A program made the translations under genes and the position numbers. Below are positions 1-64,000 of a DNA stretch of 64,000 nt, one piece after another. Numbering within the stretch: the stretch's first letter is position 1; each line of letters opens with the position of its first letter. The notes below the pieces were generated by a model. That model saw only the letters and a program-made list of their open reading frames with translations. It was not told the DNA's origin and did no database searches. Origin of the DNA: Synergistaceae bacterium (GTDB taxonomy: Bacteria; Synergistota; Synergistia; Synergistales; Aminobacteriaceae); assembly GCA_018436595.1 (NCBI GenBank), contig JAHDLC010000013.1, positions 1 to 64,000 on the forward strand, given 5' to 3'.

Positions 1-520
1 GTCCCTTGTAGTTCCAGTTGGCTCCGCTCTCTTCCGTCTCGATGAACGTGGCGTCCTGGTCGAGGGTGATGTGCTCCCGGGGAGAGTGTGCCGCCGCGAA
101 GGCGAAGAGGCGGGAGAGCACTGTCCCCAATCCCTTGAGGTATCCGTTCTCTTCCGGGATGAAGGCTTTTCCCATCCCCCGCTTCCCGTCCTCCTCACCG
201 TTGTGGAATTCCTTCAGCCACTTTCTCAGGGCGCTCGGCGAGGGAACGGATATGCCGAGCTTCCCGAAGGACAGTTTCTCCTTCAGGAAGGGGAGGTGGT
301 CCGCTGCGCTTCCTCCAGAGAGATGGAGAAGGATAAGGGAAAGGATATGGTCACTGTCCCGGTATCCCCGTGAGGATCTGGCTCCTACGGCGCTGTCGAT
401 GACGTCGGGAAGCCCTGACTTCCGGAAGAGCTCCACTGCCGGCCAGAGTCCTGCGAAGGATGTTATTCCGCTTTCTCCGCCCTTCAGTTCGATGTGGATT
501 TTCTTGGCCTTTTCCGTCAT
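1..520 (-). CDS. IS1380-type transposase, N-terminal part (cut by window edge)
   Basis: On the minus strand 173 codons run from an ATG at 520 to the window edge with no stop, so the C-terminal part lies outside. The segment ITLDQDATFIET (Asp near residue 154) followed by WNYKG matches the first catalytic-Asp strand of IS1380-group DDE transposases, and the preceding PSPSALRKWL stretch fits the helical N-terminal region of that family. An AGAGAGGTG ribosome site lies 8 nt before the ATG, inside the palindrome at 528-620, so that palindrome is probably part of the insertion sequence end. Whether the element is intact cannot be judged from here. The family call is from motif recall and is fairly firm; the exact subgroup is not. 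Confidence 0.8.
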   Translation of the reverse strand, partial: MTEKAKKIHIELKGGESGITSFAGLWPAVELFRKSGLPDVIDSAVGARSSRGYRDSDHILSLILLHLSGGSAADHLPFLKEKLSFGKLGISVPSPSALRKWLKEFHNGEEDGKRGMGKAFIPEENGYLKGLGTVLSRLFAFAAAHSPREHITLDQDATFIETEESGANWNYKG

Positions 521-527
521 AATGATC

Positions 528-620
528 GCACCTCTCTGGTGAAGGGTCGTGTCGTCGCAAACACTACCTTAACAATGTTCTCCGAACAGTCCAGAGAGGT
601 TTTTTATTTTTCAGGGTGCG
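528..620. repeat. Imperfect palindrome, copy 1, at the transposase end
   Basis: It begins GCACCTCTCTGG (528-539) and ends CCAGAGAGG (591-599), T6-A-T5 and CAGGGTGC, so the outer arms pair (GCACC with GGTGC, CCTCTCTGG with CCAGAGAGG). A small inner hairpin TGTTC-TCC-GAACA sits near 577-589. It carries the ribosome site of the transposase. Read on the plus strand it looks like a strong hairpin followed by a T tract. It is most likely the terminal region of the insertion sequence, or a small mobile palindrome. Confidence 0.6.
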
Positions 621-709
621 GATTTAGGACTTTTTTCGGCGAGAAAGGACAAGGGGAAAGAGCACGCTCAAAGCCCCGGACTTCTTTTCAAAATCCGTCT
701 CCTGTGGCC

Positions 710-775
710 GCACCTCCGTGGTGAAGGGCGGGCCGCTGTTCTGCGAACAGTCCGGGGAGTTTTTTTCAGGGTGCT
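710..775. repeat. Imperfect palindrome, copy 2 (shorter relative of copy 1)
   Basis: GCACCTCCGTGGTGAAGGG (710-728) aligns with the start of copy 1. GAACAGTCCGGGGAG, a T7 tract and CAGGGTGC align with its end. The middle carries the perfect hairpin CTGTTC-TGC-GAACAG. It is about 25 bp shorter than copy 1 and lies in the non-coding stretch 521-932, which otherwise shows no gene. It could be a decayed insertion-sequence end or a non-autonomous relative. Confidence 0.6.
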
Positions 776-887
776 CATTCAGTTTTTCTCATGGTCCGGT
801 TTTCCCGGGGCTCCCTACGGAAAACCCAGCGGAGAAGGGACATCTTCTTTCCGGAGAAAGACCGGCCTCCCGAGGCAGGAAGTAGGA

Positions 888-893
888 TATAAT
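888..893 (+). promoter_or_regulatory. Candidate -10 box before the TauE/SafE gene
   Basis: A perfect TATAAT lies 39 bp before the ATG at 933. No convincing -35 hexamer sits 16-18 bp upstream, so the promoter may depend on an activator or may be weak. The call rests on the -10 hexamer alone. Confidence 0.4.
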
Positions 894-932
894 CAACAGG
901 CTGCCTGATTTTCATACACTTGGAGGAATACC

Positions 933-1715
933 ATGGATTTTCTCGCTTCGTTTACAGGACTCGATCTCCCCGGATGGGCCTGGACCATTGTGCTCACCGC
1001 CGGGGCAGGTATCGGGATAGCAAAGACGGCCGTTCCCGGAAGCGCTATCCTGGTCGTGGTCCTCATGGCCATGGCTCTTCCCGCCCGAATGTCCGTCGGT
1101 GTGCTTCTCCCCATGCTCATCCTGGGCGACGTGTTCGCCGTGGGTAAGTTCTGGAAGCACACGGACAGGCGGCAGCTTTTCACCCTGCTGCCCTTCGCCT
1201 TTCTGGGCCTCGGGGCCGGGTATCTTATCCTGCGGCATGTGACCAATGAACAGCTCAAGCCCATTATCGGGGCCGTGGTGCTTTTCATGCTGGGGGTTCA
1301 CCAGGTGTCGCGGATGGTGAAAAACAAAGGCGCCGGAGTACCCGGTGAAGGGTATGGACGGGTTCACCCCTTCCTGAAGGTCCTTTTCGGCTTTGCCGGA
1401 GGGCTCGGGACCGGGATGGCCAATTCCGCCGGCCCCATCATGAGCCTCTATTTCCTCATCGCGGGTTTCCCCAAGCTGCCCTTCATCGCCACCGCCGCAT
1501 GGTTTTTCTTCACCATGAACCTGCTGAAGGTTCCGCTGTTTCTCAACCTCGGGCTCATCAGCGGGCAAAGCCTCCGGGTCAATCTGCTCACCATTCCGTC
1601 GGTCGCCCTCGGGGCGCTTCTTGGGTACTGGATAATAGGCAGGATTTCCCAGGAGAAGTTCAACAGGATCGTCCTCCTCCTGGCCTTCGTCGCCGCCCTT
1701 CGGCTGGTGTTCTGA
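933..1715 (+). CDS. TSUP (TauE/SafE) family membrane transporter
   Basis: A 260-residue, very hydrophobic protein with about seven or eight predicted membrane segments. The early GIAKTAVPGSAI and the mid-protein GFAGGLGTGMANSAGP are the paired glycine-rich half-repeats seen in sulfite/sulfonate/organosulfur exporters of the TSUP family. The family moves small anions such as sulfite, sulfoacetate or thiosulfate across the inner membrane; the substrate here cannot be read from sequence. The start is well supported by GGAGGA about 7 nt before the ATG. It is a single-gene unit converging on the ABC operon, with only 3 nt between the two stop codons and no visible terminator between them. Confidence 0.85.
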   Translation: MDFLASFTGLDLPGWAWTIVLTAGAGIGIAKTAVPGSAILVVVLMAMALPARMSVGVLLPMLILGDVFAVGKFWKHTDRRQLFTLLPFAFLGLGAGYLILRHVTNEQLKPIIGAVVLFMLGVHQVSRMVKNKGAGVPGEGYGRVHPFLKVLFGFAGGLGTGMANSAGPIMSLYFLIAGFPKLPFIATAAWFFFTMNLLKVPLFLNLGLISGQSLRVNLLTIPSVALGALLGYWIIGRISQEKFNRIVLLLAFVAALRLVF

Positions 1716-1718
1716 CCG

Positions 1719-2552
1719 CTACCGGGACGACGGGGACGTGAAGAATTTTTCGTAGGCGAGAATGACGCCGGTGGTCACCAGGGTCAGCACGATGGCCAGG
1801 GCGTCCGCTTTCGCTATGTCCGCCGACAGTTCCGAAACGTGGGTGTAGATGACGAGGGGAAGGATTTTCACGGCCGTCCCGGTGAGGGCGAAGGCCGTAC
1901 CGAAGGCTCCCATGCTCACGGCGAAGAGCAGGGACGAGCCGGCGAGGATGGCCGGGGCAAGCATGGGGAAGAGAACTTTGCGGAGGACCGTCACGGGCCC
2001 TGCGCCGAGGGATACGGCGGCTTCCACGAGGCTCCAGTTGGCGTTGCTCCACGCCGCTGTCATGGTGAGGATCATCCTTGGGATGAGAAAGTAAAGGTAG
2101 GCGATGACGAGCCCTCTCCATGTGAAAAGGAAGGCGGAGAACTCGAGGGGGTTGATGCCGAAGAGTTCCCTGAGAATAATGGTAATGAAGCCGCTGGTCC
2201 CCAGGAGCACGATGAAAGCGAAGCCCACTACGAGACCGCTCAGGGTCAGGGGAACAGCCGTGAGGGCAAGGAGGATATTTTTCGCCCGGCCTCGGGTCGT
2301 GTGGACGAAGTAGGAGAGCGGCAGCCCGACGGCAGTTCCGAGGACGGCCGTGCTCGCCGAGAGGACGAGGCTCGTGGTCAGGGATTCCCGGTAGAGTTTC
2401 CTGACGAACAGGCTAAGGTAGTTGTCAAGGGAGAACCTCCCCTCGATGAAGAGGCTCTCCCACAGAACGAGCGCGAGAGGCCAGAGCAGAAACAGCCCCA
2501 GCACCGCCGCGAGAGGCAGCAGCAAAAGCCATGTTCCGCTCCGGCGCTCCAT
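1719..2552 (-). CDS. ABC importer inner-membrane permease (PotB/FbpB-type), last gene of operon
   Basis: A 277-residue permease of the binding-protein-dependent type. It has an N-terminal membrane helix (LLLLPLAAVLGLFLLWPLAL) and about six membrane segments in all. The cytoplasmic coupling loop, EAAVSLGAGPVTVLRKVLFP, is the EAA motif that docks on the ATPase. It is one of two different permeases of the 1719-6104 operon (the other is at 5298-6104), giving a heterodimeric channel as in iron(III), spermidine/putrescine and 2-aminoethylphosphonate importers. It starts 5 nt after the binding-protein gene ends, so the two are co-transcribed. Confidence 0.9.
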   Translation of the reverse strand: MERRSGTWLLLLPLAAVLGLFLLWPLALVLWESLFIEGRFSLDNYLSLFVRKLYRESLTTSLVLSASTAVLGTAVGLPLSYFVHTTRGRAKNILLALTAVPLTLSGLVVGFAFIVLLGTSGFITIILRELFGINPLEFSAFLFTWRGLVIAYLYFLIPRMILTMTAAWSNANWSLVEAAVSLGAGPVTVLRKVLFPMLAPAILAGSSLLFAVSMGAFGTAFALTGTAVKILPLVIYTHVSELSADIAKADALAIVLTLVTTGVILAYEKFFTSPSSR

Positions 2553-2557
2553 GGTCT

Positions 2558-3634
2558 CTAGTTTTCCCCCAGCACTTTGCTGCCCCAGAGAGAGGCGGCC
2601 TCTTTCTGCACTTTCTGGGCCTTCACCCAGTCCACGTCCTTTGCCCGGCCGTAGTCCGACGCCGGGAGGAACTTGTCCGCCACGTCCGCCGGCATCTCAA
2701 ACCCCGGGAGAATGGGCCGGACGAACCCTTTCGCAAAGAGCCCCTGCCCTTCCGATGAGAGGATGTAGTTCAGCCAGAGCTTTCCCGCGTTGGGATTGGG
2801 GCCGCCCTTGACGAGGCTGATGGCGTAGGGGGCGGTGATGGTTCCCTCCCCGGGGATGACGATGTCGATGGCGTCGCCGAGGCCGGCGATGTACCGGGCC
2901 CGGTAGGCGTTCATGTCGTAGGTGATCCAGATGGGGATCTCGCCCTTGACGAACTTGTCGAACTCGGTGGTTTTTTCGATCATGCGGACGTTCCCCGATT
3001 TCTGCAGGGAGGCCAGGTAGTCGATGCCCTTGTCCAGGTGGTCGAGGTCACCCCCGTGGGCATAGGTGGTGGCGATGACGATGGCGTATCCTATGCCGGC
3101 TGTTCGGGGATCGAGGTACACAACGGACTTGCTGTATTTCGGGTCAAGAAGGTCCTGCCAGCCTTTCGGGGTTTCCTTCACCAGGTTCTTGTTGATGACG
3201 AACACTACCGTGGCCTTGTGGATGCAGAACCAGTTCCCGTCCGGGTCCTTGAGTTCAGCCGGAATGAGGTCGAAATTCACCGGTTTGAAGGGCTCGGTGA
3301 CTCCTCTTTCACGGGCGGCATCCCCGGAGGGCATGAAGTAGTACGCCGTATCGCCCTGGGGGTTGTTCCGCTCCTTGTCGAGCCGGACCACGGTGGCACC
3401 GCTGCCGAGATCGTTCCACGTGATCTGGATGCCGTACCGTTTCTCGAAGCCGTCGAAGAGGGCCTGCCAGTTCGCCCAGGTGGGACCGGTATCGTAGCTG
3501 TTCAGCCCCTTTTCCTTCTTTGCAGCCTCGGCCAGGGCGTTTTCTCCCGGATAAAGCTCTTCCCCGAAACAGGCTCCCGCGAGGAGAAGAACCGCGATCA
3601 GCGCCAGTAAGGCTTTCCCTGCGTGCTTTCTCAT
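2558..3634 (-). CDS. ABC importer periplasmic solute-binding protein (family 1)
   Basis: A 358-residue exported protein. The first 25 residues (MRKHAGKALLALIAVLLLAG...) are a signal peptide; a Cys in AGACFG leaves a weak possibility of lipoprotein processing. The mature part has the family-1 layout, including WQDLLDPKYSKSV and a late ISLVKGGPNPNAGKLWLNY segment typical of Fe(III)/polyamine/phosphonate binding proteins. It captures ligand in the periplasm for the two permeases of this operon. I cannot assign the ligand: no clear Tyr-Tyr iron site is visible. AGGAGGGAAAAGCT precedes the ATG. A 95-nt spacer (3635-3729) separates it from the ATPase gene. Confidence 0.88.
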   Translation of the reverse strand: MRKHAGKALLALIAVLLLAGACFGEELYPGENALAEAAKKEKGLNSYDTGPTWANWQALFDGFEKRYGIQITWNDLGSGATVVRLDKERNNPQGDTAYYFMPSGDAARERGVTEPFKPVNFDLIPAELKDPDGNWFCIHKATVVFVINKNLVKETPKGWQDLLDPKYSKSVVYLDPRTAGIGYAIVIATTYAHGGDLDHLDKGIDYLASLQKSGNVRMIEKTTEFDKFVKGEIPIWITYDMNAYRARYIAGLGDAIDIVIPGEGTITAPYAISLVKGGPNPNAGKLWLNYILSSEGQGLFAKGFVRPILPGFEMPADVADKFLPASDYGRAKDVDWVKAQKVQKEAASLWGSKVLGEN

Positions 3635-3729
3635 AGCTTTTCCCTCCTGAAAAATATGTGCTTTTCTTTCTCTATCGTCCGTTTTATCGGGGCTGCCCCG
3701 CTTTTCAGGGCCGTCACCCCGGAATTTTC

Positions 3730-4785
3730 TTATCGCCCGGCCACGGGCCGTCCGTCGTCCGGCGAAAAACGGAGCCGGATTTCCTCGTCCAGCGCGGGAG
3801 GCTGAATTTCAGTATTCAGCAGATCCACGAGGATTTGCTCTCCTTCCACGTCTACCGCAAGGCGGAGAAGGGGACCGAGGAACACCTTTCCCGACACTCT
3901 CCCCGGAAGGATATTGCCGTCCCCTGAGGCGGAATCCCGGGATGCGATGGAAATCCGCTCAGGCCGTATCATGAGTGAACAGGGGCCCTGGGGAAGGGGA
4001 ACATTCTCCACCGAGAGGATTCTTTCCCTCCACCTGAACCTGCCGTCGCCGAGATATTCTCCCTCCAGCAGGTTGTTGACCCCGACGAAATCGGCGACGA
4101 AGGAATTCGCGGGGCGAAGGTAGATATCCCTGGGGGAGCCTGTCTGCTCGATCCTGCCCTCGTTCATCAGGGCCACCCGGTCCGAGATGGAGAGGGCTTC
4201 TTCCTGGTCGTGGGTCACGTAGATCGTGGTGATGCCGCTCTCCCTCTGGATTCTCTTTATCTCGAACCGGAGGGAGTTCCGGACCTTGGCGTCGAGGGCG
4301 GAGAGAGGTTCGTCCAGGAGGAGGACCTTCGGCGTGATGGCAAGGGCCCGCGCAAGGGCAACCCGCTGCTGCTGGCCGCCTGAAAGCTCCCGTGGCCAGG
4401 CCGAGGCCCGCCGGTCGAGTCCCACCATGGAAAGAAGCTGTTCCACCTTCGGCCGCAGAATGTCCTCCGGCGTGTTCCTGGTCCGGAGTCCGAAGGCCAC
4501 GTTTTCGAACACGGTGAGGTTGGGGAAAAGAGCGTAGTTCTGGAAGACGATGCCCACCTGTCGCTGCCGGACGCCCACTCCGCCCATGGATTCTCCGTTC
4601 AGGAGCACTTCACCCTCGTCGGGGGCGAGAAATCCTGCCACGAGCCTCAAGGTGGTGGTTTTTCCGCAGCCTGAGGGGCCGACAAGAGAGAGAAACTCTC
4701 CCTTCCCCACGGAGAGGGAAACGTTCCGGACGGCGTAGGTCTTCCCGAATCGCTTGCTGACAGATCTCAGTTCAACCCCTGTCAT
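3730..4785 (-). CDS. ABC importer ATPase (PotA/FbpC-type) with TOBE-like C-terminus
   Basis: A 351-residue nucleotide-binding subunit. It shows Walker A GPSGCGKTTTLR, signature [15 protein letters not shown], Walker B VLLLDEPLSALDAK and the switch His in YVTHDQEEAL. The C-terminal third (SFVADFVGVNNLLEGEY onward) is the regulatory TOBE-like region seen in sugar, polyamine and iron importers. I place the start at the ATG at 4785, which has GGGAGG about 5-7 nt upstream; an in-frame start at 4809 would add eight residues but lacks a good ribosome site. The 5' end overlaps the preceding gene by 14 nt, which suggests translational coupling. It energises the permeases at 1719 and 5298. Confidence 0.92.
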   Translation of the reverse strand: MTGVELRSVSKRFGKTYAVRNVSLSVGKGEFLSLVGPSGCGKTTTLRLVAGFLAPDEGEVLLNGESMGGVGVRQRQVGIVFQNYALFPNLTVFENVAFGLRTRNTPEDILRPKVEQLLSMVGLDRRASAWPRELSGGQQQRVALARALAITPKVLLLDEPLSALDAKVRNSLRFEIKRIQRESGITTIYVTHDQEEALSISDRVALMNEGRIEQTGSPRDIYLRPANSFVADFVGVNNLLEGEYLGDGRFRWRERILSVENVPLPQGPCSLMIRPERISIASRDSASGDGNILPGRVSGKVFLGPLLRLAVDVEGEQILVDLLNTEIQPPALDEEIRLRFSPDDGRPVAGR

Positions 4786-5266
4786 GGGATTCCCTCCCTG
4801 TTTTTTCAAGGGCCAGCCGGACAGCTTCTTCGGCCGTCGCCGCCTCGATCATCGGCGACGGTGATTCCCCGCCTTCGGATATGTGCCACGACTTCAACGC
4901 AATAACCGGTTTTCCCGATCTGAGGGCGAACCCTATCTCCGACAGGGTGCCGAAAGCGCCGCCGATGGAGATGACCGCCTCTCCGGCGGAGGCCACGGCG
5001 AAATTCCGCACTTCCCCGAGTCCGGTGGAGAGGGGAATGGTGACATAGGGATTCGCTTCCCTGATGTCTCCCGGAAGAAGGCCGACGGATGTCCCCCCTT
5101 CCTCGGAGACACCCCGGCAGACGGCTTCCATGACGCCGCCCCTTCCGCCGCATACCACGGTGCATCCTGCCCGGGCGAGGAGCCGCCCCACCTCCCGGGC
5201 CAGTTCGTAAAGCCCGGGAGACGCGGTGGACGTTCCGATGACTGAAATGATGGGGCTTCGATCCAT
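4772..5266 (-). CDS. LOG/SLOG-like Rossmann protein, TIGR00725 type
   Basis: A 164-residue cytoplasmic protein. IISVIGTS at the N-terminus, CGGRGGVMEAVCRG, and GGAFGTLSEIGFAL give the nucleotide-binding pattern of the TIGR00725 branch of the LOG (lysine-decarboxylase-like) superfamily. Related proteins include cytokinin-activating LOG enzymes and DprA-type nucleotide sensors, but this branch has no settled function. The start at 5266 is preferred because AAAGGAG lies 10 nt upstream and homologues begin just before the first beta strand; an upstream in-frame ATG at 5296 is possible. It lies between the two halves of an ABC importer operon and overlaps the ATPase gene, an unusual position. Confidence 0.8.
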   Translation of the reverse strand: MDRSPIISVIGTSTASPGLYELAREVGRLLARAGCTVVCGGRGGVMEAVCRGVSEEGGTSVGLLPGDIREANPYVTIPLSTGLGEVRNFAVASAGEAVISIGGAFGTLSEIGFALRSGKPVIALKSWHISEGGESPSPMIEAATAEEAVRLALEKTGRESHDRG

Positions 5267-5297
5267 TCCGGATGTGCTCCTTTCCGTGATTGTCATT

Positions 5298-6104
5298 TTA
5301 TACCGCCATTCCCGCGCTCCTGGTGCCGAACAGCCTCCCGAGGAAGATCACGGCGCCGAGGCTCAGGATGCTGAAGAGGACCAGCAGGGTAGTGGCCGCG
5401 CAGGCGAATCCCGTGCTCACGTAAAAGGCCTGGTAGAGGACCACCGGGTACGTCTGGCTTGCCGAGCCGGTGACCATGACCGCGAGCTGGAACTCTCCCA
5501 GCGACATGGCAAAGGTCATAATGGCCCCGGAGAGCAGCCCGGGGACGAGGTTGGGCACAAGGACCCGGGTCGCGAGGAAGAAAGGCGTTGCGCCGAGGGA
5601 CGTTCCCGCTTCCTCGAGCACGGTCCAGTTCAGCATGTCCATGTTGGCCATGAGCGGGCGGAGCATGAAGGGAAGGGTATACACGAGATGGGCGCCCAGG
5701 AGAAGCTGCCAGGTGCCTACCAGCGAAAAGGAAGGCCAGTTGAATCCCTGGACGAGGCCGAGCCCCATGACCACGGGAGGAATGGCGATGGGAAGCAGGA
5801 TGACGAACTCGAAGGCCCGCCGGAGCCATTTCTTCCCGAGGACGGACACGGCGTAGACGGAACATATCCCCACGAGGGCATTTATGAAAACGGTAAGGCA
5901 GGCGACGAGGAGGCTCATCCCCATGGCCCGGACGTACATGGTCTTTGAGAAGAGATCGGCGTACCACCTCAGGGTGAACCCGTCGGGCAGCAGGGTACCG
6001 AACCACTTCTCGCCGAACGATCCGACAAGAATGAGGGCAAGAGGCGCCAGAACGTAGGCGAACCAGCAGATTCCTCCCGAAAGCCACAGGGCGCGGCGCA
6101 TCAT
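5298..6104 (-). CDS. ABC importer inner-membrane permease (PotC/FbpB-type), first gene of operon
   Basis: A 268-residue permease with about six membrane helices. Its EAA coupling loop, LEEAGTSLGATPFFLATRVLVP, is followed by the usual PGLLSGAIMTFAMSLGEF. It differs clearly in sequence from the second permease at 1719-2552, so the channel is probably a heterodimer. It opens the minus-strand operon permease, LOG-like gene, ATPase, binding protein, permease. A -10-like TACAAT lies at 6146-6141 on the minus strand, without a convincing -35, and a GGGAG-type ribosome site precedes the ATG pair at 6104/6101. Confidence 0.9.
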   Translation of the reverse strand: MMRRALWLSGGICWFAYVLAPLALILVGSFGEKWFGTLLPDGFTLRWYADLFSKTMYVRAMGMSLLVACLTVFINALVGICSVYAVSVLGKKWLRRAFEFVILLPIAIPPVVMGLGLVQGFNWPSFSLVGTWQLLLGAHLVYTLPFMLRPLMANMDMLNWTVLEEAGTSLGATPFFLATRVLVPNLVPGLLSGAIMTFAMSLGEFQLAVMVTGSASQTYPVVLYQAFYVSTGFACAATTLLVLFSILSLGAVIFLGRLFGTRSAGMAV

Positions 6105-6269
6105 GGTCAGGACTCCCTTCCCGAACCTGTTTCCAGGGTTATTGTAGCAAAGAAATGCAACGGCGGTGTAACGGTTTTATTCCATCTGCCTCTTTCTTCC
6201 GGAAAAGTGATCTTTTGGTCAGTCCGAATCGTGAAAAACTACTCTTCTTTCCCTTACGAGAAAATCACG

Positions 6270-6299
6270 TATAATAAGCTTGCTGCATCAAGCTTTTTT
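6270..6299 (+). promoter_or_regulatory. -10 box followed by a dyad (AAGCTTG-N6-CAAGCTT) before the NRAMP-pxp operon
   Basis: TATAAT at 6270-6275 is followed at once by AAGCTTG (6276-6282), a 6-nt spacer and CAAGCTT (6289-6295), then TTTT. The expected transcription start falls inside the dyad, so it is better placed to be a repressor operator than a terminator. A weak -35-like TTTCCC lies at 6248-6253. The rest of 6105-6325 holds only the opposite-strand leader of the ABC operon. Confidence 0.55.
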
Positions 6300-6325
6300 A
6301 TCACATATCTCATGGAGGTGTCGCT

Positions 6326-7561
6326 ATGACAGATTTGGGCAAGACGCAGGAAAGAAGCAGAAGTGAGACTCTCAGCGTACTTTTGGGAGCGGCGTTCCTC
6401 ATGGCCACCTCGGCCATCGGGCCGGGGTTCCTTACCCAGACGATTTCATTCACCAATGAACTGAAAGCAACCTTTGCCTTCGCGATTCTCCTCTCCATTC
6501 TCATCGATATCGTAGTGCAGCTGAACATATGGCGCATTCTCGCCGTCTCGGGCATGAGGGCCCAGGACGTGGCCAACAAGGTTCTTCCGGGACTTGGCTA
6601 CTTCCTCGCCTTCGCGGTCGCCCTCGGCGGACTGGCCTTCAACGTGGGCAACGTGGGTGGAGCTGCCCTCGGCTTCGAGGTGCTTTTCGGCTCCGAGCAG
6701 GTTGTCGGAGCGTCCATCAGCGCGGCCATCGCCATCACAATCTTCCTCTGGAAAGACCTCGGCAAGGCCATGGACAAGTTCACCCAGATTCTCGGCTTCC
6801 TCATGCTCGCCCTGGTGTTCTACGTGGTGTTCGTCACAAAGCCTCCCGTCATGGAGACGGTGCATGAAATGGTGAAGCCCTTTACCGACATGAACCTCCT
6901 GAAAGAGTACAAGTGGCTCGTGGTGCTCACCCTCGTGGGCGGAACCGTGGGCGGCTACATCACCTTCTCCGGCGCCCACAGGATCATCGACGCTGGGATC
7001 ACAGGAAAGGAACACCTCAGCCAGATCAGCAAGGGGTCCATCAACGGCATCGCCATCACCGGCGTCATGCGCTACCTTCTGTTCCTGGCCTTCCTCGGTG
7101 TTGTTCTTCTCGGCACCGAAATCGACATGAAAAACCCCGTGGCCTCGGCCTTCCAGATCGGCGCCGGCCCCCTCGGGTACAGAATCGCCGGAGTGGTTCT
7201 CTGGGCGGCGGCCATCACCTCCGTGGTCGGGGCCTCCTATACCTCCGTCTCCTTCCTCCGGACGCTGTTCGGTGTCGTTGACAAATACTACCGGTTCTGG
7301 ATCATCGGTTTCATCATCGCCTCCACGTCAATCCTCACCCTCATAGGGCGCCCCGTGAAGCTGCTCATCGTGGCCGGATCCCTCAACGGACTGATCCTCC
7401 CGCTGTCCCTGGGCTGCGTCCTCCTTGCCGCCTACAAAAAGGAAGTCGTGAAGGATTACGTCCACCCCATGTGGATGACGCTGCTGGGCTGGGTCATCGT
7501 GGTCTTCACCGCCTGGATGGGCTTCAACTCCTTCGCGGGAATTCTGAAGCTGTTCCAGTAG
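6326..7561 (+). CDS. NRAMP-superfamily carrier lacking the usual metal ligands; YcsG-like
   Basis: A 411-residue inner-membrane protein with about eleven hydrophobic segments and the overall NRAMP layout. In classical NRAMP metal carriers helix 1 has DPGN and helix 6 has an MPH motif. Here helix 1 reads IGPGFLTQT (Gly32, Phe35 in place of Asp and Asn), and the helix-6 region reads GGTVGGYITFSGAH, with no Met-Pro-His. The canonical Mn/Fe site is therefore absent. It is the first gene of an operon with pxpB, pxpC, pxpA and a YcsI-type gene, the same neighbours as ycsG in the Bacillus kip operon. I infer import of 5-oxoproline or a related compound, probably proton- or sodium-driven; metal transport is less likely. 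Start ATG with GGAGGTG upstream. Confidence 0.82.
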   Translation: MTDLGKTQERSRSETLSVLLGAAFLMATSAIGPGFLTQTISFTNELKATFAFAILLSILIDIVVQLNIWRILAVSGMRAQDVANKVLPGLGYFLAFAVALGGLAFNVGNVGGAALGFEVLFGSEQVVGASISAAIAITIFLWKDLGKAMDKFTQILGFLMLALVFYVVFVTKPPVMETVHEMVKPFTDMNLLKEYKWLVVLTLVGGTVGGYITFSGAHRIIDAGITGKEHLSQISKGSINGIAITGVMRYLLFLAFLGVVLLGTEIDMKNPVASAFQIGAGPLGYRIAGVVLWAAAITSVVGASYTSVSFLRTLFGVVDKYYRFWIIGFIIASTSILTLIGRPVKLLIVAGSLNGLILPLSLGCVLLAAYKKEVVKDYVHPMWMTLLGWVIVVFTAWMGFNSFAGILKLFQ

Positions 7562-7601
7562 GAGGTGGGCGATTCCGGCCGTTCATGGAGGTGATTGAAG
7601 G

Positions 7602-8351
7602 TTGGAAGAAAAAAAATATCCCCGGATTCTGACCGCGGGCGACGGATGCGTAGTGGCGGAATTCGGCGACTCCATCGACATGGAGATAAACTCCCGGGCG
7701 GCAGCCCTCGGGAACGAGATCTTGAGGCTCGGTTTTCCCGGAGTGCTTGACGCCGTTCCCACCTACCGCTCCCTGGCGGTGTACTTCGACCCGGTAGCGA
7801 CGGATGTGAAACGGCTCTATTCACGACTGGAAGAGCTGTGCGGGAAAGAAGAATCAGCCGCGGGCCATGAAAAGCGCCGGACCATCGTGGTGCCCACCCT
7901 CTATGGGGGAGAATGGGGCCCCGATCTCGACGACGTGGCCGAACACACAGGCTTTTCACCGGAGGAGGTCGTCCGGCGCCATTCGGGCCTGGACTGCTAC
8001 TGTTTCATGCTGGGGTTCACCCCCGGCTTTCCCTACCTCGGCGGTATGGATCCGGCCCTTGAAACGCCCCGGCTGAAGAACCCCCGGGAGACCATCCCCG
8101 CTGGAGCGGTGGCCATCGGCGGAAAGCAGACCGGCATCTATTCCATTGCGAGTCCCGGAGGCTGGAGACTCATCGGCAGGACGCCCATGCGCCTGTTCGA
8201 CCCCGACAGGGATCCGCCCATTTTCCTCGAGGCGGGCATGTGGATACGGTTCCGTCCCATCGAAAAGGCGGAATTCGACGAAATCGAGGCGGCGTCACTC
8301 AAGGGGAGCTACCGGCCCGTCATCCTCGGGGAAGAGGAGGGGTCGTCATGA
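7602..8351 (+). CDS. pxpB: 5-oxoprolinase subunit B (KipI family)
   Basis: A 249-residue protein starting at TTG, chosen because GGAGGTG lies 8 nt upstream and no ATG fits. It contains the carboxyltransferase C/D-type signature GFTPGFPYLGGMD, then ETPRLKNPRETIPAGAVAIGG and TGIYSIASPGGW, all diagnostic of the KipI/PxpB family. With PxpC and PxpA it forms the prokaryotic ATP-dependent 5-oxoprolinase that opens 5-oxo-L-proline to L-glutamate in the cytoplasm. In Bacillus the homologue is also described as an inhibitor of kinase KinA; nothing here suggests that role. Its stop overlaps the pxpC start as ATGA. Confidence 0.93.
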   Translation: MEEKKYPRILTAGDGCVVAEFGDSIDMEINSRAAALGNEILRLGFPGVLDAVPTYRSLAVYFDPVATDVKRLYSRLEELCGKEESAAGHEKRRTIVVPTLYGGEWGPDLDDVAEHTGFSPEEVVRRHSGLDCYCFMLGFTPGFPYLGGMDPALETPRLKNPRETIPAGAVAIGGKQTGIYSIASPGGWRLIGRTPMRLFDPDRDPPIFLEAGMWIRFRPIEKAEFDEIEAASLKGSYRPVILGEEEGSS

Positions 8352-9442
8352 GTGCCCTTGTACTGGAATGCAGGCTTCCCGGCATGCTCACCACCGTCCA
8401 GGACGGCGGCAGGTGGGGATACCAGGGAAAGGGAATGCCCGTGGCGGGAGCCATGGACCTTCCGTCCTTCAGGAGAGGAAACATCCTTGCGGGCAATGAC
8501 GAGAACGACGGCGCCATCGAGGTGACCCTCCTCGGGCCAACCCTCTTTGTGGCTGAAGGGGAGGGGATGGTCGCTGCGACGGGAGCGGACCTCGGCTTCC
8601 AGATCAACGGCCGGCCGGCTCCCATGTGGACTGCCGTGGCCGTCGGCGCGGGGGATGTTCTGTCCTTCTCCGGCCCTCTGTCCGGATGCCGCGCCTATCT
8701 TTGTTTTTCAGGAGGAGTGGACGTGCCTCCAGTGATGGAGAGCCGGTCCACCTATACCAGGGCCAGGGTCGGGGGCTTTCTCGGCCGTGCCCTGAAAAAG
8801 GGAGACACCCTCCGCTGCGGCGCACCCCTGTCCCTGTGGAGAAAGTGCGAAGGGCTTGTATGTCCGGAGGGACTTCGGCCCGTCTATCCGCCCGAGGCCC
8901 CTCTCCGGGTTGTCCCCGGGCCCCAGGACGACCTCTTTACGGAAAAAGGAAAAGACACTTTTTACGGGTCGGAGTACACCGTCTCCAACAGCGCCGACAG
9001 GATGGGATACCGCATGGACGGGCCCGAAATCGAGCATACCGGCGCGGCGGACATCATCTCCGACGCCATTCCTCTCGGCGCGGTGCAGGTGCCGGGCCAC
9101 GGTCAGCCCATCGTTATGCTGGCCGACAGGCAGACCACGGGAGGATACACCAAGATCGGCGTGGTCTGCTCGGTGGACATCGCCGCCCTGTCCCAGCGGC
9201 TTCCGGGGCAGAAGGTCCGCTTTCAGAAAATACCCCTGGACGATGCCCTGGCCCTCGCCCGGGAAGAGGCGGGAAAAAGGGACGAACTCCGCCGCCTTAG
9301 GTCTGCGTGGCGGTCCGCTCCGGGGGAACCTGTCCCGTTGCCTGTGTCCGGGCCGGACCTTCCCTCCCGCGGAGAGGCCAGGATCCGGGTGGACGGCGAA
9401 GAGCACAGAATTTCGTGGGAAGAGATCCGGGAGGTGGAATGA
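8348..9442 (+). CDS. pxpC: 5-oxoprolinase subunit C (KipA family, biotin-dependent carboxyltransferase-like)
   Basis: A 364-residue protein. The N-terminal LPGMLTTVQDGGRWGYQGKG and later GYRMDGPEI and QTTGGYTKIG are characteristic of KipA/PxpC and of the matching part of urea carboxylase and allophanate hydrolase. It pairs with PxpB to form the phosphorylating or ATP-using half of 5-oxoprolinase. The ATG at 8348 overlaps the pxpB stop by 4 nt (ATGA), indicating coupled translation; a longer in-frame reading upstream would run through pxpB and is rejected. Its own stop overlaps the start region of pxpA. Confidence 0.93.
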   Translation: MSALVLECRLPGMLTTVQDGGRWGYQGKGMPVAGAMDLPSFRRGNILAGNDENDGAIEVTLLGPTLFVAEGEGMVAATGADLGFQINGRPAPMWTAVAVGAGDVLSFSGPLSGCRAYLCFSGGVDVPPVMESRSTYTRARVGGFLGRALKKGDTLRCGAPLSLWRKCEGLVCPEGLRPVYPPEAPLRVVPGPQDDLFTEKGKDTFYGSEYTVSNSADRMGYRMDGPEIEHTGAADIISDAIPLGAVQVPGHGQPIVMLADRQTTGGYTKIGVVCSVDIAALSQRLPGQKVRFQKIPLDDALALAREEAGKRDELRRLRSAWRSAPGEPVPLPVSGPDLPSRGEARIRVDGEEHRISWEEIREVE

Positions 9443-10215
9443 TGTCAAAAATTGACCTGAACAGCGACCTCGGCGAGAGTTTCGGCCCGTGGAAGATGGG
9501 CATGGACGCCGAGGTCATGGAAAGCGTCTGTTCCGCCAACGTGGCCTGCGGTTTCCACGCGGGGGACGCGGAAGTGATGATCAAAACGGTGAAGGCGGCC
9601 AAGGCCGCCGGCGTGGCCGTGGGAGCCCACCCCGGGCATCCCGATCTCCAGGGATTCGGGCGGCGCACCATGGCCGTCACGCCCGACGAAGCCTATGCCT
9701 ATACCCTCTACCAGATAGGCGCCCTCAGGGCGGTCTGCGCGGCCCAGGGAGTGCCCCTGGAGCACGTGAAGGCTCACGGGGCCCTGTACAACCAGGCGGC
9801 CAAGGATCTTGCCCTGGCGAAGGCCATTGCCCGGGCGACGAAGGATGCTGGGGGAGACCTCATTCTCCTCGGCCTGGCCAACTCCCTTTTCGAGCAGGCC
9901 GCCTCCGAAGAGGGAGTCCTGTATGCCGCCGAGGCCTTCGCGGACCGGGGGTACATGGACGACGGCTCCCTCGTCCCGAGAAGCAAACCCGGTGCCTTCG
10001 TCCACGACCTGAAGGAAGCGGGGGAGCGCATGGTGCGCCTCGTGAAGGAAGGGGTCATCCGCTCTGCGGAAGGAAAGGACATCCACCTCACGGCCCATTC
10101 CATCTGCCTCCACGGAGATAACCCCGCGGCGGTGGAGATGGCCCGTCATATCCGGAAAACCCTTGAGGCGAACGGGGTGGAAGTGAGAAAAATACGGGAG
10201 GTGCTGAAGGGATGA
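9442..10215 (+). CDS. pxpA: 5-oxoprolinase subunit A (LamB/YcsF family)
   Basis: A 257-residue protein, the normal size for the family. It opens with KIDLNSDLGESFG and continues with CSANVACGFHAGD, GAHPGHPDLQGFGRR and VKAHGALYN, the conserved Asp/His-rich motifs of the LamB/YcsF amidohydrolase-like barrel. In the PxpABC complex it carries out the ring-opening hydrolysis that yields glutamate. The start is ambiguous between adjacent ATGs at 9439 and 9442; the second has the better spacing from GGAGG (7 nt). The downstream gene begins inside its stop codon (ATGA at 10212). Confidence 0.95.
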   Translation: MSKIDLNSDLGESFGPWKMGMDAEVMESVCSANVACGFHAGDAEVMIKTVKAAKAAGVAVGAHPGHPDLQGFGRRTMAVTPDEAYAYTLYQIGALRAVCAAQGVPLEHVKAHGALYNQAAKDLALAKAIARATKDAGGDLILLGLANSLFEQAASEEGVLYAAEAFADRGYMDDGSLVPRSKPGAFVHDLKEAGERMVRLVKEGVIRSAEGKDIHLTAHSICLHGDNPAAVEMARHIRKTLEANGVEVRKIREVLKG

Positions 10216-11009
10216 AGGCCTTCGATTACGCCGGCGTTTCGCCCAGGGAAGTCCGGCAGATGATCCGGGAGGGAAAGTGGACTCTCCCCACGCCGGGCAT
10301 GTGCAAGGGGCACGTCCAGGGAAACCTGGTGATCCTGCCCAAGGATCTGGCCTATGATTTCCTCGTCTTCGCCCAGAGGAACCCGAAACCCTGCCCCATC
10401 CTCGACGTCACCGAGCCGGGAAATCCGGAGCCGAAGATCGTGGCTCCCGGCGCCGACCTCTCCACGGATCTGCCCCGGTACAGAGTGTGGGTGAACGGGG
10501 AGTGCGTCGAGGAACCAACGGACGTGAAGAAATACTGGAGGGACGATCTTGTGGGCTTCCTCCTGGGGTGCTCCTTCTCCTTCGAGGGGGCCCTGCTCGA
10601 GGCGGGCATTCCGGTGCGCCACATCGAGCAGAACCGGAACGTCCCCATGTACATAACCAATATCCAGTGCGCTCCCGCCGGAGCCCTGAAGGGCCCCATG
10701 GTGGTGAGCATGCGCCCCATCCCCGCCGCCCAGGTTCCCAAGGCGGTCCTGTGCACGGGACGCTTCCCGGCGGTCCACGGGTCTCCCGTCCACATCGGCG
10801 ACCCGTCTCTCATCGGCATCGCCGACGTGAACAAGCCCGACATGGGCGACCCGGTGGACATCAACCCGGGAGAGGTGCCCGTCTTCTGGGCCTGCGGCTG
10901 CACGCCCCAGGCCGCCATCATGGATGTGAAGCCCCCCTTCTGCATCACCCACGCGCCGGGGCACATGTTCATCGCCGATCCGAAGGACGCCGACTACGCC
11001 GTCTTCTGA
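10212..11009 (+). CDS. YcsI/DUF1445-type putative hydro-lyase (D-glutamate cyclase-like)
   Basis: A 265-residue cytoplasmic protein. It opens PREVRQMIREGKWTLPTPGM and carries FLLGCSFSFEGALLEAGIPVRH, TGRFPAVHGSPVHIGDP and a late CGCTPQAAIM segment, the pattern of the YcsI (DUF1445) family. A mammalian relative acts as D-glutamate cyclase, converting D-glutamate and 5-oxo-D-proline. That chemistry fits the operon: it could supply or drain 5-oxoproline beside PxpABC. The activity of this protein is inferred. It is the last gene of the operon, translationally coupled to pxpA and followed by a strong terminator. Confidence 0.88.
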   Translation: MKAFDYAGVSPREVRQMIREGKWTLPTPGMCKGHVQGNLVILPKDLAYDFLVFAQRNPKPCPILDVTEPGNPEPKIVAPGADLSTDLPRYRVWVNGECVEEPTDVKKYWRDDLVGFLLGCSFSFEGALLEAGIPVRHIEQNRNVPMYITNIQCAPAGALKGPMVVSMRPIPAAQVPKAVLCTGRFPAVHGSPVHIGDPSLIGIADVNKPDMGDPVDINPGEVPVFWACGCTPQAAIMDVKPPFCITHAPGHMFIADPKDADYAVF

Positions 11010-11030
11010 TCCCCATGTACGGCACAACGA

Positions 11031-11065
11031 AACCGGAGGGAGCGAATGCCCCTCCGGTTTTTTTA
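11031..11065. terminator. Bidirectional intrinsic terminator between ycsI-like gene and lysK
   Basis: ACCGGAGGG pairs with CCCTCCGGT across an 8-10 nt loop and is followed by T7 on the plus strand. The lysK stop codon (11063-11065, minus strand) lies in the T tract, so the same hairpin can serve the convergent lys operon. Confidence 0.85.
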
Positions 11066-12106
11066 TCCTGCCAGTATGAGGGGAAGGGCACCGTCGAGGA
11101 CCGCCACGGAGGCAGAGAAATCGGCAAGGGAGATCCGTTCTTCGGACGTATGGTCCAGTGTGCTGTCGCCGGGCCCGTAGGCTGCCATGGGGCACTTCCA
11201 CGCCGACGCGAGGTTGAAGTCCGCCGTGCCGCCTTTGGCAAGAACCCGGGGAGTGTTCCCGTTTTTCCGGATGGCCAGCCTGAGGGCCCGGGCCACGGGG
11301 TTGTTCTTGTCCTCCACGTGGGCGGGTGTCACGCCCCGGAAGGAAATGGACACGCCCCGCCGTGCGGCGCTCCCCCGGAGAAACTCCATCCACTCCCCGG
11401 GGCTGCTGCCCTCGGGAAGGCGGATGTCCAGCTCCGCCGTTCCGGACCGTTCCCCCTGTTCCTTTCCCTCCATGGAGACCACGGCGCCTGAGGGACGCCG
11501 GATGACCGGCAGCGCAGGGTCATCCAGGCTGTCCACCAGGTCCAGGATGTCGGCGGCACACCGGAGGACCCCCGTGATGGGCCCCGCGTTACCGCTCCTG
11601 TGGGCTCCTCCGTCGGATGCGGCGAGCACCGCCCGGAGGCTGCCCCGGTAGCCGATAGTCACCCCGTCCGTTCCGGAGGGTTCCCCGATGATGCAGGCGG
11701 CGGGACGATGCCGGGGAATCCGGTGGAGGGCCCCCCGGGAGTCGGCCTCCTCCCCGGTGGCGGCCACGAGGGTGATGGCCCAGTCCGGGGGGAGGGAAAC
11801 CCGTCCCCCCGCGGCGGCGAAGGCGCACAGGGGCCCCTTGGCGTCCACCGTTCCCCGCCCCCAGAGAATGTCCCCTTCAAGGCGGTGTTCCGGTCCCCCC
11901 GGCACGGTGTCGATGTGCCCCAGGAGCACAAGTTCCCTCGAACCCCGGCCCCGACGGGCAACCACGCTGCCCGAACCGTCCGTCTCTACCCGCTCCCACC
12001 CGAGGGAGGGCAGGACATCCGCGAAATAGGAGCAGGCGGCCTCTTCCCGGCCGCTCGTGCTCGGAATGGACACCAGCCGGGAGAGTATGGCCCCCGGGGC
12101 GTTCAT
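11063..12106 (-). CDS. lysK: [LysW]-lysine/ornithine hydrolase, M20-type metallopeptidase
   Basis: A 347-residue metallohydrolase. LVLLGHIDTVPG gives the first metal His-x-Asp, GRGTVDAKGPLCAF the bridging Asp, and ATGEEADSRGA the catalytic Glu pair; KGGTADFNL and a late DHTSEERI supply the last ligands of the M20/ArgE fold. It releases the finished amino acid from the LysW carrier, the last step of the carrier-protein route to lysine or ornithine/arginine. The start at 12106 overlaps the lysJ stop by 4 nt (ATGA). An open frame continues upstream to 13261 through lysJ but is not coding. It is the final gene of lysWXYZJK. Confidence 0.9.
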   Translation of the reverse strand: MNAPGAILSRLVSIPSTSGREEAACSYFADVLPSLGWERVETDGSGSVVARRGRGSRELVLLGHIDTVPGGPEHRLEGDILWGRGTVDAKGPLCAFAAAGGRVSLPPDWAITLVAATGEEADSRGALHRIPRHRPAACIIGEPSGTDGVTIGYRGSLRAVLAASDGGAHRSGNAGPITGVLRCAADILDLVDSLDDPALPVIRRPSGAVVSMEGKEQGERSGTAELDIRLPEGSSPGEWMEFLRGSAARRGVSISFRGVTPAHVEDKNNPVARALRLAIRKNGNTPRVLAKGGTADFNLASAWKCPMAAYGPGDSTLDHTSEERISLADFSASVAVLDGALPLILAG

Positions 12107-13227
12107 TCCGCACCCTCCTCCAGGGTTTCGGCAAAGAGGGCCGCCGCCCGGTCGAAATCTTCCTTCTCCGCGGTGAAGGGGGCAAGGAACCGGACCACCG
12201 ACGGCCCGGCCGGAAGAGCCAGGAGCCCTTTTTCCTGCAGGCGCTTCACCACCGGAACGGCCTTTCCCCGGAGCTCCACGCCGTTGAGGAGCCCCCGTCC
12301 CCGGACCTCCGCGACGAGGGGGGAGCCGATTGCCGAAAGGAGGTTCCGGAAATAGGCTCCCAGGGTTTCCGCCTTCGCAGGGTACCCTTCGTCCTTCAGC
12401 AGCTTCAGCGAAGCGTCCGCCAGCGCCGCGGCGAGGGGGCCGCCCCCGTAGGTGGAGCCGTGCCCCGACGGCGGGAAATCGCCCAGCTCCCGTTTCCACA
12501 GGGTCAGTCCCGCCGGAAGGCCCCCGGCGACTCCCTTGGCGAAGCAGAGAATGTCGGGATCGAGACCCGCGCCGGGAGAAGCGGTAAGATGGCCGCACCG
12601 TCCCCACCCGCTCTGTATTTCGTCGCAGACGAGAAGGGCCCCCGCTTCCCGGCAGGCTTCCGTTATCCGGGCGCCCAGTTCCGGGGCGAGAGGATAGACA
12701 CCGCCCTCTCCCTGGACGGGCTCCACGAAGACGGCCGCTGTGTCCCCGTCCACCGCGCCGGGGAGCTCCCCGGGCTTCACGTGGGTCACCGGGGCGAGAA
12801 TACGGGTCCAGTCCTTCCGGTACTGGGGGTTGAAGGTGAGGGAAAGAGCCCCCAGCGTCCGGCCGTGGAAGGCCCGCCGCAGGGCAAGTACCTTCTTTCT
12901 GTCCGGACGGAGGGAAAGGGCCAGCTTGAGGGCCGCCTCCACCGATTCGGTGCCGCTGTTGCAGAAGAAGACGGCATGACCCGGCAGTTCCTCCGAAATG
13001 CGCTGCCGGAAGGCATCCCGGGCCGGGGAGCCCATTCCAGGCCCTACCGTCCAGGGGGATTCCGCCGCTTTCCGCAGGGCCTCCACGAGCACCGGGTGGC
13101 AGTGGCCGAAGAGGGCCGCCCCGCTCCCGCAGTAGAAGTCCAGGTATTCCCTGCCCCGGTCGTCCCGGACGGCTGCCCCCGACCCGGAGACCACCGTCAG
13201 CCCGCGGCTGCCATAGATCCCCGACAC
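12103..13227 (-). CDS. lysJ: [LysW]-aminoadipate/glutamate semialdehyde transaminase
   Basis: A 374-residue class-III PLP aminotransferase of the ArgD/LysJ group. It shows FFCNSGTESVEAALKLA (cofactor phosphate binding), RAFHGRTLGALSLT, the Asp in LVCDEIQSGWGRCG, and the PLP lysine in DILCFAKGVAGGLP. It aminates the semialdehyde bound to LysW with glutamate as donor. The start is GTG at 13227 with GGAGGAGG 9 nt upstream; this makes a 31-nt overlap with the end of lysZ. It lies between lysZ and lysK in the operon. Confidence 0.92.
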   Translation of the reverse strand: MSGIYGSRGLTVVSGSGAAVRDDRGREYLDFYCGSGAALFGHCHPVLVEALRKAAESPWTVGPGMGSPARDAFRQRISEELPGHAVFFCNSGTESVEAALKLALSLRPDRKKVLALRRAFHGRTLGALSLTFNPQYRKDWTRILAPVTHVKPGELPGAVDGDTAAVFVEPVQGEGGVYPLAPELGARITEACREAGALLVCDEIQSGWGRCGHLTASPGAGLDPDILCFAKGVAGGLPAGLTLWKRELGDFPPSGHGSTYGGGPLAAALADASLKLLKDEGYPAKAETLGAYFRNLLSAIGSPLVAEVRGRGLLNGVELRGKAVPVVKRLQEKGLLALPAGPSVVRFLAPFTAEKEDFDRAAALFAETLEEGAE

Positions 13228-14045
13228 AGCAGGGTTCCTCCTCCGGACAGGCCCGATTCAACCGGCGAAGACGCCCGGCTGTCGGCTATCACGACGGCCC
13301 CGGCGCCCCCTTCAAGGGCTTCCCTGGCGGCCAGGAGCTTCCGCTTCATGTTTCCCCTGGCGCAGCGTTCCAGGTCCTCCCATCCGTCCAGGCTCCCCTC
13401 GTCGATTTTCGACGCCGGGTCCCCCGGATCCCGGAGCAGTCCCGGCACGTTGCTCAGGATGGCCAGGACATCCGCTCCCACGGCGGCGGCAGCGGCGGCG
13501 GCGAGGCGGTCGCCGTCCACGTTGAGAATCCGCCCGCTTTCCGATTCGTCCGCCGCGAGGGGAGGAAGGAGGGGCAGGCCGCCCATTTCCCATACGGCAT
13601 GGATGTCCCCGGGGTCAAAGGACACGATGGAGCCGCTGTAGTTTCCCCGCAGGATGCGGACCTTGCCGTCCTCCACGGAGCGGAGGGCGTCCTTCCGCTT
13701 CGCCGCCGCACCCTTCGAAGCGGGGGGGTAGAGAGGAACGGCATGGATTCCCATTTTCCCCAGGGTTTCCGCAAGCCGGACGGAAAACCGGCAGCAGGCT
13801 GCTTCGAAGAGGGCCAGCTCGCCCTCGCTCACAAAACGGCTTCTGAAACCTCCGGGGCTTGTGACGTAGAGGGGTTCCGTCCCGGCGGCCCGGGAAAGAT
13901 CCTCCATCATGGAACTGGCCCCGTGGGCGAGGATCCACTGTTCGCCCCGCTCCATCCGTTCCTTTATCTCTTCGGGGAGGGAGCCGAAGGCATTTCCCCT
14001 GGCCCCTCCTATTTTGACGACGCCCCGCTGTATACGGCGATTCAT
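13197..14045 (-). CDS. lysZ: [LysW]-aminoadipate/glutamate kinase
   Basis: A 282-residue amino-acid kinase. VVKIGGARGNAF at the N-terminus is the ATP-phosphate loop, ILAHGASSMMEDL fits the HG(A/G)-type substrate loop of ArgB/LysZ, and ILNVDGDRLAAAAA plus a late GNMKRKLLAA (Lys-x-x-x nucleotide region) complete the fold. It phosphorylates the side-chain carboxylate of the LysW-bound substrate. I take the start at 14045, which has GGAGG 7 nt upstream; the ATG at 14051 is too close to that site. The gene ends 31 nt inside lysJ. Confidence 0.9.
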   Translation of the reverse strand: MNRRIQRGVVKIGGARGNAFGSLPEEIKERMERGEQWILAHGASSMMEDLSRAAGTEPLYVTSPGGFRSRFVSEGELALFEAACCRFSVRLAETLGKMGIHAVPLYPPASKGAAAKRKDALRSVEDGKVRILRGNYSGSIVSFDPGDIHAVWEMGGLPLLPPLAADESESGRILNVDGDRLAAAAAAAVGADVLAILSNVPGLLRDPGDPASKIDEGSLDGWEDLERCARGNMKRKLLAAREALEGGAGAVVIADSRASSPVESGLSGGGTLLCRGSMAAAG

Positions 14046-14065
14046 GGTCATTCCTCCCGCAGTCG

Positions 14066-15115
14066 TTATGCCGGGTAGACCGGCAGCATTCCGAGGCCGG
14101 CAGTCTCGTCCAGTCCCAGCAGAAGGTTCGCCGACTGGACCGCGCTTCCCGCGGCCCCTTTCATAAGGTTGTCGATGGCGGTCACCACCAGGAGCCTCGT
14201 GCCGTCCTTGTGAAGGGTGAAGCCGGTGAGGGCCTGGTTGCTGCCCGTGACGAGCTTCGGTTCGGGCAGGCGGAGGTGGGACGGCCTGGCGGGGCAGAGG
14301 GAGACAAAGGGCTCTCCCGAATAGGCGCTCCTGTAGGCCTTCCACAGTTCCGCTTCCTTCACCCTGCGGGAGAGGTTCACATAGGCGATCATCTGGACGC
14401 CCCGGATCATCTCCACCGCCGTCATGGTCAGGGTCACTTTCTCTTCGGAGAGGTTCAGCTCCTGGAGGATCTCGGCGAGGTGCCTGTGGCGGAAGGGCTC
14501 GTACACCCTCAGGGCCCGGCTCCGGAAGGGATGGTGGCTTCCGGCGGTGGGGGTCGCCCCCGCTTCGGAGGATCCCACCCGGACCTCGATCCTCACGTCG
14601 CCGATCAGACCGGCCCGGGCGAGGGGATACAGGCCGAGAATGGAGCAGGAGGCGTTGCACCCCACGCCGCTGGCCAGGTCCGCTCCCTTCAGCTTCTCCC
14701 GGTAGAGTTCCGGAAGACCGTAGACCGCCGTGTCCAGCAGTTCGGGAAAAAGGGGAGCCGAACCGTACCATTTTTCAACATCGGCCGGATTCCTGAGGCG
14801 GACGTCCCCGGAAAGGTCGGCCACCTTCATCCCCCTGTCGAGGCATTCCCGGATCAGGGGGGCGGAAGCCCCGTGGGGGAGAGCCAGGAAGGCGATGTCC
14901 GCAGCAATTGCCTTCCCTTCTTCGGGACTGCAGAACGCCAGTTCCGGAAAACGTCCCCGGAGATGGGGGTGGGTATGCCAGACCGGCTGTCCGGAACGGC
15001 TCCGGGAAACTGCCCCTTCCACGTGTATGGAAGGGTGTCCCGCGAGAATCCTCAGGACCTCTCCTCCCGCCATGCCGTTGGCTCCCCAGATGACTGCCCG
15101 GACCGCGGAACTCAT
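14066..15115 (-). CDS. lysY: [LysW]-aminoadipyl/glutamyl phosphate reductase
   Basis: A 349-residue NADPH-dependent semialdehyde dehydrogenase of the ArgC/LysY type. AVIWGANGMAGGEVLR is the dinucleotide-binding glycine loop, ASGVGCNASCSILGL contains the catalytic Cys in the GCN context, and GSHHPFRSRALRVYEPFRHRH contains the His-rich catalytic segment. It reduces the acyl phosphate made by LysZ. The ATG at 15115 overlaps the lysX stop (ATGA). An open frame extends upstream to 15400 but has no start or ribosome site in keeping with the family. Confidence 0.92.
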   Translation of the reverse strand: MSSAVRAVIWGANGMAGGEVLRILAGHPSIHVEGAVSRSRSGQPVWHTHPHLRGRFPELAFCSPEEGKAIAADIAFLALPHGASAPLIRECLDRGMKVADLSGDVRLRNPADVEKWYGSAPLFPELLDTAVYGLPELYREKLKGADLASGVGCNASCSILGLYPLARAGLIGDVRIEVRVGSSEAGATPTAGSHHPFRSRALRVYEPFRHRHLAEILQELNLSEEKVTLTMTAVEMIRGVQMIAYVNLSRRVKEAELWKAYRSAYSGEPFVSLCPARPSHLRLPEPKLVTGSNQALTGFTLHKDGTRLLVVTAIDNLMKGAAGSAVQSANLLLGLDETAGLGMLPVYPA

Positions 15116-15972
15116 CCTTTTGTCCCGCCCGTGCCGGACGCGAGGGACCAGACGTGTTCCACGAGCCGTCCCGCGATATCGACGCCCGTGAGTTCGCCGT
15201 CGGAGCTGCGGAACTCGGGCTGCCCGTTCACTTCGTTCACCATCCAACCGCCTTCCGGTTTCTCGAAGAGGTCCACTGCGAGGACCTCGCCGCCGATGGC
15301 ATTCTGTACCCTGTCCAGAAGCGCCCTGATCTCGGGGGACAGGGGGTATTTCCCGGGGGTCGCACCCCGGGCGGTATTCGTGATCCAGTGGTCGCTGCAC
15401 CGCTTGATGACGGTGAGCACCTCCCCTCCGAGAAGGGTCGCCCGGAGGTCAAACCCCTTTTTCTCGACGTACTGCTGCATAAAGAGGACGGAATGGGCGG
15501 CGCCCATGTGGGCCTTGTGCTCCGCGACCGCTTCAAGGGCGTCCCGGTCGTTGACCTTCGCCAGGAGTCTCCCCCAGCTGCCTGTTGCGGGCTTGATCAC
15601 CAGCGGGTAGCCGAGGCGTTCAGCCCCCTCTGCCGCCCCCTCGGGAGAGAAGGCTACCGCGTACTCCGGCTGCGGTATTCCAGCGGCGGAGAGCTTCGCG
15701 GCGGTGACGATCTTGTCTGCGCAGAGACCCATTACGCCGGAGGAGTTCACCGTGAGAACCCCGCGCGCCTCAAGCAGGACCGCGAGCGCGGAATTCTGCG
15801 TCTGGCTCACGCAGCGGCACAGGGCGACATCGCCCGCTTCTCCGGGCACGTTGGGCCAGAGCCCGTCGGAGAGGTTCACCGCCGAAAAGGGAATGCCTTT
15901 GTCCTCCGCGGCCCGGAAAAGCAGTTTCTCTTCGGTGCGGAGGCGGGTGTAGAAGATGAAGAAGTGTGCCAT
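15112..15972 (-). CDS. lysX: LysW-aminoadipate/glutamate ligase, ATP-grasp
   Basis: A 286-residue ATP-grasp enzyme. It begins FFIFYTRLRTEEKLLF, then PLVIKPATGSWGRLLAKVNDRDAL (ATP-grasp core), HWITNTARGATPG and the metal/substrate segment AVDLFEKPEGGWMVNEVN. It joins the alpha-amino group of 2-aminoadipate or glutamate to the C-terminal Glu of LysW, the first carrier step. After VNEVN this protein reads GQPEFRSS; Thermus LysX, as I recall it, has HTMEFKNS there, a region tied to substrate choice. So lysine versus arginine biosynthesis cannot be settled from this window. It starts immediately after lysW. Confidence 0.92.
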   Translation of the reverse strand: MAHFFIFYTRLRTEEKLLFRAAEDKGIPFSAVNLSDGLWPNVPGEAGDVALCRCVSQTQNSALAVLLEARGVLTVNSSGVMGLCADKIVTAAKLSAAGIPQPEYAVAFSPEGAAEGAERLGYPLVIKPATGSWGRLLAKVNDRDALEAVAEHKAHMGAAHSVLFMQQYVEKKGFDLRATLLGGEVLTVIKRCSDHWITNTARGATPGKYPLSPEIRALLDRVQNAIGGEVLAVDLFEKPEGGWMVNEVNGQPEFRSSDGELTGVDIAGRLVEHVWSLASGTGGTKG

Positions 15973-16146
15973 CTACTCTCCCCAGTCCTCCTGCACTTCG
16001 GGGGCCTCGGCCACGGTGACCGGGTCCAGGGAAACGACCTCGAGCTCCGTGCCGCAGTCCGGGCATGTAAGAAGCTCGCCCTCCATGACCTCGGCGGGAA
16101 GAATGACGTCCCCTTCGCAGACAATGCACTGAACTTTAGTTGACAT
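15973..16146 (-). CDS. lysW: LysW amino-group carrier protein
   Basis: A 57-residue acidic protein. Two CxxC knuckles, CIVC and CPDC, form the single zinc ribbon, and the protein ends in EDWGE, the conserved C-terminus whose last Glu is the attachment point for the amino-acid intermediate. It shields the alpha-amino group of aminoadipate or glutamate while LysZ, LysY and LysJ act on the side chain. The ATG at 16146 has GGAGG 8 nt upstream. An in-frame TTG at 16161 would place the ribosome site inside the coding region and is rejected. It is the first gene of the operon. Confidence 0.97.
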   Translation of the reverse strand: MSTKVQCIVCEGDVILPAEVMEGELLTCPDCGTELEVVSLDPVTVAEAPEVQEDWGE

Positions 16147-16187
16147 AAAAGATACCTCCAAAATATTAATTTATAAAAACAGGAGAG

Positions 16188-16216
16188 ATTCTAAACCTAA
16201 GTTTTTAAAACGTCAA
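16188..16216 (-). promoter_or_regulatory. lysW operon promoter (TTGACG-N17-TAGAAT)
   Basis: On the minus strand TTGACG (16216-16211), exactly 17 bp, then TAGAAT (16193-16188). Transcription should begin near 16181, giving a short leader of about 35 nt that holds the GGAGG site. No room is left for a riboswitch in the leader. Confidence 0.8.
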
Positions 16217-16326
16217 TAGGACGAAATAAAATTCATTTTGCTGGGGCGAAGAAAACCTTCAAGCCTGAGGGAACGCATTTTAGCGCAGAGCCGAGGTGGC
16301 TTCCAAATCTGCGATTTATCCCGGCA

Positions 16327-16362
16327 GCGGGAGTGCCGTTTTTTGTCCGGGACACTCCCCGC
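16327..16362. other. Long stem-loop between the lysW and tetR promoters
   Basis: GCGGGAGTG (16327-16335) pairs with CACTCCCCGC (16353-16362) with one bulged base and a 17-nt loop. It lies upstream of both divergent promoters, so it is not in either leader. It has no T tract on the plus strand. Within 16217-16392 I see no gene; this hairpin is the only clear structure. Confidence 0.45.
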
Positions 16363-16392
16363 TTCCTGGGGATCCTGATGATTTGATCTCTC

Positions 16393-16440
16393 TTGACAGG
16401 ACGGTAGTTGGAGGGTAAGATAGTAACCAATTACTATCTT
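16393..16440 (+). promoter_or_regulatory. tetR promoter with perfect 10-4-10 palindromic operator
   Basis: TTGACA (16393-16398), 17 bp, TAAGAT (16416-16421). The palindrome AAGATAGTAA-CCAA-TTACTATCTT (16417-16440) has ten perfectly paired bases per arm and covers the -10 box and the expected transcription start. This is the classical layout for autorepression by the TetR protein encoded just downstream. Confidence 0.85.
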
Positions 16441-16464
16441 GTAAAAAGGAGAAGGTGCAGCCTT

Positions 16465-17082
16465 ATGGCAACGAACGGAAAATATCTTCCCGCGGAGGAA
16501 CGGCGGGCCGTCATCGTGGAAACCGTCCTCACTCTCGCAGCGGAGGGGAACCCCTCGGAGATCACCACCGCCGCCATAGCGGAGCGCATGGGACTGACCC
16601 AGGGCGCCCTTTTCCGCCATTTCCCCAGCAAGGAAGCAATCTGGGAAGCCGTCATGGCATGGGCGGCCCGGACCCTCGCCTCGAGACTGGAGACGGCGGC
16701 AACAGCCGCTCCGACGCCTCTGGATGCCCTGGAAGCTGTTTTCTTCGCCCATATCGGCTTCATCGCCGAATACCCTGGTGTGCCGGGAATTTTCTTCGGC
16801 GAACTGCAGCGCCCCGGTGACAGTCCGGCCCGGGAACGGGCGAGGGAGCTCATGGAAGATTACGGGGCACGGCTCCGGGCCATCTTCAGAGAAGGCCAGG
16901 CAGCCGGGCAGTTTTCATCGTTATTTGACTCCGACGCTGCAGCGAGTCTTTTCGTGGGGATAATCCAGGGACTGGTGCTCCAGTCGTTTCTCTCCGGTTC
17001 CCGGGGAAGCGTTTCGAAAAACGCCCCGGCGGCCTTTGCCCTTTTCCGGCGTGGCATTGAAGCGGGGGGGGATGCTCTATGA
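16465..17082 (+). CDS. TetR/AcrR-family transcriptional repressor
   Basis: A 205-residue regulator. The N-terminal helix-turn-helix reads ITTAAIAERMGLTQGALFRHFPSKEAIWEAV, the standard TetR DNA-binding domain; the rest is a helical ligand-binding domain with no recognisable specificity. The ATG at 16465 has AAGGAGAAGGTG upstream. An in-frame start at 16408 would fall inside the operator and is rejected. The gene overlaps the following adaptor gene (ATGA at 17079). I infer that it represses itself and the downstream efflux genes until an inducer binds. Confidence 0.92.
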   Translation: MATNGKYLPAEERRAVIVETVLTLAAEGNPSEITTAAIAERMGLTQGALFRHFPSKEAIWEAVMAWAARTLASRLETAATAAPTPLDALEAVFFAHIGFIAEYPGVPGIFFGELQRPGDSPARERARELMEDYGARLRAIFREGQAAGQFSSLFDSDAAASLFVGIIQGLVLQSFLSGSRGSVSKNAPAAFALFRRGIEAGGDAL

Positions 17083-18263
17083 GCAGAGTCTGGCGGACGG
17101 TTCTCCTTCTTGCGGCCATCCTCGGCCTGGCGGCACTTTTCCTGTTCGTGATGATGCGTTCGGGGCCCCTGGCGCCCGTGTCCGTGACCGCTGCGGCCGT
17201 GGAAAGACGGTCCGTTGCCCCGGCGCTCTACGGTATCGGGGTGGTGGAATCGGGGGCGGTCTACCGGGTGGGGCCTACATCCCCGGGAAGAGTCCGGGAG
17301 GTGTTTGTCGAGGTGGGCGACAGGGTTGAATCCGGACAGAAGGTCGCCGTCATGGACCCGGTGGATCTCGACCAGCGGGTGTCAGCCCAGAAAGCCCATA
17401 TCGCCAGGCTCGAGGCTTCTGTGCGGGCTGCTTCCGCCAGGACGTCGGAGACCGGCGCGAGGAAGGAGTACGCCCAGGCCCAGTCAAAGCGGTACGACAA
17501 CCTCCTGAAATCGGGGGCGGTGAGCGTGGACGCCGCCGAGGCGAAGCGCCAGGAGCGCCTGGTCACGGCGGCTGCATGGGCCTCGGCCAATGCGGACCTC
17601 CAGGCCTCCCGGGCGGAGCTGGAGCGGGCGAAGGCCGATCTCGCGGCTCTCGTGTCCCAGAAGGAAAATCTCGATCTCCTGGCTCCTGCCGGAGGGCTGG
17701 TGTCGGCCCGGGCGGCCGAACCGGGTACGACGGCGGTGGCGGGCCAGGCCGTGGTTGAAATAATAGACACCGGGAGCATCAGGGTTTCGGTCCGCTTTGA
17801 CCAGGCCGCCGCCTCGGGGCTCCGGGCCGGTCTTCCTGCGGATATCGTGCTCCGGTCAGGGAACGGTCGGGTGCACAGGGGAGCCATCCTGCGGGTGGAG
17901 CCCCTGGCGGATCCTGTTACCGAGGAAATGATCGCCAAGGCGGTCTTCGGCGAAATACCGGACCCTCTTCCTCCCCTCGGGGAGCTTGCGGAGGTGACCG
18001 TACATCTTCCTCCTCTCCCCGGAACGCCGGTCGTCCCCGACGGTGCCCTGCAGCGGTACAACGGCAGGCCGGGGGTGTGGGTGATCGAGAATGGTTCCAT
18101 TGCCTTCCGGCCTGTAAAGACGGGACGGCGTGACCTGGCCGGAACGGTGCAGATCCTTGAAGGACTCGAAGAGGGCGAACGGGTGGTGGTGTACAGCGCC
18201 AGGGCCCTGACGCCGAAGAGCAGGGTGAAGGTTCTCGAAACCCTGGAGGGGATGAAACCATGA
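17079..18263 (+). CDS. Periplasmic adaptor (HlyD/MacA-type membrane fusion protein)
   Basis: A 394-residue protein anchored by one N-terminal helix (VLLLAAILGLAALFLFVMM). GPTSPGRVREVFVEVGDRVESGQKVAVMD is the first half of the lipoyl-like domain and LLAPAGGLVSARAAEPGTTAVAGQ the second; residues of about 100-200 between them form an Ala/Glu/Arg-rich coiled coil. A beta-barrel and membrane-proximal domain follow. It would link the permease at 18260 to an outer-membrane channel. No TolC gene is next to it; the only one in the window (23833) belongs to another locus. It is coupled to the genes on both sides by ATGA overlaps. Confidence 0.9.
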   Translation: MSRVWRTVLLLAAILGLAALFLFVMMRSGPLAPVSVTAAAVERRSVAPALYGIGVVESGAVYRVGPTSPGRVREVFVEVGDRVESGQKVAVMDPVDLDQRVSAQKAHIARLEASVRAASARTSETGARKEYAQAQSKRYDNLLKSGAVSVDAAEAKRQERLVTAAAWASANADLQASRAELERAKADLAALVSQKENLDLLAPAGGLVSARAAEPGTTAVAGQAVVEIIDTGSIRVSVRFDQAAASGLRAGLPADIVLRSGNGRVHRGAILRVEPLADPVTEEMIAKAVFGEIPDPLPPLGELAEVTVHLPPLPGTPVVPDGALQRYNGRPGVWVIENGSIAFRPVKTGRRDLAGTVQILEGLEEGERVVVYSARALTPKSRVKVLETLEGMKP

Positions 18264-19462
18264 TCAGCCTCGCGGGCAGGGACATTCTCCACGGATGGGG
18301 GAAATTTGCCCTCACCGGCCTGGGGCTGGGGCTTCTCATCGGAGTGACCCTCACCATGGGCGGCGTTTACCGGGGCATGGTGGACGATGCCATGGTGCTC
18401 CTCGACAACAGCGGCGCCGATCTCTGGGTCGTCCAGCAGGAGACCCTGGGTCCCTACGCGGAGTCGTCAAGCATTTTCGATGACACCTGGAGGAGTGTCT
18501 CAGGAATGCCGGGTGTTGAGGAAGCGGCAAACGTAACATATCTTACGACCCAGGTCCGGAGGGGCACGGAAGACGTCCGGGCCATGGTGGTGGGGGTGGA
18601 CCCCGGCATGCCGGGATCTCCGGGACAACCGGGGTACCTGACGGCCGGACGGCATATCACCCGCAGCCACTATGAAGCGGTAGCCGACGGGGCCACGGGA
18701 TTTCGTCCCGGTGACGAAATCCGCATAAGGAGGAATACCTACACGGTGGTGGGCCTTACGCGCCGCATGGTCTCCTCCGGAGGGGACCCCATGATTTTCA
18801 TCCCCCTGAAGGATGCCCAGGAGGCCCAGTTCCTGAAGGACAACGACTCCATTCTGCAGCAGCGGCGCCGCACGGCGTCCAACCCGTCCCTGAACCGGCC
18901 CGGTGTGCCGGGGCTCCTGGAGAGCGTCATCACCTCCCAAAGCGCGAACCAGTACGTCAATGCCGTCCTCGTCCGTCTCCTGCCCGGGGCGGATCCGGAT
19001 GAGACGGCGGCCCATATCCGCCGGTGGCTCCGCCTGGAGGTGTACACGCGGGATCAGATGGAGGAAATTCTTCTCGGCAAGCTCATTGCCACCTCGTCCA
19101 GGCAGATCGGCATGTTCCTCGTGATTCTTGCTGTTGTGAGCGCCGCCATCGTGGCGTTCATCATCTACACCCTCACCATGGGGAAGATCCGGGAGATCGC
19201 CGTGCTGAAGCTCATCGGGACGAAGAACCGGACCATCGTGTCCATGATTCTCCAGCAGGCGGTGGGGCTTGGCGTCCTCGGTTTCATGATCGGGAAAATC
19301 GCGGCCACTTTCTGGGCCCCCTTTTTCCCCAAGTTTGTCCTGCTGCAGGCCCGGGACGCGGTGACGGGTTTCGCGGCGGTGATCGTCATGTGCGTCCTCG
19401 CAAGCATACTGGCGATACGGGCCGCCCTGAAGGTGGACCCGGCCGAGGCCATCGGAGGCTGA
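18260..19462 (+). CDS. ABC efflux permease, MacB/FtsX (ABC3) type
   Basis: A 400-residue permease with one N-terminal membrane helix, a large periplasmic region (about residues 45-275), and three C-terminal helices (VILAVVSAAIVAFIIYTL, the VGLGVLGFMIG region and FAAVIVMCVLASILAI). This 1+3 topology is that of MacB, LolC/E and DevC. The end ALKVDPAEAIGG is the usual tail of this family. With the adaptor and ATPase it forms a mechanotransmission-type exporter rather than a classical import channel. Its substrate is unknown. Confidence 0.9.
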   Translation: MISLAGRDILHGWGKFALTGLGLGLLIGVTLTMGGVYRGMVDDAMVLLDNSGADLWVVQQETLGPYAESSSIFDDTWRSVSGMPGVEEAANVTYLTTQVRRGTEDVRAMVVGVDPGMPGSPGQPGYLTAGRHITRSHYEAVADGATGFRPGDEIRIRRNTYTVVGLTRRMVSSGGDPMIFIPLKDAQEAQFLKDNDSILQQRRRTASNPSLNRPGVPGLLESVITSQSANQYVNAVLVRLLPGADPDETAAHIRRWLRLEVYTRDQMEEILLGKLIATSSRQIGMFLVILAVVSAAIVAFIIYTLTMGKIREIAVLKLIGTKNRTIVSMILQQAVGLGVLGFMIGKIAATFWAPFFPKFVLLQARDAVTGFAAVIVMCVLASILAIRAALKVDPAEAIGG

Positions 19463-19463
19463 C

Positions 19464-20219
19464 ATGGCGGAGCGGCAGACGCGGGGGATCATCATCGAAG
19501 GGCTGCGCAAGCGCTACGGAGCCGGGGAGACGGCGGTGGATGCCCTGAAAGGGGTGGACATGGCGGTGTCTCCCGGCGAGGTGGTGGGCCTCATCGGACC
19601 CTCGGGGTCCGGAAAGACCACCCTCCTGAAATGTCTCGGCGCGGTGATCGAACCAACAGCCGGGCGGATGACCCTGGGAAACGATGTCATCTATGACGGA
19701 AAGTGGAGGATAAAGGATCTCAGGGCCCTGCGGAGGGACAGGATCGGGTTCATTTTCCAGGCCCCCTACCTCATACCTTTTCTGAACGTGACGGACAACG
19801 TGGCCCTGCTTCCCATGCTCGCGGGCCATTCCGACGGGGAGTCAAGGACCCGGGCCGGAGAACTCCTGGAAGCCCTGGATGTGGCCCACAGGGCATCCGC
19901 CATGCCCTCCCAGCTTTCGGGGGGGGAACAGCAGCGGGTAGCCATAGCCAGGGCCCTGGCGAACAGACCCCCGGTGATCCTGGCCGACGAGCCCACGGCA
20001 CCCCTGGACAGCGAGCGGGCCCTGTCGGTGATCACCATACTGAACGCCATGGCGAAACAGTATGAAACGGCCATCATCGTGGTCACCCACGATGAAAAGA
20101 TCATTCCCACCTTCCGGAGAATTTACCGTATCCGGGACGGGAGGACGGAAGAAACGGCCGGCGAAGGCCGTTCCACGGAAAAACCTGAAACAGGAAAACC
20201 AGAGGAGGAGAGAGCATGA
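19464..20219 (+). CDS. ABC efflux ATPase, MacB/LolD/DevA type
   Basis: A 251-residue ATPase with Walker [13 protein letters not shown], signature [15 protein letters not shown], Walker [13 protein letters not shown] and switch His in [18 protein letters not shown] replaces the usual [16 protein letters not shown] form, a minor oddity. It starts 1 nt after the permease stop, and the cupin gene begins inside its own stop codon. It powers the 17079-20219 exporter. Confidence 0.92.
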
Positions 20220-20560
20220 TTACGAGAAACCTTGCAGATTTCGGCACCATGGAAAACGCTCACGGAGTGGACGCCCGGAACATCTACGACACCGACGACG
20301 CCGTCATTACGGTGATCACCCTGAAGCCGGGCCAGTCGCTGAAGCGGCACATCACCCCGGTGGACGTGGCGTTCTACGTCCTCGAAGGAAAAGGGACAGT
20401 GGAAATAGGGGAGGAAAAACAGGAAGTGAGCAAAGACACCCTCATCGAAAGCCCGAAAAACATTATGCACTGCTGGTACAACACCAGCGGCGCCGATCTC
20501 CGGTTTATGGTGGTGAAGGCTCCCAAACCGAACCGGAAGACCATCTTCCCGGGCTCATGA
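20216..20560 (+). CDS. Small single-domain cupin protein
   Basis: A 114-residue cytoplasmic protein with one cupin fold. The first cupin motif region reads KRHITPVDVAFYVLEGKGTVEIG and the second ends PKNIMHCWYN. Only part of the usual metal-binding His/Glu set is visible (His in KRH, His in MHCW), so metal binding is uncertain. It is the last gene of the TetR-controlled efflux operon (ATGA overlap with the ATPase), so it may bind or modify the exported compound or act as a sensor. No specific function can be assigned. Confidence 0.8.
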   Translation: MITRNLADFGTMENAHGVDARNIYDTDDAVITVITLKPGQSLKRHITPVDVAFYVLEGKGTVEIGEEKQEVSKDTLIESPKNIMHCWYNTSGADLRFMVVKAPKPNRKTIFPGS

Positions 20561-20571
20561 CCCGCCGTTAA

Positions 20572-21339
20572 TCAGCGGAGGCCGCTTTCCGGGTTCCGGA
20601 GGGCGGCCTCTTCCCATCCGAGGGCCCCCGCGACGGAGAGGAAACTCTCCTCCGGCGGGCAGAAAATCTCCGCCCTCTCCCCGGTGAAGGGATGGCGGAA
20701 CGACAGCTTCACCGCCGCCAGCATAAGCCGGGCACAGCCGAACCGCTCCCGGAAGAAACGGTTGTGCCGCCCCTCCCCGTAGGTGGTATCCCCCACGATC
20801 GGGTGGAAAATATGCTTGAAGTGCCTCCGGATCTGCCGCCGCCTCCCACTCTGCGGCCGGATTTCCGCCAGGGAGTACCGTGTGGTGGGATGATCCGACA
20901 CGGCGAAGGGCAATTCCGCGCAGGCAAGGCGCCGAAAGCCGGTCCGGGCTTCCCGGATCTTCCCTCCGCTGCCGTCAGGCTTCCGGAGACCCCCGAGATC
21001 ATCCGCCAGGGGGTGGTCGATGATGCCTTCCTCGGGCACCCAGCCCCTGGCAACGGCAAGATAGACTTTGTCCACTCCATCGTTCCGGAACAGTTCCGCT
21101 CCCTTCCGGGCCCCTTCCTTATCCGCCGCAAAGAGCAGAATCCCCGACGTGGGCCGGTCCAGCCGATGAAGAAGGTAGAGCCTGCAGCCCGCAAGATTCC
21201 GGGCCTCCTGGAGGGCGAACCTGGTCTCCAGGGTATCCAGGGGAGACCGGTGGACCAGCATGCCCGCAGGCTTGTGCACAGCCAGGAACCATGGATCCCG
21301 GTAGATTATGGACACGGTTCCTTCTCTTTCTTCCATCAT
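20572..21339 (-). CDS. RluA/TruC-type pseudouridine synthase
   Basis: A 255-residue enzyme. YLLHRLDRPTSGILLFA contains the catalytic Asp of the RluA superfamily (HRLDxxTSG), preceded by VHKPAGMLVH and followed by IRPQSGRRRQIRRHFKHIFHPIVGDTTYG. The TruC (tRNA U65) branch is the closest match by recall. It isomerises a uridine in tRNA or rRNA. The start is ATG 21339 (a second ATG at 21336), with AGGAGGGG upstream. It converges on the cupin gene with 11 nt between them. Confidence 0.88.
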   Translation of the reverse strand: MMEEREGTVSIIYRDPWFLAVHKPAGMLVHRSPLDTLETRFALQEARNLAGCRLYLLHRLDRPTSGILLFAADKEGARKGAELFRNDGVDKVYLAVARGWVPEEGIIDHPLADDLGGLRKPDGSGGKIREARTGFRRLACAELPFAVSDHPTTRYSLAEIRPQSGRRRQIRRHFKHIFHPIVGDTTYGEGRHNRFFRERFGCARLMLAAVKLSFRHPFTGERAEIFCPPEESFLSVAGALGWEEAALRNPESGLR

Positions 21340-21405
21340 CCGTGATTTCCCCTCCTTCTTTATGGTAGTATACAGTATGATGACAGACCAGTGAGGTGAG
21401 TGCTC

Positions 21406-22044
21406 ATGACAATCGGCTGGGAAGCGGAAAGGGAACAGGTCGCCTCCATCATGAGACGGCTGTACCGCCAGGGCCTGACAACCTGTTCCGGCGGAAACGT
21501 GAGTCTCCGCACCGGCGGCGTGATCCTCATAACCCCGTCGGGGATGGACAAAGGAGAAATCACCGCCGAAGAAATCGGGGCCGTGACCCCGGACGGGGAA
21601 AACCTTCTCCCCGGGCTGAAGCTCAGCATCGAGACGGAGATGCACCTGGAAGTCTACCGGAACCGCCCCGACGTGAACGGCATCGTCCACGCCCACCCCG
21701 TAACGGCATCCGCCTTCGCGGCCCTTGACAGGGACATCGATACCCGGCTCACCGCCGAGACCTGGCACGTTTTGGGGACGCCGGTCAGGGCCGACTACGC
21801 CCTCATGGGGACCAAGGACCTCGCCCGAATCGTCGGCGAGGCGGTGAGGAGAGGAAACGCCGTGATAATGGAAAACCACGGTGTTCTGACAGTAGGGAGA
21901 ACCCTCTTCGAGGCCTTCGACAGGCTGGAGCTCCTCGAGGCGGCGGCGAAAATGACCTGGATCACCCATACCATGGGATCACCCCGGCCCCTGTCGGAGA
22001 AAAAAGTACGGGAAATCGAAGAGGTATACGGCAGGCGGAAATGA
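21406..22044 (+). CDS. Class II aldolase/adducin-family protein (fuculose-phosphate aldolase-like)
   Basis: A 212-residue zinc aldolase. SGGNVSLR, ITPSGMDKGEI, the catalytic Glu in ETEMHLEVYR, the metal pair HAHPVTASAF and the third His in VIMENHGVLTVG are all in place. The family cleaves sugar phosphates such as L-fuculose 1-phosphate or L-ribulose phosphates; the substrate here is open. The ATG at 21406 is favoured over an in-frame GTG at 21400 because GAGGTG lies 7 nt before it. The symporter gene follows 33 nt later, so uptake and cleavage of a sugar derivative may be linked. Confidence 0.88.
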   Translation: MTIGWEAEREQVASIMRRLYRQGLTTCSGGNVSLRTGGVILITPSGMDKGEITAEEIGAVTPDGENLLPGLKLSIETEMHLEVYRNRPDVNGIVHAHPVTASAFAALDRDIDTRLTAETWHVLGTPVRADYALMGTKDLARIVGEAVRRGNAVIMENHGVLTVGRTLFEAFDRLELLEAAAKMTWITHTMGSPRPLSEKKVREIEEVYGRRK

Positions 22045-22077
22045 CCGCCGCGCACAATAAGTAAAGAAGGTGTCTTC

Positions 22078-23460
22078 ATGTTCATCGCGTCAGCCCTCGG
22101 CATTCTGGCGGCTTTTTTCTTTTTCGGCATTTGGTCCTCCGGAAAGGTGAGCTCTTCCTCGGAGTATTCGGTAGCCAGCAGAAAAGCGACTGCCGGAGGC
22201 GTTTCAGGCATCATCCTCGGCAGCCTCGTGGGAGGTTCGTCCACAGTCGGTACTGTGCAGATGGCCTATCATTACGGCCTGTCCGCCTGGTGGTTCACCC
22301 TGGGGGGAGGCATCGGCTGTCTCATCATGGGACTCTGGTTCGTCAAGCCCCTGAGAGCGACGGAGCTTATCACCCTTCCCCAGTTCCTCGGCCGGCACTT
22401 CGGCCAGGGATCGGCGGTCCTGTCCGCCGTGGCCACCGCCCTGGGATCATTCATCGCCCTCATTGCCCAGTTCCTCGCCGGAACAGCCCTGCTCGGCTCG
22501 GTCTTTCCCTTCCCTGCCTGGGTGTCCGCCGTATTCATGGCGGTGCTCATCCTGGCCTTTGCCTACGGGGGAGGCATCAAGAGCTTCAGCAGGCTGGGAA
22601 AGGTGAAGATCATCTTTCTCTACGGGGTCATGATCCTCTGCGTCGGAGCCGCGTTCCTCTCGGGGCAGACTCCTTCGGTGCTCGTCCGGTCCCTCCCCGC
22701 CGATCCCTTCTTCAACATCTTCGCCAGGGGTGTGGCCAGAGACCTCGGTGCCTTCACATCGCTGCTCTGCGGCGTCCTGTGCGGGCAGATCTACATCCAG
22801 GCCGTCTACGCAGCCTCCTCCGACGCCACGGCCCGGAAGGGATGCCTCTGGACTTCCATGATCACCCCGCCCCTGGGGCTGCTCGGCGTCTGGATCGGCC
22901 TCGCCCTCCGGAACTCCGGAGTGGCCGTTGAAGCATCCCAGGCCCTTCCATTTTTCATCCGCACCTATTTTCATCCCCTCGCCGCCGGGCTCCTGTGGTC
23001 GGGGATCATGATCACCGTCCTGGGGACTTCGGTGGGGATCACCTTCGGCGTGGCCACCAACCTCACCCGGGACATGTACCTGAAGACGAAGCGGGCCGCC
23101 GGCTACGACGACGCGAAAATCCTCTTCGCCAGCAGGATCACCGTCCTCGGCACGGTCATCGTTGCCGGGCTGATCGCCCTGGCGGCGGGAAAAAGCATGA
23201 TCCTCCAGTGGGCATACCTGGGCATGGGCATCAAGGGGGCGGGCATCATCATTCCTCTCATCGCCGCCGTGTTCCTGCCCGGAAGGCTGCCCTCAGGCTG
23301 GAGCTTCCTTTCCGGAACCTGCGGCCTCGCGGGGGTCTTTCTGGGGGCGGCGTTCTTCAAGGGCATGGATCCCCTGCTGCCGGGGCTGGCCCTCTCGGGA
23401 CTGGTTGCCCTCGCGGGTTTTGTTGCAGGAAAGAGGAGGCCCGGTTTCCCGGAAAGATAA
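22078..23460 (+). CDS. Sodium:solute symporter (SSS family)
   Basis: A 460-residue inner-membrane protein with about twelve or thirteen hydrophobic segments. EYSVASRKATAGGVSGIILGSLVGGSST is the conserved helix-1 region of SSS carriers, and FGVATNLTRDMYLK is the loop typical of the family. Members import sugars, proline, pantothenate or carboxylates with sodium. It is probably co-transcribed with the class II aldolase. An AAGAAGG ribosome site lies before the ATG. A terminator-like hairpin follows at 23516. Confidence 0.9.
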   Translation: MFIASALGILAAFFFFGIWSSGKVSSSSEYSVASRKATAGGVSGIILGSLVGGSSTVGTVQMAYHYGLSAWWFTLGGGIGCLIMGLWFVKPLRATELITLPQFLGRHFGQGSAVLSAVATALGSFIALIAQFLAGTALLGSVFPFPAWVSAVFMAVLILAFAYGGGIKSFSRLGKVKIIFLYGVMILCVGAAFLSGQTPSVLVRSLPADPFFNIFARGVARDLGAFTSLLCGVLCGQIYIQAVYAASSDATARKGCLWTSMITPPLGLLGVWIGLALRNSGVAVEASQALPFFIRTYFHPLAAGLLWSGIMITVLGTSVGITFGVATNLTRDMYLKTKRAAGYDDAKILFASRITVLGTVIVAGLIALAAGKSMILQWAYLGMGIKGAGIIIPLIAAVFLPGRLPSGWSFLSGTCGLAGVFLGAAFFKGMDPLLPGLALSGLVALAGFVAGKRRPGFPER

Positions 23461-23515
23461 GAGGCTTCCAGACGCCATGTCCGGATCGGAAGGACCGCCT
23501 GTCGGGAAAAAAGGA

Positions 23516-23578
23516 ATCCCCGGGTTCCCTGGGAGTGGCGAGGTTTTCCTGTCCAGCCATTCCCGGGGATCTCTTTTT
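23516..23578 (+). terminator. Terminator-like hairpin after the symporter gene
   Basis: ATCCCCGGG (23516-23524) pairs perfectly with CCCGGGGAT (23562-23570), followed by CTCTTTTTG. The 37-nt loop is long for a simple terminator. Between here and the promoter at 23698 the sequence becomes AT-rich and shows no gene. Confidence 0.6.
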
Positions 23579-23697
23579 GTAGGAAAAGATTCGACCTTCA
23601 CGGAGAAAGTGAATCTGAATGCGAACGGGAAAATTCAGAAATTTACTCGATAATCCGTCACTCATTTTCGACGTACCCATAACTGACAATTCATCCA

Positions 23698-23727
23698 TTG
23701 ACACGGTGTGTTTTGTAATGTTATAAC
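23698..23727 (+). promoter_or_regulatory. Strong promoter of the secretion locus (TTGACA-N18-TATAAC)
   Basis: TTGACA at 23698-23703 and TATAAC at 23722-23727 with 18 bp between. The surrounding 23590-23830 is clearly richer in A+T than the rest of the window. The resulting leader is about 100 nt. This is one of the best promoter matches in the window. Confidence 0.8.
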
Positions 23728-23832
23728 AATTTGAGAAATGTTTCAGGGTGGTATTTTTTAAAGCCTGATTTGTGGGAATGTTATTTGTATTTAAAGAAAA
23801 TGCATTGTTCATTTTTGACGGGGAGTTTTGGC

Positions 23833-25995
23833 ATGAAAAAATTACTGCTTGCCTTTCTGATGCTTTTTTTTCTCCGGGGAAACAGCCGGGCCGAACCCCG
23901 GATCGGTCTTCCCGACCTCGAGAGGGAGCTGACCTCCTCTCCCGAGGTTCTTGCGGCGGCGGCTTCCCTGTCCGAAAGCAGGGCCGTTGAAGAACGGCAC
24001 AAGATGACCGGGGGCCCCAGGTTTTTCGGCGAACTCTCCCTCGGAGGGCTGAATGAGCCCGCTTCAAGAAGTGAAACTTCGGCCCTGGAGGGCTACACAA
24101 AACTCTGGGCCAGGGGCGGCATTTCCATTCCTCTCTTCGGCACCTGGCAAAAGGAGCGTATAAGGGAGCTGGAAAACCGGATAATATCCCTTGGGGAGGA
24201 ACTTCGCCTTTTTGCGGTCCGGAAAGCGAACCTCACCGCTCTCAGGAAGGCCTATGCCCTGCTGTGGACGATCCAGGAGAGAAATGCGCTCCTTGAGCGC
24301 TTTCTCGCTCTCGAGGAGCGGATCATGCCGCTCCTCGCAAAGAGGACAAAAGAGGGGTTTCTTCTCGAGAGGGATCGCCTCGAGATGGAGAGCTGGTTTT
24401 CCTTCGCCCGCAGAGAGGCTGCCGCCGGCTCTTTGCTGAAAGAGGAGTGCCTTGCCCTTATCAGGAAGGCGACGGGCCGGAAGGGGCTTTTCGGCCTTGA
24501 GGCCCTTTTCCCGCGCCTTGAGCCCTTGTTCTTTTCCGGGGACGTTCTTGCCAGGGCCGCAGGGGAGGAGAACCGGGAACTGCAGATTCTCACAAAGGCT
24601 GCGGAGACAAAACGGGAGATTGCGCGCCGGGTTCCCGGGGCCCAGTACGATGCATACCTCAGGGCGGGATACGGTTTTTCCTCGGAGTTCCCGGGGAGGA
24701 ACGGTACAGAGGCCTTTCTGTCCATAGCCTTCGATGTCCCCTTCAGGGAAGGCAGGGCGGCATCCGCCGCAGGGCGGGCCGCCCTGGCCGGGGCAGAGAA
24801 AGCCGGGCATGAAATGGAGGCGAGGCGCATCGCCATCGTGGCGGACATCCGGGGAGGAATTGCCCGGTTCGACTCCGCCGCCGCCCAGCGGACCTTTGCC
24901 ATGGCCAACGCCCGTACAGCAGCGGAGTCCGTCCGGGCTGACAGGCTCAGGTACGGGCTTCTTCCCGGAGATATGCTGGAGCAGCTCTTCAGGAGCCTCT
25001 TCATCTACCTTTCCTCGGCACTGGCTTTTGTTGACAGCGAAGGGGCACTGCTGCAGGCGCACTGTGAACTCCTCGGAATGCTTCCTGCCGCCGCAGACGG
25101 CGGAGATGGAAAGATAATTGCCTCCTTTTTCCCTGAAGAACCGGAACGGCTTCGTCTCCTGGCTCCTTCATGGCTCGACTTCGCAACGGCCTTTTCGTCA
25201 GCTCCTGCTGCCGGAAAGCCCGCCCTTTCGCCTTCGGGAAAGGTGTTTTATTTCTGGAATGGAGACGACCTGCTGTATCCGGGAAAGGGGAAGGCCTTTT
25301 TCGACCAGGCCGCAAAGGAAGGCGCTTCAGGGGTTCTTGTTTCATTTTCGCCCCGGGGAATCGCCTTTCTGAGGACCGCAGGGGGAAAGGCCCGCCTGGA
25401 AGAAACCCTTGAAGCGGCCCGCAGGACCGGCATCAGGGCTGAACTGCTTCTCGGAGACCCTGCGTGGATCCTGGCCGCCCACAGGAAGGAACTTACCGGT
25501 CTCCTAAGGGAGCTGGACGGCTTTGCCTTTTCGGGAATCCATCTTGATCTGGAGCCGGATCAGCTCCCGGACGCCGAAGGAAGGCGCATGGAACTGCTTC
25601 TCTCCCTTACGGAGACCGTCCGCGAGGTGAAGAGGGCAACCCGGCTGCCCGTTTCCCTTTCCGTCCACCCCCGCTATCTCGAGGGCAGCCTGGGACCAGT
25701 TGCCGCCAGGGAGTTCGGGGCGGCGGGAGTAAATGAAATCGCCGTGATGATCTATTCCACGAAGGTTGATGCCGTCGCCTCGAGGATGAAAGCCATACTC
25801 TCCTCCTGGCCGGGGCTGCGCTTCCGCCTCGCCGTTTCCGTGGAAAGGGAGCTGTCCGGCACGGAAAGCTTTTTCAGGGGAGGAAAAAAGAGTTTCCTCG
25901 AGACGGTCGATTTCCTTCAGGGGGAACTGGCTTCTCCCTCTTTTGCCGGTACGGCCGTGCAATCATGGGAAAACTACAGGGAGATGGCACGATGA
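23833..25995 (+). CDS. TolC-family outer-membrane channel fused to a C-terminal GH18-like TIM barrel
   Basis: A 720-residue exported protein with signal peptide MKKLLLAFLMLFFLRGNSRA. Residues about 20-435 show the two-fold TolC pattern: long Leu/Ala/Glu-rich helices and two beta-strand regions (RGGISIPLFG and FLSIAFDVPF). Residues about 460-720 form a second domain: GKVFYFWNGDDLLYPG, then GIHLDLEPD (Glu574), SLSVHPRYL, VMIY (639-641) and a final QSWENY (Trp712). That strand order resembles GH18-like barrels, where a Glu after a hydrophobic strand is the acid. TolC proteins are normally about 430-500 residues, so the fusion is real unless the barrel is misread. It is the first gene of a four-gene operon, coupled to the HlyD gene by ATGA. 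I infer an outer-membrane exit duct with a polymer-trimming or binding domain. Confidence 0.8.
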   Translation: MKKLLLAFLMLFFLRGNSRAEPRIGLPDLERELTSSPEVLAAAASLSESRAVEERHKMTGGPRFFGELSLGGLNEPASRSETSALEGYTKLWARGGISIPLFGTWQKERIRELENRIISLGEELRLFAVRKANLTALRKAYALLWTIQERNALLERFLALEERIMPLLAKRTKEGFLLERDRLEMESWFSFARREAAAGSLLKEECLALIRKATGRKGLFGLEALFPRLEPLFFSGDVLARAAGEENRELQILTKAAETKREIARRVPGAQYDAYLRAGYGFSSEFPGRNGTEAFLSIAFDVPFREGRAASAAGRAALAGAEKAGHEMEARRIAIVADIRGGIARFDSAAAQRTFAMANARTAAESVRADRLRYGLLPGDMLEQLFRSLFIYLSSALAFVDSEGALLQAHCELLGMLPAAADGGDGKIIASFFPEEPERLRLLAPSWLDFATAFSSAPAAGKPALSPSGKVFYFWNGDDLLYPGKGKAFFDQAAKEGASGVLVSFSPRGIAFLRTAGGKARLEETLEAARRTGIRAELLLGDPAWILAAHRKELTGLLRELDGFAFSGIHLDLEPDQLPDAEGRRMELLLSLTETVREVKRATRLPVSLSVHPRYLEGSLGPVAAREFGAAGVNEIAVMIYSTKVDAVASRMKAILSSWPGLRFRLAVSVERELSGTESFFRGGKKSFLETVDFLQGELASPSFAGTAVQSWENYREMAR

Positions 25996-27089
25996 AAGTC
26001 AGGTTTACTTCACCTAAAAAGCAGAATCCGGACGAGGACGGAGGGCTTCCCGTCCGGTACGGCCCGGCGAAGCGGGCCGTACCGAAATGGAGGTGGTACA
26101 TCCTCGTCCTGGTCATATCGACGCCCCTTCTGTTTCTCCTCTGGCGGGTCGGGGCCGCCATGTTCTTCATCAATGCCCCGGGGGTGATTTCCCTTGAGAA
26201 GGTCAGCATCAACAGTCCCTTCCCGGCCGTGGTGGAGAGGATCTCCGTGTCCCCCGGGGCCAGAACGGCTCACGGCGATCTGCTCATGCGCCTGGAAGAC
26301 CCTGTGGTGACCCAGAGGATCTACGTCCTGCAGGCGGAGCTGGAGGCGCTGAAGACCGGAGTGCCCGGCGCCGCGGGGGATTCCCCTTCCAGGGCCGCAT
26401 TTGCAACAGTCCGCATAGCGGAGGAGGGCGTGAGGTACCAGAAAGGGTACAGGGACTCGATACAGTCTCTCTTCAGACAGGGAGCCGCCACAAGGGCCGA
26501 GGCCGACGCTGCCGAGGAAAGGTACAGGCAGGCCCTCTCAGCTCTGGCGGAGGCCAGGGCATCGGTTGCCCTTCTCCAGGCTCCGGATCTGTCCAGGCAG
26601 GAGTCGGCGGCCCAGAGAAATACCAGGATCGCCCAGATTGAGGCGGAATTGAAGGGGCTGGAAGAACGGAAGGGGTTTTTCTCCGTGGTCAGCCCCGGCG
26701 AAGGACGGGTACTGGATGTTTTTCCCACCGAAGGGCAATCCGTCGCCGGGGGGACACCCCTCGTTCTCCTGGGGCGTCCCCAGTCCCTGAAGGTGATGGC
26801 CTACCTTCAGCCACGGCACATTTCCTATGCGAAAGAGGGCGAGAAGGTTATCGTACGCCTGCCGGGAAGCCTCTCGGTCTCCGGCATGGTTTCCGCGACG
26901 CCCGAAATCGCCGCCCGCATTCCGGCGGAACTCGCCGGCGTTCTGGCGGAGGGAAAGCAGACCCTGCTCGTCAGGATCGATCTCGATGAACCCCTTGCCG
27001 GTCATCTTCGCGTCGAAGGGCTGCCGGTGTCCGTCCATTTCGGTTTTTCTCTCCGGAAGAGCCTCCAGCTTCTCTCCGGGGAATCATGA
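25992..27089 (+). CDS. HlyD-like periplasmic adaptor of the secretion locus
   Basis: A 365-residue protein. About 30 cytoplasmic residues precede one membrane helix (WYILVLVISTPLLFLLW). VERISVSPGARTAHGDLLMRLEDPVV and GRVLDVFPTEGQSVAGGTPLVLLG are the two halves of a lipoyl-like domain, separated by a coiled coil of about 110 residues. A beta-barrel with IVRLPGSLSVSGMVS follows. This is the Alg44/EmrA-like adaptor layout. There is no ABC or MFS pump in the operon, so the natural partner in the inner membrane is the glycosyltransferase at 28477. The ATG at 25992 lies in the stop codon of the TolC fusion. Confidence 0.88.
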   Translation: MKVRFTSPKKQNPDEDGGLPVRYGPAKRAVPKWRWYILVLVISTPLLFLLWRVGAAMFFINAPGVISLEKVSINSPFPAVVERISVSPGARTAHGDLLMRLEDPVVTQRIYVLQAELEALKTGVPGAAGDSPSRAAFATVRIAEEGVRYQKGYRDSIQSLFRQGAATRAEADAAEERYRQALSALAEARASVALLQAPDLSRQESAAQRNTRIAQIEAELKGLEERKGFFSVVSPGEGRVLDVFPTEGQSVAGGTPLVLLGRPQSLKVMAYLQPRHISYAKEGEKVIVRLPGSLSVSGMVSATPEIAARIPAELAGVLAEGKQTLLVRIDLDEPLAGHLRVEGLPVSVHFGFSLRKSLQLLSGES

Positions 27090-27102
27090 CAGGAGGGAAA
27101 GC

Positions 27103-28470
27103 ATGAAAGACCAGGGAAACGAGCATGATACAGGAATGAACCTTTTCTTTCTCACGGATCCCGGGGACCTTTCCGCAACCCTCTCATCCGGCGGGGGGCT
27201 CCCTGACGGCTTTATCCTCGGCAGGTGCGGGTCCGGCAGCGAATGCGGCCATATGCTCAGGGAGCTCCGGAAGGGAGACGAAACGGCCCTTCTGCCCGTT
27301 TTTCTGGAGGATTTTCCTTCGGACGGTGACCGGGAGGCGGCGGACGGACCGGCCAGGACGAAAGAGGAGATGGAGAATCTGGCCCGGGAGATTGGGAACA
27401 GGCTGAGGGATGTGGATGAAAATGCCCTCCGTAAAAGTCTCGATCTCAGGCTCCTGGCCTTTCTCTATTCCCGGGAGGGCAAAAAGCTGAGGCCTGTTCT
27501 TGACCCTCTTTCCAGGGAGCTTTATTCCTATCCCCTTGCAGATCATCTCTCCGGAGGGCTGCTTGACTCGTCCAGGTGGATATCCGAACTGCTGGAGAAA
27601 GGCTACCTCGAGGAAGAGTCTCTTGCCGACAGGATCAGGGCGTGCCCGAAATGCGGCGGCGCCCACCTGAATTACGTGGATGTCTGCCCCTTCTGCAGAA
27701 GCATGGACATCCGCCAGGTTCCCTTCATTCACTGTTTCACGTGCGGAAGGGTAGGTCCCCAGGAGGCCTTTGTCAGGGAGGGGCCCATGCAGTGTCCCTT
27801 CTGCGGGGCAAGGCTGCGCCATATCGGTTCGGATTACGACAGGCCCATGGACAATTATCTCTGCAGCTCCTGTTCCCAGACCTTTGCGGAACCGGATGTC
27901 TCGTGCAGGTGTTTTCTCTGCGGCGCATGGAGCCCCGCGGATGGGCTGTCGGTGCGCTCCTTCAGGGAGTATTCCCTTTCAGACAAGGGGGTGATTGCCG
28001 TCAGGAGCGGAAACACCGATGACATGTATTCCGTATTCGACGCCCTGAACTATACCAAGCCGGAGCCGTTCCGCCATATCCTCGACTGGCAGCTCCAGCT
28101 CTCGGGCAGGCCTCCCGTGGAGCCTTTCAGCCTCATGATCATCTCCTTCCCCAACGTTGAAAAAGTCAAGGAAAAGCTGGGCCGGAAAAAGGTGACGGAG
28201 ATCATGGAGAGCCTGGCGAGGCGTCTTCGGGAGAGAATCAGAAAAACCGATATCAGCACCAGGACGGCGGAAAACGATCTTCTCCTTCTTCTCCCCAAAA
28301 CGGGAGAAAAGGGCTGTGCGGTTCTGGCATCCAAAGTGAGAGAGCTCGAAAAGGAGACCCTGCAGCCCGACGGCCTTGTCATGGAAATTTCCGTGAAGAC
28401 GGCGGTCTTCCCCGGGGACAGGGTGGAGGGAGAGGACGCCGTGCTTCTGGTGGCACGGCTGAAGGGCTGA
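27103..28470 (+). CDS. TackOD1-like zinc-ribbon protein with degenerate GGDEF domain
   Basis: A 455-residue cytoplasmic protein with no membrane segment. Residues about 12-75 read like a receiver-type fold (LPDGFILGR, then HMLRELRKGD and LPVFLEDF), with Gly where the phospho-acceptor Asp would sit. Residues 181-273 carry six CxxC-type pairs (CPKC, CPFC, CFTC, CPFC, CSSC, CFLC), enough for three zinc ribbons. This is the pattern I recall as the TackOD1 output domain. Residues about 335-455 resemble a GGDEF domain (FSLMIISFPN, RTAENDLLLLLP), but the signature is AENDL (389-393), so cyclase activity is unlikely. I infer a regulatory subunit that gates polymer synthesis. AGGAGGG precedes the ATG. 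Confidence 0.78.
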   Translation: MKDQGNEHDTGMNLFFLTDPGDLSATLSSGGGLPDGFILGRCGSGSECGHMLRELRKGDETALLPVFLEDFPSDGDREAADGPARTKEEMENLAREIGNRLRDVDENALRKSLDLRLLAFLYSREGKKLRPVLDPLSRELYSYPLADHLSGGLLDSSRWISELLEKGYLEEESLADRIRACPKCGGAHLNYVDVCPFCRSMDIRQVPFIHCFTCGRVGPQEAFVREGPMQCPFCGARLRHIGSDYDRPMDNYLCSSCSQTFAEPDVSCRCFLCGAWSPADGLSVRSFREYSLSDKGVIAVRSGNTDDMYSVFDALNYTKPEPFRHILDWQLQLSGRPPVEPFSLMIISFPNVEKVKEKLGRKKVTEIMESLARRLRERIRKTDISTRTAENDLLLLLPKTGEKGCAVLASKVRELEKETLQPDGLVMEISVKTAVFPGDRVEGEDAVLLVARLKG

Positions 28471-28476
28471 CCGTTC

Positions 28477-29814
28477 ATGGATGACTGGCTTCTTTTTCTT
28501 TTCCGGGGTCTGCGGGCCTTCGTCGATGATCCCCTCGCCTCGGAGCTCTGGGTGGTCGTATTCAGGTTCGTCCCCTTCATCCTTGCCCTGGAGCTGCCCT
28601 ATTATCTCTTTGTCTTCTCCGGCATTCTCAGGTACATCCTCAGGAAGAGGCATGAGATTCCCTTGGGGTCTACCCTCTTTCCGCCCGTATCCTGCATCAT
28701 CACCTGCTACTCGGAGGGAAAGGATATCCGGAAGACCATCATGAGCCTGGCCGCGCAGCTGTATCCCGGAAAGATAGAGATCATCCCCGTGCTGGACGGT
28801 GCATCGGCCAACAAGCCCACCTACGACGCGGCCTATGAGATGGAGAAAGATGTGAATTCCCTCCCGGGAAGGGTGCTGAAATGCCTTCCCAAGTGGAAGA
28901 GAGGGGGGCGGGTTTCCTCCCTCAACTCCGGTTTTGCCCTCTCCACGGGAGACGTTATCATGGCCATGGACGGGGATACCTCCTTCGACAACGATATGGT
29001 GGAAAACGCCGTCCGCCACTTCAGCAATCCCGATGTGATGTGCGTCTCCGGGTGCCTCCGGGTCCGCAACTGGAGGGATTCCCCCGCCGCTGCCCTCCAG
29101 GCCGTCGAGTACCTCGTGTCCATCCTCGCGAGCAAGACGGGGCTCAGCGAATTCAACGCGGTCAACAACATTTCCGGAGCTTTCGGCATCTTCAGGAGAG
29201 ATGTGCTCACCCTCATCGGCGGATGGGATGCCGGGACCGCCGAAGACCTGGATCTCACCCTCAGGGTGAAGAACTATTTCGGCAGGCACCGGAACATGCG
29301 CATCGTCTTCGACCCCGAGGTGATGGGCCATACTGACGCCCCGGACACCTTCCGCGGTTTCTTCAGGCAAAGGCTCCGGTGGGACGGGGATCTTTTCTAT
29401 CTCTACTTCCTCAAACATTTCCGCTCTTTCTCGCCGAGGCTCATGGGATGGCCCAACCTTATCGTCTCCACGGTGGGCGGTCTTCTTTTCCAGATCGTCA
29501 CCCCCCTGCTTCTCTTCCTCTACACTGTATTCCTGCTGGCAACCGTCCCCATGACCGTCATCGGAGTCGTCATGGGTCTCGTCTATCTTTTTTACTTCTC
29601 GGTGGAAACCTTTTTCTTCCTCGTGATGCTCTTCTTCCTCTCCGAGCGCCCGAGAGAAGACGCCATGCTCATTCCCCTCCTTCCTCTCATGCCCGTATTC
29701 ACCTTCGTCACCCGGATCTGGTCGGCCTTTGCCGTCCTCTGGGAAATGACCGGACGGGGCCATCTGGACACCTCCATGGCTCCCTGGTGGGTGCTCAGGA
29801 AAACGAAATTCTGA
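28477..29814 (+). CDS. Processive family-2 glycosyltransferase (polysaccharide synthase)
   Basis: A 445-residue inner-membrane enzyme. A membrane helix near the N-terminus precedes a GT2 catalytic domain with SCIITCYSEGKD, the DxD in MAMDGDT (165-167), the acid in GTAEDLDL (Asp257) and QRLRW (298-302), the acceptor-site QxxRW of processive synthases such as BcsA, PgaC and hyaluronan synthase. At least four membrane helices follow (about residues 325-425) and would form the translocation channel. It has no PilZ domain. As last gene of the operon it supplies the polymer that the adaptor and TolC fusion would carry outward. The sugar cannot be deduced. Confidence 0.9.
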   Translation: MDDWLLFLFRGLRAFVDDPLASELWVVVFRFVPFILALELPYYLFVFSGILRYILRKRHEIPLGSTLFPPVSCIITCYSEGKDIRKTIMSLAAQLYPGKIEIIPVLDGASANKPTYDAAYEMEKDVNSLPGRVLKCLPKWKRGGRVSSLNSGFALSTGDVIMAMDGDTSFDNDMVENAVRHFSNPDVMCVSGCLRVRNWRDSPAAALQAVEYLVSILASKTGLSEFNAVNNISGAFGIFRRDVLTLIGGWDAGTAEDLDLTLRVKNYFGRHRNMRIVFDPEVMGHTDAPDTFRGFFRQRLRWDGDLFYLYFLKHFRSFSPRLMGWPNLIVSTVGGLLFQIVTPLLLFLYTVFLLATVPMTVIGVVMGLVYLFYFSVETFFFLVMLFFLSERPREDAMLIPLLPLMPVFTFVTRIWSAFAVLWEMTGRGHLDTSMAPWWVLRKTKF

Positions 29815-29871
29815 CCGGCAGAGGCGAAATGATCCGTTCTCCTGCCGATTCGGGGAGACGGGGGATACTGC

Positions 29872-29877
29872 TATAAT
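29872..29877 (+). promoter_or_regulatory. Candidate -10 box before the metallophosphoesterase
   Basis: A perfect TATAAT lies 44 bp before the ATG at 29921, with no good -35 hexamer. It suggests that the phosphoesterase can be expressed separately from the secretion locus, which ends 57 bp upstream. Confidence 0.45.
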
Positions 29878-29920
29878 ATTTCTCTAAATTTTCCGCCGGA
29901 AGTGCAGGGAGGAATGGAGT

Positions 29921-31105
29921 ATGAGCCGGAGTTTTGCCGTGTTTTTTTCGCTCTACATGCTGATGTACGGAAGCATGCACGTTTTTGTCTACTTCAAGCT
30001 GAGAAGCGCCATTGGACGGGGCTGGAAATGGACCGCCCTTTTCATCCTGGTGTCTCTTGCCATGATCGTCGGCGCACGGGCCCTGTGGCTTTTCGACTTC
30101 GGGGACGCCCACACTCTCCGGAAGGTTTTGTCCTACTCGGGATACGTGTGGATGGCCTTCATCTTCATGACCTTCGCCTGGTTCGTCCTCATCGACATGG
30201 TGAGGCTCCTCTTCTATATTCTCGACGGGCTCCTCTCCTCACGGTTCGGCGAACTGCTCGGTTCTCCGAAGCTCCGGGCGTTCATTGCAGTCTCAGCGGC
30301 TCTTTCCATCTGCGTCTACGGCTGGTTCGAGGCGCTGAACATCAGGACGGTCACCATCACCATCCCCACAGCGAAGCTGCCGCGGGGGGTGGACCGTGTC
30401 CGCATTGCCCAGCTCTCCGACGTGCACCTCGGGTGGATCATCCAGGAGCAGCGGCTGGCCGCCATGCTGGACGCAGTGAAGGCGGCGGAACCCGACATGC
30501 TCGTCATCACGGGGGATCTTGTGGACGGAGACATGGAGGAGCGACAGGCCGAGGTCGCCCTCTTCCGGGGACTGAAGCTGCCCCACGGCATCTACGCCGT
30601 GACGGGAAACCACGAATACCATGCGGGCATCGGTCAGGCCCTGGCCTTCAAGGAACATGCCGGGCTGAGGGTTCTGCGGAACGAGGCTGTCCGCGCCGGG
30701 GGCGTCATCCTTGCCGGGGTGGACGATCGGGCGGCCAGGCGGTACGGTTACCCCGTCGTGCCCGATGCGTCCGTCCTGGCGGGGATGCCGCCGAACCGCT
30801 TCGTGGTGCTCCTCAAGCACCAGCCCTATGTCGATTCCGACGCTGTGGGGCTGTTTGACCTCCAGCTTTCGGGGCATACCCACGGCGGCCAGATCTGGCC
30901 CTTTTACTGGGCGACCAGGGCGGTCTACGATTACCGCCCCGGTCTTCGGGCCATCGTCCCCCCGGAGAGGAGCGGGCAGGCTCATGCCGCTTCTCCCGGG
31001 AGGCAGAGCCGGATCTACGTGAACAACGGCACCGGAACCTGGGGGCCCCCCATACGGTTCCTCACCCCGCCCGAAGTGACGGTTATCGACATCGTAAGGG
31101 AATAG
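29921..31105 (+). CDS. Membrane-anchored metallophosphoesterase (YaeI/YkuE-like)
   Basis: A 394-residue protein. Residues about 1-145 contain four membrane helices; the rest is a calcineurin-like phosphoesterase with all metal motifs: QLSDVHLG, VITGDLVDGD, VTGNHEYH, LLKHQP and SGHTHGGQ. It ends with IYVNNGTGTWGPPIRFLTPPE, typical of the YaeI/YkuE branch, which includes enzymes acting on lipid phosphoesters such as UDP-diacylglucosamine-type substrates. The substrate here is open. GGGAGGAATGGAGT precedes the ATG, and a bidirectional terminator follows. Confidence 0.9.
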   Translation: MSRSFAVFFSLYMLMYGSMHVFVYFKLRSAIGRGWKWTALFILVSLAMIVGARALWLFDFGDAHTLRKVLSYSGYVWMAFIFMTFAWFVLIDMVRLLFYILDGLLSSRFGELLGSPKLRAFIAVSAALSICVYGWFEALNIRTVTITIPTAKLPRGVDRVRIAQLSDVHLGWIIQEQRLAAMLDAVKAAEPDMLVITGDLVDGDMEERQAEVALFRGLKLPHGIYAVTGNHEYHAGIGQALAFKEHAGLRVLRNEAVRAGGVILAGVDDRAARRYGYPVVPDASVLAGMPPNRFVVLLKHQPYVDSDAVGLFDLQLSGHTHGGQIWPFYWATRAVYDYRPGLRAIVPPERSGQAHAASPGRQSRIYVNNGTGTWGPPIRFLTPPEVTVIDIVRE

Positions 31106-31115
31106 GAGACCACAA

Positions 31116-31156
31116 AAGAAGGGCCTCCCCGGAAATGCCGGAGAGGCCCTTCTTTT
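31116..31156. terminator. Bidirectional intrinsic terminator
   Basis: AGAAGGGCCTC pairs with GAGGCCCTTCT around a 15-nt loop that can itself fold (CCGG with CCGG), followed by T5. A-rich sequence before the left arm gives a T tract on the other strand, so it serves the phosphoesterase gene and the convergent racemase gene. Confidence 0.88.
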
Positions 31157-31163
31157 TCCTCCG

Positions 31164-31868
31164 TCAGGGATAGAGAGCCCGGAGACAGGCCTCGCAGAGG
31201 GCTCCCAGGCTGGATACGGTCTTCTCCCGGGGAAGGCCCGACGCGTCGTAGGCCAGGGGAAGCTCCGTGCAGGCCGCGCATATGGGGAGATCCCTCTCCT
31301 CCCACAGCTTCAGCACCACGCCTTTCAGCAGATCCCCTCCCTCAGCCTTCCTGTTCGACTTCACCAGCTCGATGCTTTCCTGCACCTTCTGCTGCACTTC
31401 CAGTGACGGGACGAAGAAGGGGTAGTTCCTCTTCTCCCCGTAGCGCTGGTAGAGTCCGCTGTCCATGGTCCCCCGGGTGGCCAGGAGCCACGCACCCTCG
31501 GGGCTCATCCTTCCGGCGGCCCCCACCGTCTCGTCGATGATGTGGATGAGGGGGACGGGCAGCTCGTCCCGGAAGCGGTCGATGAAAAAATGGGCCGTGT
31601 TGCAGGGGACGGCGAGAAAATCGGCTCCCCACCCCGCGAGGGTGAGAAGGTTCTTTTTCAGGCGCTCCGTGGGGTCCTCACCCGTGCCGAGAATGGCGCT
31701 GCTCCGGTCGGGCACCTGGGGGTCGGAGAGCAGGTAGGTCACGGCGTGCTCCTGGTCCCGGGAGACGGGCGCCCGCTCCGCCAGCAGGCGGAGAAACTCC
31801 GCCGCCGCCGCCGGTCCCATGCCGCCGAGCACACCGAGAATTTTATCGGGCTGTCTGTTGTTCACCAT
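31164..31868 (-). CDS. Aspartate/glutamate racemase family protein
   Basis: A 234-residue cytoplasmic enzyme. ILGVLGGMGPAAAAEFL is the conserved N-terminus, and the two catalytic cysteines are in VPCNTAHFF and CAACTELPL. This two-Cys architecture racemises aspartate or glutamate without cofactor. It resembles YgeA-type broad racemases more than MurI, so peptidoglycan supply is not certain. The ATG at 31868 has GGAGGTG 5 nt upstream, and a minus-strand TATAAT lies at 31904-31899. A longer upstream in-frame start is not supported. Confidence 0.9.
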   Translation of the reverse strand: MVNNRQPDKILGVLGGMGPAAAAEFLRLLAERAPVSRDQEHAVTYLLSDPQVPDRSSAILGTGEDPTERLKKNLLTLAGWGADFLAVPCNTAHFFIDRFRDELPVPLIHIIDETVGAAGRMSPEGAWLLATRGTMDSGLYQRYGEKRNYPFFVPSLEVQQKVQESIELVKSNRKAEGGDLLKGVVLKLWEERDLPICAACTELPLAYDASGLPREKTVSSLGALCEACLRALYP

Positions 31869-31934
31869 GAAAACACCTCCGGAGAGTTTTGTCCCTACAT
31901 TATATATCATGCACAGGGGAGAGGGCCGAAGATG

Positions 31935-31987
31935 TTTCACAACCGTTACATTCCCGTGCGGCATCCGTTACCTATCCTCCCTATACT
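31935..31987 (+). promoter_or_regulatory. Pho-box-like direct repeats and -10 box before pstS
   Basis: Four 11-bp units in a row, TTTCACAACCG, TTACATTCCCG, TGCGGCATCCG and TTACCTATCCT (31935-31978), share a 7+4 layout with a CC[GT]-ending spacer, the periodicity of PhoB/PhoP boxes. TATACT at 31982-31987 is the likely -10, with no -35. This fits an activator-dependent promoter for the phosphate operon; the regulator is probably the PhoB-like protein at 36169. Confidence 0.55.
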
Positions 31988-32053
31988 TTCATCATCGGCC
32001 GGAGATGGTCTCCGGCGAACAGACAGAAAAAAATCAAGGAGGTTCTTTCGGCA

Positions 32054-32872
32054 ATGAGAAAAACGGCAGCGGTTCTCGCGGGAATAGCGATCCTCTCCCT
32101 ATCGGGCATGGCCTTCGGGGCAGAAATCGTCATGAACGGTTCCACCACGGTCCTTCCCATAGCCCAGGCGGCGGCAGAGAAGTACATGGCGGCAAACGAA
32201 GGCGTGAAGATCAGCGTCTCCGGCGGCGGCAGCGGCAACGGAATCAAGGCTATCATCGACGGAACCACGGACATCGCCAACTCTTCACGGTTCATCAAGC
32301 AGGACGAGGTCAAGGCCGCGGTGGAAAAGGGCACGTACCCCGTTCCCTTCGCGGTGGCCATGGATGCCCTGCTCCCCATCGTCCACCCCGACAACCCCGT
32401 CAAGGATCTTTCCATCGATCAGCTCCGGGCGATTTACTCCGGCAAGATCACCAGCTGGAAGGACGTGGGCGGAGAAGACAAGCCCATCGCCGTGGTGGGA
32501 CGGGACACCAGCTCCGGCACCTACGAGACATGGCAGGAGATCATCCTGAAGAAGGAAAGGGTGTCCCCCAGGGCCCTGATCGTGGCCTCCTCGGGAGCCA
32601 TGCTCACCACTGTGGCCAAGAACAAGTACGCCATCGGCTACGACGGCATCGGCTACATCAACGACACGGTGAAGCCCCTCATGGTGAACGGAAAAAAGGG
32701 GTCCGCAGAGACAGCCCTTGACGGATCCTACCCCATCGCCCGCTTCCTGTACATGTTCACCAAAGGATGGCCCACCGGCGAGATCATGAAGTTCATGAAC
32801 TACATGCTCGGCGACGAAGGACAGAAAGTGGTTGTCTCCACGGGGTTCGTGCCCCTGAGGATTCTGAAGTAG
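32054..32872 (+). CDS. pstS: Phosphate-binding protein PstS
   Basis: A 272-residue exported protein with signal peptide ending near GMAFGA. MNGSTTVLPIAQAAAEKYM and VSGGGSGNGIKAIIDGTTDIANSSR are the phosphate-contact loops of the PstS family, and VGRDTSSGTYETW adds the later Ser/Thr contacts. It binds inorganic phosphate in the periplasm and delivers it to PstCA. The ATG at 32054 has AAGGAGG 11 nt upstream; an upstream in-frame start would include the promoter and is rejected. First gene of pstSCAB-phoU-phoBR, followed by a strong hairpin. Confidence 0.95.
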   Translation: MRKTAAVLAGIAILSLSGMAFGAEIVMNGSTTVLPIAQAAAEKYMAANEGVKISVSGGGSGNGIKAIIDGTTDIANSSRFIKQDEVKAAVEKGTYPVPFAVAMDALLPIVHPDNPVKDLSIDQLRAIYSGKITSWKDVGGEDKPIAVVGRDTSSGTYETWQEIILKKERVSPRALIVASSGAMLTTVAKNKYAIGYDGIGYINDTVKPLMVNGKKGSAETALDGSYPIARFLYMFTKGWPTGEIMKFMNYMLGDEGQKVVVSTGFVPLRILK

Positions 32873-32899
32873 CGGATGAATGAATCGGACTGCGCATCA

Positions 32900-32933
32900 G
32901 GTGCTCCCTCCCCCGTCCCGGGGAGGGAGCACC
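32900..32933 (+). other. Perfect 14-bp intercistronic stem-loop between pstS and pstC
   Basis: GGTGCTCCCTCCCC (32900-32913) and GGGGAGGGAGCACC (32920-32933) pair without mismatch around CGTCCC. No T tract follows (AATTCAATC), so it is more likely an mRNA-stabilising or partial-stop element that lets pstS be made in excess over the membrane subunits. Confidence 0.85.
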
Positions 32934-32959
32934 AATTCAATCATGAAAGAGGGATTGTC

Positions 32960-33823
32960 ATGAAAGACAGGCTGCCGGGAGCCATCGTGAAGGGAATTTC
33001 AAGCGCGGGAATACTGGTCATGCTCTTCATCCTGTACTTCCTTTTCCGGGAAGGGCTTCCCGTGCTCAGGAGCGTCACGCTGAAAGAGCTGTTTCTCGGC
33101 GACTTGTGGTACCCCGCCGAAAACCCGCCGGTTCTGGGCATGTTCCCCCTCATCGCGGCCACCCTCGCGGTGACGGGACTGTCTTGCCTGCTGGCGGTCC
33201 CGTTCAGCCTTCTTATCGCCGTTTTTGTTTCGGAAACGGCCCCCCGGCCGATCCGGGAATTCCTGAAGCCGATTCTCGAACTTCTCGGGTTCTTCCCTTC
33301 CATCGTCCTCGGCTTTATCGGCATGGTGGTCCTCGCCCCATGGCTGCAGGAGACCTTCGATATGCTTTCGGGGCTGAACCTCTTCAACGCGTCCCTTCTG
33401 CTGGGGATTCTCACCGTTCCCGTGGTGAGTTCTCTTGCCGAGGAAGCCCTCGGCGCCGTTCCCCAGGACCTCCGGGACGCTTCTTACGCCCTGGGGGCCA
33501 CCCGCTGGGAAACCACCCGGAAAGTGGTCATCCCCTCGGCCCTTCCGGGAATACTGAGCGCGTCTCTCCTGGGTATCATGCGGGCCATGGGAGAGACTAT
33601 GGTGGTCCTCATGGCCGCGGGCGGAGCGGCTATCATCCCCCTGTCCGTCTTCGACCCCGTCCGGCCTCTGACTTCCACCATCGCCGCCGAAATGGGGGAG
33701 ACCCCGGTGGGTTCTCCCCACTACGCAGCTCTCTTCTTCGGGGGCGTGATCCTCCTGGTCATGACCCTGACGGTGAACCTTCTCTCGGCCTGGATCGAGA
33801 AAAAGGGAAAGATGGTGAGGTAG
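32960..33823 (+). CDS. pstC: Phosphate ABC transporter permease PstC
   Basis: A 287-residue permease with about six membrane helices. ETAPRPIREFLKPILELLGFFPSIVLG and the coupling loop EEALGAVPQDLRDASYALGATRWETTRKVVIP are characteristic of PstC/PstA. It pairs with PstA to form the phosphate channel. The ATG at 32960 follows AGAGGGA; in-frame upstream codons run through the intercistronic hairpin and are not used. PstA starts 1 nt after its stop. Confidence 0.94.
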   Translation: MKDRLPGAIVKGISSAGILVMLFILYFLFREGLPVLRSVTLKELFLGDLWYPAENPPVLGMFPLIAATLAVTGLSCLLAVPFSLLIAVFVSETAPRPIREFLKPILELLGFFPSIVLGFIGMVVLAPWLQETFDMLSGLNLFNASLLLGILTVPVVSSLAEEALGAVPQDLRDASYALGATRWETTRKVVIPSALPGILSASLLGIMRAMGETMVVLMAAGGAAIIPLSVFDPVRPLTSTIAAEMGETPVGSPHYAALFFGGVILLVMTLTVNLLSAWIEKKGKMVR

Positions 33824-33824
33824 C

Positions 33825-34679
33825 ATGGATCGCCGACGAATAGCGGACAAAATCATGACCCTTCTCTGCTGGGCTGCCGGAATAACCCTCACTGTCCTGG
33901 TTTTTTCCGTCCTGGCCTTCGTCTTCGTGCGGGGGTATTCCGTTCTTTCCCTGGACTTCCTCCTGGAACCTCCCCGGGACAGCATGACCAGGGGAGGCAT
34001 ACTGACCCCCCTCGTGGGAACCCTGCAGCTCGTGGCGGTGGCCATGGCTTTCGCCATTCCCGTCGGGGTGGCCACGGGGCTCTACTTTGCCGAGTATGCC
34101 CGGGACGACCTGTTCACCCGCATCCTCAGGCTGGCCATCCGGTCCCTCGCCGGGGTGCCCTCTGTGGTCTTCGGCCTCTTCGGGCTCTCTCTTTTCGTGA
34201 TCCTCTTCCGGTTCGGCCCGAGCCTTCTTTCCGCCGCGCTGACCCTGGCGTGCCTGACTCTGCCCCTCATGGTCACCGCATCGGAACAGGCCTTTCTTGC
34301 CGTGCCCCAGGACTACCGTGACGGCTCCTACGCCCTCGGAGCCTCGAAATGGCAGACCATCCGGCGGGTGGTGCTTCCTTCGGCGGCCCCCACGGTTATC
34401 ACGGGGATCATCCTCAGCATCGGCCGGGTGGCGGGGGAGACGGCGCCCATCATGTTCACAGGCGCGGCCTTTTTCGCCCCCCATATCGCAAAGAGCCTGT
34501 TTTCCGAGGTAATGGCCCTGCCGTACCACATCTACGTCCTCGCCACGGCGGGAACGTTCATCGAAGAAACCCGCCCCATACAGTACGGAACGGTTCTCGT
34601 CCTTCTTCTTCTCGTCCTGGGAATCTGCTCCGTGGGGATATTCATGCGGTCCCGGCTTCGCCGGAGAATGCGCCGATAA
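33825..34679 (+). CDS. pstA: Phosphate ABC transporter permease PstA
   Basis: A 284-residue permease with about six membrane helices. [15 protein letters not shown] near the start of the core, FAEYARDD, and [32 protein letters not shown] (coupling loop) match PstA. The late [13 protein letters not shown] is the conserved PstA tail region. It forms the membrane channel with PstC and receives energy from PstB. The spacing of 1 nt after pstC implies coupled translation. Confidence 0.94.
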
Positions 34680-34692
34680 GAGGGGGAGAACA

Positions 34693-35451
34693 ATGGAAAA
34701 AATACAGATCAGCGCGAAAAACGTGAATCTCTATTACGGGGCGGCCCGGGTGCTCAAGGACGTCTCCGCGGACATCCTTGAAAAAAACGTGACGGCCCTC
34801 ATCGGGCCTTCCGGCTGCGGCAAGAGCACGTTTCTGAGATGCATCAACAGGATGAACGATTTCATCCCCTCCGCCAGGTTTGAAGGAGAAATCCGAATCG
34901 ACGGCACCGACATCTACGATAGGGGAACGGACGTGATCGCCCTGAGGCGGAAGGTGGGCATGGTGTTCCAGAAGCCCAACCCGTTCCCCATGTCCATCTA
35001 TGACAACGTGGCCTACGGCCCGCGCCTTCACGGCATCCGGAACAGGGAAAAGCTCGACGAAATCGTCCGGAGCAGCCTTACCGGCGCCGCCCTGTGGGAC
35101 GAGGTGAAGGACAAGCTCAAAAGCCCCGGCACGGGCCTCTCCGGCGGGCAGCAGCAGCGGCTCTGCATCGCCCGGGCCATAGCCACGGAACCGGCCGTCC
35201 TGCTGATGGACGAGCCCACGAGCGCCCTGGACCCCCTGGCCACCGCCCGCATCGAAGAGCTGGTGAGAGAGCTCAAGAAGAACTATACTGTGGTCATAGT
35301 GACCCACAACATGCAGCAGGCCGCCCGCATTTCCGACAGGACGGCGTTTTTCCTCCTGGGCGACCTGGTGGAGTACGACAGCACGCCGAAGATGTTCACG
35401 TCGCCCGGGGACAAGCGGACGGAAGATTATATCACCGGAAGGTTCGGCTAG
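34693..35451 (+). CDS. pstB: Phosphate ABC transporter ATPase PstB
   Basis: A 252-residue ATPase of standard PstB length. Walker [15 protein letters not shown] is followed by [17 protein letters not shown], diagnostic of PstB. The signature [16 protein letters not shown], Walker [14 protein letters not shown] and switch [14 protein letters not shown] are intact. It hydrolyses ATP to drive phosphate import and, with PhoU, contributes to phosphate sensing. GGGGGAGA lies before the ATG. Confidence 0.97.
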
Positions 35452-35475
35452 GGGCCGAGGGGGGAGGACGAGCAC

Positions 35476-36165
35476 ATGAACGAAATCAACCTGAGAAAAC
35501 AGCTTGAAGAAGACCGGGGAGAGCTGAAGCGAATGATCCTCCGGCTCGGGAGGATGGCGGAGGAAGCCATTTCCAGGGCGGTGTGGGCCCTCAAGAACCA
35601 GGACGCCGCCGTCGCCCGCAATGTCATCGAAAAGGACGACGAACTCGACGAGCTGGCTGAAGGAGTGGACAGTGCCTGCATGCACTTCACCGCCAGATAC
35701 CAGCCCCTCGGGGAGGATCTCCGGGCCGTGACGTCCATCATGCACATGGCCATAGACCTGGAGCGGATCGGCGACTACGGCGGCAACATCGCCAAGGTGG
35801 CTCTCGACCTGGCCGACAAGGAACTCATCAAGCCCCTCATCGACATTCCCCGCATGGTGGACGCCCTCTCTTCCATGGTGGAGAAGGTGCTCACCGCCTT
35901 CGATACTGGCGATGCGGAAGGGGCGAAAACCGTCTTTCCCATGGATGATCTTCTGGACGACCTGGAAAAACAGATCATGAGGGAACTGCTGCTCATGATG
36001 ATGGAGAATCCCCAGAGAATCGGCCAGGCGACACAGCTTCTGAACGTGGCCAGGACCCTGGAGCGGGCGGGGGACCACATCACCAACGTGGCGGAGCGGG
36101 TGGTCTATATCTACACCGGCAAAACCGTGAAGGCCTCCGCTTTTCGCCGCCCGAAGGAGCGGTGA
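35476..36165 (+). CDS. phoU: PhoU phosphate-signalling regulator
   Basis: A 229-residue all-helical protein made of two similar three-helix halves. The conserved metal-binding-type segments appear as DLERIGDYGGNIA in the first half and LERAGDHITNVAERVVYI in the second. PhoU links PstB activity to the kinase PhoR and represses the Pho response when phosphate is ample. It lies between pstB and the response-regulator gene, as in many Pho operons. Confidence 0.95.
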   Translation: MNEINLRKQLEEDRGELKRMILRLGRMAEEAISRAVWALKNQDAAVARNVIEKDDELDELAEGVDSACMHFTARYQPLGEDLRAVTSIMHMAIDLERIGDYGGNIAKVALDLADKELIKPLIDIPRMVDALSSMVEKVLTAFDTGDAEGAKTVFPMDDLLDDLEKQIMRELLLMMMENPQRIGQATQLLNVARTLERAGDHITNVAERVVYIYTGKTVKASAFRRPKER

Positions 36166-36168
36166 GCC

Positions 36169-36861
36169 GTGCCCGGACAAAGAATACTTATCGTGGAGGA
36201 CGAGGAGGCCATCGTGGAGGTCGTATCCCGGACCCTTCGGCGGCACGGGTATGAAACGGCCTCCGCCGCCGACGGCGATGATGCCCTCGAGAAAGCCTTC
36301 TCCCTGAGGCCTGACCTTGTGATCCTTGACCTCATGCTGCCGAAGATGGACGGATGGGAAGTCTGCAGGAGGCTCAAGGCGGACCGGCAGACCGCTTCCG
36401 TTCCCGTCCTCATGCTCACTGCCCGGAGAGAAGAGCGGGACGTGGTGGAAGGGCTGGAAATAGGCGCCGACGATTACATGAAAAAACCTTTCTCCCTGGC
36501 GGAACTGGCCGCCAGGGTCAAGGCGCTCCTCAGGAGGGCCGGCTCCGGCGAAGAAGGCAGGGTGGTGGAGGACGGCGACCTCCGGATAGAAGTGGACGGA
36601 GAGACGGCCCTGCTCCGGGGGGTCCCCCTGGATCTCAGCCCCACGGAATTCCGCCTCGTCGAAGCGCTGGCCAGGAGGATGGGACGCATCGTTCCCAGGG
36701 AGGAGCTGCTGTCAAAAATCTGGAGCTTCTACGGCGGTGACACCAGGACGGTGGACGTCCACATTTCCCGGCTGCGGAAGAAGCTTGATGACGGCAAGCG
36801 CCCGGCCCTTGCGGTCAATTCCCTCCGGGGAAGGGGCTACCGTCTCATGTGGGAGGAATGA
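36169..36861 (+). CDS. PhoB/PhoP-like OmpR-family response regulator
   Basis: A 230-residue regulator starting at GTG 36169, 3 nt after phoU. The receiver domain has the acidic pair in VEDEE, phospho-acceptor Asp in VILDLMLPKMDGWEV, Thr in MLTAR and Lys in YMKKPF. The C-terminal winged helix ends GGDTRTVDVHISRLRKKLDD. Position after phoU indicates control of phosphate genes, probably through the repeats at 31935. Overlap with the kinase gene supports a cognate pair. Confidence 0.92.
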   Translation: MPGQRILIVEDEEAIVEVVSRTLRRHGYETASAADGDDALEKAFSLRPDLVILDLMLPKMDGWEVCRRLKADRQTASVPVLMLTARREERDVVEGLEIGADDYMKKPFSLAELAARVKALLRRAGSGEEGRVVEDGDLRIEVDGETALLRGVPLDLSPTEFRLVEALARRMGRIVPREELLSKIWSFYGGDTRTVDVHISRLRKKLDDGKRPALAVNSLRGRGYRLMWEE

Positions 36862-36866
36862 CGGCA

Positions 36867-38624
36867 ATGCTGACCCTGAAGAAAAAGGTAATTTTCCTTG
36901 TGGCCGCCGTGGTGTTCTGTGCTTTCGGCATCAGCTGGGCTCTCCTCTACGGCGTGGTCAGGAACGGGATCGTCAGTCAGAGCAGAATGGAGCTTTCCCG
37001 CCAGACGGCCCTTCTCTCCGTTTCCCTGTCGAAGGAGGGGGTGTCCGGTTTTCTGAAGGATCTCGCTCGGTGGGAGGGAATCCTGAGAGGGAGAGTCACC
37101 CTCGTGGATTCCCGGGGTGCGGTTCTTGCAGACACGGAAAGCGACCCGTCGACCATGGACAATCACCTTTCCCGCCCGGAGGTGAAGGAAGCCCTGTCAG
37201 TCGGCGAGGGAACGGCGTTGCGGTACAGCACCACCACGAACATGCACTACCTGTATTTTGCCCGGAAGATTTCCCTTGACGGGGGGCGGACAGCGGTCAT
37301 CCGGTCCGCCTACCCCCTGGAGCATCTTTCGGCGGCCTTCGCCGAGACCCGGAACAGGTTCCTCCTCTATCTCCTCGTTGCCGTGGCGCTGATCGCAGTC
37401 TTCGGGGCCGGGCTGGTCCGCCTCTTTTTCCGCCCCCTTGACCGGGTCGTCGCGTCGGCGGGAAAAATTGCCCAGGGAGAGGAAGTCCGCTTCCCCCTCA
37501 TGGCCGAACCGGAACTGCAGCGTCTTTCCAGCGCCCTTGACGGAATGTCCGCCCAGCTCAGGGGAACCATGGAGGAGCTCCGGTCCGGCCGGGAGGATCT
37601 CTCCCGGATCGTCACGGCCCTTCCCGTGGGCGTTGTCCTGCTCGACGACGGCAGAAGGGTCCGCTATATGAACGGTGTCGCCGCCCGGCTGCTTGCCGTA
37701 CGGGGAGACGTGCCCCCCGGAACACCGGTGGAGCGGATGCTTCCCTCCGGCGAGATGTACGGTCTCATTCTCTCCGCCCTGGAAGGGGGAGAGGAGAGCA
37801 GGGTGTTCGACCTGCCCGAACTTGACGGACGGTGCCTCGGAATAGCCTCAAGGAAGACGGCGACGGGGGTGCTCCTCGTGGTCACCGATCTTACGGAGGA
37901 ACGGCGGATCGAGCAGTCCCGCAGGGATTTCGTCGCCGATGCGGGGCACGAGTTCCAGACCCCCCTGACCGCCATCCGGGCGGCAGCGGAGTACCTTCTT
38001 GAAGCGCCGGAGGAGGAGACGGCGGGGCAGCGGAAGAAATTCCTTTCATCCATCATTGTCCAGCAGGAACGGATGAGCAAACTGGTGGACGACCTTCTTC
38101 TGCTTTCGAGGATGGAATCGGAACCGCCCCTCCGGGATGCGGAGGAAACTGACCTTGCCCTTCTCCTCGCTGGAGTGGCGGACCAGTGCCGGACCCACCC
38201 CTTCGCCTCCCTGATCGCCGTCGAAACGGAATTGCCTCCGCGGGCGCCGGCGGTGGTCAGGACGGAAGACCTGTCGAGGGCCCTCTCGAACCTCGTGGAG
38301 AACAGCCTGAAGTATGTCCGGGAGAAATTCGGTACGGGCGAGGGAGGCAGGGTGACCCTGACCCTCCGGGAGGACGGGGATTTCTGGAGCATCATGGTGG
38401 CCGACAACGGGCCCGGCATCCCTCCTGAGACCGCTCCCGTGCTCTTCGAACGGTTCCGGCGGGGGGACGCCTCCCGGTCCAGGGGCGAGTGGGGCAAGGG
38501 GGGGTACGGTCTCGGCCTCGCCATAGCGAAAAGGATCCTGATCCGCTCGGGAGGGGATCTATTCTTCCGCCCCTCCGAGGCAGGAGCTCTCTTCGAGGCC
38601 CGCATTCCCAGAAAACACATCTGA
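36867..38624 (+). CDS. PhoR-like sensor histidine kinase
   Basis: A 585-residue membrane kinase. Helix 1 (VIFLVAAVVFCAFGISWALL) and helix 2 (near LYLLVAVALIAVFGAGLV) flank a periplasmic domain of about 140 residues; then HAMP, a PAS-like domain (VVLLDDGRRVRYMNG), the phospho-acceptor His in DAGHEFQTPLTAIR, the N-box NLVENSLKYV, DNGPGIP and a GYGLGLAIA box. Three in-frame starts are possible (GTG 36849, ATG 36858, ATG 36867); 36867 has the best spacing from GGAGG. It likely answers phosphate status relayed by PstB/PhoU. A strong terminator follows. Confidence 0.92.
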   Translation: MLTLKKKVIFLVAAVVFCAFGISWALLYGVVRNGIVSQSRMELSRQTALLSVSLSKEGVSGFLKDLARWEGILRGRVTLVDSRGAVLADTESDPSTMDNHLSRPEVKEALSVGEGTALRYSTTTNMHYLYFARKISLDGGRTAVIRSAYPLEHLSAAFAETRNRFLLYLLVAVALIAVFGAGLVRLFFRPLDRVVASAGKIAQGEEVRFPLMAEPELQRLSSALDGMSAQLRGTMEELRSGREDLSRIVTALPVGVVLLDDGRRVRYMNGVAARLLAVRGDVPPGTPVERMLPSGEMYGLILSALEGGEESRVFDLPELDGRCLGIASRKTATGVLLVVTDLTEERRIEQSRRDFVADAGHEFQTPLTAIRAAAEYLLEAPEEETAGQRKKFLSSIIVQQERMSKLVDDLLLLSRMESEPPLRDAEETDLALLLAGVADQCRTHPFASLIAVETELPPRAPAVVRTEDLSRALSNLVENSLKYVREKFGTGEGGRVTLTLREDGDFWSIMVADNGPGIPPETAPVLFERFRRGDASRSRGEWGKGGYGLGLAIAKRILIRSGGDLFFRPSEAGALFEARIPRKHI

Positions 38625-38640
38625 CAAAAACGTACGACGG

Positions 38641-38676
38641 TCCGGCCCGGAGCACCTTCCGGGCCGGATTTGTTTT
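38641..38676 (+). terminator. Intrinsic terminator after the pst-pho block
   Basis: TCCGGCCCGG (38641-38650) pairs perfectly with CCGGGCCGGA (38659-38668) over an 8-nt loop, followed by TTTGTTTTA. Confidence 0.9.
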
Positions 38677-38763
38677 ATGGGTTGATTATTTGTTTCATGG
38701 ATTGGAAAAAATAAAGTTGACAGGTTTCTTCCTCTGTCGTAACGTAGTGGAACTTTGTTTCAT
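38669..38763 (+). promoter_or_regulatory. Promoter and direct-repeat operator candidates before the IclR gene
   Basis: TTGACA (38717-38722), 17 bp, TAACGT (38740-38745) forms the likely promoter. The 10-mer TTTGTTTCAT occurs at 38689-38698 and again at 38754-38763, and a one-mismatch copy TTTGTTTTAT is at 38669-38678. The repeats bracket the promoter and could bind the regulator encoded next. The downstream copy also sits in a small dyad CTTTG-N7-CAAAG (38753-38769). Confidence 0.5.
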
Positions 38764-38795
38764 CCAAAGAATCGTCATTTTGGCAGGTGGAATTT

Positions 38796-39659
38796 ATGGC
38801 AAAAAAGAGCAGGAAAGAGGAAGACGGTTTCGAATCAGCGGCAGTTCCGAACGCAGGAGGAAACGGCCTGAAGGACGAAGACGAGGGGAATGCCAAGGAG
38901 TCCGGAGGATCCATCCGGGTTCTCGACAGGGCCATGAGCGTCCTCGGGTACATGGCTGAGTCCCGGAGGCAGGTGGGCATCACGGAGATCGCCGATGCCG
39001 TGGGACTCTCAAAGGCCACGGTCCATCGCATCCTTTCGACACTGAAGGAGTACTCCGTGGTATTGAAGGACGACAGCGGACGATACCAGATGGGACCTTC
39101 CGTCCTGTTCTGGGCTGATGCCTACAGGCAGCGCGCGGGCCTTGCGGAAATTTCCCGCCCCCTGCTCCGGCGGCTGTGGGAAGAAAGCCACGAAACGGTC
39201 CATCTCTTCATATTCGAGGGAGGAGAGGCCTATTACCTGGACAAGCTTGACAGCCCCCACCCCGTGGGGATGCGTTCCCGCATAGGGGCCAAGCGCGACC
39301 TGTACAGCACGTCCGGAGGCCGGGCGATTCTCGCCGCTCTCCCGGAAGCCGAGGTGGACGCCTACCTGGACAAGACGGAACTGCTGCCCCGGACGGAGAA
39401 CACCGTTACTGAGAAGGCGGAGCTGAAGAAACTCCTTGCGGCCGGCAGGGAAAGGGGTTTCTGCGAAGAAGTGGAGGAGAACGAGGAGGGCATACGGTGC
39501 GTGGGCGCGGCCATCCTCGACCTGAGGGGCTTTCCTGTGGGGGCGGTGAGCATCAGCGCCCCGGCCTACCGGTTCAGCGATACCCAGTCCCGTTCCCTCG
39601 GCGCAAAAATCCGGGATACCGCCCTGGCCATTTCCAGGGAACTGGGATACCGGGGGTAA
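38796..39659 (+). CDS. IclR-family transcriptional regulator (KdgR-like role)
   Basis: A 287-residue regulator. A charged, low-complexity tail of about 40 residues precedes the winged HTH (SIRVLDRAMSVLGYM, ITEIADAVGLSKATVHRIL). The effector domain follows, with ETVHLFIFEGGEAYYLDKLDS, SGGRAILAALPE and CVGAAILDLRGFPVGAVSISAPAYR. The N-terminal tail is longer than usual. Position upstream of kduI and the uronate genes suggests a KdgR-type regulator responding to a ketodeoxy sugar acid. The ATG at 38796 has AGGTGG 5 nt upstream; an in-frame GTG at 38787 is less likely. Confidence 0.92.
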   Translation: MAKKSRKEEDGFESAAVPNAGGNGLKDEDEGNAKESGGSIRVLDRAMSVLGYMAESRRQVGITEIADAVGLSKATVHRILSTLKEYSVVLKDDSGRYQMGPSVLFWADAYRQRAGLAEISRPLLRRLWEESHETVHLFIFEGGEAYYLDKLDSPHPVGMRSRIGAKRDLYSTSGGRAILAALPEAEVDAYLDKTELLPRTENTVTEKAELKKLLAAGRERGFCEEVEENEEGIRCVGAAILDLRGFPVGAVSISAPAYRFSDTQSRSLGAKIRDTALAISRELGYRG

Positions 39660-39705
39660 CCGGTTCAGCGAGGCGGAAATACCGGAAATCAAGGAGGATG
39701 AATCC

Positions 39706-40533
39706 ATGGAAGTACGGAATTCGGCAAATCCGGCAGATGTAAAGCGGTACGACACCGAGGCCCTTCGCAGCGAGTTTCTTATCCAGGGACTTTTCTCCCC
39801 TGATGAAATTCCTCTCGTCTACTCCCATGTGGACAGGATGATCACCGGCTCGGCCTGCCCGGTGTCGAAGAGACTGAAGCTTGAAGGCGGCAGGGAGCTC
39901 GGGGTAGACTTTTTCCTCCAGCGGAGGGAAATGGCGGTGCTCAACATCGGAGACCCCGGCACGGTGATCACTGACGGGACATCCCACCGCCTGAACCGGT
40001 ACGAGGCCCTCTACATCGGCATGGGGACGAAAGAGGTTTCCTTCGAACCCGAGGCCGGCAGCGCCCCGAAATTCTATCTTCTCAGCTGCCCGGCACACTG
40101 CGCGTGGCCCACCACCCTCATCACCGGGGAAATGGCGGTGAAACAGGCCCTGGGAACGAAAAAGGAATGCAATGAACGGGTGATCAACAAGTATGTCCAC
40201 CCTGACGTGGTGAAGAGCTGCCAGCTCTCCATGGGGATGACGGAACTCGCTGAGGGTTCCGTTTGGAATACCATGCCCACCCACACCCACGAACGGCGGA
40301 TGGAGGTGTACATGTACTTCAACCTCCCCGACGACGGGGTGATCTTCCACTTTATGGGACAACCCTCCGAACTGCGGCACATAGTGGTCCGCAGCGGCGA
40401 AGCGGTCATCTCCCCGAGCTGGTCCATCCATTCAGGGGTCGGAAGCACCAGCTACAGCTTCGTCTGGGGCATGGCGGGAGAAAACCAGACCTTTTCCGAC
40501 ATGGACGGCGTTCCCATGTCCCTGCTCCGCTAG
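39706..40533 (+). CDS. kduI: 5-dehydro-4-deoxy-D-glucuronate isomerase
   Basis: A 275-residue cupin-fold isomerase. The zinc ligands are visible in PTHTHERRMEVYMYF (two His and a Glu) with a further His in SWSIHSGVG, and RLKLEGGRELGVDFFLQRREMAV matches the KduI N-terminal half. It converts 5-dehydro-4-deoxy-glucuronate, from unsaturated uronates of pectin or glycosaminoglycans, to 2,5-diketo-3-deoxygluconate, which KduD (44754) reduces. The length matches the family. AAGGAGG lies 8 nt before the ATG. Confidence 0.95.
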   Translation: MEVRNSANPADVKRYDTEALRSEFLIQGLFSPDEIPLVYSHVDRMITGSACPVSKRLKLEGGRELGVDFFLQRREMAVLNIGDPGTVITDGTSHRLNRYEALYIGMGTKEVSFEPEAGSAPKFYLLSCPAHCAWPTTLITGEMAVKQALGTKKECNERVINKYVHPDVVKSCQLSMGMTELAEGSVWNTMPTHTHERRMEVYMYFNLPDDGVIFHFMGQPSELRHIVVRSGEAVISPSWSIHSGVGSTSYSFVWGMAGENQTFSDMDGVPMSLLR

Positions 40534-40555
40534 CAGAGGGGAGAGCCGGCCCTCC

Positions 40556-41038
40556 ATGGAAAGACTGGATGCCTTCGCGGCGCGCCTGGAACGATTGATG
40601 CTTATCGTTCTCCTTGCGGTCATGGTAATCCTGGGGCTCCTCCAGATCATCAGCCGTTTCGTCATCAAGGCCCCCATCATGTGGTCGGAGGCCCTCCTGA
40701 TGTATATGTTCGTCTGGTTCAGCTTTCTCGGCGCCGGCCTGGCGGTAAGGGAACTTTCCCATTTCGAGGTGGAGATCTTCGTGGTCCGGCTTCCCCAGAC
40801 AATCCAGAAACTCCTTTCCCTTGCGGTCTATTTAATGATCTTCGCCTTCGCTGTGTTCATGATCTGGAAAGGGCTCTTTCTCGTGAAGCTGAACCAGCGG
40901 CAGCTCATGGCCATGATGCCCTTCACCATGAGCGGCCCCTACATGATCCTGCCCCTGAGCGGCACCTTCATGGCGATCCATTCCCTGGCACATCTCACCG
41001 GGCTGTTTTCCCGGCATCATACGGAGTGGAGGGACTGA
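40556..41038 (+). CDS. TRAP transporter small membrane subunit (DctQ type)
   Basis: A 160-residue protein with four membrane helices. VMVILGLLQIISRFV, then WSEALLMYMFVWFSFLGAGLAVRELSHFEVEIF is the conserved core of DctQ subunits. It partners the large subunit at 41040 and a periplasmic binding protein at 42480 in a sodium-driven importer. It starts 23 nt after kduI, within the same operon. Confidence 0.93.
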   Translation: MERLDAFAARLERLMLIVLLAVMVILGLLQIISRFVIKAPIMWSEALLMYMFVWFSFLGAGLAVRELSHFEVEIFVVRLPQTIQKLLSLAVYLMIFAFAVFMIWKGLFLVKLNQRQLMAMMPFTMSGPYMILPLSGTFMAIHSLAHLTGLFSRHHTEWRD

Positions 41039-41039
41039 C

Positions 41040-42323
41040 ATGGCAGCCACAATCTTTGCGGTCTTCATTCTCCTGCTCGTTATCCGGATGCCCGTCTCCT
41101 TCTCCCTGGCCATCTCCGCGGCAATTGCCCTGGTCTTCGCCGGAAGCATGGATCCCCTGATCGTGGTGCAGCGGATGTACACTTCCGTCGAGTCCTTCTC
41201 CCTCATCGCCATCCCCTTCTTCATTCTCTCCGGGGGCTTCATGGAGAGCGGCGGCATCTCCAGGCGGCTCATTTCCTTCTCGTCCAGCCTGGTGGGCCAT
41301 ATCCGGGGCGGCCTGTCCATGATCAGCATCGTGGCGGCCATGTTCTTCGCCGGCATTTCCGGCTCCACGGCGGCGGATACGGCGGCCATCGGCAGCGTCC
41401 TCATCCCGGCCATGGAGAAGAAAGGCTACGGGAAGGACCTGGCCACCAGCGTGGTGGGAACGGCGGGCGCCATAGGGATCATCATCCCTCCGAGCATCCC
41501 CATGATCATCCTGGGCATCACGGGAAGCATATCCATAGGAGGTCTTTTCCTCGGCGGGGTTTTCCCCGGCTTGCTCATGGGCCTGGCCCTCATGGTCACC
41601 AGCGGCATCTTCGCCCGGAAGCGGAACCTTCCCGCAGAACGGCGCGCAACGTGGAAGGAACGGTGGCATGCCTTCACCGATTCCATCCTGGCCCTCATGA
41701 CCATGGTCATCATCATGGGGGGCATTCTCTCCGGCGTCTTCACCGCCACGGAGGCCTCGGTAGTGGCGGCCTTCTATTCCTTTCTCGTCGGCCGGTTCGT
41801 CTACGGGGAGCTGAAGTGGAAGGACATACCGGGGATTATGCTCAAGACGGGCATCACCACAGGCGTGGTGGTTCTCTGCATCGCCACCGCCTCCAGCTTC
41901 GGCTGGATCCTCGCTGCGGAGCAGATCCCCGACAAGATAGCGAAGGCTGTTTTCGCCCTGTCGGACAACCGGCTGGTCATCCTCTTCCTCATGAACGCCC
42001 TCATGCTGTTCATGGGCACGTTCCTCGACATTTCGCCCATCATCATCATTCTCGTCCCCATTCTCTTCCCCATCGCGAGACAGCTCGGCGTGACCCCCAT
42101 CCACTTCGGCATCATGACCATCGTGAACATGGCCATCGGGCAGTGTACCCCGCCGGTGGGCATTTCCCTTTTCGTCGCCACGGGGATCGCGAAGGCAAAA
42201 CTCGGAGAGATCCTGGGAGCCTACTCCAAATATCTCCTTACCATGATATTGGTTCTTGCGCTGATCACAGTGTTTCCGCAGATCATCACCTTTCTGCCCC
42301 AGATGATTATGGGGCTGAAGTAG
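41040..42323 (+). CDS. TRAP transporter large membrane subunit (DctM type)
   Basis: A 427-residue protein with about twelve hydrophobic segments. SFSLIAIPFFILSGGFMESGGISRRL and VVGTAGAIGIIIPPSIPMIILG are hallmark DctM segments, and MFMGTFLDISPIIIILVPILFPIARQLG is the second half equivalent. It provides the elevator-type transport path. It begins 1 nt after the small subunit ends. The likely substrate is a uronate or related sugar acid, inferred from kduI and kduD. Confidence 0.95.
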   Translation: MAATIFAVFILLLVIRMPVSFSLAISAAIALVFAGSMDPLIVVQRMYTSVESFSLIAIPFFILSGGFMESGGISRRLISFSSSLVGHIRGGLSMISIVAAMFFAGISGSTAADTAAIGSVLIPAMEKKGYGKDLATSVVGTAGAIGIIIPPSIPMIILGITGSISIGGLFLGGVFPGLLMGLALMVTSGIFARKRNLPAERRATWKERWHAFTDSILALMTMVIIMGGILSGVFTATEASVVAAFYSFLVGRFVYGELKWKDIPGIMLKTGITTGVVVLCIATASSFGWILAAEQIPDKIAKAVFALSDNRLVILFLMNALMLFMGTFLDISPIIIILVPILFPIARQLGVTPIHFGIMTIVNMAIGQCTPPVGISLFVATGIAKAKLGEILGAYSKYLLTMILVLALITVFPQIITFLPQMIMGLK

Positions 42324-42421
42324 ACTTCTGCGAATGGAAAGGACCCAAATCCCGGGAAGGGGGGAGTGGAAGGAAAAACACCCATGCTCTAAGAGGAAGG
42401 CAGCAGTCCAGGCTTGGGAGA

Positions 42422-42442
42422 CTCCCTCTCCGCAGGAGGGAG
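42422..42442 (+). other. Intercistronic hairpin before the TRAP binding-protein gene
   Basis: CTCCCTC (42422-42428) and GAGGGAG (42436-42442) enclose a 7-nt loop. It lies in the 156-nt gap between the large subunit and the binding-protein gene and could shape relative expression. No T tract follows. Confidence 0.55.
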
Positions 42443-42479
42443 CAGCGGATGTGGAAGCAGAAAAGAAGGAGGTAATTAC

Positions 42480-43457
42480 ATGTTCGGTAAAAAGACCTTT
42501 AGTCTCGCGCTTCTTTTCGTTTTTCTTGCGGCGTCCTTTGCCTATGGGGCACCGGTGGTCCTGAAACTCTCCAACGTTCTGCCCGACGGCAACCCCACCA
42601 CGGAGTCCATGGTCTTTTTCGCCGAGAAGGTGAAGGAGAAGACCGGGGGAACGGTGGAAGTCCGCCTCTTCAACAACAGCGCACTCGGCGGCCAGAGAGA
42701 AGCCCTTGAGAGTCTCCAGGCCGGGACTATCGAGATGTGCATGGCCAACGCCGGGCCCATGGGGCAGTTTGTCCCCACAATGGATGTATTGTCCCTTCCC
42801 TACGTCTTCCAGAGCACGGACCACATGTTCAAGGCCCTCAACGGCAAGGCCGGCGAGATGATCAAGGCCGACATCGAGAAGGCCGGGTTCGTCTTCCTCT
42901 ACTGGGGCGACGGCGGTTCCCGGAACCTCATCAACAACAAGCGCCCCATCACGAAGCCCGAGGATCTGAAAGGGCTCAAGATCCGCGTCATGGACAGCAA
43001 GCTCATGGTGAACACCCTTAACGCCATGGGCGCCATCGCCACCCCCATGGCCCAGGGCGAAGTCTACAGCGCCCTCCAGCAGGGCGTGCTCGACGGGTGG
43101 GAGAACAACCCCGTCACCCTTCTGACCCTCAAGCTTTACGAAGTGTCCGATATTTTCTCATGGACCCGGCATTTCATGGTTCCCGACCTGGTCATTATCA
43201 GCAAGCAGGCTTTTGCCAAGCTCACCCCTGAACAGCAGAAGGCCCTGGTCGAGGCGGGACATGAGGCCGAGGCGAAACAGCGTGAATACTGGAACGCCTT
43301 CGTCGGCAAGACCGTGGAGGAGTTGAAGACCCATAACGTGAAGTTCAACGAAGTGGACGTGGCTCCCTTCGTCCAGGCGGTCCAGCCGGTGTGGGAGGAG
43401 TACAAGGCGAAGTTCGGAACGGAACTGCTTGATCTCATCATAGCGGCGAACAAATAG
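42480..43457 (+). CDS. TRAP transporter periplasmic binding protein (DctP type)
   Basis: A 325-residue exported protein with a signal peptide ending near SFAYGA. VVLKLSNVLPDGNPTTESMVFFAEKVKEKTGG is the typical DctP opening, and LKGLKIRVMDSKLM contains the conserved Arg that clamps the substrate carboxylate. VYSALQQGVLDGWENNP is the usual hinge region. It captures an acidic sugar or carboxylate for DctQM. The ATG at 42480 has AAGGAGG about 9 nt upstream; a longer frame upstream crosses the intercistronic hairpin and is rejected. A G+C-rich stem-loop follows. Confidence 0.93.
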   Translation: MFGKKTFSLALLFVFLAASFAYGAPVVLKLSNVLPDGNPTTESMVFFAEKVKEKTGGTVEVRLFNNSALGGQREALESLQAGTIEMCMANAGPMGQFVPTMDVLSLPYVFQSTDHMFKALNGKAGEMIKADIEKAGFVFLYWGDGGSRNLINNKRPITKPEDLKGLKIRVMDSKLMVNTLNAMGAIATPMAQGEVYSALQQGVLDGWENNPVTLLTLKLYEVSDIFSWTRHFMVPDLVIISKQAFAKLTPEQQKALVEAGHEAEAKQREYWNAFVGKTVEELKTHNVKFNEVDVAPFVQAVQPVWEEYKAKFGTELLDLIIAANK

Positions 43458-43468
43458 GATCGAAAAGC

Positions 43469-43498
43469 GGCGGGAGGGACCCGCGGGTCCTCCCGCCC
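43469..43498 (+). other. G+C-rich stem-loop after the TRAP binding-protein gene
   Basis: GGCGGGAGGGACCC pairs with GGGTCCTCCCGCC with one bulged G and almost no loop. It is followed by CGAAAATG, with no T tract. The remaining gap to 43708 shows no gene or other clear element. Confidence 0.7.
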
Positions 43499-43708
43499 GA
43501 AAATGCGGACCGCCACTCCGGGTTTTACCCCGCCGGTGTTCCGGAAGACTGCGACAGGACGGCAGGGGAAGTGACTCAAAATTCCCGCGGTTTTTCCGGG
43601 CTGACTTTGGGCCGGAGCTGTGCGGCCTGTTCGAAGATCATTTTTTGCCCGGACCGGCTGTCTCTGCCGTTTCCCGGTGCAGGCCCGCAACGGGCGGAGG
43701 TGAAGTGC

Positions 43709-44722
43709 GTGCGAAGTGCCAAACTTGTTGCTCCGAAGCAAATACGGATTTTCGAGGACAGGATGCCCCTTCCGACGGAAGGAGAGGTCCTCGTCAGGGT
43801 GAAGGCGGCCGGGATCTGCGGCTCCGATCTTCACATCTACCGGGGAGAGCGGTCGGACGTGGCCCTTCCAAGGATTCTCGGCCACGAGCTTGTGGGCGAG
43901 GTGGAATCCGTGGGAAGCGGCGTTACCAGGTTCTCAAGGGGTGACCGGGTGACCGTGGATCCCGTGGTTTCCTGCGGAAAGTGTGTTTCCTGCCGCAGGG
44001 GGTACGACAATCTCTGCAGTTCCGTCAAGTGTCTGGGTGTCCAGGTAGACGGAGGATACTGTGACTATATCGCCGTTCCGGAGGAGAAAGTGTACTCCCT
44101 TCCCTCAGGATTGGCCTGGGAAAAAGCCGCCCTCATCGAGCCCTTCTCCATAGGGGCGGAAGTGCTCGCCAGGAGCGAAGTGCGGGAGGGAGACAAGGTC
44201 CTCGTCATCGGGGCGGGAACCATCGGCCTCTGCATTCTGCAGGCCATGAAGCTTGCAGGGGCGGAAGTGCTCATAACCGATTTCGCGGACAGCCGCCTGA
44301 AGGCGGCCGAAACTCTCGGGGCCGACAAAACGGTCAACGGCAGGACCGGGGACCTCGCCGCGGCGCTGGCCGATTTCACCGGCGAATTCGGCGCCGACGT
44401 GGTCGTGGAGGCTGTGGGTATGCCCCGCCTGCTGGAGGAAAGCCTTGGATATGCCGCTCCGGGGGGACGGATCGTCGTGCTCGGCTTTCACCCGGAACCA
44501 GCCAAAATTCCGGAGGTCATCGTGGTGAAGAAGGAACTCAAGATCGTCGGCTCCCGGATGAACTGCCGCCGGTTTCCCCAGGTCATCGAATGGTTCGAAA
44601 AGGGGCAGGTGAACCCCGAGCCCCTGATCTCCGCGGTCTATCCCTTCGAGAAAATCGACACAGCCTTCCGGGAAATACTGGAAGATCCCGAAAAGTACCT
44701 CAAGGTCCTCATAACCTATTGA
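43709..44722 (+). CDS. Zinc-dependent MDR dehydrogenase, copy 1 (sugar-acid/polyol type)
   Basis: A 337-residue medium-chain dehydrogenase. GICGSDLHIY gives the catalytic Cys and GHE the catalytic His/Glu; CGKCVSCRRGYDNLC holds the four structural-zinc cysteines; VLVIGAGTIGLCILQAMKLAGA is the NAD(P) fold. Relatives include sorbitol and threonine dehydrogenases and L-galactonate dehydrogenase-type enzymes of hexuronate clusters. The start is GTG 43709 with GGAGG 8 nt upstream; GTG 43700 overlaps that site. Its role is probably oxidation or reduction of a sugar-acid intermediate in the kdu pathway. Confidence 0.88.
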   Translation: MRSAKLVAPKQIRIFEDRMPLPTEGEVLVRVKAAGICGSDLHIYRGERSDVALPRILGHELVGEVESVGSGVTRFSRGDRVTVDPVVSCGKCVSCRRGYDNLCSSVKCLGVQVDGGYCDYIAVPEEKVYSLPSGLAWEKAALIEPFSIGAEVLARSEVREGDKVLVIGAGTIGLCILQAMKLAGAEVLITDFADSRLKAAETLGADKTVNGRTGDLAAALADFTGEFGADVVVEAVGMPRLLEESLGYAAPGGRIVVLGFHPEPAKIPEVIVVKKELKIVGSRMNCRRFPQVIEWFEKGQVNPEPLISAVYPFEKIDTAFREILEDPEKYLKVLITY

Positions 44723-44753
44723 CGGAAAAGACGCGAAAGGAAGGCGAAAACAG

Positions 44754-45515
44754 ATGATTCTTGACTCGTTCAGGCTTGACGGCAAGGTGGCCGTCGTCAC
44801 CGGAGCGCGGAAAGGCCTCGGCTTCGGCATAGCGGAAGGCCTTGCCGAGGCGGGGGCCGACATCGTGGGAGTAGGTCCCATCCCCATGCCGGAGACGGAA
44901 AAGGCGGTGACGTCCCTCGGCAGAAAGTTCCTTTACGTTGAGGCCGATCTCACCTCCCAGGAGAGGATTCCGGACATCGTGGCGGAGACCGTGGCCGGCC
45001 TCGGGTCGCTGGACATCCTGGTGAACAACGCGGGCATCATCCGCCGGGCGGACATCCTGGAATTTTCGGAGAAGGACTGGGACGACGTGATGAACGTCAA
45101 CCTGAAGAGCCTGTTCTTCCTCTCCCAGGAGGCAGCACGGCAGATGGAAAAGCAGGGCAGGGGCGGAAAGATAGTCAACATCGCGTCCATGCTTTCCTTC
45201 CAGGGGGGGATCCGGGTTCCTTCCTACACGGCGAGCAAGAGCGCCGTGGGAGGCCTGACGAAGCTTCTGGCAAACGAGCTGGCGAAGTTCGGGATCCAGG
45301 TGAACGCCATCGCTCCGGGCTACATGGCCACGGACAATACGGAGGCCCTCCAGAAGGATCCTGTCAGGAACAAGGAAATCCTCGCCAGGATCCCCGTGGG
45401 CCGGTGGGGGACTCCCGACGACCTCAAGGGTGCGGCGGTCTTTCTTTCTTCCGCTGCCTCGGACTACGTCACCGGGTACATCGTCGCCGTGGACGGCGGC
45501 TGGCTTTCCAGGTAG
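44754..45515 (+). CDS. kduD: 2-dehydro-3-deoxy-D-gluconate 5-dehydrogenase (SDR)
   Basis: A 253-residue short-chain dehydrogenase. VVTGARKGLGFGIAEGLAEAG is the cofactor loop, NNAGI the structural motif, and the Ser/Tyr/Lys set lies in NIASMLSF and YTASKSAV. The opening FRLDGKVAVVTGARKGLG and end DYVTGYIVAVDGGWLSR fit KduD closely. It reduces 2,5-diketo-3-deoxygluconate to 2-keto-3-deoxygluconate, the step after KduI. It is separated from kduI by the TRAP genes and a dehydrogenase but lies in the same cluster. No KDG kinase or aldolase is in the window. Confidence 0.9.
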   Translation: MILDSFRLDGKVAVVTGARKGLGFGIAEGLAEAGADIVGVGPIPMPETEKAVTSLGRKFLYVEADLTSQERIPDIVAETVAGLGSLDILVNNAGIIRRADILEFSEKDWDDVMNVNLKSLFFLSQEAARQMEKQGRGGKIVNIASMLSFQGGIRVPSYTASKSAVGGLTKLLANELAKFGIQVNAIAPGYMATDNTEALQKDPVRNKEILARIPVGRWGTPDDLKGAAVFLSSAASDYVTGYIVAVDGGWLSR

Positions 45516-45577
45516 GAGAGCGGTAGAATCATCAATCGCGGCATCATCATTCCCAACATCCAAGGAGGAAGAACCAC

Positions 45578-46519
45578 ATGAAAAAAGCGGCACTCGTACT
45601 GGCTCTGGCTTCACTGATCTTCGGCAACGCAGCATTTGCGGCCGATTTCCCGGCGAAGAACATCCGCCTTCTCGTTCCCTTCGCGGCCGGCGGCGGCACC
45701 GACGCAGTGGCCCGCGCTCTTGCGGCATCGGCGGAGAAACACCTCGGCCAGCCCGTGGTGGTCATGAACAAGGCCGGCGGTTCTGGAGCAGTCGGCATGA
45801 CCGAGGGCGCCATGGCCAAGGCGGACGGATACACCGTCACCATGGTCACCAGGGAGATCGCCTGGCTTCCCCAGATGGGGCTCGCCCAGATCACTCCCGA
45901 CAATTTTGACCTTCTCGCCCTCATCAACGAGGATCCCGCCATAATGCTCGTCCGCCCCGACTCGAAGTTCGCGTCGGTGAAGGACGTTCTCGAGGCGGCG
46001 AAGGCCGCTCCGGGATCCGTGAAATTCGGCAGCACCGCGAAGCCCAACTTCTACCTTCTCGCCCTGGAGCTCAACCAGAAGGTGAAGTTCAACCAGATCC
46101 CCTATAATGGTGCCGCAGAGGCCATTCCCGCCCTCATGGGCGGCCATGTGGACTTCACCATGGTCAATCCCGGCGAAGCCATCTCCCAGATCAAAGCGGG
46201 CCAGCTCAAGCCCCTCGGCGTGGCCTCCGATGTCCGCATGGCCGGGCTGCCCGAAGTCCCCACTATGACGGAGCAGGGGTACCCCATCGTCACCGGAACC
46301 TGGAGAGGCCTTGCCCTTCCGAAGGGAACCCCCGCCGACGTGAAGGCAGTTCTTGCCGATGCCTTCCAGAAAGCCGCCTCGGAGAAGGAATTCACCGGCT
46401 TTATGAACGGCAGGACCCTGGGCATCCGGTTCATGAAGTCAGAAGAGTTCAAGACCTTTGTCGACAACGACGTAAAGGCCCTCACGGACATCGTCGAGGA
46501 AGTGAAGAAGCAGCAGTAG
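45578..46519 (+). CDS. Tripartite tricarboxylate transporter (TTT) binding protein, TctC type
   Basis: A 313-residue exported protein; signal peptide MKKAALVLALASLIFGNAAFA. FPAKNIRLLVPFAAGGGTDAVARALA is the conserved ligand loop of TctC proteins, and KAPGS-like/GSVKFGST and EVPTMTEQGYP motifs follow. These proteins bind carboxylates such as citrate, tartrate or sugar acids. AAGGAGG precedes the ATG. A hairpin separates it from the small membrane subunit. Confidence 0.93.
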   Translation: MKKAALVLALASLIFGNAAFAADFPAKNIRLLVPFAAGGGTDAVARALAASAEKHLGQPVVVMNKAGGSGAVGMTEGAMAKADGYTVTMVTREIAWLPQMGLAQITPDNFDLLALINEDPAIMLVRPDSKFASVKDVLEAAKAAPGSVKFGSTAKPNFYLLALELNQKVKFNQIPYNGAAEAIPALMGGHVDFTMVNPGEAISQIKAGQLKPLGVASDVRMAGLPEVPTMTEQGYPIVTGTWRGLALPKGTPADVKAVLADAFQKAASEKEFTGFMNGRTLGIRFMKSEEFKTFVDNDVKALTDIVEEVKKQQ

Positions 46520-46539
46520 CAGATATCTTTACGGAACAG

Positions 46540-46568
46540 GGAGGGGCTCGCTTCCGGGCGGCCCCTCC
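46540..46568 (+). other. Intercistronic hairpin between TctC- and TctB-type genes
   Basis: GGAGGGGC (46540-46547) pairs with GCCCCTCC (46561-46568) across 13 nt, without a T tract. It is the third hairpin of this kind directly after a binding-protein gene in the window (see pstS and the TRAP binding protein). Confidence 0.7.
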
Positions 46569-46607
46569 GCTCTCTTCAATCCGCCAAAACTGCAAGGAGA
46601 ATGACCA

Positions 46608-47075
46608 GTGAAAAAAGCGAATTACTGCATTGCCGCAGCATTCCTTCTATTGGCAGCCTTCGTCCTGTATTCGGCGGCCAATTTCGAACAGACCCTGATC
46701 CAGGACGACTACGTGGGAGCCGCCTTCTTCCCCGAACTTCTCGCGTGGATGACCGGGGGGCTCGCCCTTTTTCTCGGCGGGCTCACCTTCAGGGGCAAAT
46801 TCGACGGAGACGGACGAACTCTCTCCGACCTTTTCCCCGGGGAAATCCGCATAGCTCTCGCAGGACTTGCCGTCATAACCCTGTACGTGCTGTCCCTTGA
46901 TTATTTCGGCTTCATCCTGGCCACAGCGGCCCTCAATTTTGCTCTGCTCCTGCTGTTCGGCGTGCGGAACCCTCTTTCCCTCGCAGTCTTTCCAGCCGCC
47001 ATCTCCCTCGCGGTGTACGGGGTATTCTATAAACTCCTCGTGGTCCCTCTGCCCGAGGGACTCTTCTACTTTTAG
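46608..47075 (+). CDS. TTT small membrane subunit, TctB type
   Basis: A 155-residue protein with four hydrophobic segments (YCIAAAFLLLAAFVLYSA, a second near FFPELLAWMTGGLALFLGG, then IALAGLAVITLYVLSLDYFGF and a C-terminal pair). Low sequence conservation is normal for TctB; position between TctC and TctA settles the call. The start is GTG 46608 with AAGGAG upstream. It stabilises the large subunit in the importer. Confidence 0.85.
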   Translation: MKKANYCIAAAFLLLAAFVLYSAANFEQTLIQDDYVGAAFFPELLAWMTGGLALFLGGLTFRGKFDGDGRTLSDLFPGEIRIALAGLAVITLYVLSLDYFGFILATAALNFALLLLFGVRNPLSLAVFPAAISLAVYGVFYKLLVVPLPEGLFYF

Positions 47076-47086
47076 GAGGAACGGCC

Positions 47087-48559
47087 ATGGTCTCACTGCT
47101 TCTCGACGGTCTCCGGACCACTTTTTCTCCGGGAATCTTTCCCTTCCTCGTTATCGGCGTGACGGGAGGAATCGTCATCGGTGCCCTGCCGGGCCTCACG
47201 GCCACCATGGGCGTGGCGGTGCTCCTGCCGCTGACTTTCGGAATGGAATCCACTCCGGCCCTGGTTTTGCTGGCCGGGATCTATATCGGCGCAATCTACG
47301 GCGGGTCCATCTCAGCCATTCTGCTCAAGACTCCCGGAACCCCGGCGGCGGCTGCCACGGTCCTCGACGGGTACGAGCTTGCCAGAAAGGGAGAGGCTGC
47401 CAGGGCCTTGTCCGTTTCCGCCATCGCCTCCTTCACCGGCGGAATGGTAAGCACCGTCATGCTCATCACCATATCGCCCATCCTCGCGAATTTCGCCCTC
47501 CGGTTCGGAGCCCCCGAGTATTTTGCCCTCGCGGTTTTTGGCCTCAGCATCATCGCGAGCATCTCGGGCAAAAGCCCGGTCAAGGGACTGCTGGCCGGCA
47601 TGTTCGGCCTGCTCATCTCCACCGTGGGCCTTGATCCCGTGACCAGTTTCCCCCGGTTCACCTTCGGCGAAATGAACCTTTTCAACGGTTTCGCCATCAT
47701 TCCGGTGCTCATCGGTCTCTTCGCCCTGGCGGAGGCCTTCGTCCAGATGGAGAAGATCTTCGAGCCCTCCCACGCCATCGAGACAAATTTTAAAAGGGGC
47801 ATGATCTCTCTCAAAGAGACCATTGCCCTTATGCCCACCATGATAAAGTGCGCCCTTATCGGAACCTTTATCGGGTCCATCCCCGGCGCCGGTGCCGATA
47901 TCGCGGCATTCGTGAGCTACAACGAAGCACGCAGGTCATCGAAAAATGGAAGTGAGTTCGGGACGGGCTGCCTCGAAGGCATTGCCGCCCCGGAAGCGGG
48001 AAACAACGGCGTCACTGGCGGCGCCATGGTCCCCCTGCTCACTCTCGGCGTTCCGGGGGATGCCGTCACCGCCATTCTCCTCGGCGCTCTCATCATCCAG
48101 GGACTCCAGCCCGGTCCCCTTCTGTTCACGAAGAACGCCGACATAGTGTACGGGCTCTTTGCCTCCCTCTTCGTGGGAAATATCCTCATGCTGATCATCG
48201 GCCTCCTCGGCGTCCGCCTCTTCTGCCGGGTGGTGGAGCTTCCCAAAAGGTTCATCATTCCGGTGATCATCACCCTCTCCATGGTGGGTGCCTATTCCAT
48301 GAACAACAGCATCTTCGACATGTGGGTCTGCGTGGCCTTCGGCGTCATCGGGTATATAATGCAGAAAGCGGACATGCCTTCGTCGCCCATTATCCTGGCG
48401 GTGATCCTGGGACCCATGGCGGAAAGCAACCTCCGGCGTGCAGTGCTCATGTACGAAGGGAGCTACTCTTTCCTCTGGACCAGGCCGATCGGCGTGGTGT
48501 TCCTGGCCCTTGCGGCATTGTCCCTGTATTCATCCTACCGGCGGGCCCATTCCTCGTAG
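47087..48559 (+). CDS. TTT large membrane subunit, TctA type
   Basis: A 490-residue membrane protein with about eleven or twelve helices. GALPGLTATMGVAVLLPLTFGM, YGGSISAILLKTPGTPAAAATVLDGY and the second-half GAGADIAAFVSYNEAR plus GNNGVTGGAMVPLLTLGVPGD are diagnostic TctA segments. It forms the transport path of the second tripartite importer of this cluster. TTAGGAGGAACGGCC leads into the ATG. Confidence 0.96.
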   Translation: MVSLLLDGLRTTFSPGIFPFLVIGVTGGIVIGALPGLTATMGVAVLLPLTFGMESTPALVLLAGIYIGAIYGGSISAILLKTPGTPAAAATVLDGYELARKGEAARALSVSAIASFTGGMVSTVMLITISPILANFALRFGAPEYFALAVFGLSIIASISGKSPVKGLLAGMFGLLISTVGLDPVTSFPRFTFGEMNLFNGFAIIPVLIGLFALAEAFVQMEKIFEPSHAIETNFKRGMISLKETIALMPTMIKCALIGTFIGSIPGAGADIAAFVSYNEARRSSKNGSEFGTGCLEGIAAPEAGNNGVTGGAMVPLLTLGVPGDAVTAILLGALIIQGLQPGPLLFTKNADIVYGLFASLFVGNILMLIIGLLGVRLFCRVVELPKRFIIPVIITLSMVGAYSMNNSIFDMWVCVAFGVIGYIMQKADMPSSPIILAVILGPMAESNLRRAVLMYEGSYSFLWTRPIGVVFLALAALSLYSSYRRAHSS

Positions 48560-48592
48560 AGGCGCCGGGAGAGAAGAAAAGGAGAACGGATC

Positions 48593-49606
48593 ATGAAGGT
48601 CGTTTTTGTAGAGAAGCCCCACAGTCTTGAAATCCGGGAGGTTCCCGTTCCCGGCCCTGGAACGGGAGAAGCGCTCATACGGGTCCGTGCCGGCGGCATC
48701 TGCGGCTCGGACATGCATATCTACCACGGCACCAACCCCCTGGCGAAATATCCGAGGATCATCGGACACGAGTTCTCCGGAGAGGTTGCTGAGGTTGGGA
48801 AAGGCGTGACGGGGTTTGTCCCCGGCGACCGGGTGGCGGTGGATCCCGTCACAAGCTGCGGAACCTGCTATCCCTGTTCCATAGGCCGCCCCAACGTGTG
48901 TGAGCGGCTGGAGGTTTTCGGCGTTCACAGGGACGGCGGTTTCGCGGAGTACATTGTCCTCCCAGAAAAGAATCTCCACAGGATTCCCTCCGACTGGTCC
49001 TTCGAAAAGGGAGCCCTCGTCGAGCCCTTCACCATCGCGGCCAACGTCCTTTCACGGACGGAGTGCTCGGGAAGCGACCGGCTGCTTATCCTCGGGGCCG
49101 GACCCATCGGCCAGGTGATCCTGCAGGCTGCCCGAAGGCTCGGAACGGCCTGCGCCGTGGCCGACATCGTTGGTGTGCGGCTTGAGAAAGCCCGGTCCCT
49201 CGGAGCGGAGCTCACGGTCAACACCCGGGAAACCCCCCTGGAAGAGACAATGGCTGAATGGACCGGAGGGGCCGGGGTGCCCCTCATCATCGACGCCGTT
49301 GGCAGCCCCGACCTTTTTCCGTCCCTGCTCCGCATGGCCTCCCCTGCGGGCAGGATAGGCCTGCTCGGGTTCTCGAAAGAGCCTTCCTCCTTCGTCCAGC
49401 TCGAGGCGGTGAAAAAAGAGCTCTCCATCTTCGGCTCCCGGCTCAACAGGAACAAGTTCCCCGAGGTCATCTCGTGGTTTTCCGACGGCCTGGTAAAGCC
49501 GGAGCTTCTCGTGTCCCACAGGTTTCCCTTCGAACAGGTCCGGGAGGCCATGAAGTTCATCGAGGAAAACCCTTCCGAGGTGTGCAAGGTCATCCTCGAG
49601 TTCTAG
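48593..49606 (+). CDS. Zinc-dependent MDR dehydrogenase, copy 2
   Basis: A 337-residue relative of the enzyme at 43709, of the same length. GICGSDMHIYHG and GHEFSGEV hold the catalytic-zinc ligands, CGTCYPCSIGRPNVC the structural-zinc set, and LLILGAGPIGQVILQAARRLG the cofactor fold. LgoD/YjmD-type enzymes of hexuronate clusters are similar in outline. Two such enzymes in one cluster suggest two related substrates or epimers, one for each importer. It is the last gene of the 39706-49606 run, followed by a strong terminator. Confidence 0.9.
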   Translation: MKVVFVEKPHSLEIREVPVPGPGTGEALIRVRAGGICGSDMHIYHGTNPLAKYPRIIGHEFSGEVAEVGKGVTGFVPGDRVAVDPVTSCGTCYPCSIGRPNVCERLEVFGVHRDGGFAEYIVLPEKNLHRIPSDWSFEKGALVEPFTIAANVLSRTECSGSDRLLILGAGPIGQVILQAARRLGTACAVADIVGVRLEKARSLGAELTVNTRETPLEETMAEWTGGAGVPLIIDAVGSPDLFPSLLRMASPAGRIGLLGFSKEPSSFVQLEAVKKELSIFGSRLNRNKFPEVISWFSDGLVKPELLVSHRFPFEQVREAMKFIEENPSEVCKVILEF

Positions 49607-49625
49607 TGAACGGAAGGAAGAGGAA

Positions 49626-49664
49626 AAAAGCCCCCGTGCCGAAAGGCACGGGGGCTTCCATTTT
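49626..49664. terminator. Intrinsic terminator, GAAA tetraloop
   Basis: AAGCCCCCGTGCC (49628-49640) and GGCACGGGGGCTT (49645-49657) pair perfectly around GAAA, followed by CCATTTTC. A-rich sequence on the left gives a T tract for the opposite strand, so it can also end the convergent DMT gene. Confidence 0.92.
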
Positions 49665-49674
49665 CAGGAGGGTA

Positions 49675-50580
49675 TCAGGCGCTGACGGTCAGCACCCCGC
49701 CGAGGATGCAGAGGATGCCCGCCCACTGGACCGGCCGCATGGATTCGTGGAATAGAACCACCGCCATGCCTGCCGCGATCAGGGGACTTGTGGCCGTGAT
49801 CGGCGTCGCTACCGATACCGGGATAATCTGGATTGCCAGGGCGAAAACGTACCCCCCGGCGGCGAGGCCGAAGATTCCCGCTGCGACGGCGGAAGCCCAG
49901 ATTTCCCGGGGGGCCCTCAGCAGGTGGAGCCGTTTTTCCGGTTCTTTTCTTGTCCGCCAGGCCCAGATGCCCCAGGAGACCGCGAAGAGGAACAGGGCCC
50001 GCCACAGGGTGATGGATGCGGCAGGGAGGTCGTGGACCGACAGCAGCCATTTCTGGAGCACCATGACGGCCGCCCAGCAGAAGGCGGCTGCCAGGGCGAG
50101 AAGAAAGCCCTTCCACGAGGCCGTTTCTGGCGCGGCGCCGGGTGCCTTCCGGCCTCCGGATTTCAGCATGAAAAGGCCTGCGATCATGACACCCGTGCCC
50201 AGGACGAGGGGAAGGGTAACCGACTCGCCGAGCCAGAAAAAGGAGATGGCGGTGACGAAGAGGGGGTAGCAGCACGTGGTCCCCACCGCCCTGCTCACGC
50301 CGATGAGTTCGAGGGACTTGAAATAGCAGAGGTCTCCGAGAACATTTCCCACGAGAATGTTGAGGAAGACGAAAAGGAGCAGCCGGGAAGGAAAGCGCCA
50401 GAGGATGAAGGCGTTCGGGTCGAAAATGCAGAAGATCAGTGAAGCCGCCGCAAACCCGATGGTACGGGAGGCAGACATTTCGGTATGATCCAGGAAGGCG
50501 AGCCCTTTTTTCAGGAACACGGGACCAAGAGCCCAGAAGACAGCTGCGGCGCAACAGTACAAAACCCCTGCGAGATACAC
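49675..50580 (-). CDS. DMT-superfamily (EamA) transporter
   Basis: A 301-residue membrane protein with ten hydrophobic segments in two EamA halves. The first half has YCCAAAVFWALGPVFLKKG and RAVGTTCCYPLFVTAISFFWLGE, the second ALAAAFCWAAVMVLQKWLL and a late PLIAAGMAVVLFHESM. Family members export amino acids or other metabolites. The start is GTG 50580, with GGGAGG 8 nt upstream. An in-frame ATG at 50652 would add 24 charged residues and lacks a ribosome site. A terminator/antiterminator-like structure lies in its leader. Confidence 0.88.
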   Translation of the reverse strand: MYLAGVLYCCAAAVFWALGPVFLKKGLAFLDHTEMSASRTIGFAAASLIFCIFDPNAFILWRFPSRLLLFVFLNILVGNVLGDLCYFKSLELIGVSRAVGTTCCYPLFVTAISFFWLGESVTLPLVLGTGVMIAGLFMLKSGGRKAPGAAPETASWKGFLLALAAAFCWAAVMVLQKWLLSVHDLPAASITLWRALFLFAVSWGIWAWRTRKEPEKRLHLLRAPREIWASAVAAGIFGLAAGGYVFALAIQIIPVSVATPITATSPLIAAGMAVVLFHESMRPVQWAGILCILGGVLTVSA

Positions 50581-50709
50581 TGGTATTGCCTCCCTGGTCT
50601 CAGCGACCGTTATTCTTCTCCGGAGCTTCCGGATTGAATGCAATAATAGCATACAATGTCACGACAGGGAGCGGCCGTGCAATGTCTGTCTTCTTCATCA
50701 AAGAGGCGA

Positions 50710-50776
50710 AAAAAATGTCGGGCAGGAGGAAAAAACACGTAAAACTTCAGCCCGACACCTGATGAGGGGTGTCGGG
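50710..50776 (-). promoter_or_regulatory. Possible attenuator (alternative hairpins plus T tract) before the DMT gene
   Basis: On the minus strand CCCGACACC (50776-50768) can pair with GGTGTCGGG (50759-50751). The overlapping TGTCGGGC (50757-50750) can instead pair with GCCCGACA (50724-50717), which is followed by T7. The two hairpins exclude each other, the layout of a transcription attenuator. The simpler reading is a plain terminator for the tiny gene at 50809 with an incidental extra hairpin. I recognise no known riboswitch class. Confidence 0.5.
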
Positions 50777-50808
50777 GCCGCATATCACCGGGGGGCGGAA
50801 AAAAGAGG

Positions 50809-51027
50809 CTATTTCAAAAACGGCAGCAGATTCCGCCGTTCGGATATCCAGCGGATGGCAAGGGAGTCCGTCCAGTTTTTCGACGGGTTGAGCATGAGAT
50901 CGAGGGAGACGGCGAGGAGTACGATGGTAATGCAGATGAAAACCGTGTAAAAGATGATGCGGATCTGTCCCGCAAGGGCTGAGGGCCGCTGCGCTTTCCG
51001 CGGGTTCCTTTTCGTTTCCGTTCCCAT
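50809..51027 (-). CDS. Small single-span membrane protein of unknown function
   Basis: A 72-residue protein. A basic N-terminus (KRNPRKAQRP) precedes one membrane helix (IIFYTVFICITIVLLAVSL), and a short C-terminal tail ends in RRNLLPFLK. The topology is probably N-in. AAGGAG lies 8 nt before the ATG and TATAAT lies at 51061-51056 on the minus strand, so expression is likely. I do not recognise the family. It is separated from the DMT gene by a terminator-like structure. Confidence 0.6.
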   Translation of the reverse strand: MGTETKRNPRKAQRPSALAGQIRIIFYTVFICITIVLLAVSLDLMLNPSKNWTDSLAIRWISERRNLLPFLK

Positions 51028-51055
51028 GATATCATCTCCTTCGTTCTACGCCGCC

Positions 51056-51087
51056 ATTATACATCCTCCGGCTTCCGGGGGTACAAT
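51056..51087. promoter_or_regulatory. Divergent -10 boxes
   Basis: TATAAT on the minus strand (51061-51056) serves the small membrane gene, and TACAAT on the plus strand (51082-51087) serves the alcohol dehydrogenase. Neither has a strong -35. They lie about 20 bp apart, so the two genes may share regulation. Confidence 0.5.
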
Positions 51088-51127
51088 ACTGTCCATGCCG
51101 GGATTTCTCCGGCGAAAGGAGGAAAAC

Positions 51128-52288
51128 ATGCAGAATTTCACCTTTTATGCTCCGACAAAAATCATCTTCGGCAGGGATACCATTCCCCAGATCGGCGAGG
51201 CCCTTGCGGCGGACGGAATATCCCGGGCGGTTCTTGTCGCCGGAGGGGGCTCCATCTTCAAAAACGGCGTTCACGAGGCCGTGACGGAGTCTCTGAAGAA
51301 ACACGGCATCCACAGTGCCGAAATAGGGGGCGTCCGGTCGAACCCCAGGCTGTCCAAGCTCCGGGACGTCATCACCCTGCTGAAGGGGGAAAAAGCTGAA
51401 GCCGTGCTCGCCGTGGGCGGGGGGAGCGTCTTCGACACTGCGAAGGCGGCCGCCATGGGGGCTCTCTACGACGGGGACGTCTGGGACTTCTTCTGCGGGA
51501 AGGCAGCGGTGAAGGAAGCCCTGCCCGTCTACGGAGTGCTCACCGCGTCGGGCACCTCCTCGGAAATGAACAACACTGCCGTGGTGACCAGGGAGGAGGA
51601 TGAGAGCAAGTGGGCGATAGCGTCCCCTGTCCTCGTCCCTAAAGTGTCCGTCATCGACCCGTCGGTGCAGGCGACTCTCCCGGAGAGCCAGACGGTGAGC
51701 GGCGGTATTGACGCCATCACCCACGTCCTCGAGGCGTACGTGATCTCCTGCCCGGGGCTCGATTTCGTCCAGGACTACTGTGAATCCCTCATTCGGGCGA
51801 TGATGCGCCGGATTCCCCAGCTCGTGAAGAATCCTGGAGACTACGAGGCCAGGGCGGAACTTGCCTGGTGCTGCACCCTGGCCCACAACGGCCTGAGCAA
51901 CGTGGGCCGGCCCGCCCGGGGGGATTTCGCCTCCCACCGCATCGAACACTCCCTGAGCGCCATCTTCGACGTACCCCACGGAACGGGGCTTGCCATCATC
52001 ATGCCCGCCTGGATGGAATATGTGTACAGGGACGCGGAACCCGTGTTTGAACGGCTCGCCGCCAATATCTTCGGCGTCCGGGACGGCGAAGGCCGGGCCC
52101 TGAGGGGCATTCGTGCGCTGCGGGAGTACTTCCGTTCCCTCGGGTCTCCCGTGACCCTCCGGGAAGTAGGGGTGGCAAAGAACGACCTGCCCGGGATCGC
52201 CGACAACGCGGCCAAGCTCGCCCCCCTCGGGGCGGTGCGGAAGATCGAACGGGAGGACATCCTCCGGATATTGGAGACGGCCTACTAG
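51128..52288 (+). CDS. Iron-containing alcohol dehydrogenase (YqhD/BDH-like)
   Basis: A 386-residue type III dehydrogenase. NFTFYAPTKIIFG is the standard opening, AVGGGSVFDTAKAAA the cofactor phosphate loop, and the metal ligands lie in SGGIDAITHVLEAY, HRIEHSLSAIFDVPHGTGLA. It probably reduces aldehydes with NAD(P)H, as in butanol or YqhD-type enzymes. The ATG at 51128 has AAAGGAGG upstream. A longer in-frame reading back to 50954 covers the promoter region and is not supported. It is a single-gene unit with a terminator. Confidence 0.93.
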   Translation: MQNFTFYAPTKIIFGRDTIPQIGEALAADGISRAVLVAGGGSIFKNGVHEAVTESLKKHGIHSAEIGGVRSNPRLSKLRDVITLLKGEKAEAVLAVGGGSVFDTAKAAAMGALYDGDVWDFFCGKAAVKEALPVYGVLTASGTSSEMNNTAVVTREEDESKWAIASPVLVPKVSVIDPSVQATLPESQTVSGGIDAITHVLEAYVISCPGLDFVQDYCESLIRAMMRRIPQLVKNPGDYEARAELAWCCTLAHNGLSNVGRPARGDFASHRIEHSLSAIFDVPHGTGLAIIMPAWMEYVYRDAEPVFERLAANIFGVRDGEGRALRGIRALREYFRSLGSPVTLREVGVAKNDLPGIADNAAKLAPLGAVRKIEREDILRILETAY

Positions 52289-52297
52289 GGAGAAAAA

Positions 52298-52330
52298 AAG
52301 GGGCCTCCGGCAGTTGCCGGAGGCCCCTTT
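52298..52330. terminator. Bidirectional intrinsic terminator
   Basis: GGGGCCTCCGGC pairs with GCCGGAGGCCCC over a very short loop, with A7 before and TTT after, so it can act for the alcohol dehydrogenase (plus) and gyrB (minus). The gyrB stop lies 19 nt beyond. Confidence 0.88.
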
Positions 52331-52348
52331 GAAACTCTATTGCCGCTC

Positions 52349-54474
<2,126 letters not shown>

Positions 54475-54510
54475 GCTTCCCACTCCGCTCCATAGGTCTG
54501 CAACCAATCT

Positions 54511-54519
54511 ATTATACCA
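54511..54519 (-). promoter_or_regulatory. Extended -10 promoter of remB-gyrB
   Basis: On the minus strand TGGTATAAT (54519-54511) is an extended -10 box (TGnTATAAT) with a perfect TATAAT core. No -35 at normal spacing is needed for such promoters. It lies 37 bp before the remB ATG. Confidence 0.7.
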
Positions 54520-54581
54520 GACCAAGAGCGGGAATTCGTGCCAAGAGGGTACTGATTCACATTCAGAGGAGGAGGGGCGCC

Positions 54582-55484
54582 ATGAATTTTTCGACGCTGA
54601 AAGCCGGTTTCCGTTCAATATCAGAGAGAATTTTCCGTGATGTAAAGGAAGAGTGGAGAGCTTTCGTCGCCGTGACCGCCGGAGTGTCCCTCCAGGCCCT
54701 TGCGGTGGTGCTTTTTGTGCTTCCGAACCGTTTTCCCGACCTCGGGGTGTCAGGCATCGCCGTGCTGTCGAACTACGTGTTCGGCATTTCTCCCGCGTGG
54801 GTGATCCTCGCTGCAAACACGCTGCTCATGATCTGGGCCTGGAAGGAGCTGTCCCCACGGTTTGTCCTGTGGACGGCCTGGGCCGTAGTGCTTTTTTCCC
54901 TCCTGCTGAAAGCCTTCGAATTTGTTCCGGTGCCCGTCATCGGAGACAAGTTCATGGCGGCCATGGTGTCCGGGGTCATTCGCGGGCTCGGCGCCGGCAT
55001 GGTCTTCAGGGTGGGCGGATCCACCGGCGGCCTCGACATCCCGGGCATGGCCCTGAGAAAACGGTACGGCATCGAAATGGGGCAGTTTTCCATCTACATC
55101 AACATGGGGATACTGGCCCTCTCCTTCTTCGTGGTCGGGCTTGAGTCGGCCATTTACGGCGCCGTGGGCCTCTACGTCTTCGGCATCGTGCTGGACAACA
55201 CCACCCGCTCCTTCGACCGGAGGAAGCAGGCCTTCATCATCACCCACATCCCCGACGAGGTGTCCGCGTACATCAACCTTACCCTTCACCGGGGAGTCAC
55301 AAGACTGGACGGCATGGGGGGATACTCAAAGCAGCCCCGGCCCGTTCTCCTCACCCTGCTGGAGCCCCGGCAGGCAATGCAGCTGAAGAAGTTCCTTGCA
55401 GAGAACGATCCCACGGCCTTCATGTCCGTGGTCGAGGCGTCAGAGGTTCTGGGCAAGGGATTCAAAAGCTGGAAGAGTCTCTGA
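54582..55484 (+). CDS. YitT-family membrane protein (DUF161 + DUF2179)
   Basis: A 300-residue protein. About 25 residues of cytoplasmic N-terminus precede five or six membrane helices (through about residue 205), including FPDLGVSGIAVLSNYVFGISPAW and GLGAGMVFRVGGSTGGLDIPGM. A C-terminal DUF2179 domain follows (AFIITHIPDEVSAYINLTLHRGVTRLDGMGGYS). The function of the family is not established. GAGGAGGAGGGG lies before the ATG. It is divergent from remB-gyrB. Confidence 0.9.
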   Translation: MNFSTLKAGFRSISERIFRDVKEEWRAFVAVTAGVSLQALAVVLFVLPNRFPDLGVSGIAVLSNYVFGISPAWVILAANTLLMIWAWKELSPRFVLWTAWAVVLFSLLLKAFEFVPVPVIGDKFMAAMVSGVIRGLGAGMVFRVGGSTGGLDIPGMALRKRYGIEMGQFSIYINMGILALSFFVVGLESAIYGAVGLYVFGIVLDNTTRSFDRRKQAFIITHIPDEVSAYINLTLHRGVTRLDGMGGYSKQPRPVLLTLLEPRQAMQLKKFLAENDPTAFMSVVEASEVLGKGFKSWKSL

Positions 55485-55799
55485 CGGTGCGGGGGAATGC
55501 CCGGGAAGAACCATATAGACAGGCCGGTAAAAGCCCGTTCCGCAGATACAGCCTGTTTTCCTGAACGCCTTCTCACGGCGGAAAGACTTTCTCGACGAAA
55601 ATCAGTCCTCAAAATGTATCCCTTCTCCGTCCGGGTGGGAAAAATCCCCCCTCGGGACCACCCAAAGGGGTGATTCCCCAAACGGAAACGAAGGAGTACT
55701 GTTGTTTTGCATCTCCGGCACCAGGCCAGGGAAGCAGTGTTGCCATATACGCCCGCCCCGGTCATGCCGCGGCGGGCAAAGGGAGAGGAGCTGTCAACT
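55485..55799 (+). other. 315-nt gap with several hairpins before an exported-protein gene
   Basis: No gene is visible. GGGTGG (55633-55638) can pair with CCACCC (55658-55663); GGGG-TGATT-CCCC lies at 55667-55679; and GCCCGCC (55751-55757) pairs with GGCGGGC (55771-55777), directly before the GAGAGGAG ribosome site of the next gene. I compared it by memory with c-di-GMP and fluoride riboswitches and found no match. Confidence 0.4.
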
Positions 55800-56999
55800 A
55801 TGAGGAGATTTCTTCTGTTCTGCACCTCCGCGTTTTTTCTTGTCCAGGCATGTGTTCTCCCCGCTCCGGCGGCGAAGGAAGAGTGGGTCACCTATGGGAA
55901 TGCCCGTTTCGGTTACTCTGTGGAATATCCTGATATCTTCACTGTCCTGGAGGAACCGGACAACGGAGACGGCATATGGCTGAAAACGGAAGGGGACACG
56001 TATGCCCTGACCATCTCCGGCGGCTTCAACGTGCTGGGAGAGGACGGGGAAACCAGGCTGCAGGCCCGGATTCGGGAGGCGGCTCATATCGTGCCCGGAT
56101 CAGGTGGCGCGGGTCCGGGATGGTACAGGGTCATCTACAGCGACGACGGGGGCAGGAAAGGAAAGGAGCGCCGCTTCCACGAGTACGGTATTCTCGACGG
56201 GGAGAACTGGGCATCCTTTATCCTCGTCTATCCCCTTGAGGAGGTGGCCCGCTTTTCCGCCGCGGCCGCCCGAATGGAGAAAAGTCTTGCCCTTCCGTCT
56301 TCCGGCGAGGGGGAAGACGGCGGAGCATTCCGGCCGGATGCCTATACTCTCCGGGACGGCCGGGTGTTTCTTGATGAAAAAGCTCTCGACTGCGAAGTGT
56401 ATGAAATTCCGGCCGGGCTGGATAACGGAATCACCCACTGGGCCGTGACAGGGAAGGAATTCTCGGAGGACGTGACTCAGGAGGAAACGGGCGTCTGGTT
56501 CTTCGGGCCCGAAGGAATGGTTGTGACCTTCATTCCCCTGGACAGCGGGAACGAGTACCGGGACCTCCTCTGGAGCCCCGCCGGGGATCGCCTTGTCCTC
56601 GCCAGGGGAAGCGGAACACGGCCCGATCTGTTCTTCGACGTGTTCGGGGAAGGAATGGAGAAAATAGCGGAATTCAGCGGTTTGCGGGGAGAAGCCGCCT
56701 GGCTTGACGACGGCATGCGCTTTGTTTTCACCCGGATCGACGATACCCGGGAGGGAGCGGTATTCCCCGGCCTTTCCTACGGCCTGAAAGTCTCCGCCGT
56801 CCTCTACGATTCAGCGGTGGAGGAGACGATTCCCCTGAAGGAAGCCGATGAGACAAGGAACTACACTTTCCTTTCGGTCTCCCCCGACGGAATGGACATC
56901 CGGATTGTCGAAACGTCCGTCCTGTCTCCGGGCCACTGGGCAGACACGGAAAAATGGAAGGAACGGGAGATAACCGTTCCCGTGCCGGCGGCGGGATAA
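55800..56999 (+). CDS. Exported protein of unknown function with beta-propeller-like C-terminal half
   Basis: A 399-residue protein. The signal peptide is MRRFLLFCTSAFFLVQACVLPAPA; the Cys in VQAC is a weak lipobox candidate. Residues about 30-165 (WVTYGNARFGYSVEYPDIF) resemble PsbP/DUF1795-type surface domains. The second half has repeated LVLARGSGTRPD- and MRFVFTRIDDTR-type strands, as in TolB/WD-like propellers. I cannot name a function. GAGAGGAG precedes the ATG at 55800; an in-frame start at 55707 would precede a hairpin and has no signal peptide. It precedes the DUF3160 gene and may belong to the same exported set. Confidence 0.8.
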   Translation: MRRFLLFCTSAFFLVQACVLPAPAAKEEWVTYGNARFGYSVEYPDIFTVLEEPDNGDGIWLKTEGDTYALTISGGFNVLGEDGETRLQARIREAAHIVPGSGGAGPGWYRVIYSDDGGRKGKERRFHEYGILDGENWASFILVYPLEEVARFSAAAARMEKSLALPSSGEGEDGGAFRPDAYTLRDGRVFLDEKALDCEVYEIPAGLDNGITHWAVTGKEFSEDVTQEETGVWFFGPEGMVVTFIPLDSGNEYRDLLWSPAGDRLVLARGSGTRPDLFFDVFGEGMEKIAEFSGLRGEAAWLDDGMRFVFTRIDDTREGAVFPGLSYGLKVSAVLYDSAVEETIPLKEADETRNYTFLSVSPDGMDIRIVETSVLSPGHWADTEKWKEREITVPVPAAG

Positions 57000-57187
57000 G
57001 GGTGAATTCTGCCTGATAGTATGAAATTGTCTGAAGAATATTGGCCGCGAATGGCTCCTTCATGGTATTGTTTCGGGGAAGCAGGACAAGGTTGTGTGCC
57101 TCCCTGCGGTTTCTGAAACGGGTGCCGGGAGGGAACGGCGAAAGGCCCGGACAGTATTATGCCGGCATGAAGGAGGAGGTCATCGGG

Positions 57188-59929
57188 ATGAATGGAAGAA
57201 AAGCCATGGGAACCGGGTGGGGCGTTTCGTTGCCGAGGGGAGTTCCGTTTTGTGCCGTCATGATCATTGCGTTGTGCTTTTTTGCCCCGGCGGCGCAGGG
57301 GAAGAGTGCTTCCGGCCCCGGGGGCGGGGACGGGCTCTACGTCGTCACGGCGGATGTGGTGCCCATGTTCGAAAAACCCGCGGCGAAAGTTCCCCGGGTG
57401 ACGGACCTTTGGGAGCTTCCGGATTTCTACGGGATCGTCGTCTACGGCAATCACGTGAGGCTGCGCGCCGTAACGGACAGCAAGCTCAGGCAGTTCGCCG
57501 GCGGATGGTACGCCCTTCTCTCGCCGGAAGACGGGACGGTGCTCTCTTACATCCAGAAGAAGGGCATCGAAAAAGTCCCTGAGTACACAAGCTACAAGCC
57601 CCGTTCCTTCATGGTGAAGAAGGACGGTGCTGAATTGCGGCTGCAGCCCGGGAAAGGCGGATCGGCCGGCCACCTCTCCATCGAGGGGTTTTCCCTTGTC
57701 CGGGGTGAGACGGTGACGGCGGTGGGCGAATATTCGGAAGGAAAGGAAAACTGGCTGCTCTTGGAGTTCTCAACCGACACCAGGTTCGGCAGCGGCGGCG
57801 TGGGCTCCCGGTACGCCTGGGGCAAAAAGGCCGATTTCGGCTCCCTGGAAGGCTATGGGCCCGACAATGCCAGGGTTGACAAAGGGCTTCTGCCGTCGAA
57901 GATGCGGTACTCCGCCATGTCCTCTTTCTACGGTGACGGCTTCCGGGGAATGGACGGCCCGGAAAAATTGACGGAATTCCTTCCCGTGACGAAGGACATG
58001 GTTGCTTCCCTCCTGAGGAAGGGCTTTTACATCGACGACCCGTGGGCCATGGACGAATATGCCCTCCAGGTGGACGACCTGGCGGATTACTACAGATACA
58101 CCACCGATTACCAGGCAGACTTCATCACCACGGACCTGTTCCTCCACGCCTTCCACCTGGTATTCGACCGGATGCTGCAGAAATTCGAGCGTACCTACCT
58201 TGCCCCTGCCCTCGGGAAAAACATGAAGACGGCCCTTTCCGCCCTCTCCGGCGTCGAGGGCGCCTGCGCCTCGGCGGGAGCGGGGGAGACCTGGAATAAA
58301 GCCCGGGACCTGTTCGCCATCCCTCTGGCTCTCCTGGAGGAAAAGCCGGGAACACGGACAAAGCTGTCGAAGAACGCTTCCGAAGAAGTGCGCCGGATCC
58401 TCGCCGCGAAGGATGTGACGGACTCCGCCGTCACCGGGGCGAAAATGGACTACACATCCTTCAGGCCCAGGGGCCATTACACCATCAGGCCGGAACTGGA
58501 ACGGTACTTCCGGGCCATGAGCTGGCTCGGCTCCGCCGAGCTTGTCCTCTTCGCCGACGACGGCACGCCGAAGCCCGGGAACGTCGCGGCGGCGGCCCTG
58601 GTGTCCCTGGTTCTCGGAGAGCAGGAGGAACTCTGGAACGCCTTCGAGGCTCCCATCGATTTCCTGGTGGGCGCCTCGAACACGGGGGGAACCCGAATCT
58701 ACCGGAGGCTGGCCGAAGAGCGCATGGGAACTCTTGCGGAAGCCCATGCCGGGCTGGCCGATGAAAAGGTTCTCTCGGCCCTGGCGGAGGAGATCAAAAA
58801 GACGGTCCCCGGCCCTCTGATCCAGAGCACGCCGGGCGGTGACGACGGCACGAAGGACTTCGCCTCCCGGCTTCCCGTCTTCCGCATGTCCGGAAAGCGG
58901 TTCACCCCTGATGCCTACGTGATGAACATGCTTACCTCCCCCCGGGTTGGAACCGACGCAAACCCCCGCAACCTCCCTGAGGGAACGGACGTCATGGCCG
59001 CCCTCGGGTCAAAGGCGGCCGTCGGCCTGGCGGCGAAAAACAACGGCGTCAAGGGGTACGCCGAGGCGCTGAAGAAGCTGAAAACCTGGATAAACGAGCA
59101 CCTCGGCGGGGAGGAGACGGTCTATTCCCTGTGGATAAAGGCATTCCACGAGGGGTTCCGGGACTCCGGCTCGGACCAGTTCTTTTACCGCTCTCCCGCC
59201 TGGCAGTGGAAGAAGCTCTCCACCTTTTCCGCCTCCTGGGCCGAGCTGAAGCACGACACGGTTCTCTACGCCGAGCAGTCCGGCGCCGAGATGGGAGACG
59301 GCGGCGACACCGAAGCGGGGCCTTTTGCCCCTCCGCAGCCGAAGGGCTACGTGGAGCCCGATCCCCGGACCTTCGACGCCCTTCTGTCGGCGGTGACGCG
59401 GCTGAAGGCCTTCATCGCCGAATTCGGAATGGAGCCGGAGGACGAGGAATTCGAGAAAGAGGGCATTCCCTACGCCTCCAGGCTGGAAACCCTGGCGGAA
59501 CTGCTGACCATCGCCCGGGACATCGCGGCAAAGGAGACCGGCGGCACACTCCTGACGGCGGAGGACTACGGGAACATCAAGTACCTGGCCAGGGCCTTCA
59601 ACGCCCAGCTGCTGCTGCCCGGAGAAATGGTGGAGGACACGAAGCAGCTCCGCATGGCCCTGGTCACCGATATCGCCGCGGACTATTTCGAAGGCAGGGT
59701 GCTGCACATCGGCTCCGGCAGGCCCCGGAGAATCCATGTTTTCGTTCATGACGCCTCGGGCGGCCCCCGGGTGACGAGGGGATTCATCTTCTCCTATTAC
59801 GAGTTCCCCCGCTCCCTGGGCGACGGCCGCATGACCGACGAAGAGTGGAAAGCACTGGTCTACAACGACGGCCGGTCCGGGGAACTGAAGCAATACCATC
59901 CTGCATGGTATGAAGAGCTTCGGAAATAA
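57188..59929 (+). CDS. Exported DUF3160-family protein
   Basis: A 913-residue protein. A basic start and hydrophobic stretch (FCAVMIIALCFFAPAAQG) form the signal peptide. A small SH3-like part (about residues 50-200) precedes a large alpha-rich domain with YYRYTTDYQADFITTDLFLHAFHLVFDRML, RPRGHYTIRPELERYFRAMSWLG and a late FSYYEFP, the pattern of DUF3160. No function is known for this family. The ATG at 57188 follows AAGGAGGAGG. Its 3' end overlaps the next gene by 20 nt, tying it to the exported Memo-like protein. Confidence 0.85.
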   Translation: MNGRKAMGTGWGVSLPRGVPFCAVMIIALCFFAPAAQGKSASGPGGGDGLYVVTADVVPMFEKPAAKVPRVTDLWELPDFYGIVVYGNHVRLRAVTDSKLRQFAGGWYALLSPEDGTVLSYIQKKGIEKVPEYTSYKPRSFMVKKDGAELRLQPGKGGSAGHLSIEGFSLVRGETVTAVGEYSEGKENWLLLEFSTDTRFGSGGVGSRYAWGKKADFGSLEGYGPDNARVDKGLLPSKMRYSAMSSFYGDGFRGMDGPEKLTEFLPVTKDMVASLLRKGFYIDDPWAMDEYALQVDDLADYYRYTTDYQADFITTDLFLHAFHLVFDRMLQKFERTYLAPALGKNMKTALSALSGVEGACASAGAGETWNKARDLFAIPLALLEEKPGTRTKLSKNASEEVRRILAAKDVTDSAVTGAKMDYTSFRPRGHYTIRPELERYFRAMSWLGSAELVLFADDGTPKPGNVAAAALVSLVLGEQEELWNAFEAPIDFLVGASNTGGTRIYRRLAEERMGTLAEAHAGLADEKVLSALAEEIKKTVPGPLIQSTPGGDDGTKDFASRLPVFRMSGKRFTPDAYVMNMLTSPRVGTDANPRNLPEGTDVMAALGSKAAVGLAAKNNGVKGYAEALKKLKTWINEHLGGEETVYSLWIKAFHEGFRDSGSDQFFYRSPAWQWKKLSTFSASWAELKHDTVLYAEQSGAEMGDGGDTEAGPFAPPQPKGYVEPDPRTFDALLSAVTRLKAFIAEFGMEPEDEEFEKEGIPYASRLETLAELLTIARDIAAKETGGTLLTAEDYGNIKYLARAFNAQLLLPGEMVEDTKQLRMALVTDIAADYFEGRVLHIGSGRPRRIHVFVHDASGGPRVTRGFIFSYYEFPRSLGDGRMTDEEWKALVYNDGRSGELKQYHPAWYEELRK

Positions 59930-60788
59930 GTTCTTTCCGGCAGTGCTGCTCCTCTGTGTCCTAAGCGCAGCGGGAGCCATTCCGCAGAAGGCGGAAGGCG
60001 GGGCGGAACTCCGCTCCGCCTTCCCCTCAGGGAAAGGCGCCGGCGAAAGGGAGGGGCCTGCCCGCATCATCGGCGGCATCGTTCCCCACCATGATCTTGC
60101 CCTCGGCATGATCCGACGGTTTTACGAGCGCCTCGGCTCGCCGGACGTCCGGCGGGTCTGGCTGCTTTCCCCCGATCACTTCCGCCGTGCCCGGACCTTC
60201 GCGGCCCTGTGTCCCGACGACTGGAAGACCCCGGAAGGGATCCTCAGGGCGGACCGGGAAGCCTGTGAAACGCTCCCGTCCCTTTCTGTGGCCGGGGCTG
60301 ACGGAGCCCTGTTCCGGCGGGAGCACGGCATAACCATCCACATCCCTTTCATTGCCCGGCATTTTCCCAACGCGTCGGTGGTTCCCCTGGTGATCGGCGC
60401 GCGGACGCCCGACCTGGCGCTGGTCATCCTGAAGAACGCCGTCAGAGATCTGCTCCGTGACGGCGATGCCGTCATCCTGAGCATGGACCTGTCCCATTAC
60501 AAGACACCGGAGGCCATGGCCGCCGAGGACCGGAAGACCCTGGATGTCCTGGCGGAGCTTCGGCCGGGCGAAACAAAGGGTATCGACGCGGATGCCCGTC
60601 GTGCCGCTGCCCTGGTGCTGATGATTTTCCGCGAGTTCGGGGTTGAAAAAGGGACTGTCCTCGAGCGCACAGATTCGTCATCCATCCTGGGACGCAGGGT
60701 AGAGTCCGGAACGAGCTACGCCACCATACTCTATGGGGTGGCGGAACCAAAGGAAGCAGTCTCCGCCGGAAAAACAAGCCTGTTCTGA
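59910..60788 (+). CDS. Exported Memo-like protein (AmmeMemoRadiSam system protein B family)
   Basis: A 292-residue protein. The N-terminal signal sequence FFPAVLLLCVLSAAGA is unusual: Memo/protein B members are normally cytoplasmic. The core matches the family: GGIVPHHDLA (first metal His pair), WLLSPDHF, EHGITIHIPFIARHFP and the last His in SMDLSHYK. The fold resembles extradiol dioxygenases; eukaryotic MEMO1 binds metal. The function is not known. The ATG at 59910 lies 20 nt before the DUF3160 stop, so translation is coupled. Neither AmmeMemoRadiSam protein A nor the radical SAM partner is in the window. Confidence 0.87.
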   Translation: MKSFGNKFFPAVLLLCVLSAAGAIPQKAEGGAELRSAFPSGKGAGEREGPARIIGGIVPHHDLALGMIRRFYERLGSPDVRRVWLLSPDHFRRARTFAALCPDDWKTPEGILRADREACETLPSLSVAGADGALFRREHGITIHIPFIARHFPNASVVPLVIGARTPDLALVILKNAVRDLLRDGDAVILSMDLSHYKTPEAMAAEDRKTLDVLAELRPGETKGIDADARRAAALVLMIFREFGVEKGTVLERTDSSSILGRRVESGTSYATILYGVAEPKEAVSAGKTSLF

Positions 60789-60813
60789 AAAAGGCAAGAT
60801 TGGAGGGCCACCA

Positions 60814-63318
60814 ATGCAGAAAGAGGCAACCCCCCGGTTCCGGGGCGGGACCTGTGTCTTCCCAAGGCACCTCAGAACACTGCTCGAAAGAATTCCCGAC
60901 CATCCCCTCACGGTGGTGGAGGCGCCCTCCGGATTCGGAAAAACCACCGCCGTCCGTGAATTCCTGGGGGAGCCGGTTCGGGTGAACAGCAGGCGGAACT
61001 GGTACACCTGTTTCGGCGAAAGGGCCTTGAAAGCATGGGAAGGATTCTGCCGGCTTTTCGGGAACGTGGACATGGAGGCTGCCCGGAAGTTGAAGAAACT
61101 CTTTCCCCCCACGGTGGAAATTCTTCCGGATATCGCGGCTATTCTCAGCCAATGCCGCTGCGACGTTGAAACCTACCTTGTGATCGACAACTACCAGCTC
61201 TTTGAAACGGACATCCCCTGCGGCCTCATAGGGGCCTTCTCGGCCCATGGCAATGAAAACCTCCATATAGTGTTCATCACCCAGCCTCTTCCTTCTTTCG
61301 GCGGGGACTTCCGCCACAGCGGGCACATCCACCGGCTGGATACAAGGGATTTCTTCTTCGACCGGGAGTCCACGGCCCGCCTCTGCCGACTGTCGGGAGC
61401 GAACGTCTCGGAAAGCGACGTGGACTACATCCAGAGTGTTTCCGAAGGATGGGTCTCCGCCATCCTGCTCCAGGCATCAAACTTCAGGGAAACGGGGTCT
61501 TTCGCCCGGGTGCCGGATATGGAGGGCCTTCTCGAAACGGCCGTATGGGACAGAATGTCAGGTGAGAACCGCACTTTCCTCATGGGAGTGTCCCTGCTCG
61601 ATGCTTTTACACCCCGGCAGGGGGCCCTCGCGGGCGGCTGGACCACCCTGCCCGAGGACGTGACCAGGATGCTGAGAAGCAGCTTTTTCATCTCCTACAT
61701 CGCCGACAAGGGCGCCTATTCAATTCACAGCATTCTGAGGGAGTACCTCCGGAAACAGTTCGAGAACCAGCCTTCAGCCCTTGCGGATCTCCTGGTCCGA
61801 AGGGCCGGGGATGCCTGCAGGGATGCCTCGGACTACTTCGAGGCGGCGAAATTCTACATGAAGCTCCGGGACTGCGATGCCATCCTCTCCCTGCCTTTCT
61901 CGGGCACATACCTCAATGAACAGAAGGAGAAAGAGATCATCAGCTTCCTTGAACGGCTCGTTTCGGACTGTTCCGAAGAGACGCTCCGGAGATATCCCTT
62001 CACCCTCCTTCTCTTCGCCTTCCATTTCCTGAAAAGCGGCATGCGGGACCGGTTCTCCCGCATGGTGAACCTGCTGCGGAGCATCATCGCCAGTCCGGGG
62101 AACCTGTCGGAGGATGACCTCTCGAGGCTGAAGGGCGAAACGGCCCTGCTTCTTTCCTTTACCGAGTTCAACGATATCGCGAAGATGAGCGCCTTTCACA
62201 GGGAGGCCCTTGCCCACCTCTCATCGGCCGGGGGGGGCGCTTCTCCCCGGACCGTCATTTTCGGCCTGACGCCCTGGACCTTCGGCATTCCCTCGGTGCT
62301 GAGCCTCTACTGGAGCCGTACCGGCGGTCTCGACGAGTCTCTGGACCTCATGGACGAATGCATGCCCCTGTATGTGAAGCTGGCCGGCGGCCATGGGACG
62401 GGAGCGGATGTCATGATGAGGGCCGAGGCCCACCTCTGCCGCGGCGAGGAAAAGGAAGCGGAAACCCTGAGCCACAAAGCCCTGTATATTGCCCGGGGAG
62501 CCGGCCAGACCAGCCTGTGCCTCTGCGCGGAGCTGGTGCTGGGCCGCCTGGCGATTCTTCGGGGAGACGGGGCTGCCTACGGGGCCGTCAGGGAGAACAT
62601 CTCCGGATATCGGAAAGAGTCCTCTGAAAGGTCCATCGCCCGAATGGTTGAACTCTGCCTGGCCGTCCTCGACCTCTCCGTCGGAAAGACGGAAAAAATA
62701 CCGGTATGGCTCCGGAAGGCGGAAAGCCTCCGGAAGGTCCTGTATATCCAGGGACATCCCTATGGACTCATGTTCTATGCAAGGCTCCTCTTCCTTGAAA
62801 AGCGGTACCCGGAACTCTACGGAATGGCGGAGCCCGCCATGGAAATGGCGTCCGGGATGAAGTACGAGCTGCCCCGGCTCTGGATGCTGCTTCATCTCGC
62901 GGCTTCGAAAAATGACGAGGGGCAGAGTGTTCAGGCCCTGGAGTACCTGGGGCGGGCGCTCCTCACGGCCCTTCCCGACAGGATGCATCTTCCCTTCGCC
63001 GAGTTCGGCATCTCCATGGTACCTCTGCTGCAGGCGGTGAAGAAGGACTTCGGTGGAGAAGCGCTCGAACCTGTCATGAACCTGTGCAGGCGCGGCGCTG
63101 CGGGGCTCTCTTCGGTATTGGCCCGGATTGAACCGAAATTATCCCTTCTGACTCCCCGGGAACGGGAGATAGCCCTTCTCGCGAGGGACCGGCTCACCGC
63201 AGCCGAGATCGGCTCCCGGCTCTTCATCTCGGAAAACACGGTCAAGTCAGCCCTCAAACTTATATACAGCAAGCTGGACGTTCACTCCAGAAGCGAACTG
63301 GTCAAAAAAGACTTTTAG
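60814..63318 (+). CDS. Large LuxR-family regulator, MalT/LAL type
   Basis: An 834-residue regulator. The Walker A of its STAND-type ATPase reads VEAPSGFGKTTAVREF (near residue 40) and the Walker B region is YLVIDNYQLF. Residues about 330-740 are helical repeats of TPR type. The C-terminal HTH is LTPREREIALLARDRLTAAEIGSRLFISENTVKSALKLIYSKL. Such proteins bind a small inducer and activate nearby operons. The ATG at 60814 has GGAGGG 7 nt upstream. It lies 25 nt after the Memo-like gene, so it may be co-transcribed with or control the exported set. Confidence 0.92.
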   Translation: MQKEATPRFRGGTCVFPRHLRTLLERIPDHPLTVVEAPSGFGKTTAVREFLGEPVRVNSRRNWYTCFGERALKAWEGFCRLFGNVDMEAARKLKKLFPPTVEILPDIAAILSQCRCDVETYLVIDNYQLFETDIPCGLIGAFSAHGNENLHIVFITQPLPSFGGDFRHSGHIHRLDTRDFFFDRESTARLCRLSGANVSESDVDYIQSVSEGWVSAILLQASNFRETGSFARVPDMEGLLETAVWDRMSGENRTFLMGVSLLDAFTPRQGALAGGWTTLPEDVTRMLRSSFFISYIADKGAYSIHSILREYLRKQFENQPSALADLLVRRAGDACRDASDYFEAAKFYMKLRDCDAILSLPFSGTYLNEQKEKEIISFLERLVSDCSEETLRRYPFTLLLFAFHFLKSGMRDRFSRMVNLLRSIIASPGNLSEDDLSRLKGETALLLSFTEFNDIAKMSAFHREALAHLSSAGGGASPRTVIFGLTPWTFGIPSVLSLYWSRTGGLDESLDLMDECMPLYVKLAGGHGTGADVMMRAEAHLCRGEEKEAETLSHKALYIARGAGQTSLCLCAELVLGRLAILRGDGAAYGAVRENISGYRKESSERSIARMVELCLAVLDLSVGKTEKIPVWLRKAESLRKVLYIQGHPYGLMFYARLLFLEKRYPELYGMAEPAMEMASGMKYELPRLWMLLHLAASKNDEGQSVQALEYLGRALLTALPDRMHLPFAEFGISMVPLLQAVKKDFGGEALEPVMNLCRRGAAGLSSVLARIEPKLSLLTPREREIALLARDRLTAAEIGSRLFISENTVKSALKLIYSKLDVHSRSELVKKDF

Positions 63319-63333
63319 GATGGAGAAATCACC

Positions 63334-63363
63334 CCCGCACCCACCTGAAAATGGGGGTGCGGG
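63334..63363 (+). other. Stem-loop after the LuxR gene
   Basis: CCCGCACCC (63334-63342) and GGGTGCGGG (63355-63363) pair perfectly over 12 nt. TCATGG follows, so it lacks a T tract. It could be a weak or Rho-assisted terminator or an mRNA end-stabiliser. Confidence 0.6.
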
Positions 63364-63436
63364 TCATGGATTCCAGTCCCACAATAGGGGCACAGGCCAC
63401 GGAAGGACAATTTTCCTCAAGGAAGTGACGGACGGA

Positions 63437-63730
63437 ATGAAGGAACACACAGGCTACTTCAGAAGCGTGAAAGTCCTGCCGGGCTACAGGATGGAGGTCG
63501 AGACGGCCACCTGCTCCCGCATCGAGTTTGATTTCACGTCCCGGCTGAATACAATCCGTTTTGGAATCCTGAAGGACGGCGGTGTTTTCTCCACAGCCTC
63601 AACGGACGGTGACTATATCCTGTTCAGGCGAAACGATGAGATCAGGGTAAAAATATCGGCGCCTGAATTTATCGACCTGCTTCTCGTGGACAGAACCGCC
63701 ACGCGGGCCGGGGGTGATTCCGGGAACTGA
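63437..63730 (+). CDS. DUF2442-family small protein
   Basis: A 97-residue protein. YFRSVKVLPGYRMEVE, FDFTSRLNTIRFGILKD, GDYILFRRNDEIRVKISAPEFIDLLL follow the DUF2442 pattern (short beta-rich domain). The family is of unknown function and often lies next to toxin-antitoxin or regulatory genes. No partner toxin is visible here. AAGGAAG lies about 12 nt before the ATG at 63437, a moderate ribosome site. An in-frame start at 63320 would translate the stem-loop and is rejected. Confidence 0.7.
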   Translation: MKEHTGYFRSVKVLPGYRMEVETATCSRIEFDFTSRLNTIRFGILKDGGVFSTASTDGDYILFRRNDEIRVKISAPEFIDLLLVDRTATRAGGDSGN

Positions 63731-63807
63731 CGTGAAGCCCGGGAAGATGTTGCCGGCGGAGCGGGCGGCCGGGAATGAAGAAGAAAAAATACAGGGGAGG
63801 GAATGCT

Positions 63808-64000
63808 ATGAAAAGAAATGTAACGGCGGCGGTGTTCTGTGCAATTTTTCTTCTGACGTTCACTTTGGGGGCGCTCGCTTTCGAGGGAGTTCCGAAAAAC
63901 CACAAGAAGCTCCTGAAAAACGAAGACTACGCCGGAGCTTACGAAGGGATGGCCGCGGTGATGGCCGAAGCGAAAGAGAAACTCGACGCCGAAGAATACA
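63808..64000 (+). CDS. Exported protein, N-terminal part (cut by window end)
   Basis: 64 codons run from ATG 63808 to the window end without a stop. The first 24 residues (MKRNVTAAVFCAIFLLTFTL and then GALA) are a clear signal peptide. The mature start is FEGVPKNHKKLLKNEDYAGAYE, a charged helical segment. GGGGAGGG lies about 7 nt upstream. Too little is visible for a family. Confidence 0.75.
   Translation, partial: MKRNVTAAVFCAIFLLTFTLGALAFEGVPKNHKKLLKNEDYAGAYEGMAAVMAEAKEKLDAEEY

Follow-up and report, generated by a model that had tools for sequence, protein, structure and literature searches.

Can four adjacent genes of a Synergistaceae bacterium, which bring together an outer-membrane channel, a periplasmic adaptor, a candidate signal receptor and a glycosyltransferase, form one machine that both synthesizes a polysaccharide and conducts it out of the cell? 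We addressed this using profile searches, structure models and comparisons of gene-neighborhoods, starting from a 64-kb stretch of genomic DNA (hereinafter the window). We consider it probable (about 0.72) that the four genes specify a self-contained machine for the synthase-dependent secretion of a polysaccharide, gated by c-di-GMP and with a TolC-type exit.

Organization of the operon

A sequence-only reading of the window had proposed four co-directional genes behind one strong promoter. The layout agrees with this: four tightly spaced ORFs follow each other on the forward strand, with intergenic distances of -4 (an ATGA overlap), 13 and 6 bp, downstream of a promoter-like site. A direct pattern search was used for this site, which is not reported by a sigma-70 scan requiring T at the last -10 position; it is the sole TTGACA-18-TATAAC match in the window, and, when up to one mismatch is allowed, 0.03 occurrences are expected per shuffled 64-kb window. 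An Rfam scan of the window returned zero matches. The features discussed below are:

23698-23727, +: promoter-like site TTGACA-18 bp-TATAAC, with TG one base ahead of the -10 element (pattern search)
23833-25995, +: TolC-type outer-membrane channel plus GH18-like TIM barrel (Pfam OEP, AlphaFold, Foldseek)
23902-25080, +: TolC domain, residues about 24-416, two hairpin repeats, 2+2 beta strands (model secondary structure, Foldseek)
25237-25986, +: 8-stranded TIM barrel, residues about 469-718 (AlphaFold model, Foldseek)
25540-25560, +: HLDLEPD motif, end of barrel strand 4, in place of GH18 DxDxE (alignment, model)
25747-25755, +: MIY motif, end of barrel strand 6, in place of GH18 MxYD (alignment, model)
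25992-27089, +: HlyD-type periplasmic adaptor (Pfam HlyD_3)
26469-26501, +: adaptor hairpin-tip motif L-x3-GAAT-x2-E, residues 160-170, of TolC-docking type (alignment)
27103-28470, +: TackOD1-GGDEF protein (Pfam TackOD1 and GGDEF, structure model)
27424-27978, +: TackOD1 domain with invariant CxxC pairs and HCFxC (Pfam, alignment)
28240-28251, +: I-site RKTD (R380-D383), five residues ahead of the degenerate GGDEF motif AENDL (alignment)
28477-29814, +: GT2 synthase (Pfam Glyco_tranf_2_3, NCBIfam, motifs)
29368-29382, +: QRLRW motif of processive GT2 enzymes (invariant, alignments A2 and A6)

A TolC-type channel fused to a GH18-like barrel, and its adaptor

The first gene codes for a protein of 720 residues with a hydrophobic signal at its N-terminus. 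The Pfam OEP profile recovers it (23 bits; cut-off 22) and matches 16 of 17 homologues, and its AlphaFold model (mean pLDDT 91.7) retrieves TolC, OprM and CusC in Foldseek searches with E-values of about 1e-13 to 1e-11. Together with a confidently modeled eight-stranded barrel at residues 469-710, this supports the earlier description of a TolC-type duct fused to a TIM barrel. Further OEP genes are found elsewhere in the same genome. Searches with the barrel sequence against Pfam (including GH18), NCBIfam and the PDB were all without a match, its fold being visible in the structure model alone. Its closest solved fold is the GH18 chitinase 6k7z (Foldseek E 2.6e-5; target-normalized TM-score 0.60), with 9i2p, 3ian and 9ojl also among the best matches. 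Compared to the GH18 signature DxxDxDxE/MxYD the barrel has HxDxE on strand 4 and MIYS on strand 6: an aspartate and the glutamate are kept, whereas the first aspartate is replaced by histidine and the one following the tyrosine is lost. D572 and E574 of the strand-4 motif are invariant (85/85), as is M639 (85/85), while Y641 is found in 84/85. A GH18-like fold bearing invariant acids on its active-site face suggests that the barrel is a probable periplasmic glycosidase.

The adaptor, a protein of 365 residues with a single N-terminal TM helix and a conserved N-terminal motif YxPxKR...RWY, is recovered by the Pfam HlyD_3 profile (38.5 bits; cut-off 22.2), as had been anticipated. Its hairpin tip is well conserved (L160 in 87/89, E170 in 83/89 and T or S at 167 in 82/89).

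Conservation of the gene set across bacteria

The four genes occur in the same order in all 19 Synergistota relatives examined, with two of these sets truncated or interrupted; this was the check that the sequence-only reading had proposed. Within this phylum the barrel and TackOD1 are found together in 31 genomes, one genome each has only one of them, and about 155 have neither. Among 80 public genome loci picked by TackOD1 alone, GT2 is adjacent in 79, HlyD in 75 and the barrel (with or without TolC) in 71, the missing partners being mostly attributable to contig ends. Likewise, an even draw of 398 Pseudomonadota genomes yielded 15 TackOD1 loci, in all of which GT2 adjoins TackOD1; HlyD is present in 14, and the remaining locus is cut by a contig end. 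The gene set is found in at least five bacterial phyla. Two outcomes had been named beforehand as fatal to the proposal, namely a lack of joint conservation of GT2 with TolC/HlyD and an invariable pairing of TolC with an ABC pump; instead, the set is co-inherited across these phyla, and TolC is not so paired. TackOD1-GT2-HlyD is the invariant core of the module. Beyond close relatives, recurrence in the flanks is limited to a gene for a sugar epimerase and to members of generic families, among them GGDEF proteins, which lie near several loci. GH16 and GalE-like neighbors are seen beside loci in other lineages, which counts against one single polymer.

The TolC component is more variable. One Pseudomonas clade (15 loci) has lost the TolC half but retains the barrel, adaptor and synthase, and several gammaproteobacterial loci comprise TackOD1-GT2-HlyD only; thus, a dedicated TolC is not obligatory. 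These losses, and the other OEP genes of the source genome, would fit a c-di-GMP-controlled synthase made of TackOD1, GT2 and HlyD whose polymer exits by some other path, with the TolC-barrel protein as an accessory whose channel carries other cargo. However, most loci carry TolC and barrel as a fusion, and loss of the former from loci that keep the latter is confined to one clade. Moreover, the adaptor tip reads L..GAAT..E in loci with a fused TolC and L..GAVS..E in those that have lost it, and it is degraded in Legionellales, which are devoid of both TolC and barrel. The L..GAVS..E version is consistent with docking to a housekeeping TolC. Hence, we regard a separate exit as unlikely.

A degenerate GGDEF domain with a conserved I-site

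The third gene product (455 residues) combines a receiver-like N-terminus with a zinc-ribbon TackOD1 (PF18551; 218.3 bits, cut-off 32) and a GGDEF domain (35.4 bits, cut-off 23.8), whose fold is present in the structure model (mean pLDDT 89.9). With both profiles above threshold and the GG[DE]EF motif lost, its earlier description as a zinc-ribbon/degenerate GGDEF protein holds. GG[DE]EF occurs in none of 94 homologues, whereas the RxxD I-site is kept in all 94 and in 14 of the 15 loci from the even draw. RxxD is frequent in ordinary GGDEF domains; hence its presence alone says little, and the argument rests on its invariance despite loss of the active site. Judged by sequence, this combination is the signature of a PelD-like c-di-GMP receptor, PelD being a degenerate GGDEF protein with an RxxD I-site that acts as receptor for polymer synthesis (PMC8461298). 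The source genome encodes 27 GGDEF domains. The 'degenerate GGDEF' biofilm proteins of Pseudomonas fluorescens were considered as a TackOD1-GGDEF match and ruled out, as they are GGDEF-EAL proteins (PMC12175535).

TackOD1 has been described as a zinc-ribbon domain of obscure function (PMC5847659), and at a third arginine position, 411, the window protein has K, a residue seen in 4 of 94 sequences, versus R in 90. Both observations would fit a protein that senses metal or stress and controls the operon through another ligand, leaving c-di-GMP uninvolved. The universal RxxD among the homologues, the restriction of position 411 to R or K in 94/94 and the GGDEF proteins near several loci speak against such a sensor, which we hold to be decidedly unlikely.

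A processive GT2 synthase

The fourth gene codes for a protein of 445 residues with C-terminal membrane segments (hydrophobic up to residue 414) that is recovered by the Pfam Glyco_tranf_2_3 profile (73.8 bits; cut-off 27). D107, DGD165-167, ED256-257 and QRxRW298-302 are invariant in alignments A2 and A6, in keeping with its prior assignment as a processive GT2 synthase. Among curated families (NCBIfam) it comes closest to PgaC/IcaA and NodC, but it scores 122.8 bits with PgaC_IcaA (cut-off 422.3) and 20.3 with CelA (cut-off 699.1), and a profile scan finds no PilZ domain in it. Since it falls far under all curated cut-offs, the polymer cannot be named; an N-acetylhexosamine-containing polymer in this lineage is a weakly supported first guess.

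These low scores with PgaC, NodC and CelA, and the lack of a close solved relative among its PDB profile matches (best E about 1e-11), leave some room for a GT2 whose product is a short or lipid-linked glycan, or which adds sugars to a cell-surface component, with the other proteins moving or trimming the product. Nevertheless, the invariant motifs and C-terminal membrane segments are the signature of a processive synthase, the nearest families are PgaC/IcaA and NodC, and the solved matches include hyaluronan and cellulose synthases; we place the short-glycan explanation slightly lower still.

Absence of an associated pump

The sequence-only reading noted the lack of an ABC or MFS pump, and a Pfam scan of the four genes indeed finds no ABC, MFS or RND pump in the operon. 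A MacB-type ABC exporter (MFP, permease and ATPase at 17079-20219), without an OEP gene or outer-membrane partner in its cluster, lies about 3.6 kb upstream. That TolC and HlyD serve this exporter in drug efflux or type I secretion, with GT2 and TackOD1 merely co-transcribed, is very improbable and contradicted by synteny: the four genes of the nearest relative have no such exporter in their upstream neighborhood, the flanks of about 95 loci show no recurrent pump gene, and GT2 adjacency is near universal.

Proposed mechanism and comparison with known systems

For the c-di-GMP-gated secretion machine, we propose that c-di-GMP binds the conserved I-site of the degenerate GGDEF domain and that the bound receptor would activate the inner-membrane GT2 synthase encoded next to it. 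The synthase, as its processive motifs suggest, would polymerize a nucleotide-activated sugar and extrude the chain via its own membrane channel. The adaptor, judging by its fold and tip motif, would replace BcsB or the Alg44 periplasmic domain and hand the chain to the TolC trimer, where the GH18-like barrel on the TolC C-terminus, given its fold and invariant active-site residues, may trim or clear periplasmic polymer. BcsZ, PgaB, PelA and AlgL have such a trimming or clearing role in other systems.

The locus had been called possibly undescribed. The four-gene set was not found under its component names in the open-access literature, though a description may exist elsewhere; on the other hand, a GT2-HlyD-TolC route was proposed earlier for cyanobacterial cellulose (XcsA-XcsB-TolC; Maeda 2018), with experimental proof lacking according to a review (PMC12430437). 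In Thermosynechococcus vulcanus the Xcs genes are scattered, XcsA is a PilZ-bearing cellulose synthase and XcsC a glycosidase (PMC12430437). Both systems share a GT2 synthase, an HlyD-type adaptor, a TolC-type exit, a c-di-GMP-type receptor domain and, with the barrel as a probable one, a glycosidase; the operon differs in carrying all parts together, the outer-membrane channel included, in having a TackOD1-GGDEF protein of its own as putative receptor and in the fusion of its probable glycosidase to TolC. Rhizobial BgsBA, which makes a mixed-linkage beta-glucan, similarly has a GT2 beside an HlyD-domain protein and is activated by c-di-GMP (PMC9495663, PMC5567048), as proposed for the operon; there, however, c-di-GMP binds the BgsA C-terminus, and no TolC, GH or TackOD1 is described in the two-gene operon.

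The Pel system shares the degenerate GGDEF with I-site, but its receptor PelD adds four TM helices and a GAF domain, the PelF synthase is a GT4 enzyme and the exit is a TPR/porin. In alginate secretion (Alg8-Alg44) the PilZ receptor is fused to the MFP and the exit is the AlgE porin; the operon instead encodes receptor and adaptor as two proteins, with a TolC-like exit. Common ground is that Alg44 combines a c-di-GMP domain with a periplasmic membrane-fusion domain (PMC8461298). Pga/PNAG provides the nearest curated GT2, and there too a GH domain accompanies the synthase (PgaB; PMC5933820); membership was rejected on the PgaC score and because PgaA porin-TPR, PgaB deacetylase and PgaD are all missing in a Pfam scan of the four genes and their immediate neighbors. 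Membership in Bcs was likewise rejected, profile scans of the operon finding no BcsA-PilZ, BcsB or BcsC. The earlier remark that porin, TPR and PilZ are lacking stands for these scans, but a putative GGDEF-type receptor is present, because the degenerate GGDEF retains its I-site like PelD. We lean toward viewing these loci as a separate, widespread class of synthase-dependent systems, in which a GT2 feeds an HlyD-TolC duct rather than a porin-TPR exit and is joined to a TackOD1-degenerate-GGDEF c-di-GMP switch and a glycosidase on the exit channel.

Significance

That a synthase can hand its polysaccharide to a TolC-type channel has been suggested for cyanobacterial cellulose and is described as unproven, in part owing to the scattered genes (PMC12430437). 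The operon unites all parts, and its carriers include culturable Pseudomonas and Stutzerimonas strains, which opens the question to direct testing. The bacterial TackOD1 domain thereby gains a likely function in polymer synthesis under c-di-GMP control, and an uncharacterized biofilm-type polymer is predicted in many genera, such as Pseudomonas, Nitrosomonas and Thioalkalivibrio.

Operon organization and flanking genes

The host genome is a Synergistota assembly of 3.2 Mb in 50 contigs, in which the window carries the following module:

23698, promoter-like site TTGACA-18-TATAAC, the single such site ahead of the four genes
23833-25995, same direction as the other three, TolC-barrel gene
25992-27089, same direction as the other three, HlyD adaptor gene
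27103-28470, same direction as the other three, TackOD1-GGDEF gene
28477-29814, same direction as the other three, GT2 synthase gene

The intergenic gaps of -4, 13 and 6 bp are consistent with operon spacing, and shuffling, with one mismatch allowed, yields an expectation of 0.03 such promoter-like sites per window. The single promoter ahead of four co-directional genes proposed by the sequence-only reading is retained as a promoter-like site, and all four of its gene-product assignments were confirmed by Pfam.

Clustering of the genes that flank about 95 loci, out to a distance of 4.5 kb, recovered no shared pump gene, in agreement with the lack of an ABC or MFS pump pointed out by the sequence-only reading. 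The only flank families recurring beyond close relatives were a GalE-like sugar epimerase, found directly 3' of HlyD in Pseudomonas and also upstream in locus L053, and scattered GGDEF, PAS and HD signalling proteins. Upstream of the module in the window lies a MacB-type exporter (16408-20219: TetR, membrane-fusion protein, MacB-type permease and ABC ATPase, with no outer-membrane partner). It is missing from the upstream neighborhood of the nearest relative's locus (L051), where the other neighbors are kept, pointing to a recent gain or loss.

Phyletic distribution of the module

TackOD1 was detected above the cut-off of profile PF18551 in 32 of 188 Synergistota genomes. In all 19 relatives whose surroundings were fetched the TolC-barrel, HlyD, TackOD1 and GT2 genes occur in identical order, with HlyD identity falling as low as 28%; one of these loci is truncated by contig ends, and in L066 (7454-10245, genome G140) the TackOD1 gene is split by an insertion with an apparent ISAs1-type transposase on the opposite strand. 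The predicted joint inheritance of the GT2 and TolC/HlyD genes is therefore borne out within Synergistota. A reciprocal search with the barrel alone returned 32 positive genomes, 31 of which also have TackOD1; discordance is limited to G120, which is 66% complete, and G029, with only a short barrel fragment. This GH18-like fragment (G029:C2:1035665-1035928), in a genome that lacks TackOD1 and is congeneric with one bearing the full module (G054), is possibly a remnant. Two genomes of the window's own genus (G001 and G004) lack the module, which is thus variably present even inside that genus.

A TackOD1-only profile scan of 84,980 species genomes recovered 80 loci spanning Pseudomonadota, Thermodesulfobacteriota, Planctomycetota, Acidobacteriota and Synergistota, along with two Bacillota MAGs, which we distrust. 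L120 and L142, from MAGs labelled Oscillospiraceae and Bacillota, show the Synergistota-type gene order, TolC included, and are likely to be mis-binned contigs or diderm lineages. GT2 adjoins TackOD1 in 79 of the 80 loci (78 over a 100-bit threshold and one contig-end fragment); 75 loci include HlyD and 71 the barrel, and all five that lack HlyD break off within the cluster. In phyla other than Synergistota the genes mostly run TackOD1, GT2, TolC-barrel, HlyD. In the evenly sampled Pseudomonadota, 15 of 398 genomes have TackOD1 above cut-off, with GT2 adjacent in 15/15 and HlyD in 14/15, the remaining locus being truncated by a contig end. In this even sample the claimed four-gene co-conservation stands for GT2 and HlyD, but the TolC-barrel was recovered next to them in no more than 4 of the 15 loci, leaving TackOD1-GT2-HlyD as the invariant core.

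Among these Pseudomonadota, the core in L191 (4642-12067) adjoins a second pair, in which a further HlyD protein accompanies a cellulose-synthase-like GT2 with a PilZ domain. In the divergent modules of L187 (9684-12453) and L188 (9460-12965) a large secreted protein, with an AMIN domain in one of the two and preceded by a TPR protein in L187, stands before HlyD in the place of the TolC-barrel; it is a possible different outer-membrane exit.

In a GT2 tree (IQ-TREE, 89 rows) the loci with TolC-first order all lie on one side of a branch with support 85/82. All 15 loci that have the barrel without TolC form one clade (support 100/100) nested among full-fusion loci, which suggests that the TolC half was lost a single time.

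Structural features of the four proteins

For the 720-residue channel protein, the AlphaFold model (mean pLDDT 91.7) shows a TolC protomer that continues into a TIM barrel of eight strands; Foldseek matched the first part to TolC, OprM and CusC and the second to GH18 chitinases, upholding the proposed fusion of a TolC-type duct to a TIM barrel. The C-terminal ends of the barrel strands hold invariant or near-invariant residues: W475, HLDLEPD (D572, E574), H612-R614, MIY (M639, Y641), S669-E671 and Q710. D572 and E574 occupy the place of the GH18 DxDxE motif; since H replaces the first D of that motif and Y641 is not followed by D, we call the barrel GH18-like rather than a proven GH18 member.

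The HlyD protein has a single membrane helix at its N-terminus, a YxPxKR...RWY motif that is conserved on the cytoplasmic side, and a hairpin tip of the form L-x3-GA[AV][TS]-x2-E, whose L-x6-S/T part we take to resemble the AcrA/MacA tip that docks to TolC. The tip is mostly GAAT in the presence of fused TolC, GAVS in the TolC-lost clade, degraded in three Legionellales-type loci without both TolC and barrel, and of another, G-containing form in five more TolC-less even-draw loci. This tracking of TolC presence supports docking; given the few lineages, we do not regard it as proof.

The model of the TackOD1 protein (mean pLDDT 89.9) places TackOD1 and then a GGDEF fold after an N-terminus that looks receiver-like from its alternating strands and helices. 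The degeneracy of the GGDEF domain is evident: AENDL replaces the GGDEF motif in the window protein, and GG(D/E)EF occurs in none of 94 homologues. All 94 nevertheless keep RxxD, the c-di-GMP I-site motif, five residues ahead of the degenerate position (as do 14/15 even-draw loci), and 31 residues past its R is an R (90/94) or K (4/94, including the window protein). The inhibitory site of PleD has this spacing in R359, D362 and R390. Because RxxD is frequent in GGDEF domains generally, the weight rests on its invariance after active-site loss. The c-di-GMP site of PelD comprises R367, D370 and R402 (PMC8461298), and the domain TackOD1 is described as zinc-ribbon-like, with an obscure function (PMC5847659). 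The genome encodes 27 GGDEF domains and two PilZ domains, both of the latter outside the operon, as the sequence-only reading had it.

The GT2 alignments conserve D107, DGD165-167 (D165 and D167 invariant), ED256-257 and QRxRW298-302 throughout. The closest curated families are PgaC/IcaA (122.8 bits versus a cut-off of 422.3), an XrtG-associated glycosyltransferase and NodC, and synthases of hyaluronan and cellulose are among the PDB profile matches. Together these indicate, as had been proposed, a synthase of the processive type, whose product is not readable from sequence.

A predicted polymer route and its relation to known systems

Building on the observed gene order, co-inheritance, folds and conserved residues, we infer that c-di-GMP would bind the I-site of the TackOD1-GGDEF protein, which would then activate GT2; the chain would pass from GT2 through HlyD to TolC, and the barrel may trim stray polymer, a role taken elsewhere by BcsZ, PgaB, PelA or AlgL. 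The likeness of the synthase to PgaC and of the barrel to GH18 hints at a polymer with N-acetylhexosamine. For other lineages, different sugars are suggested by a GH16 gene in L099 and by the GalE-like epimerases of Pseudomonas. The GH16-family gene (L099, 12635-13546) follows TackOD1-GT2-HlyD in a Legionellales MAG without the TolC-barrel and is a possible replacement hydrolase.

A systematic survey of synthase-dependent operons describes the exit as TPR plus outer-membrane pore, with TolC and HlyD unmentioned (PMC7112194), and we found no description of the module's gene set among open-access papers. The module shares its GT2-HlyD-TolC combination with a route already proposed, and still unproven, for cyanobacterial cellulose (PMC12430437), and the c-di-GMP-controlled BgsBA likewise pairs GT2 with an HlyD-domain protein (PMC9495663).
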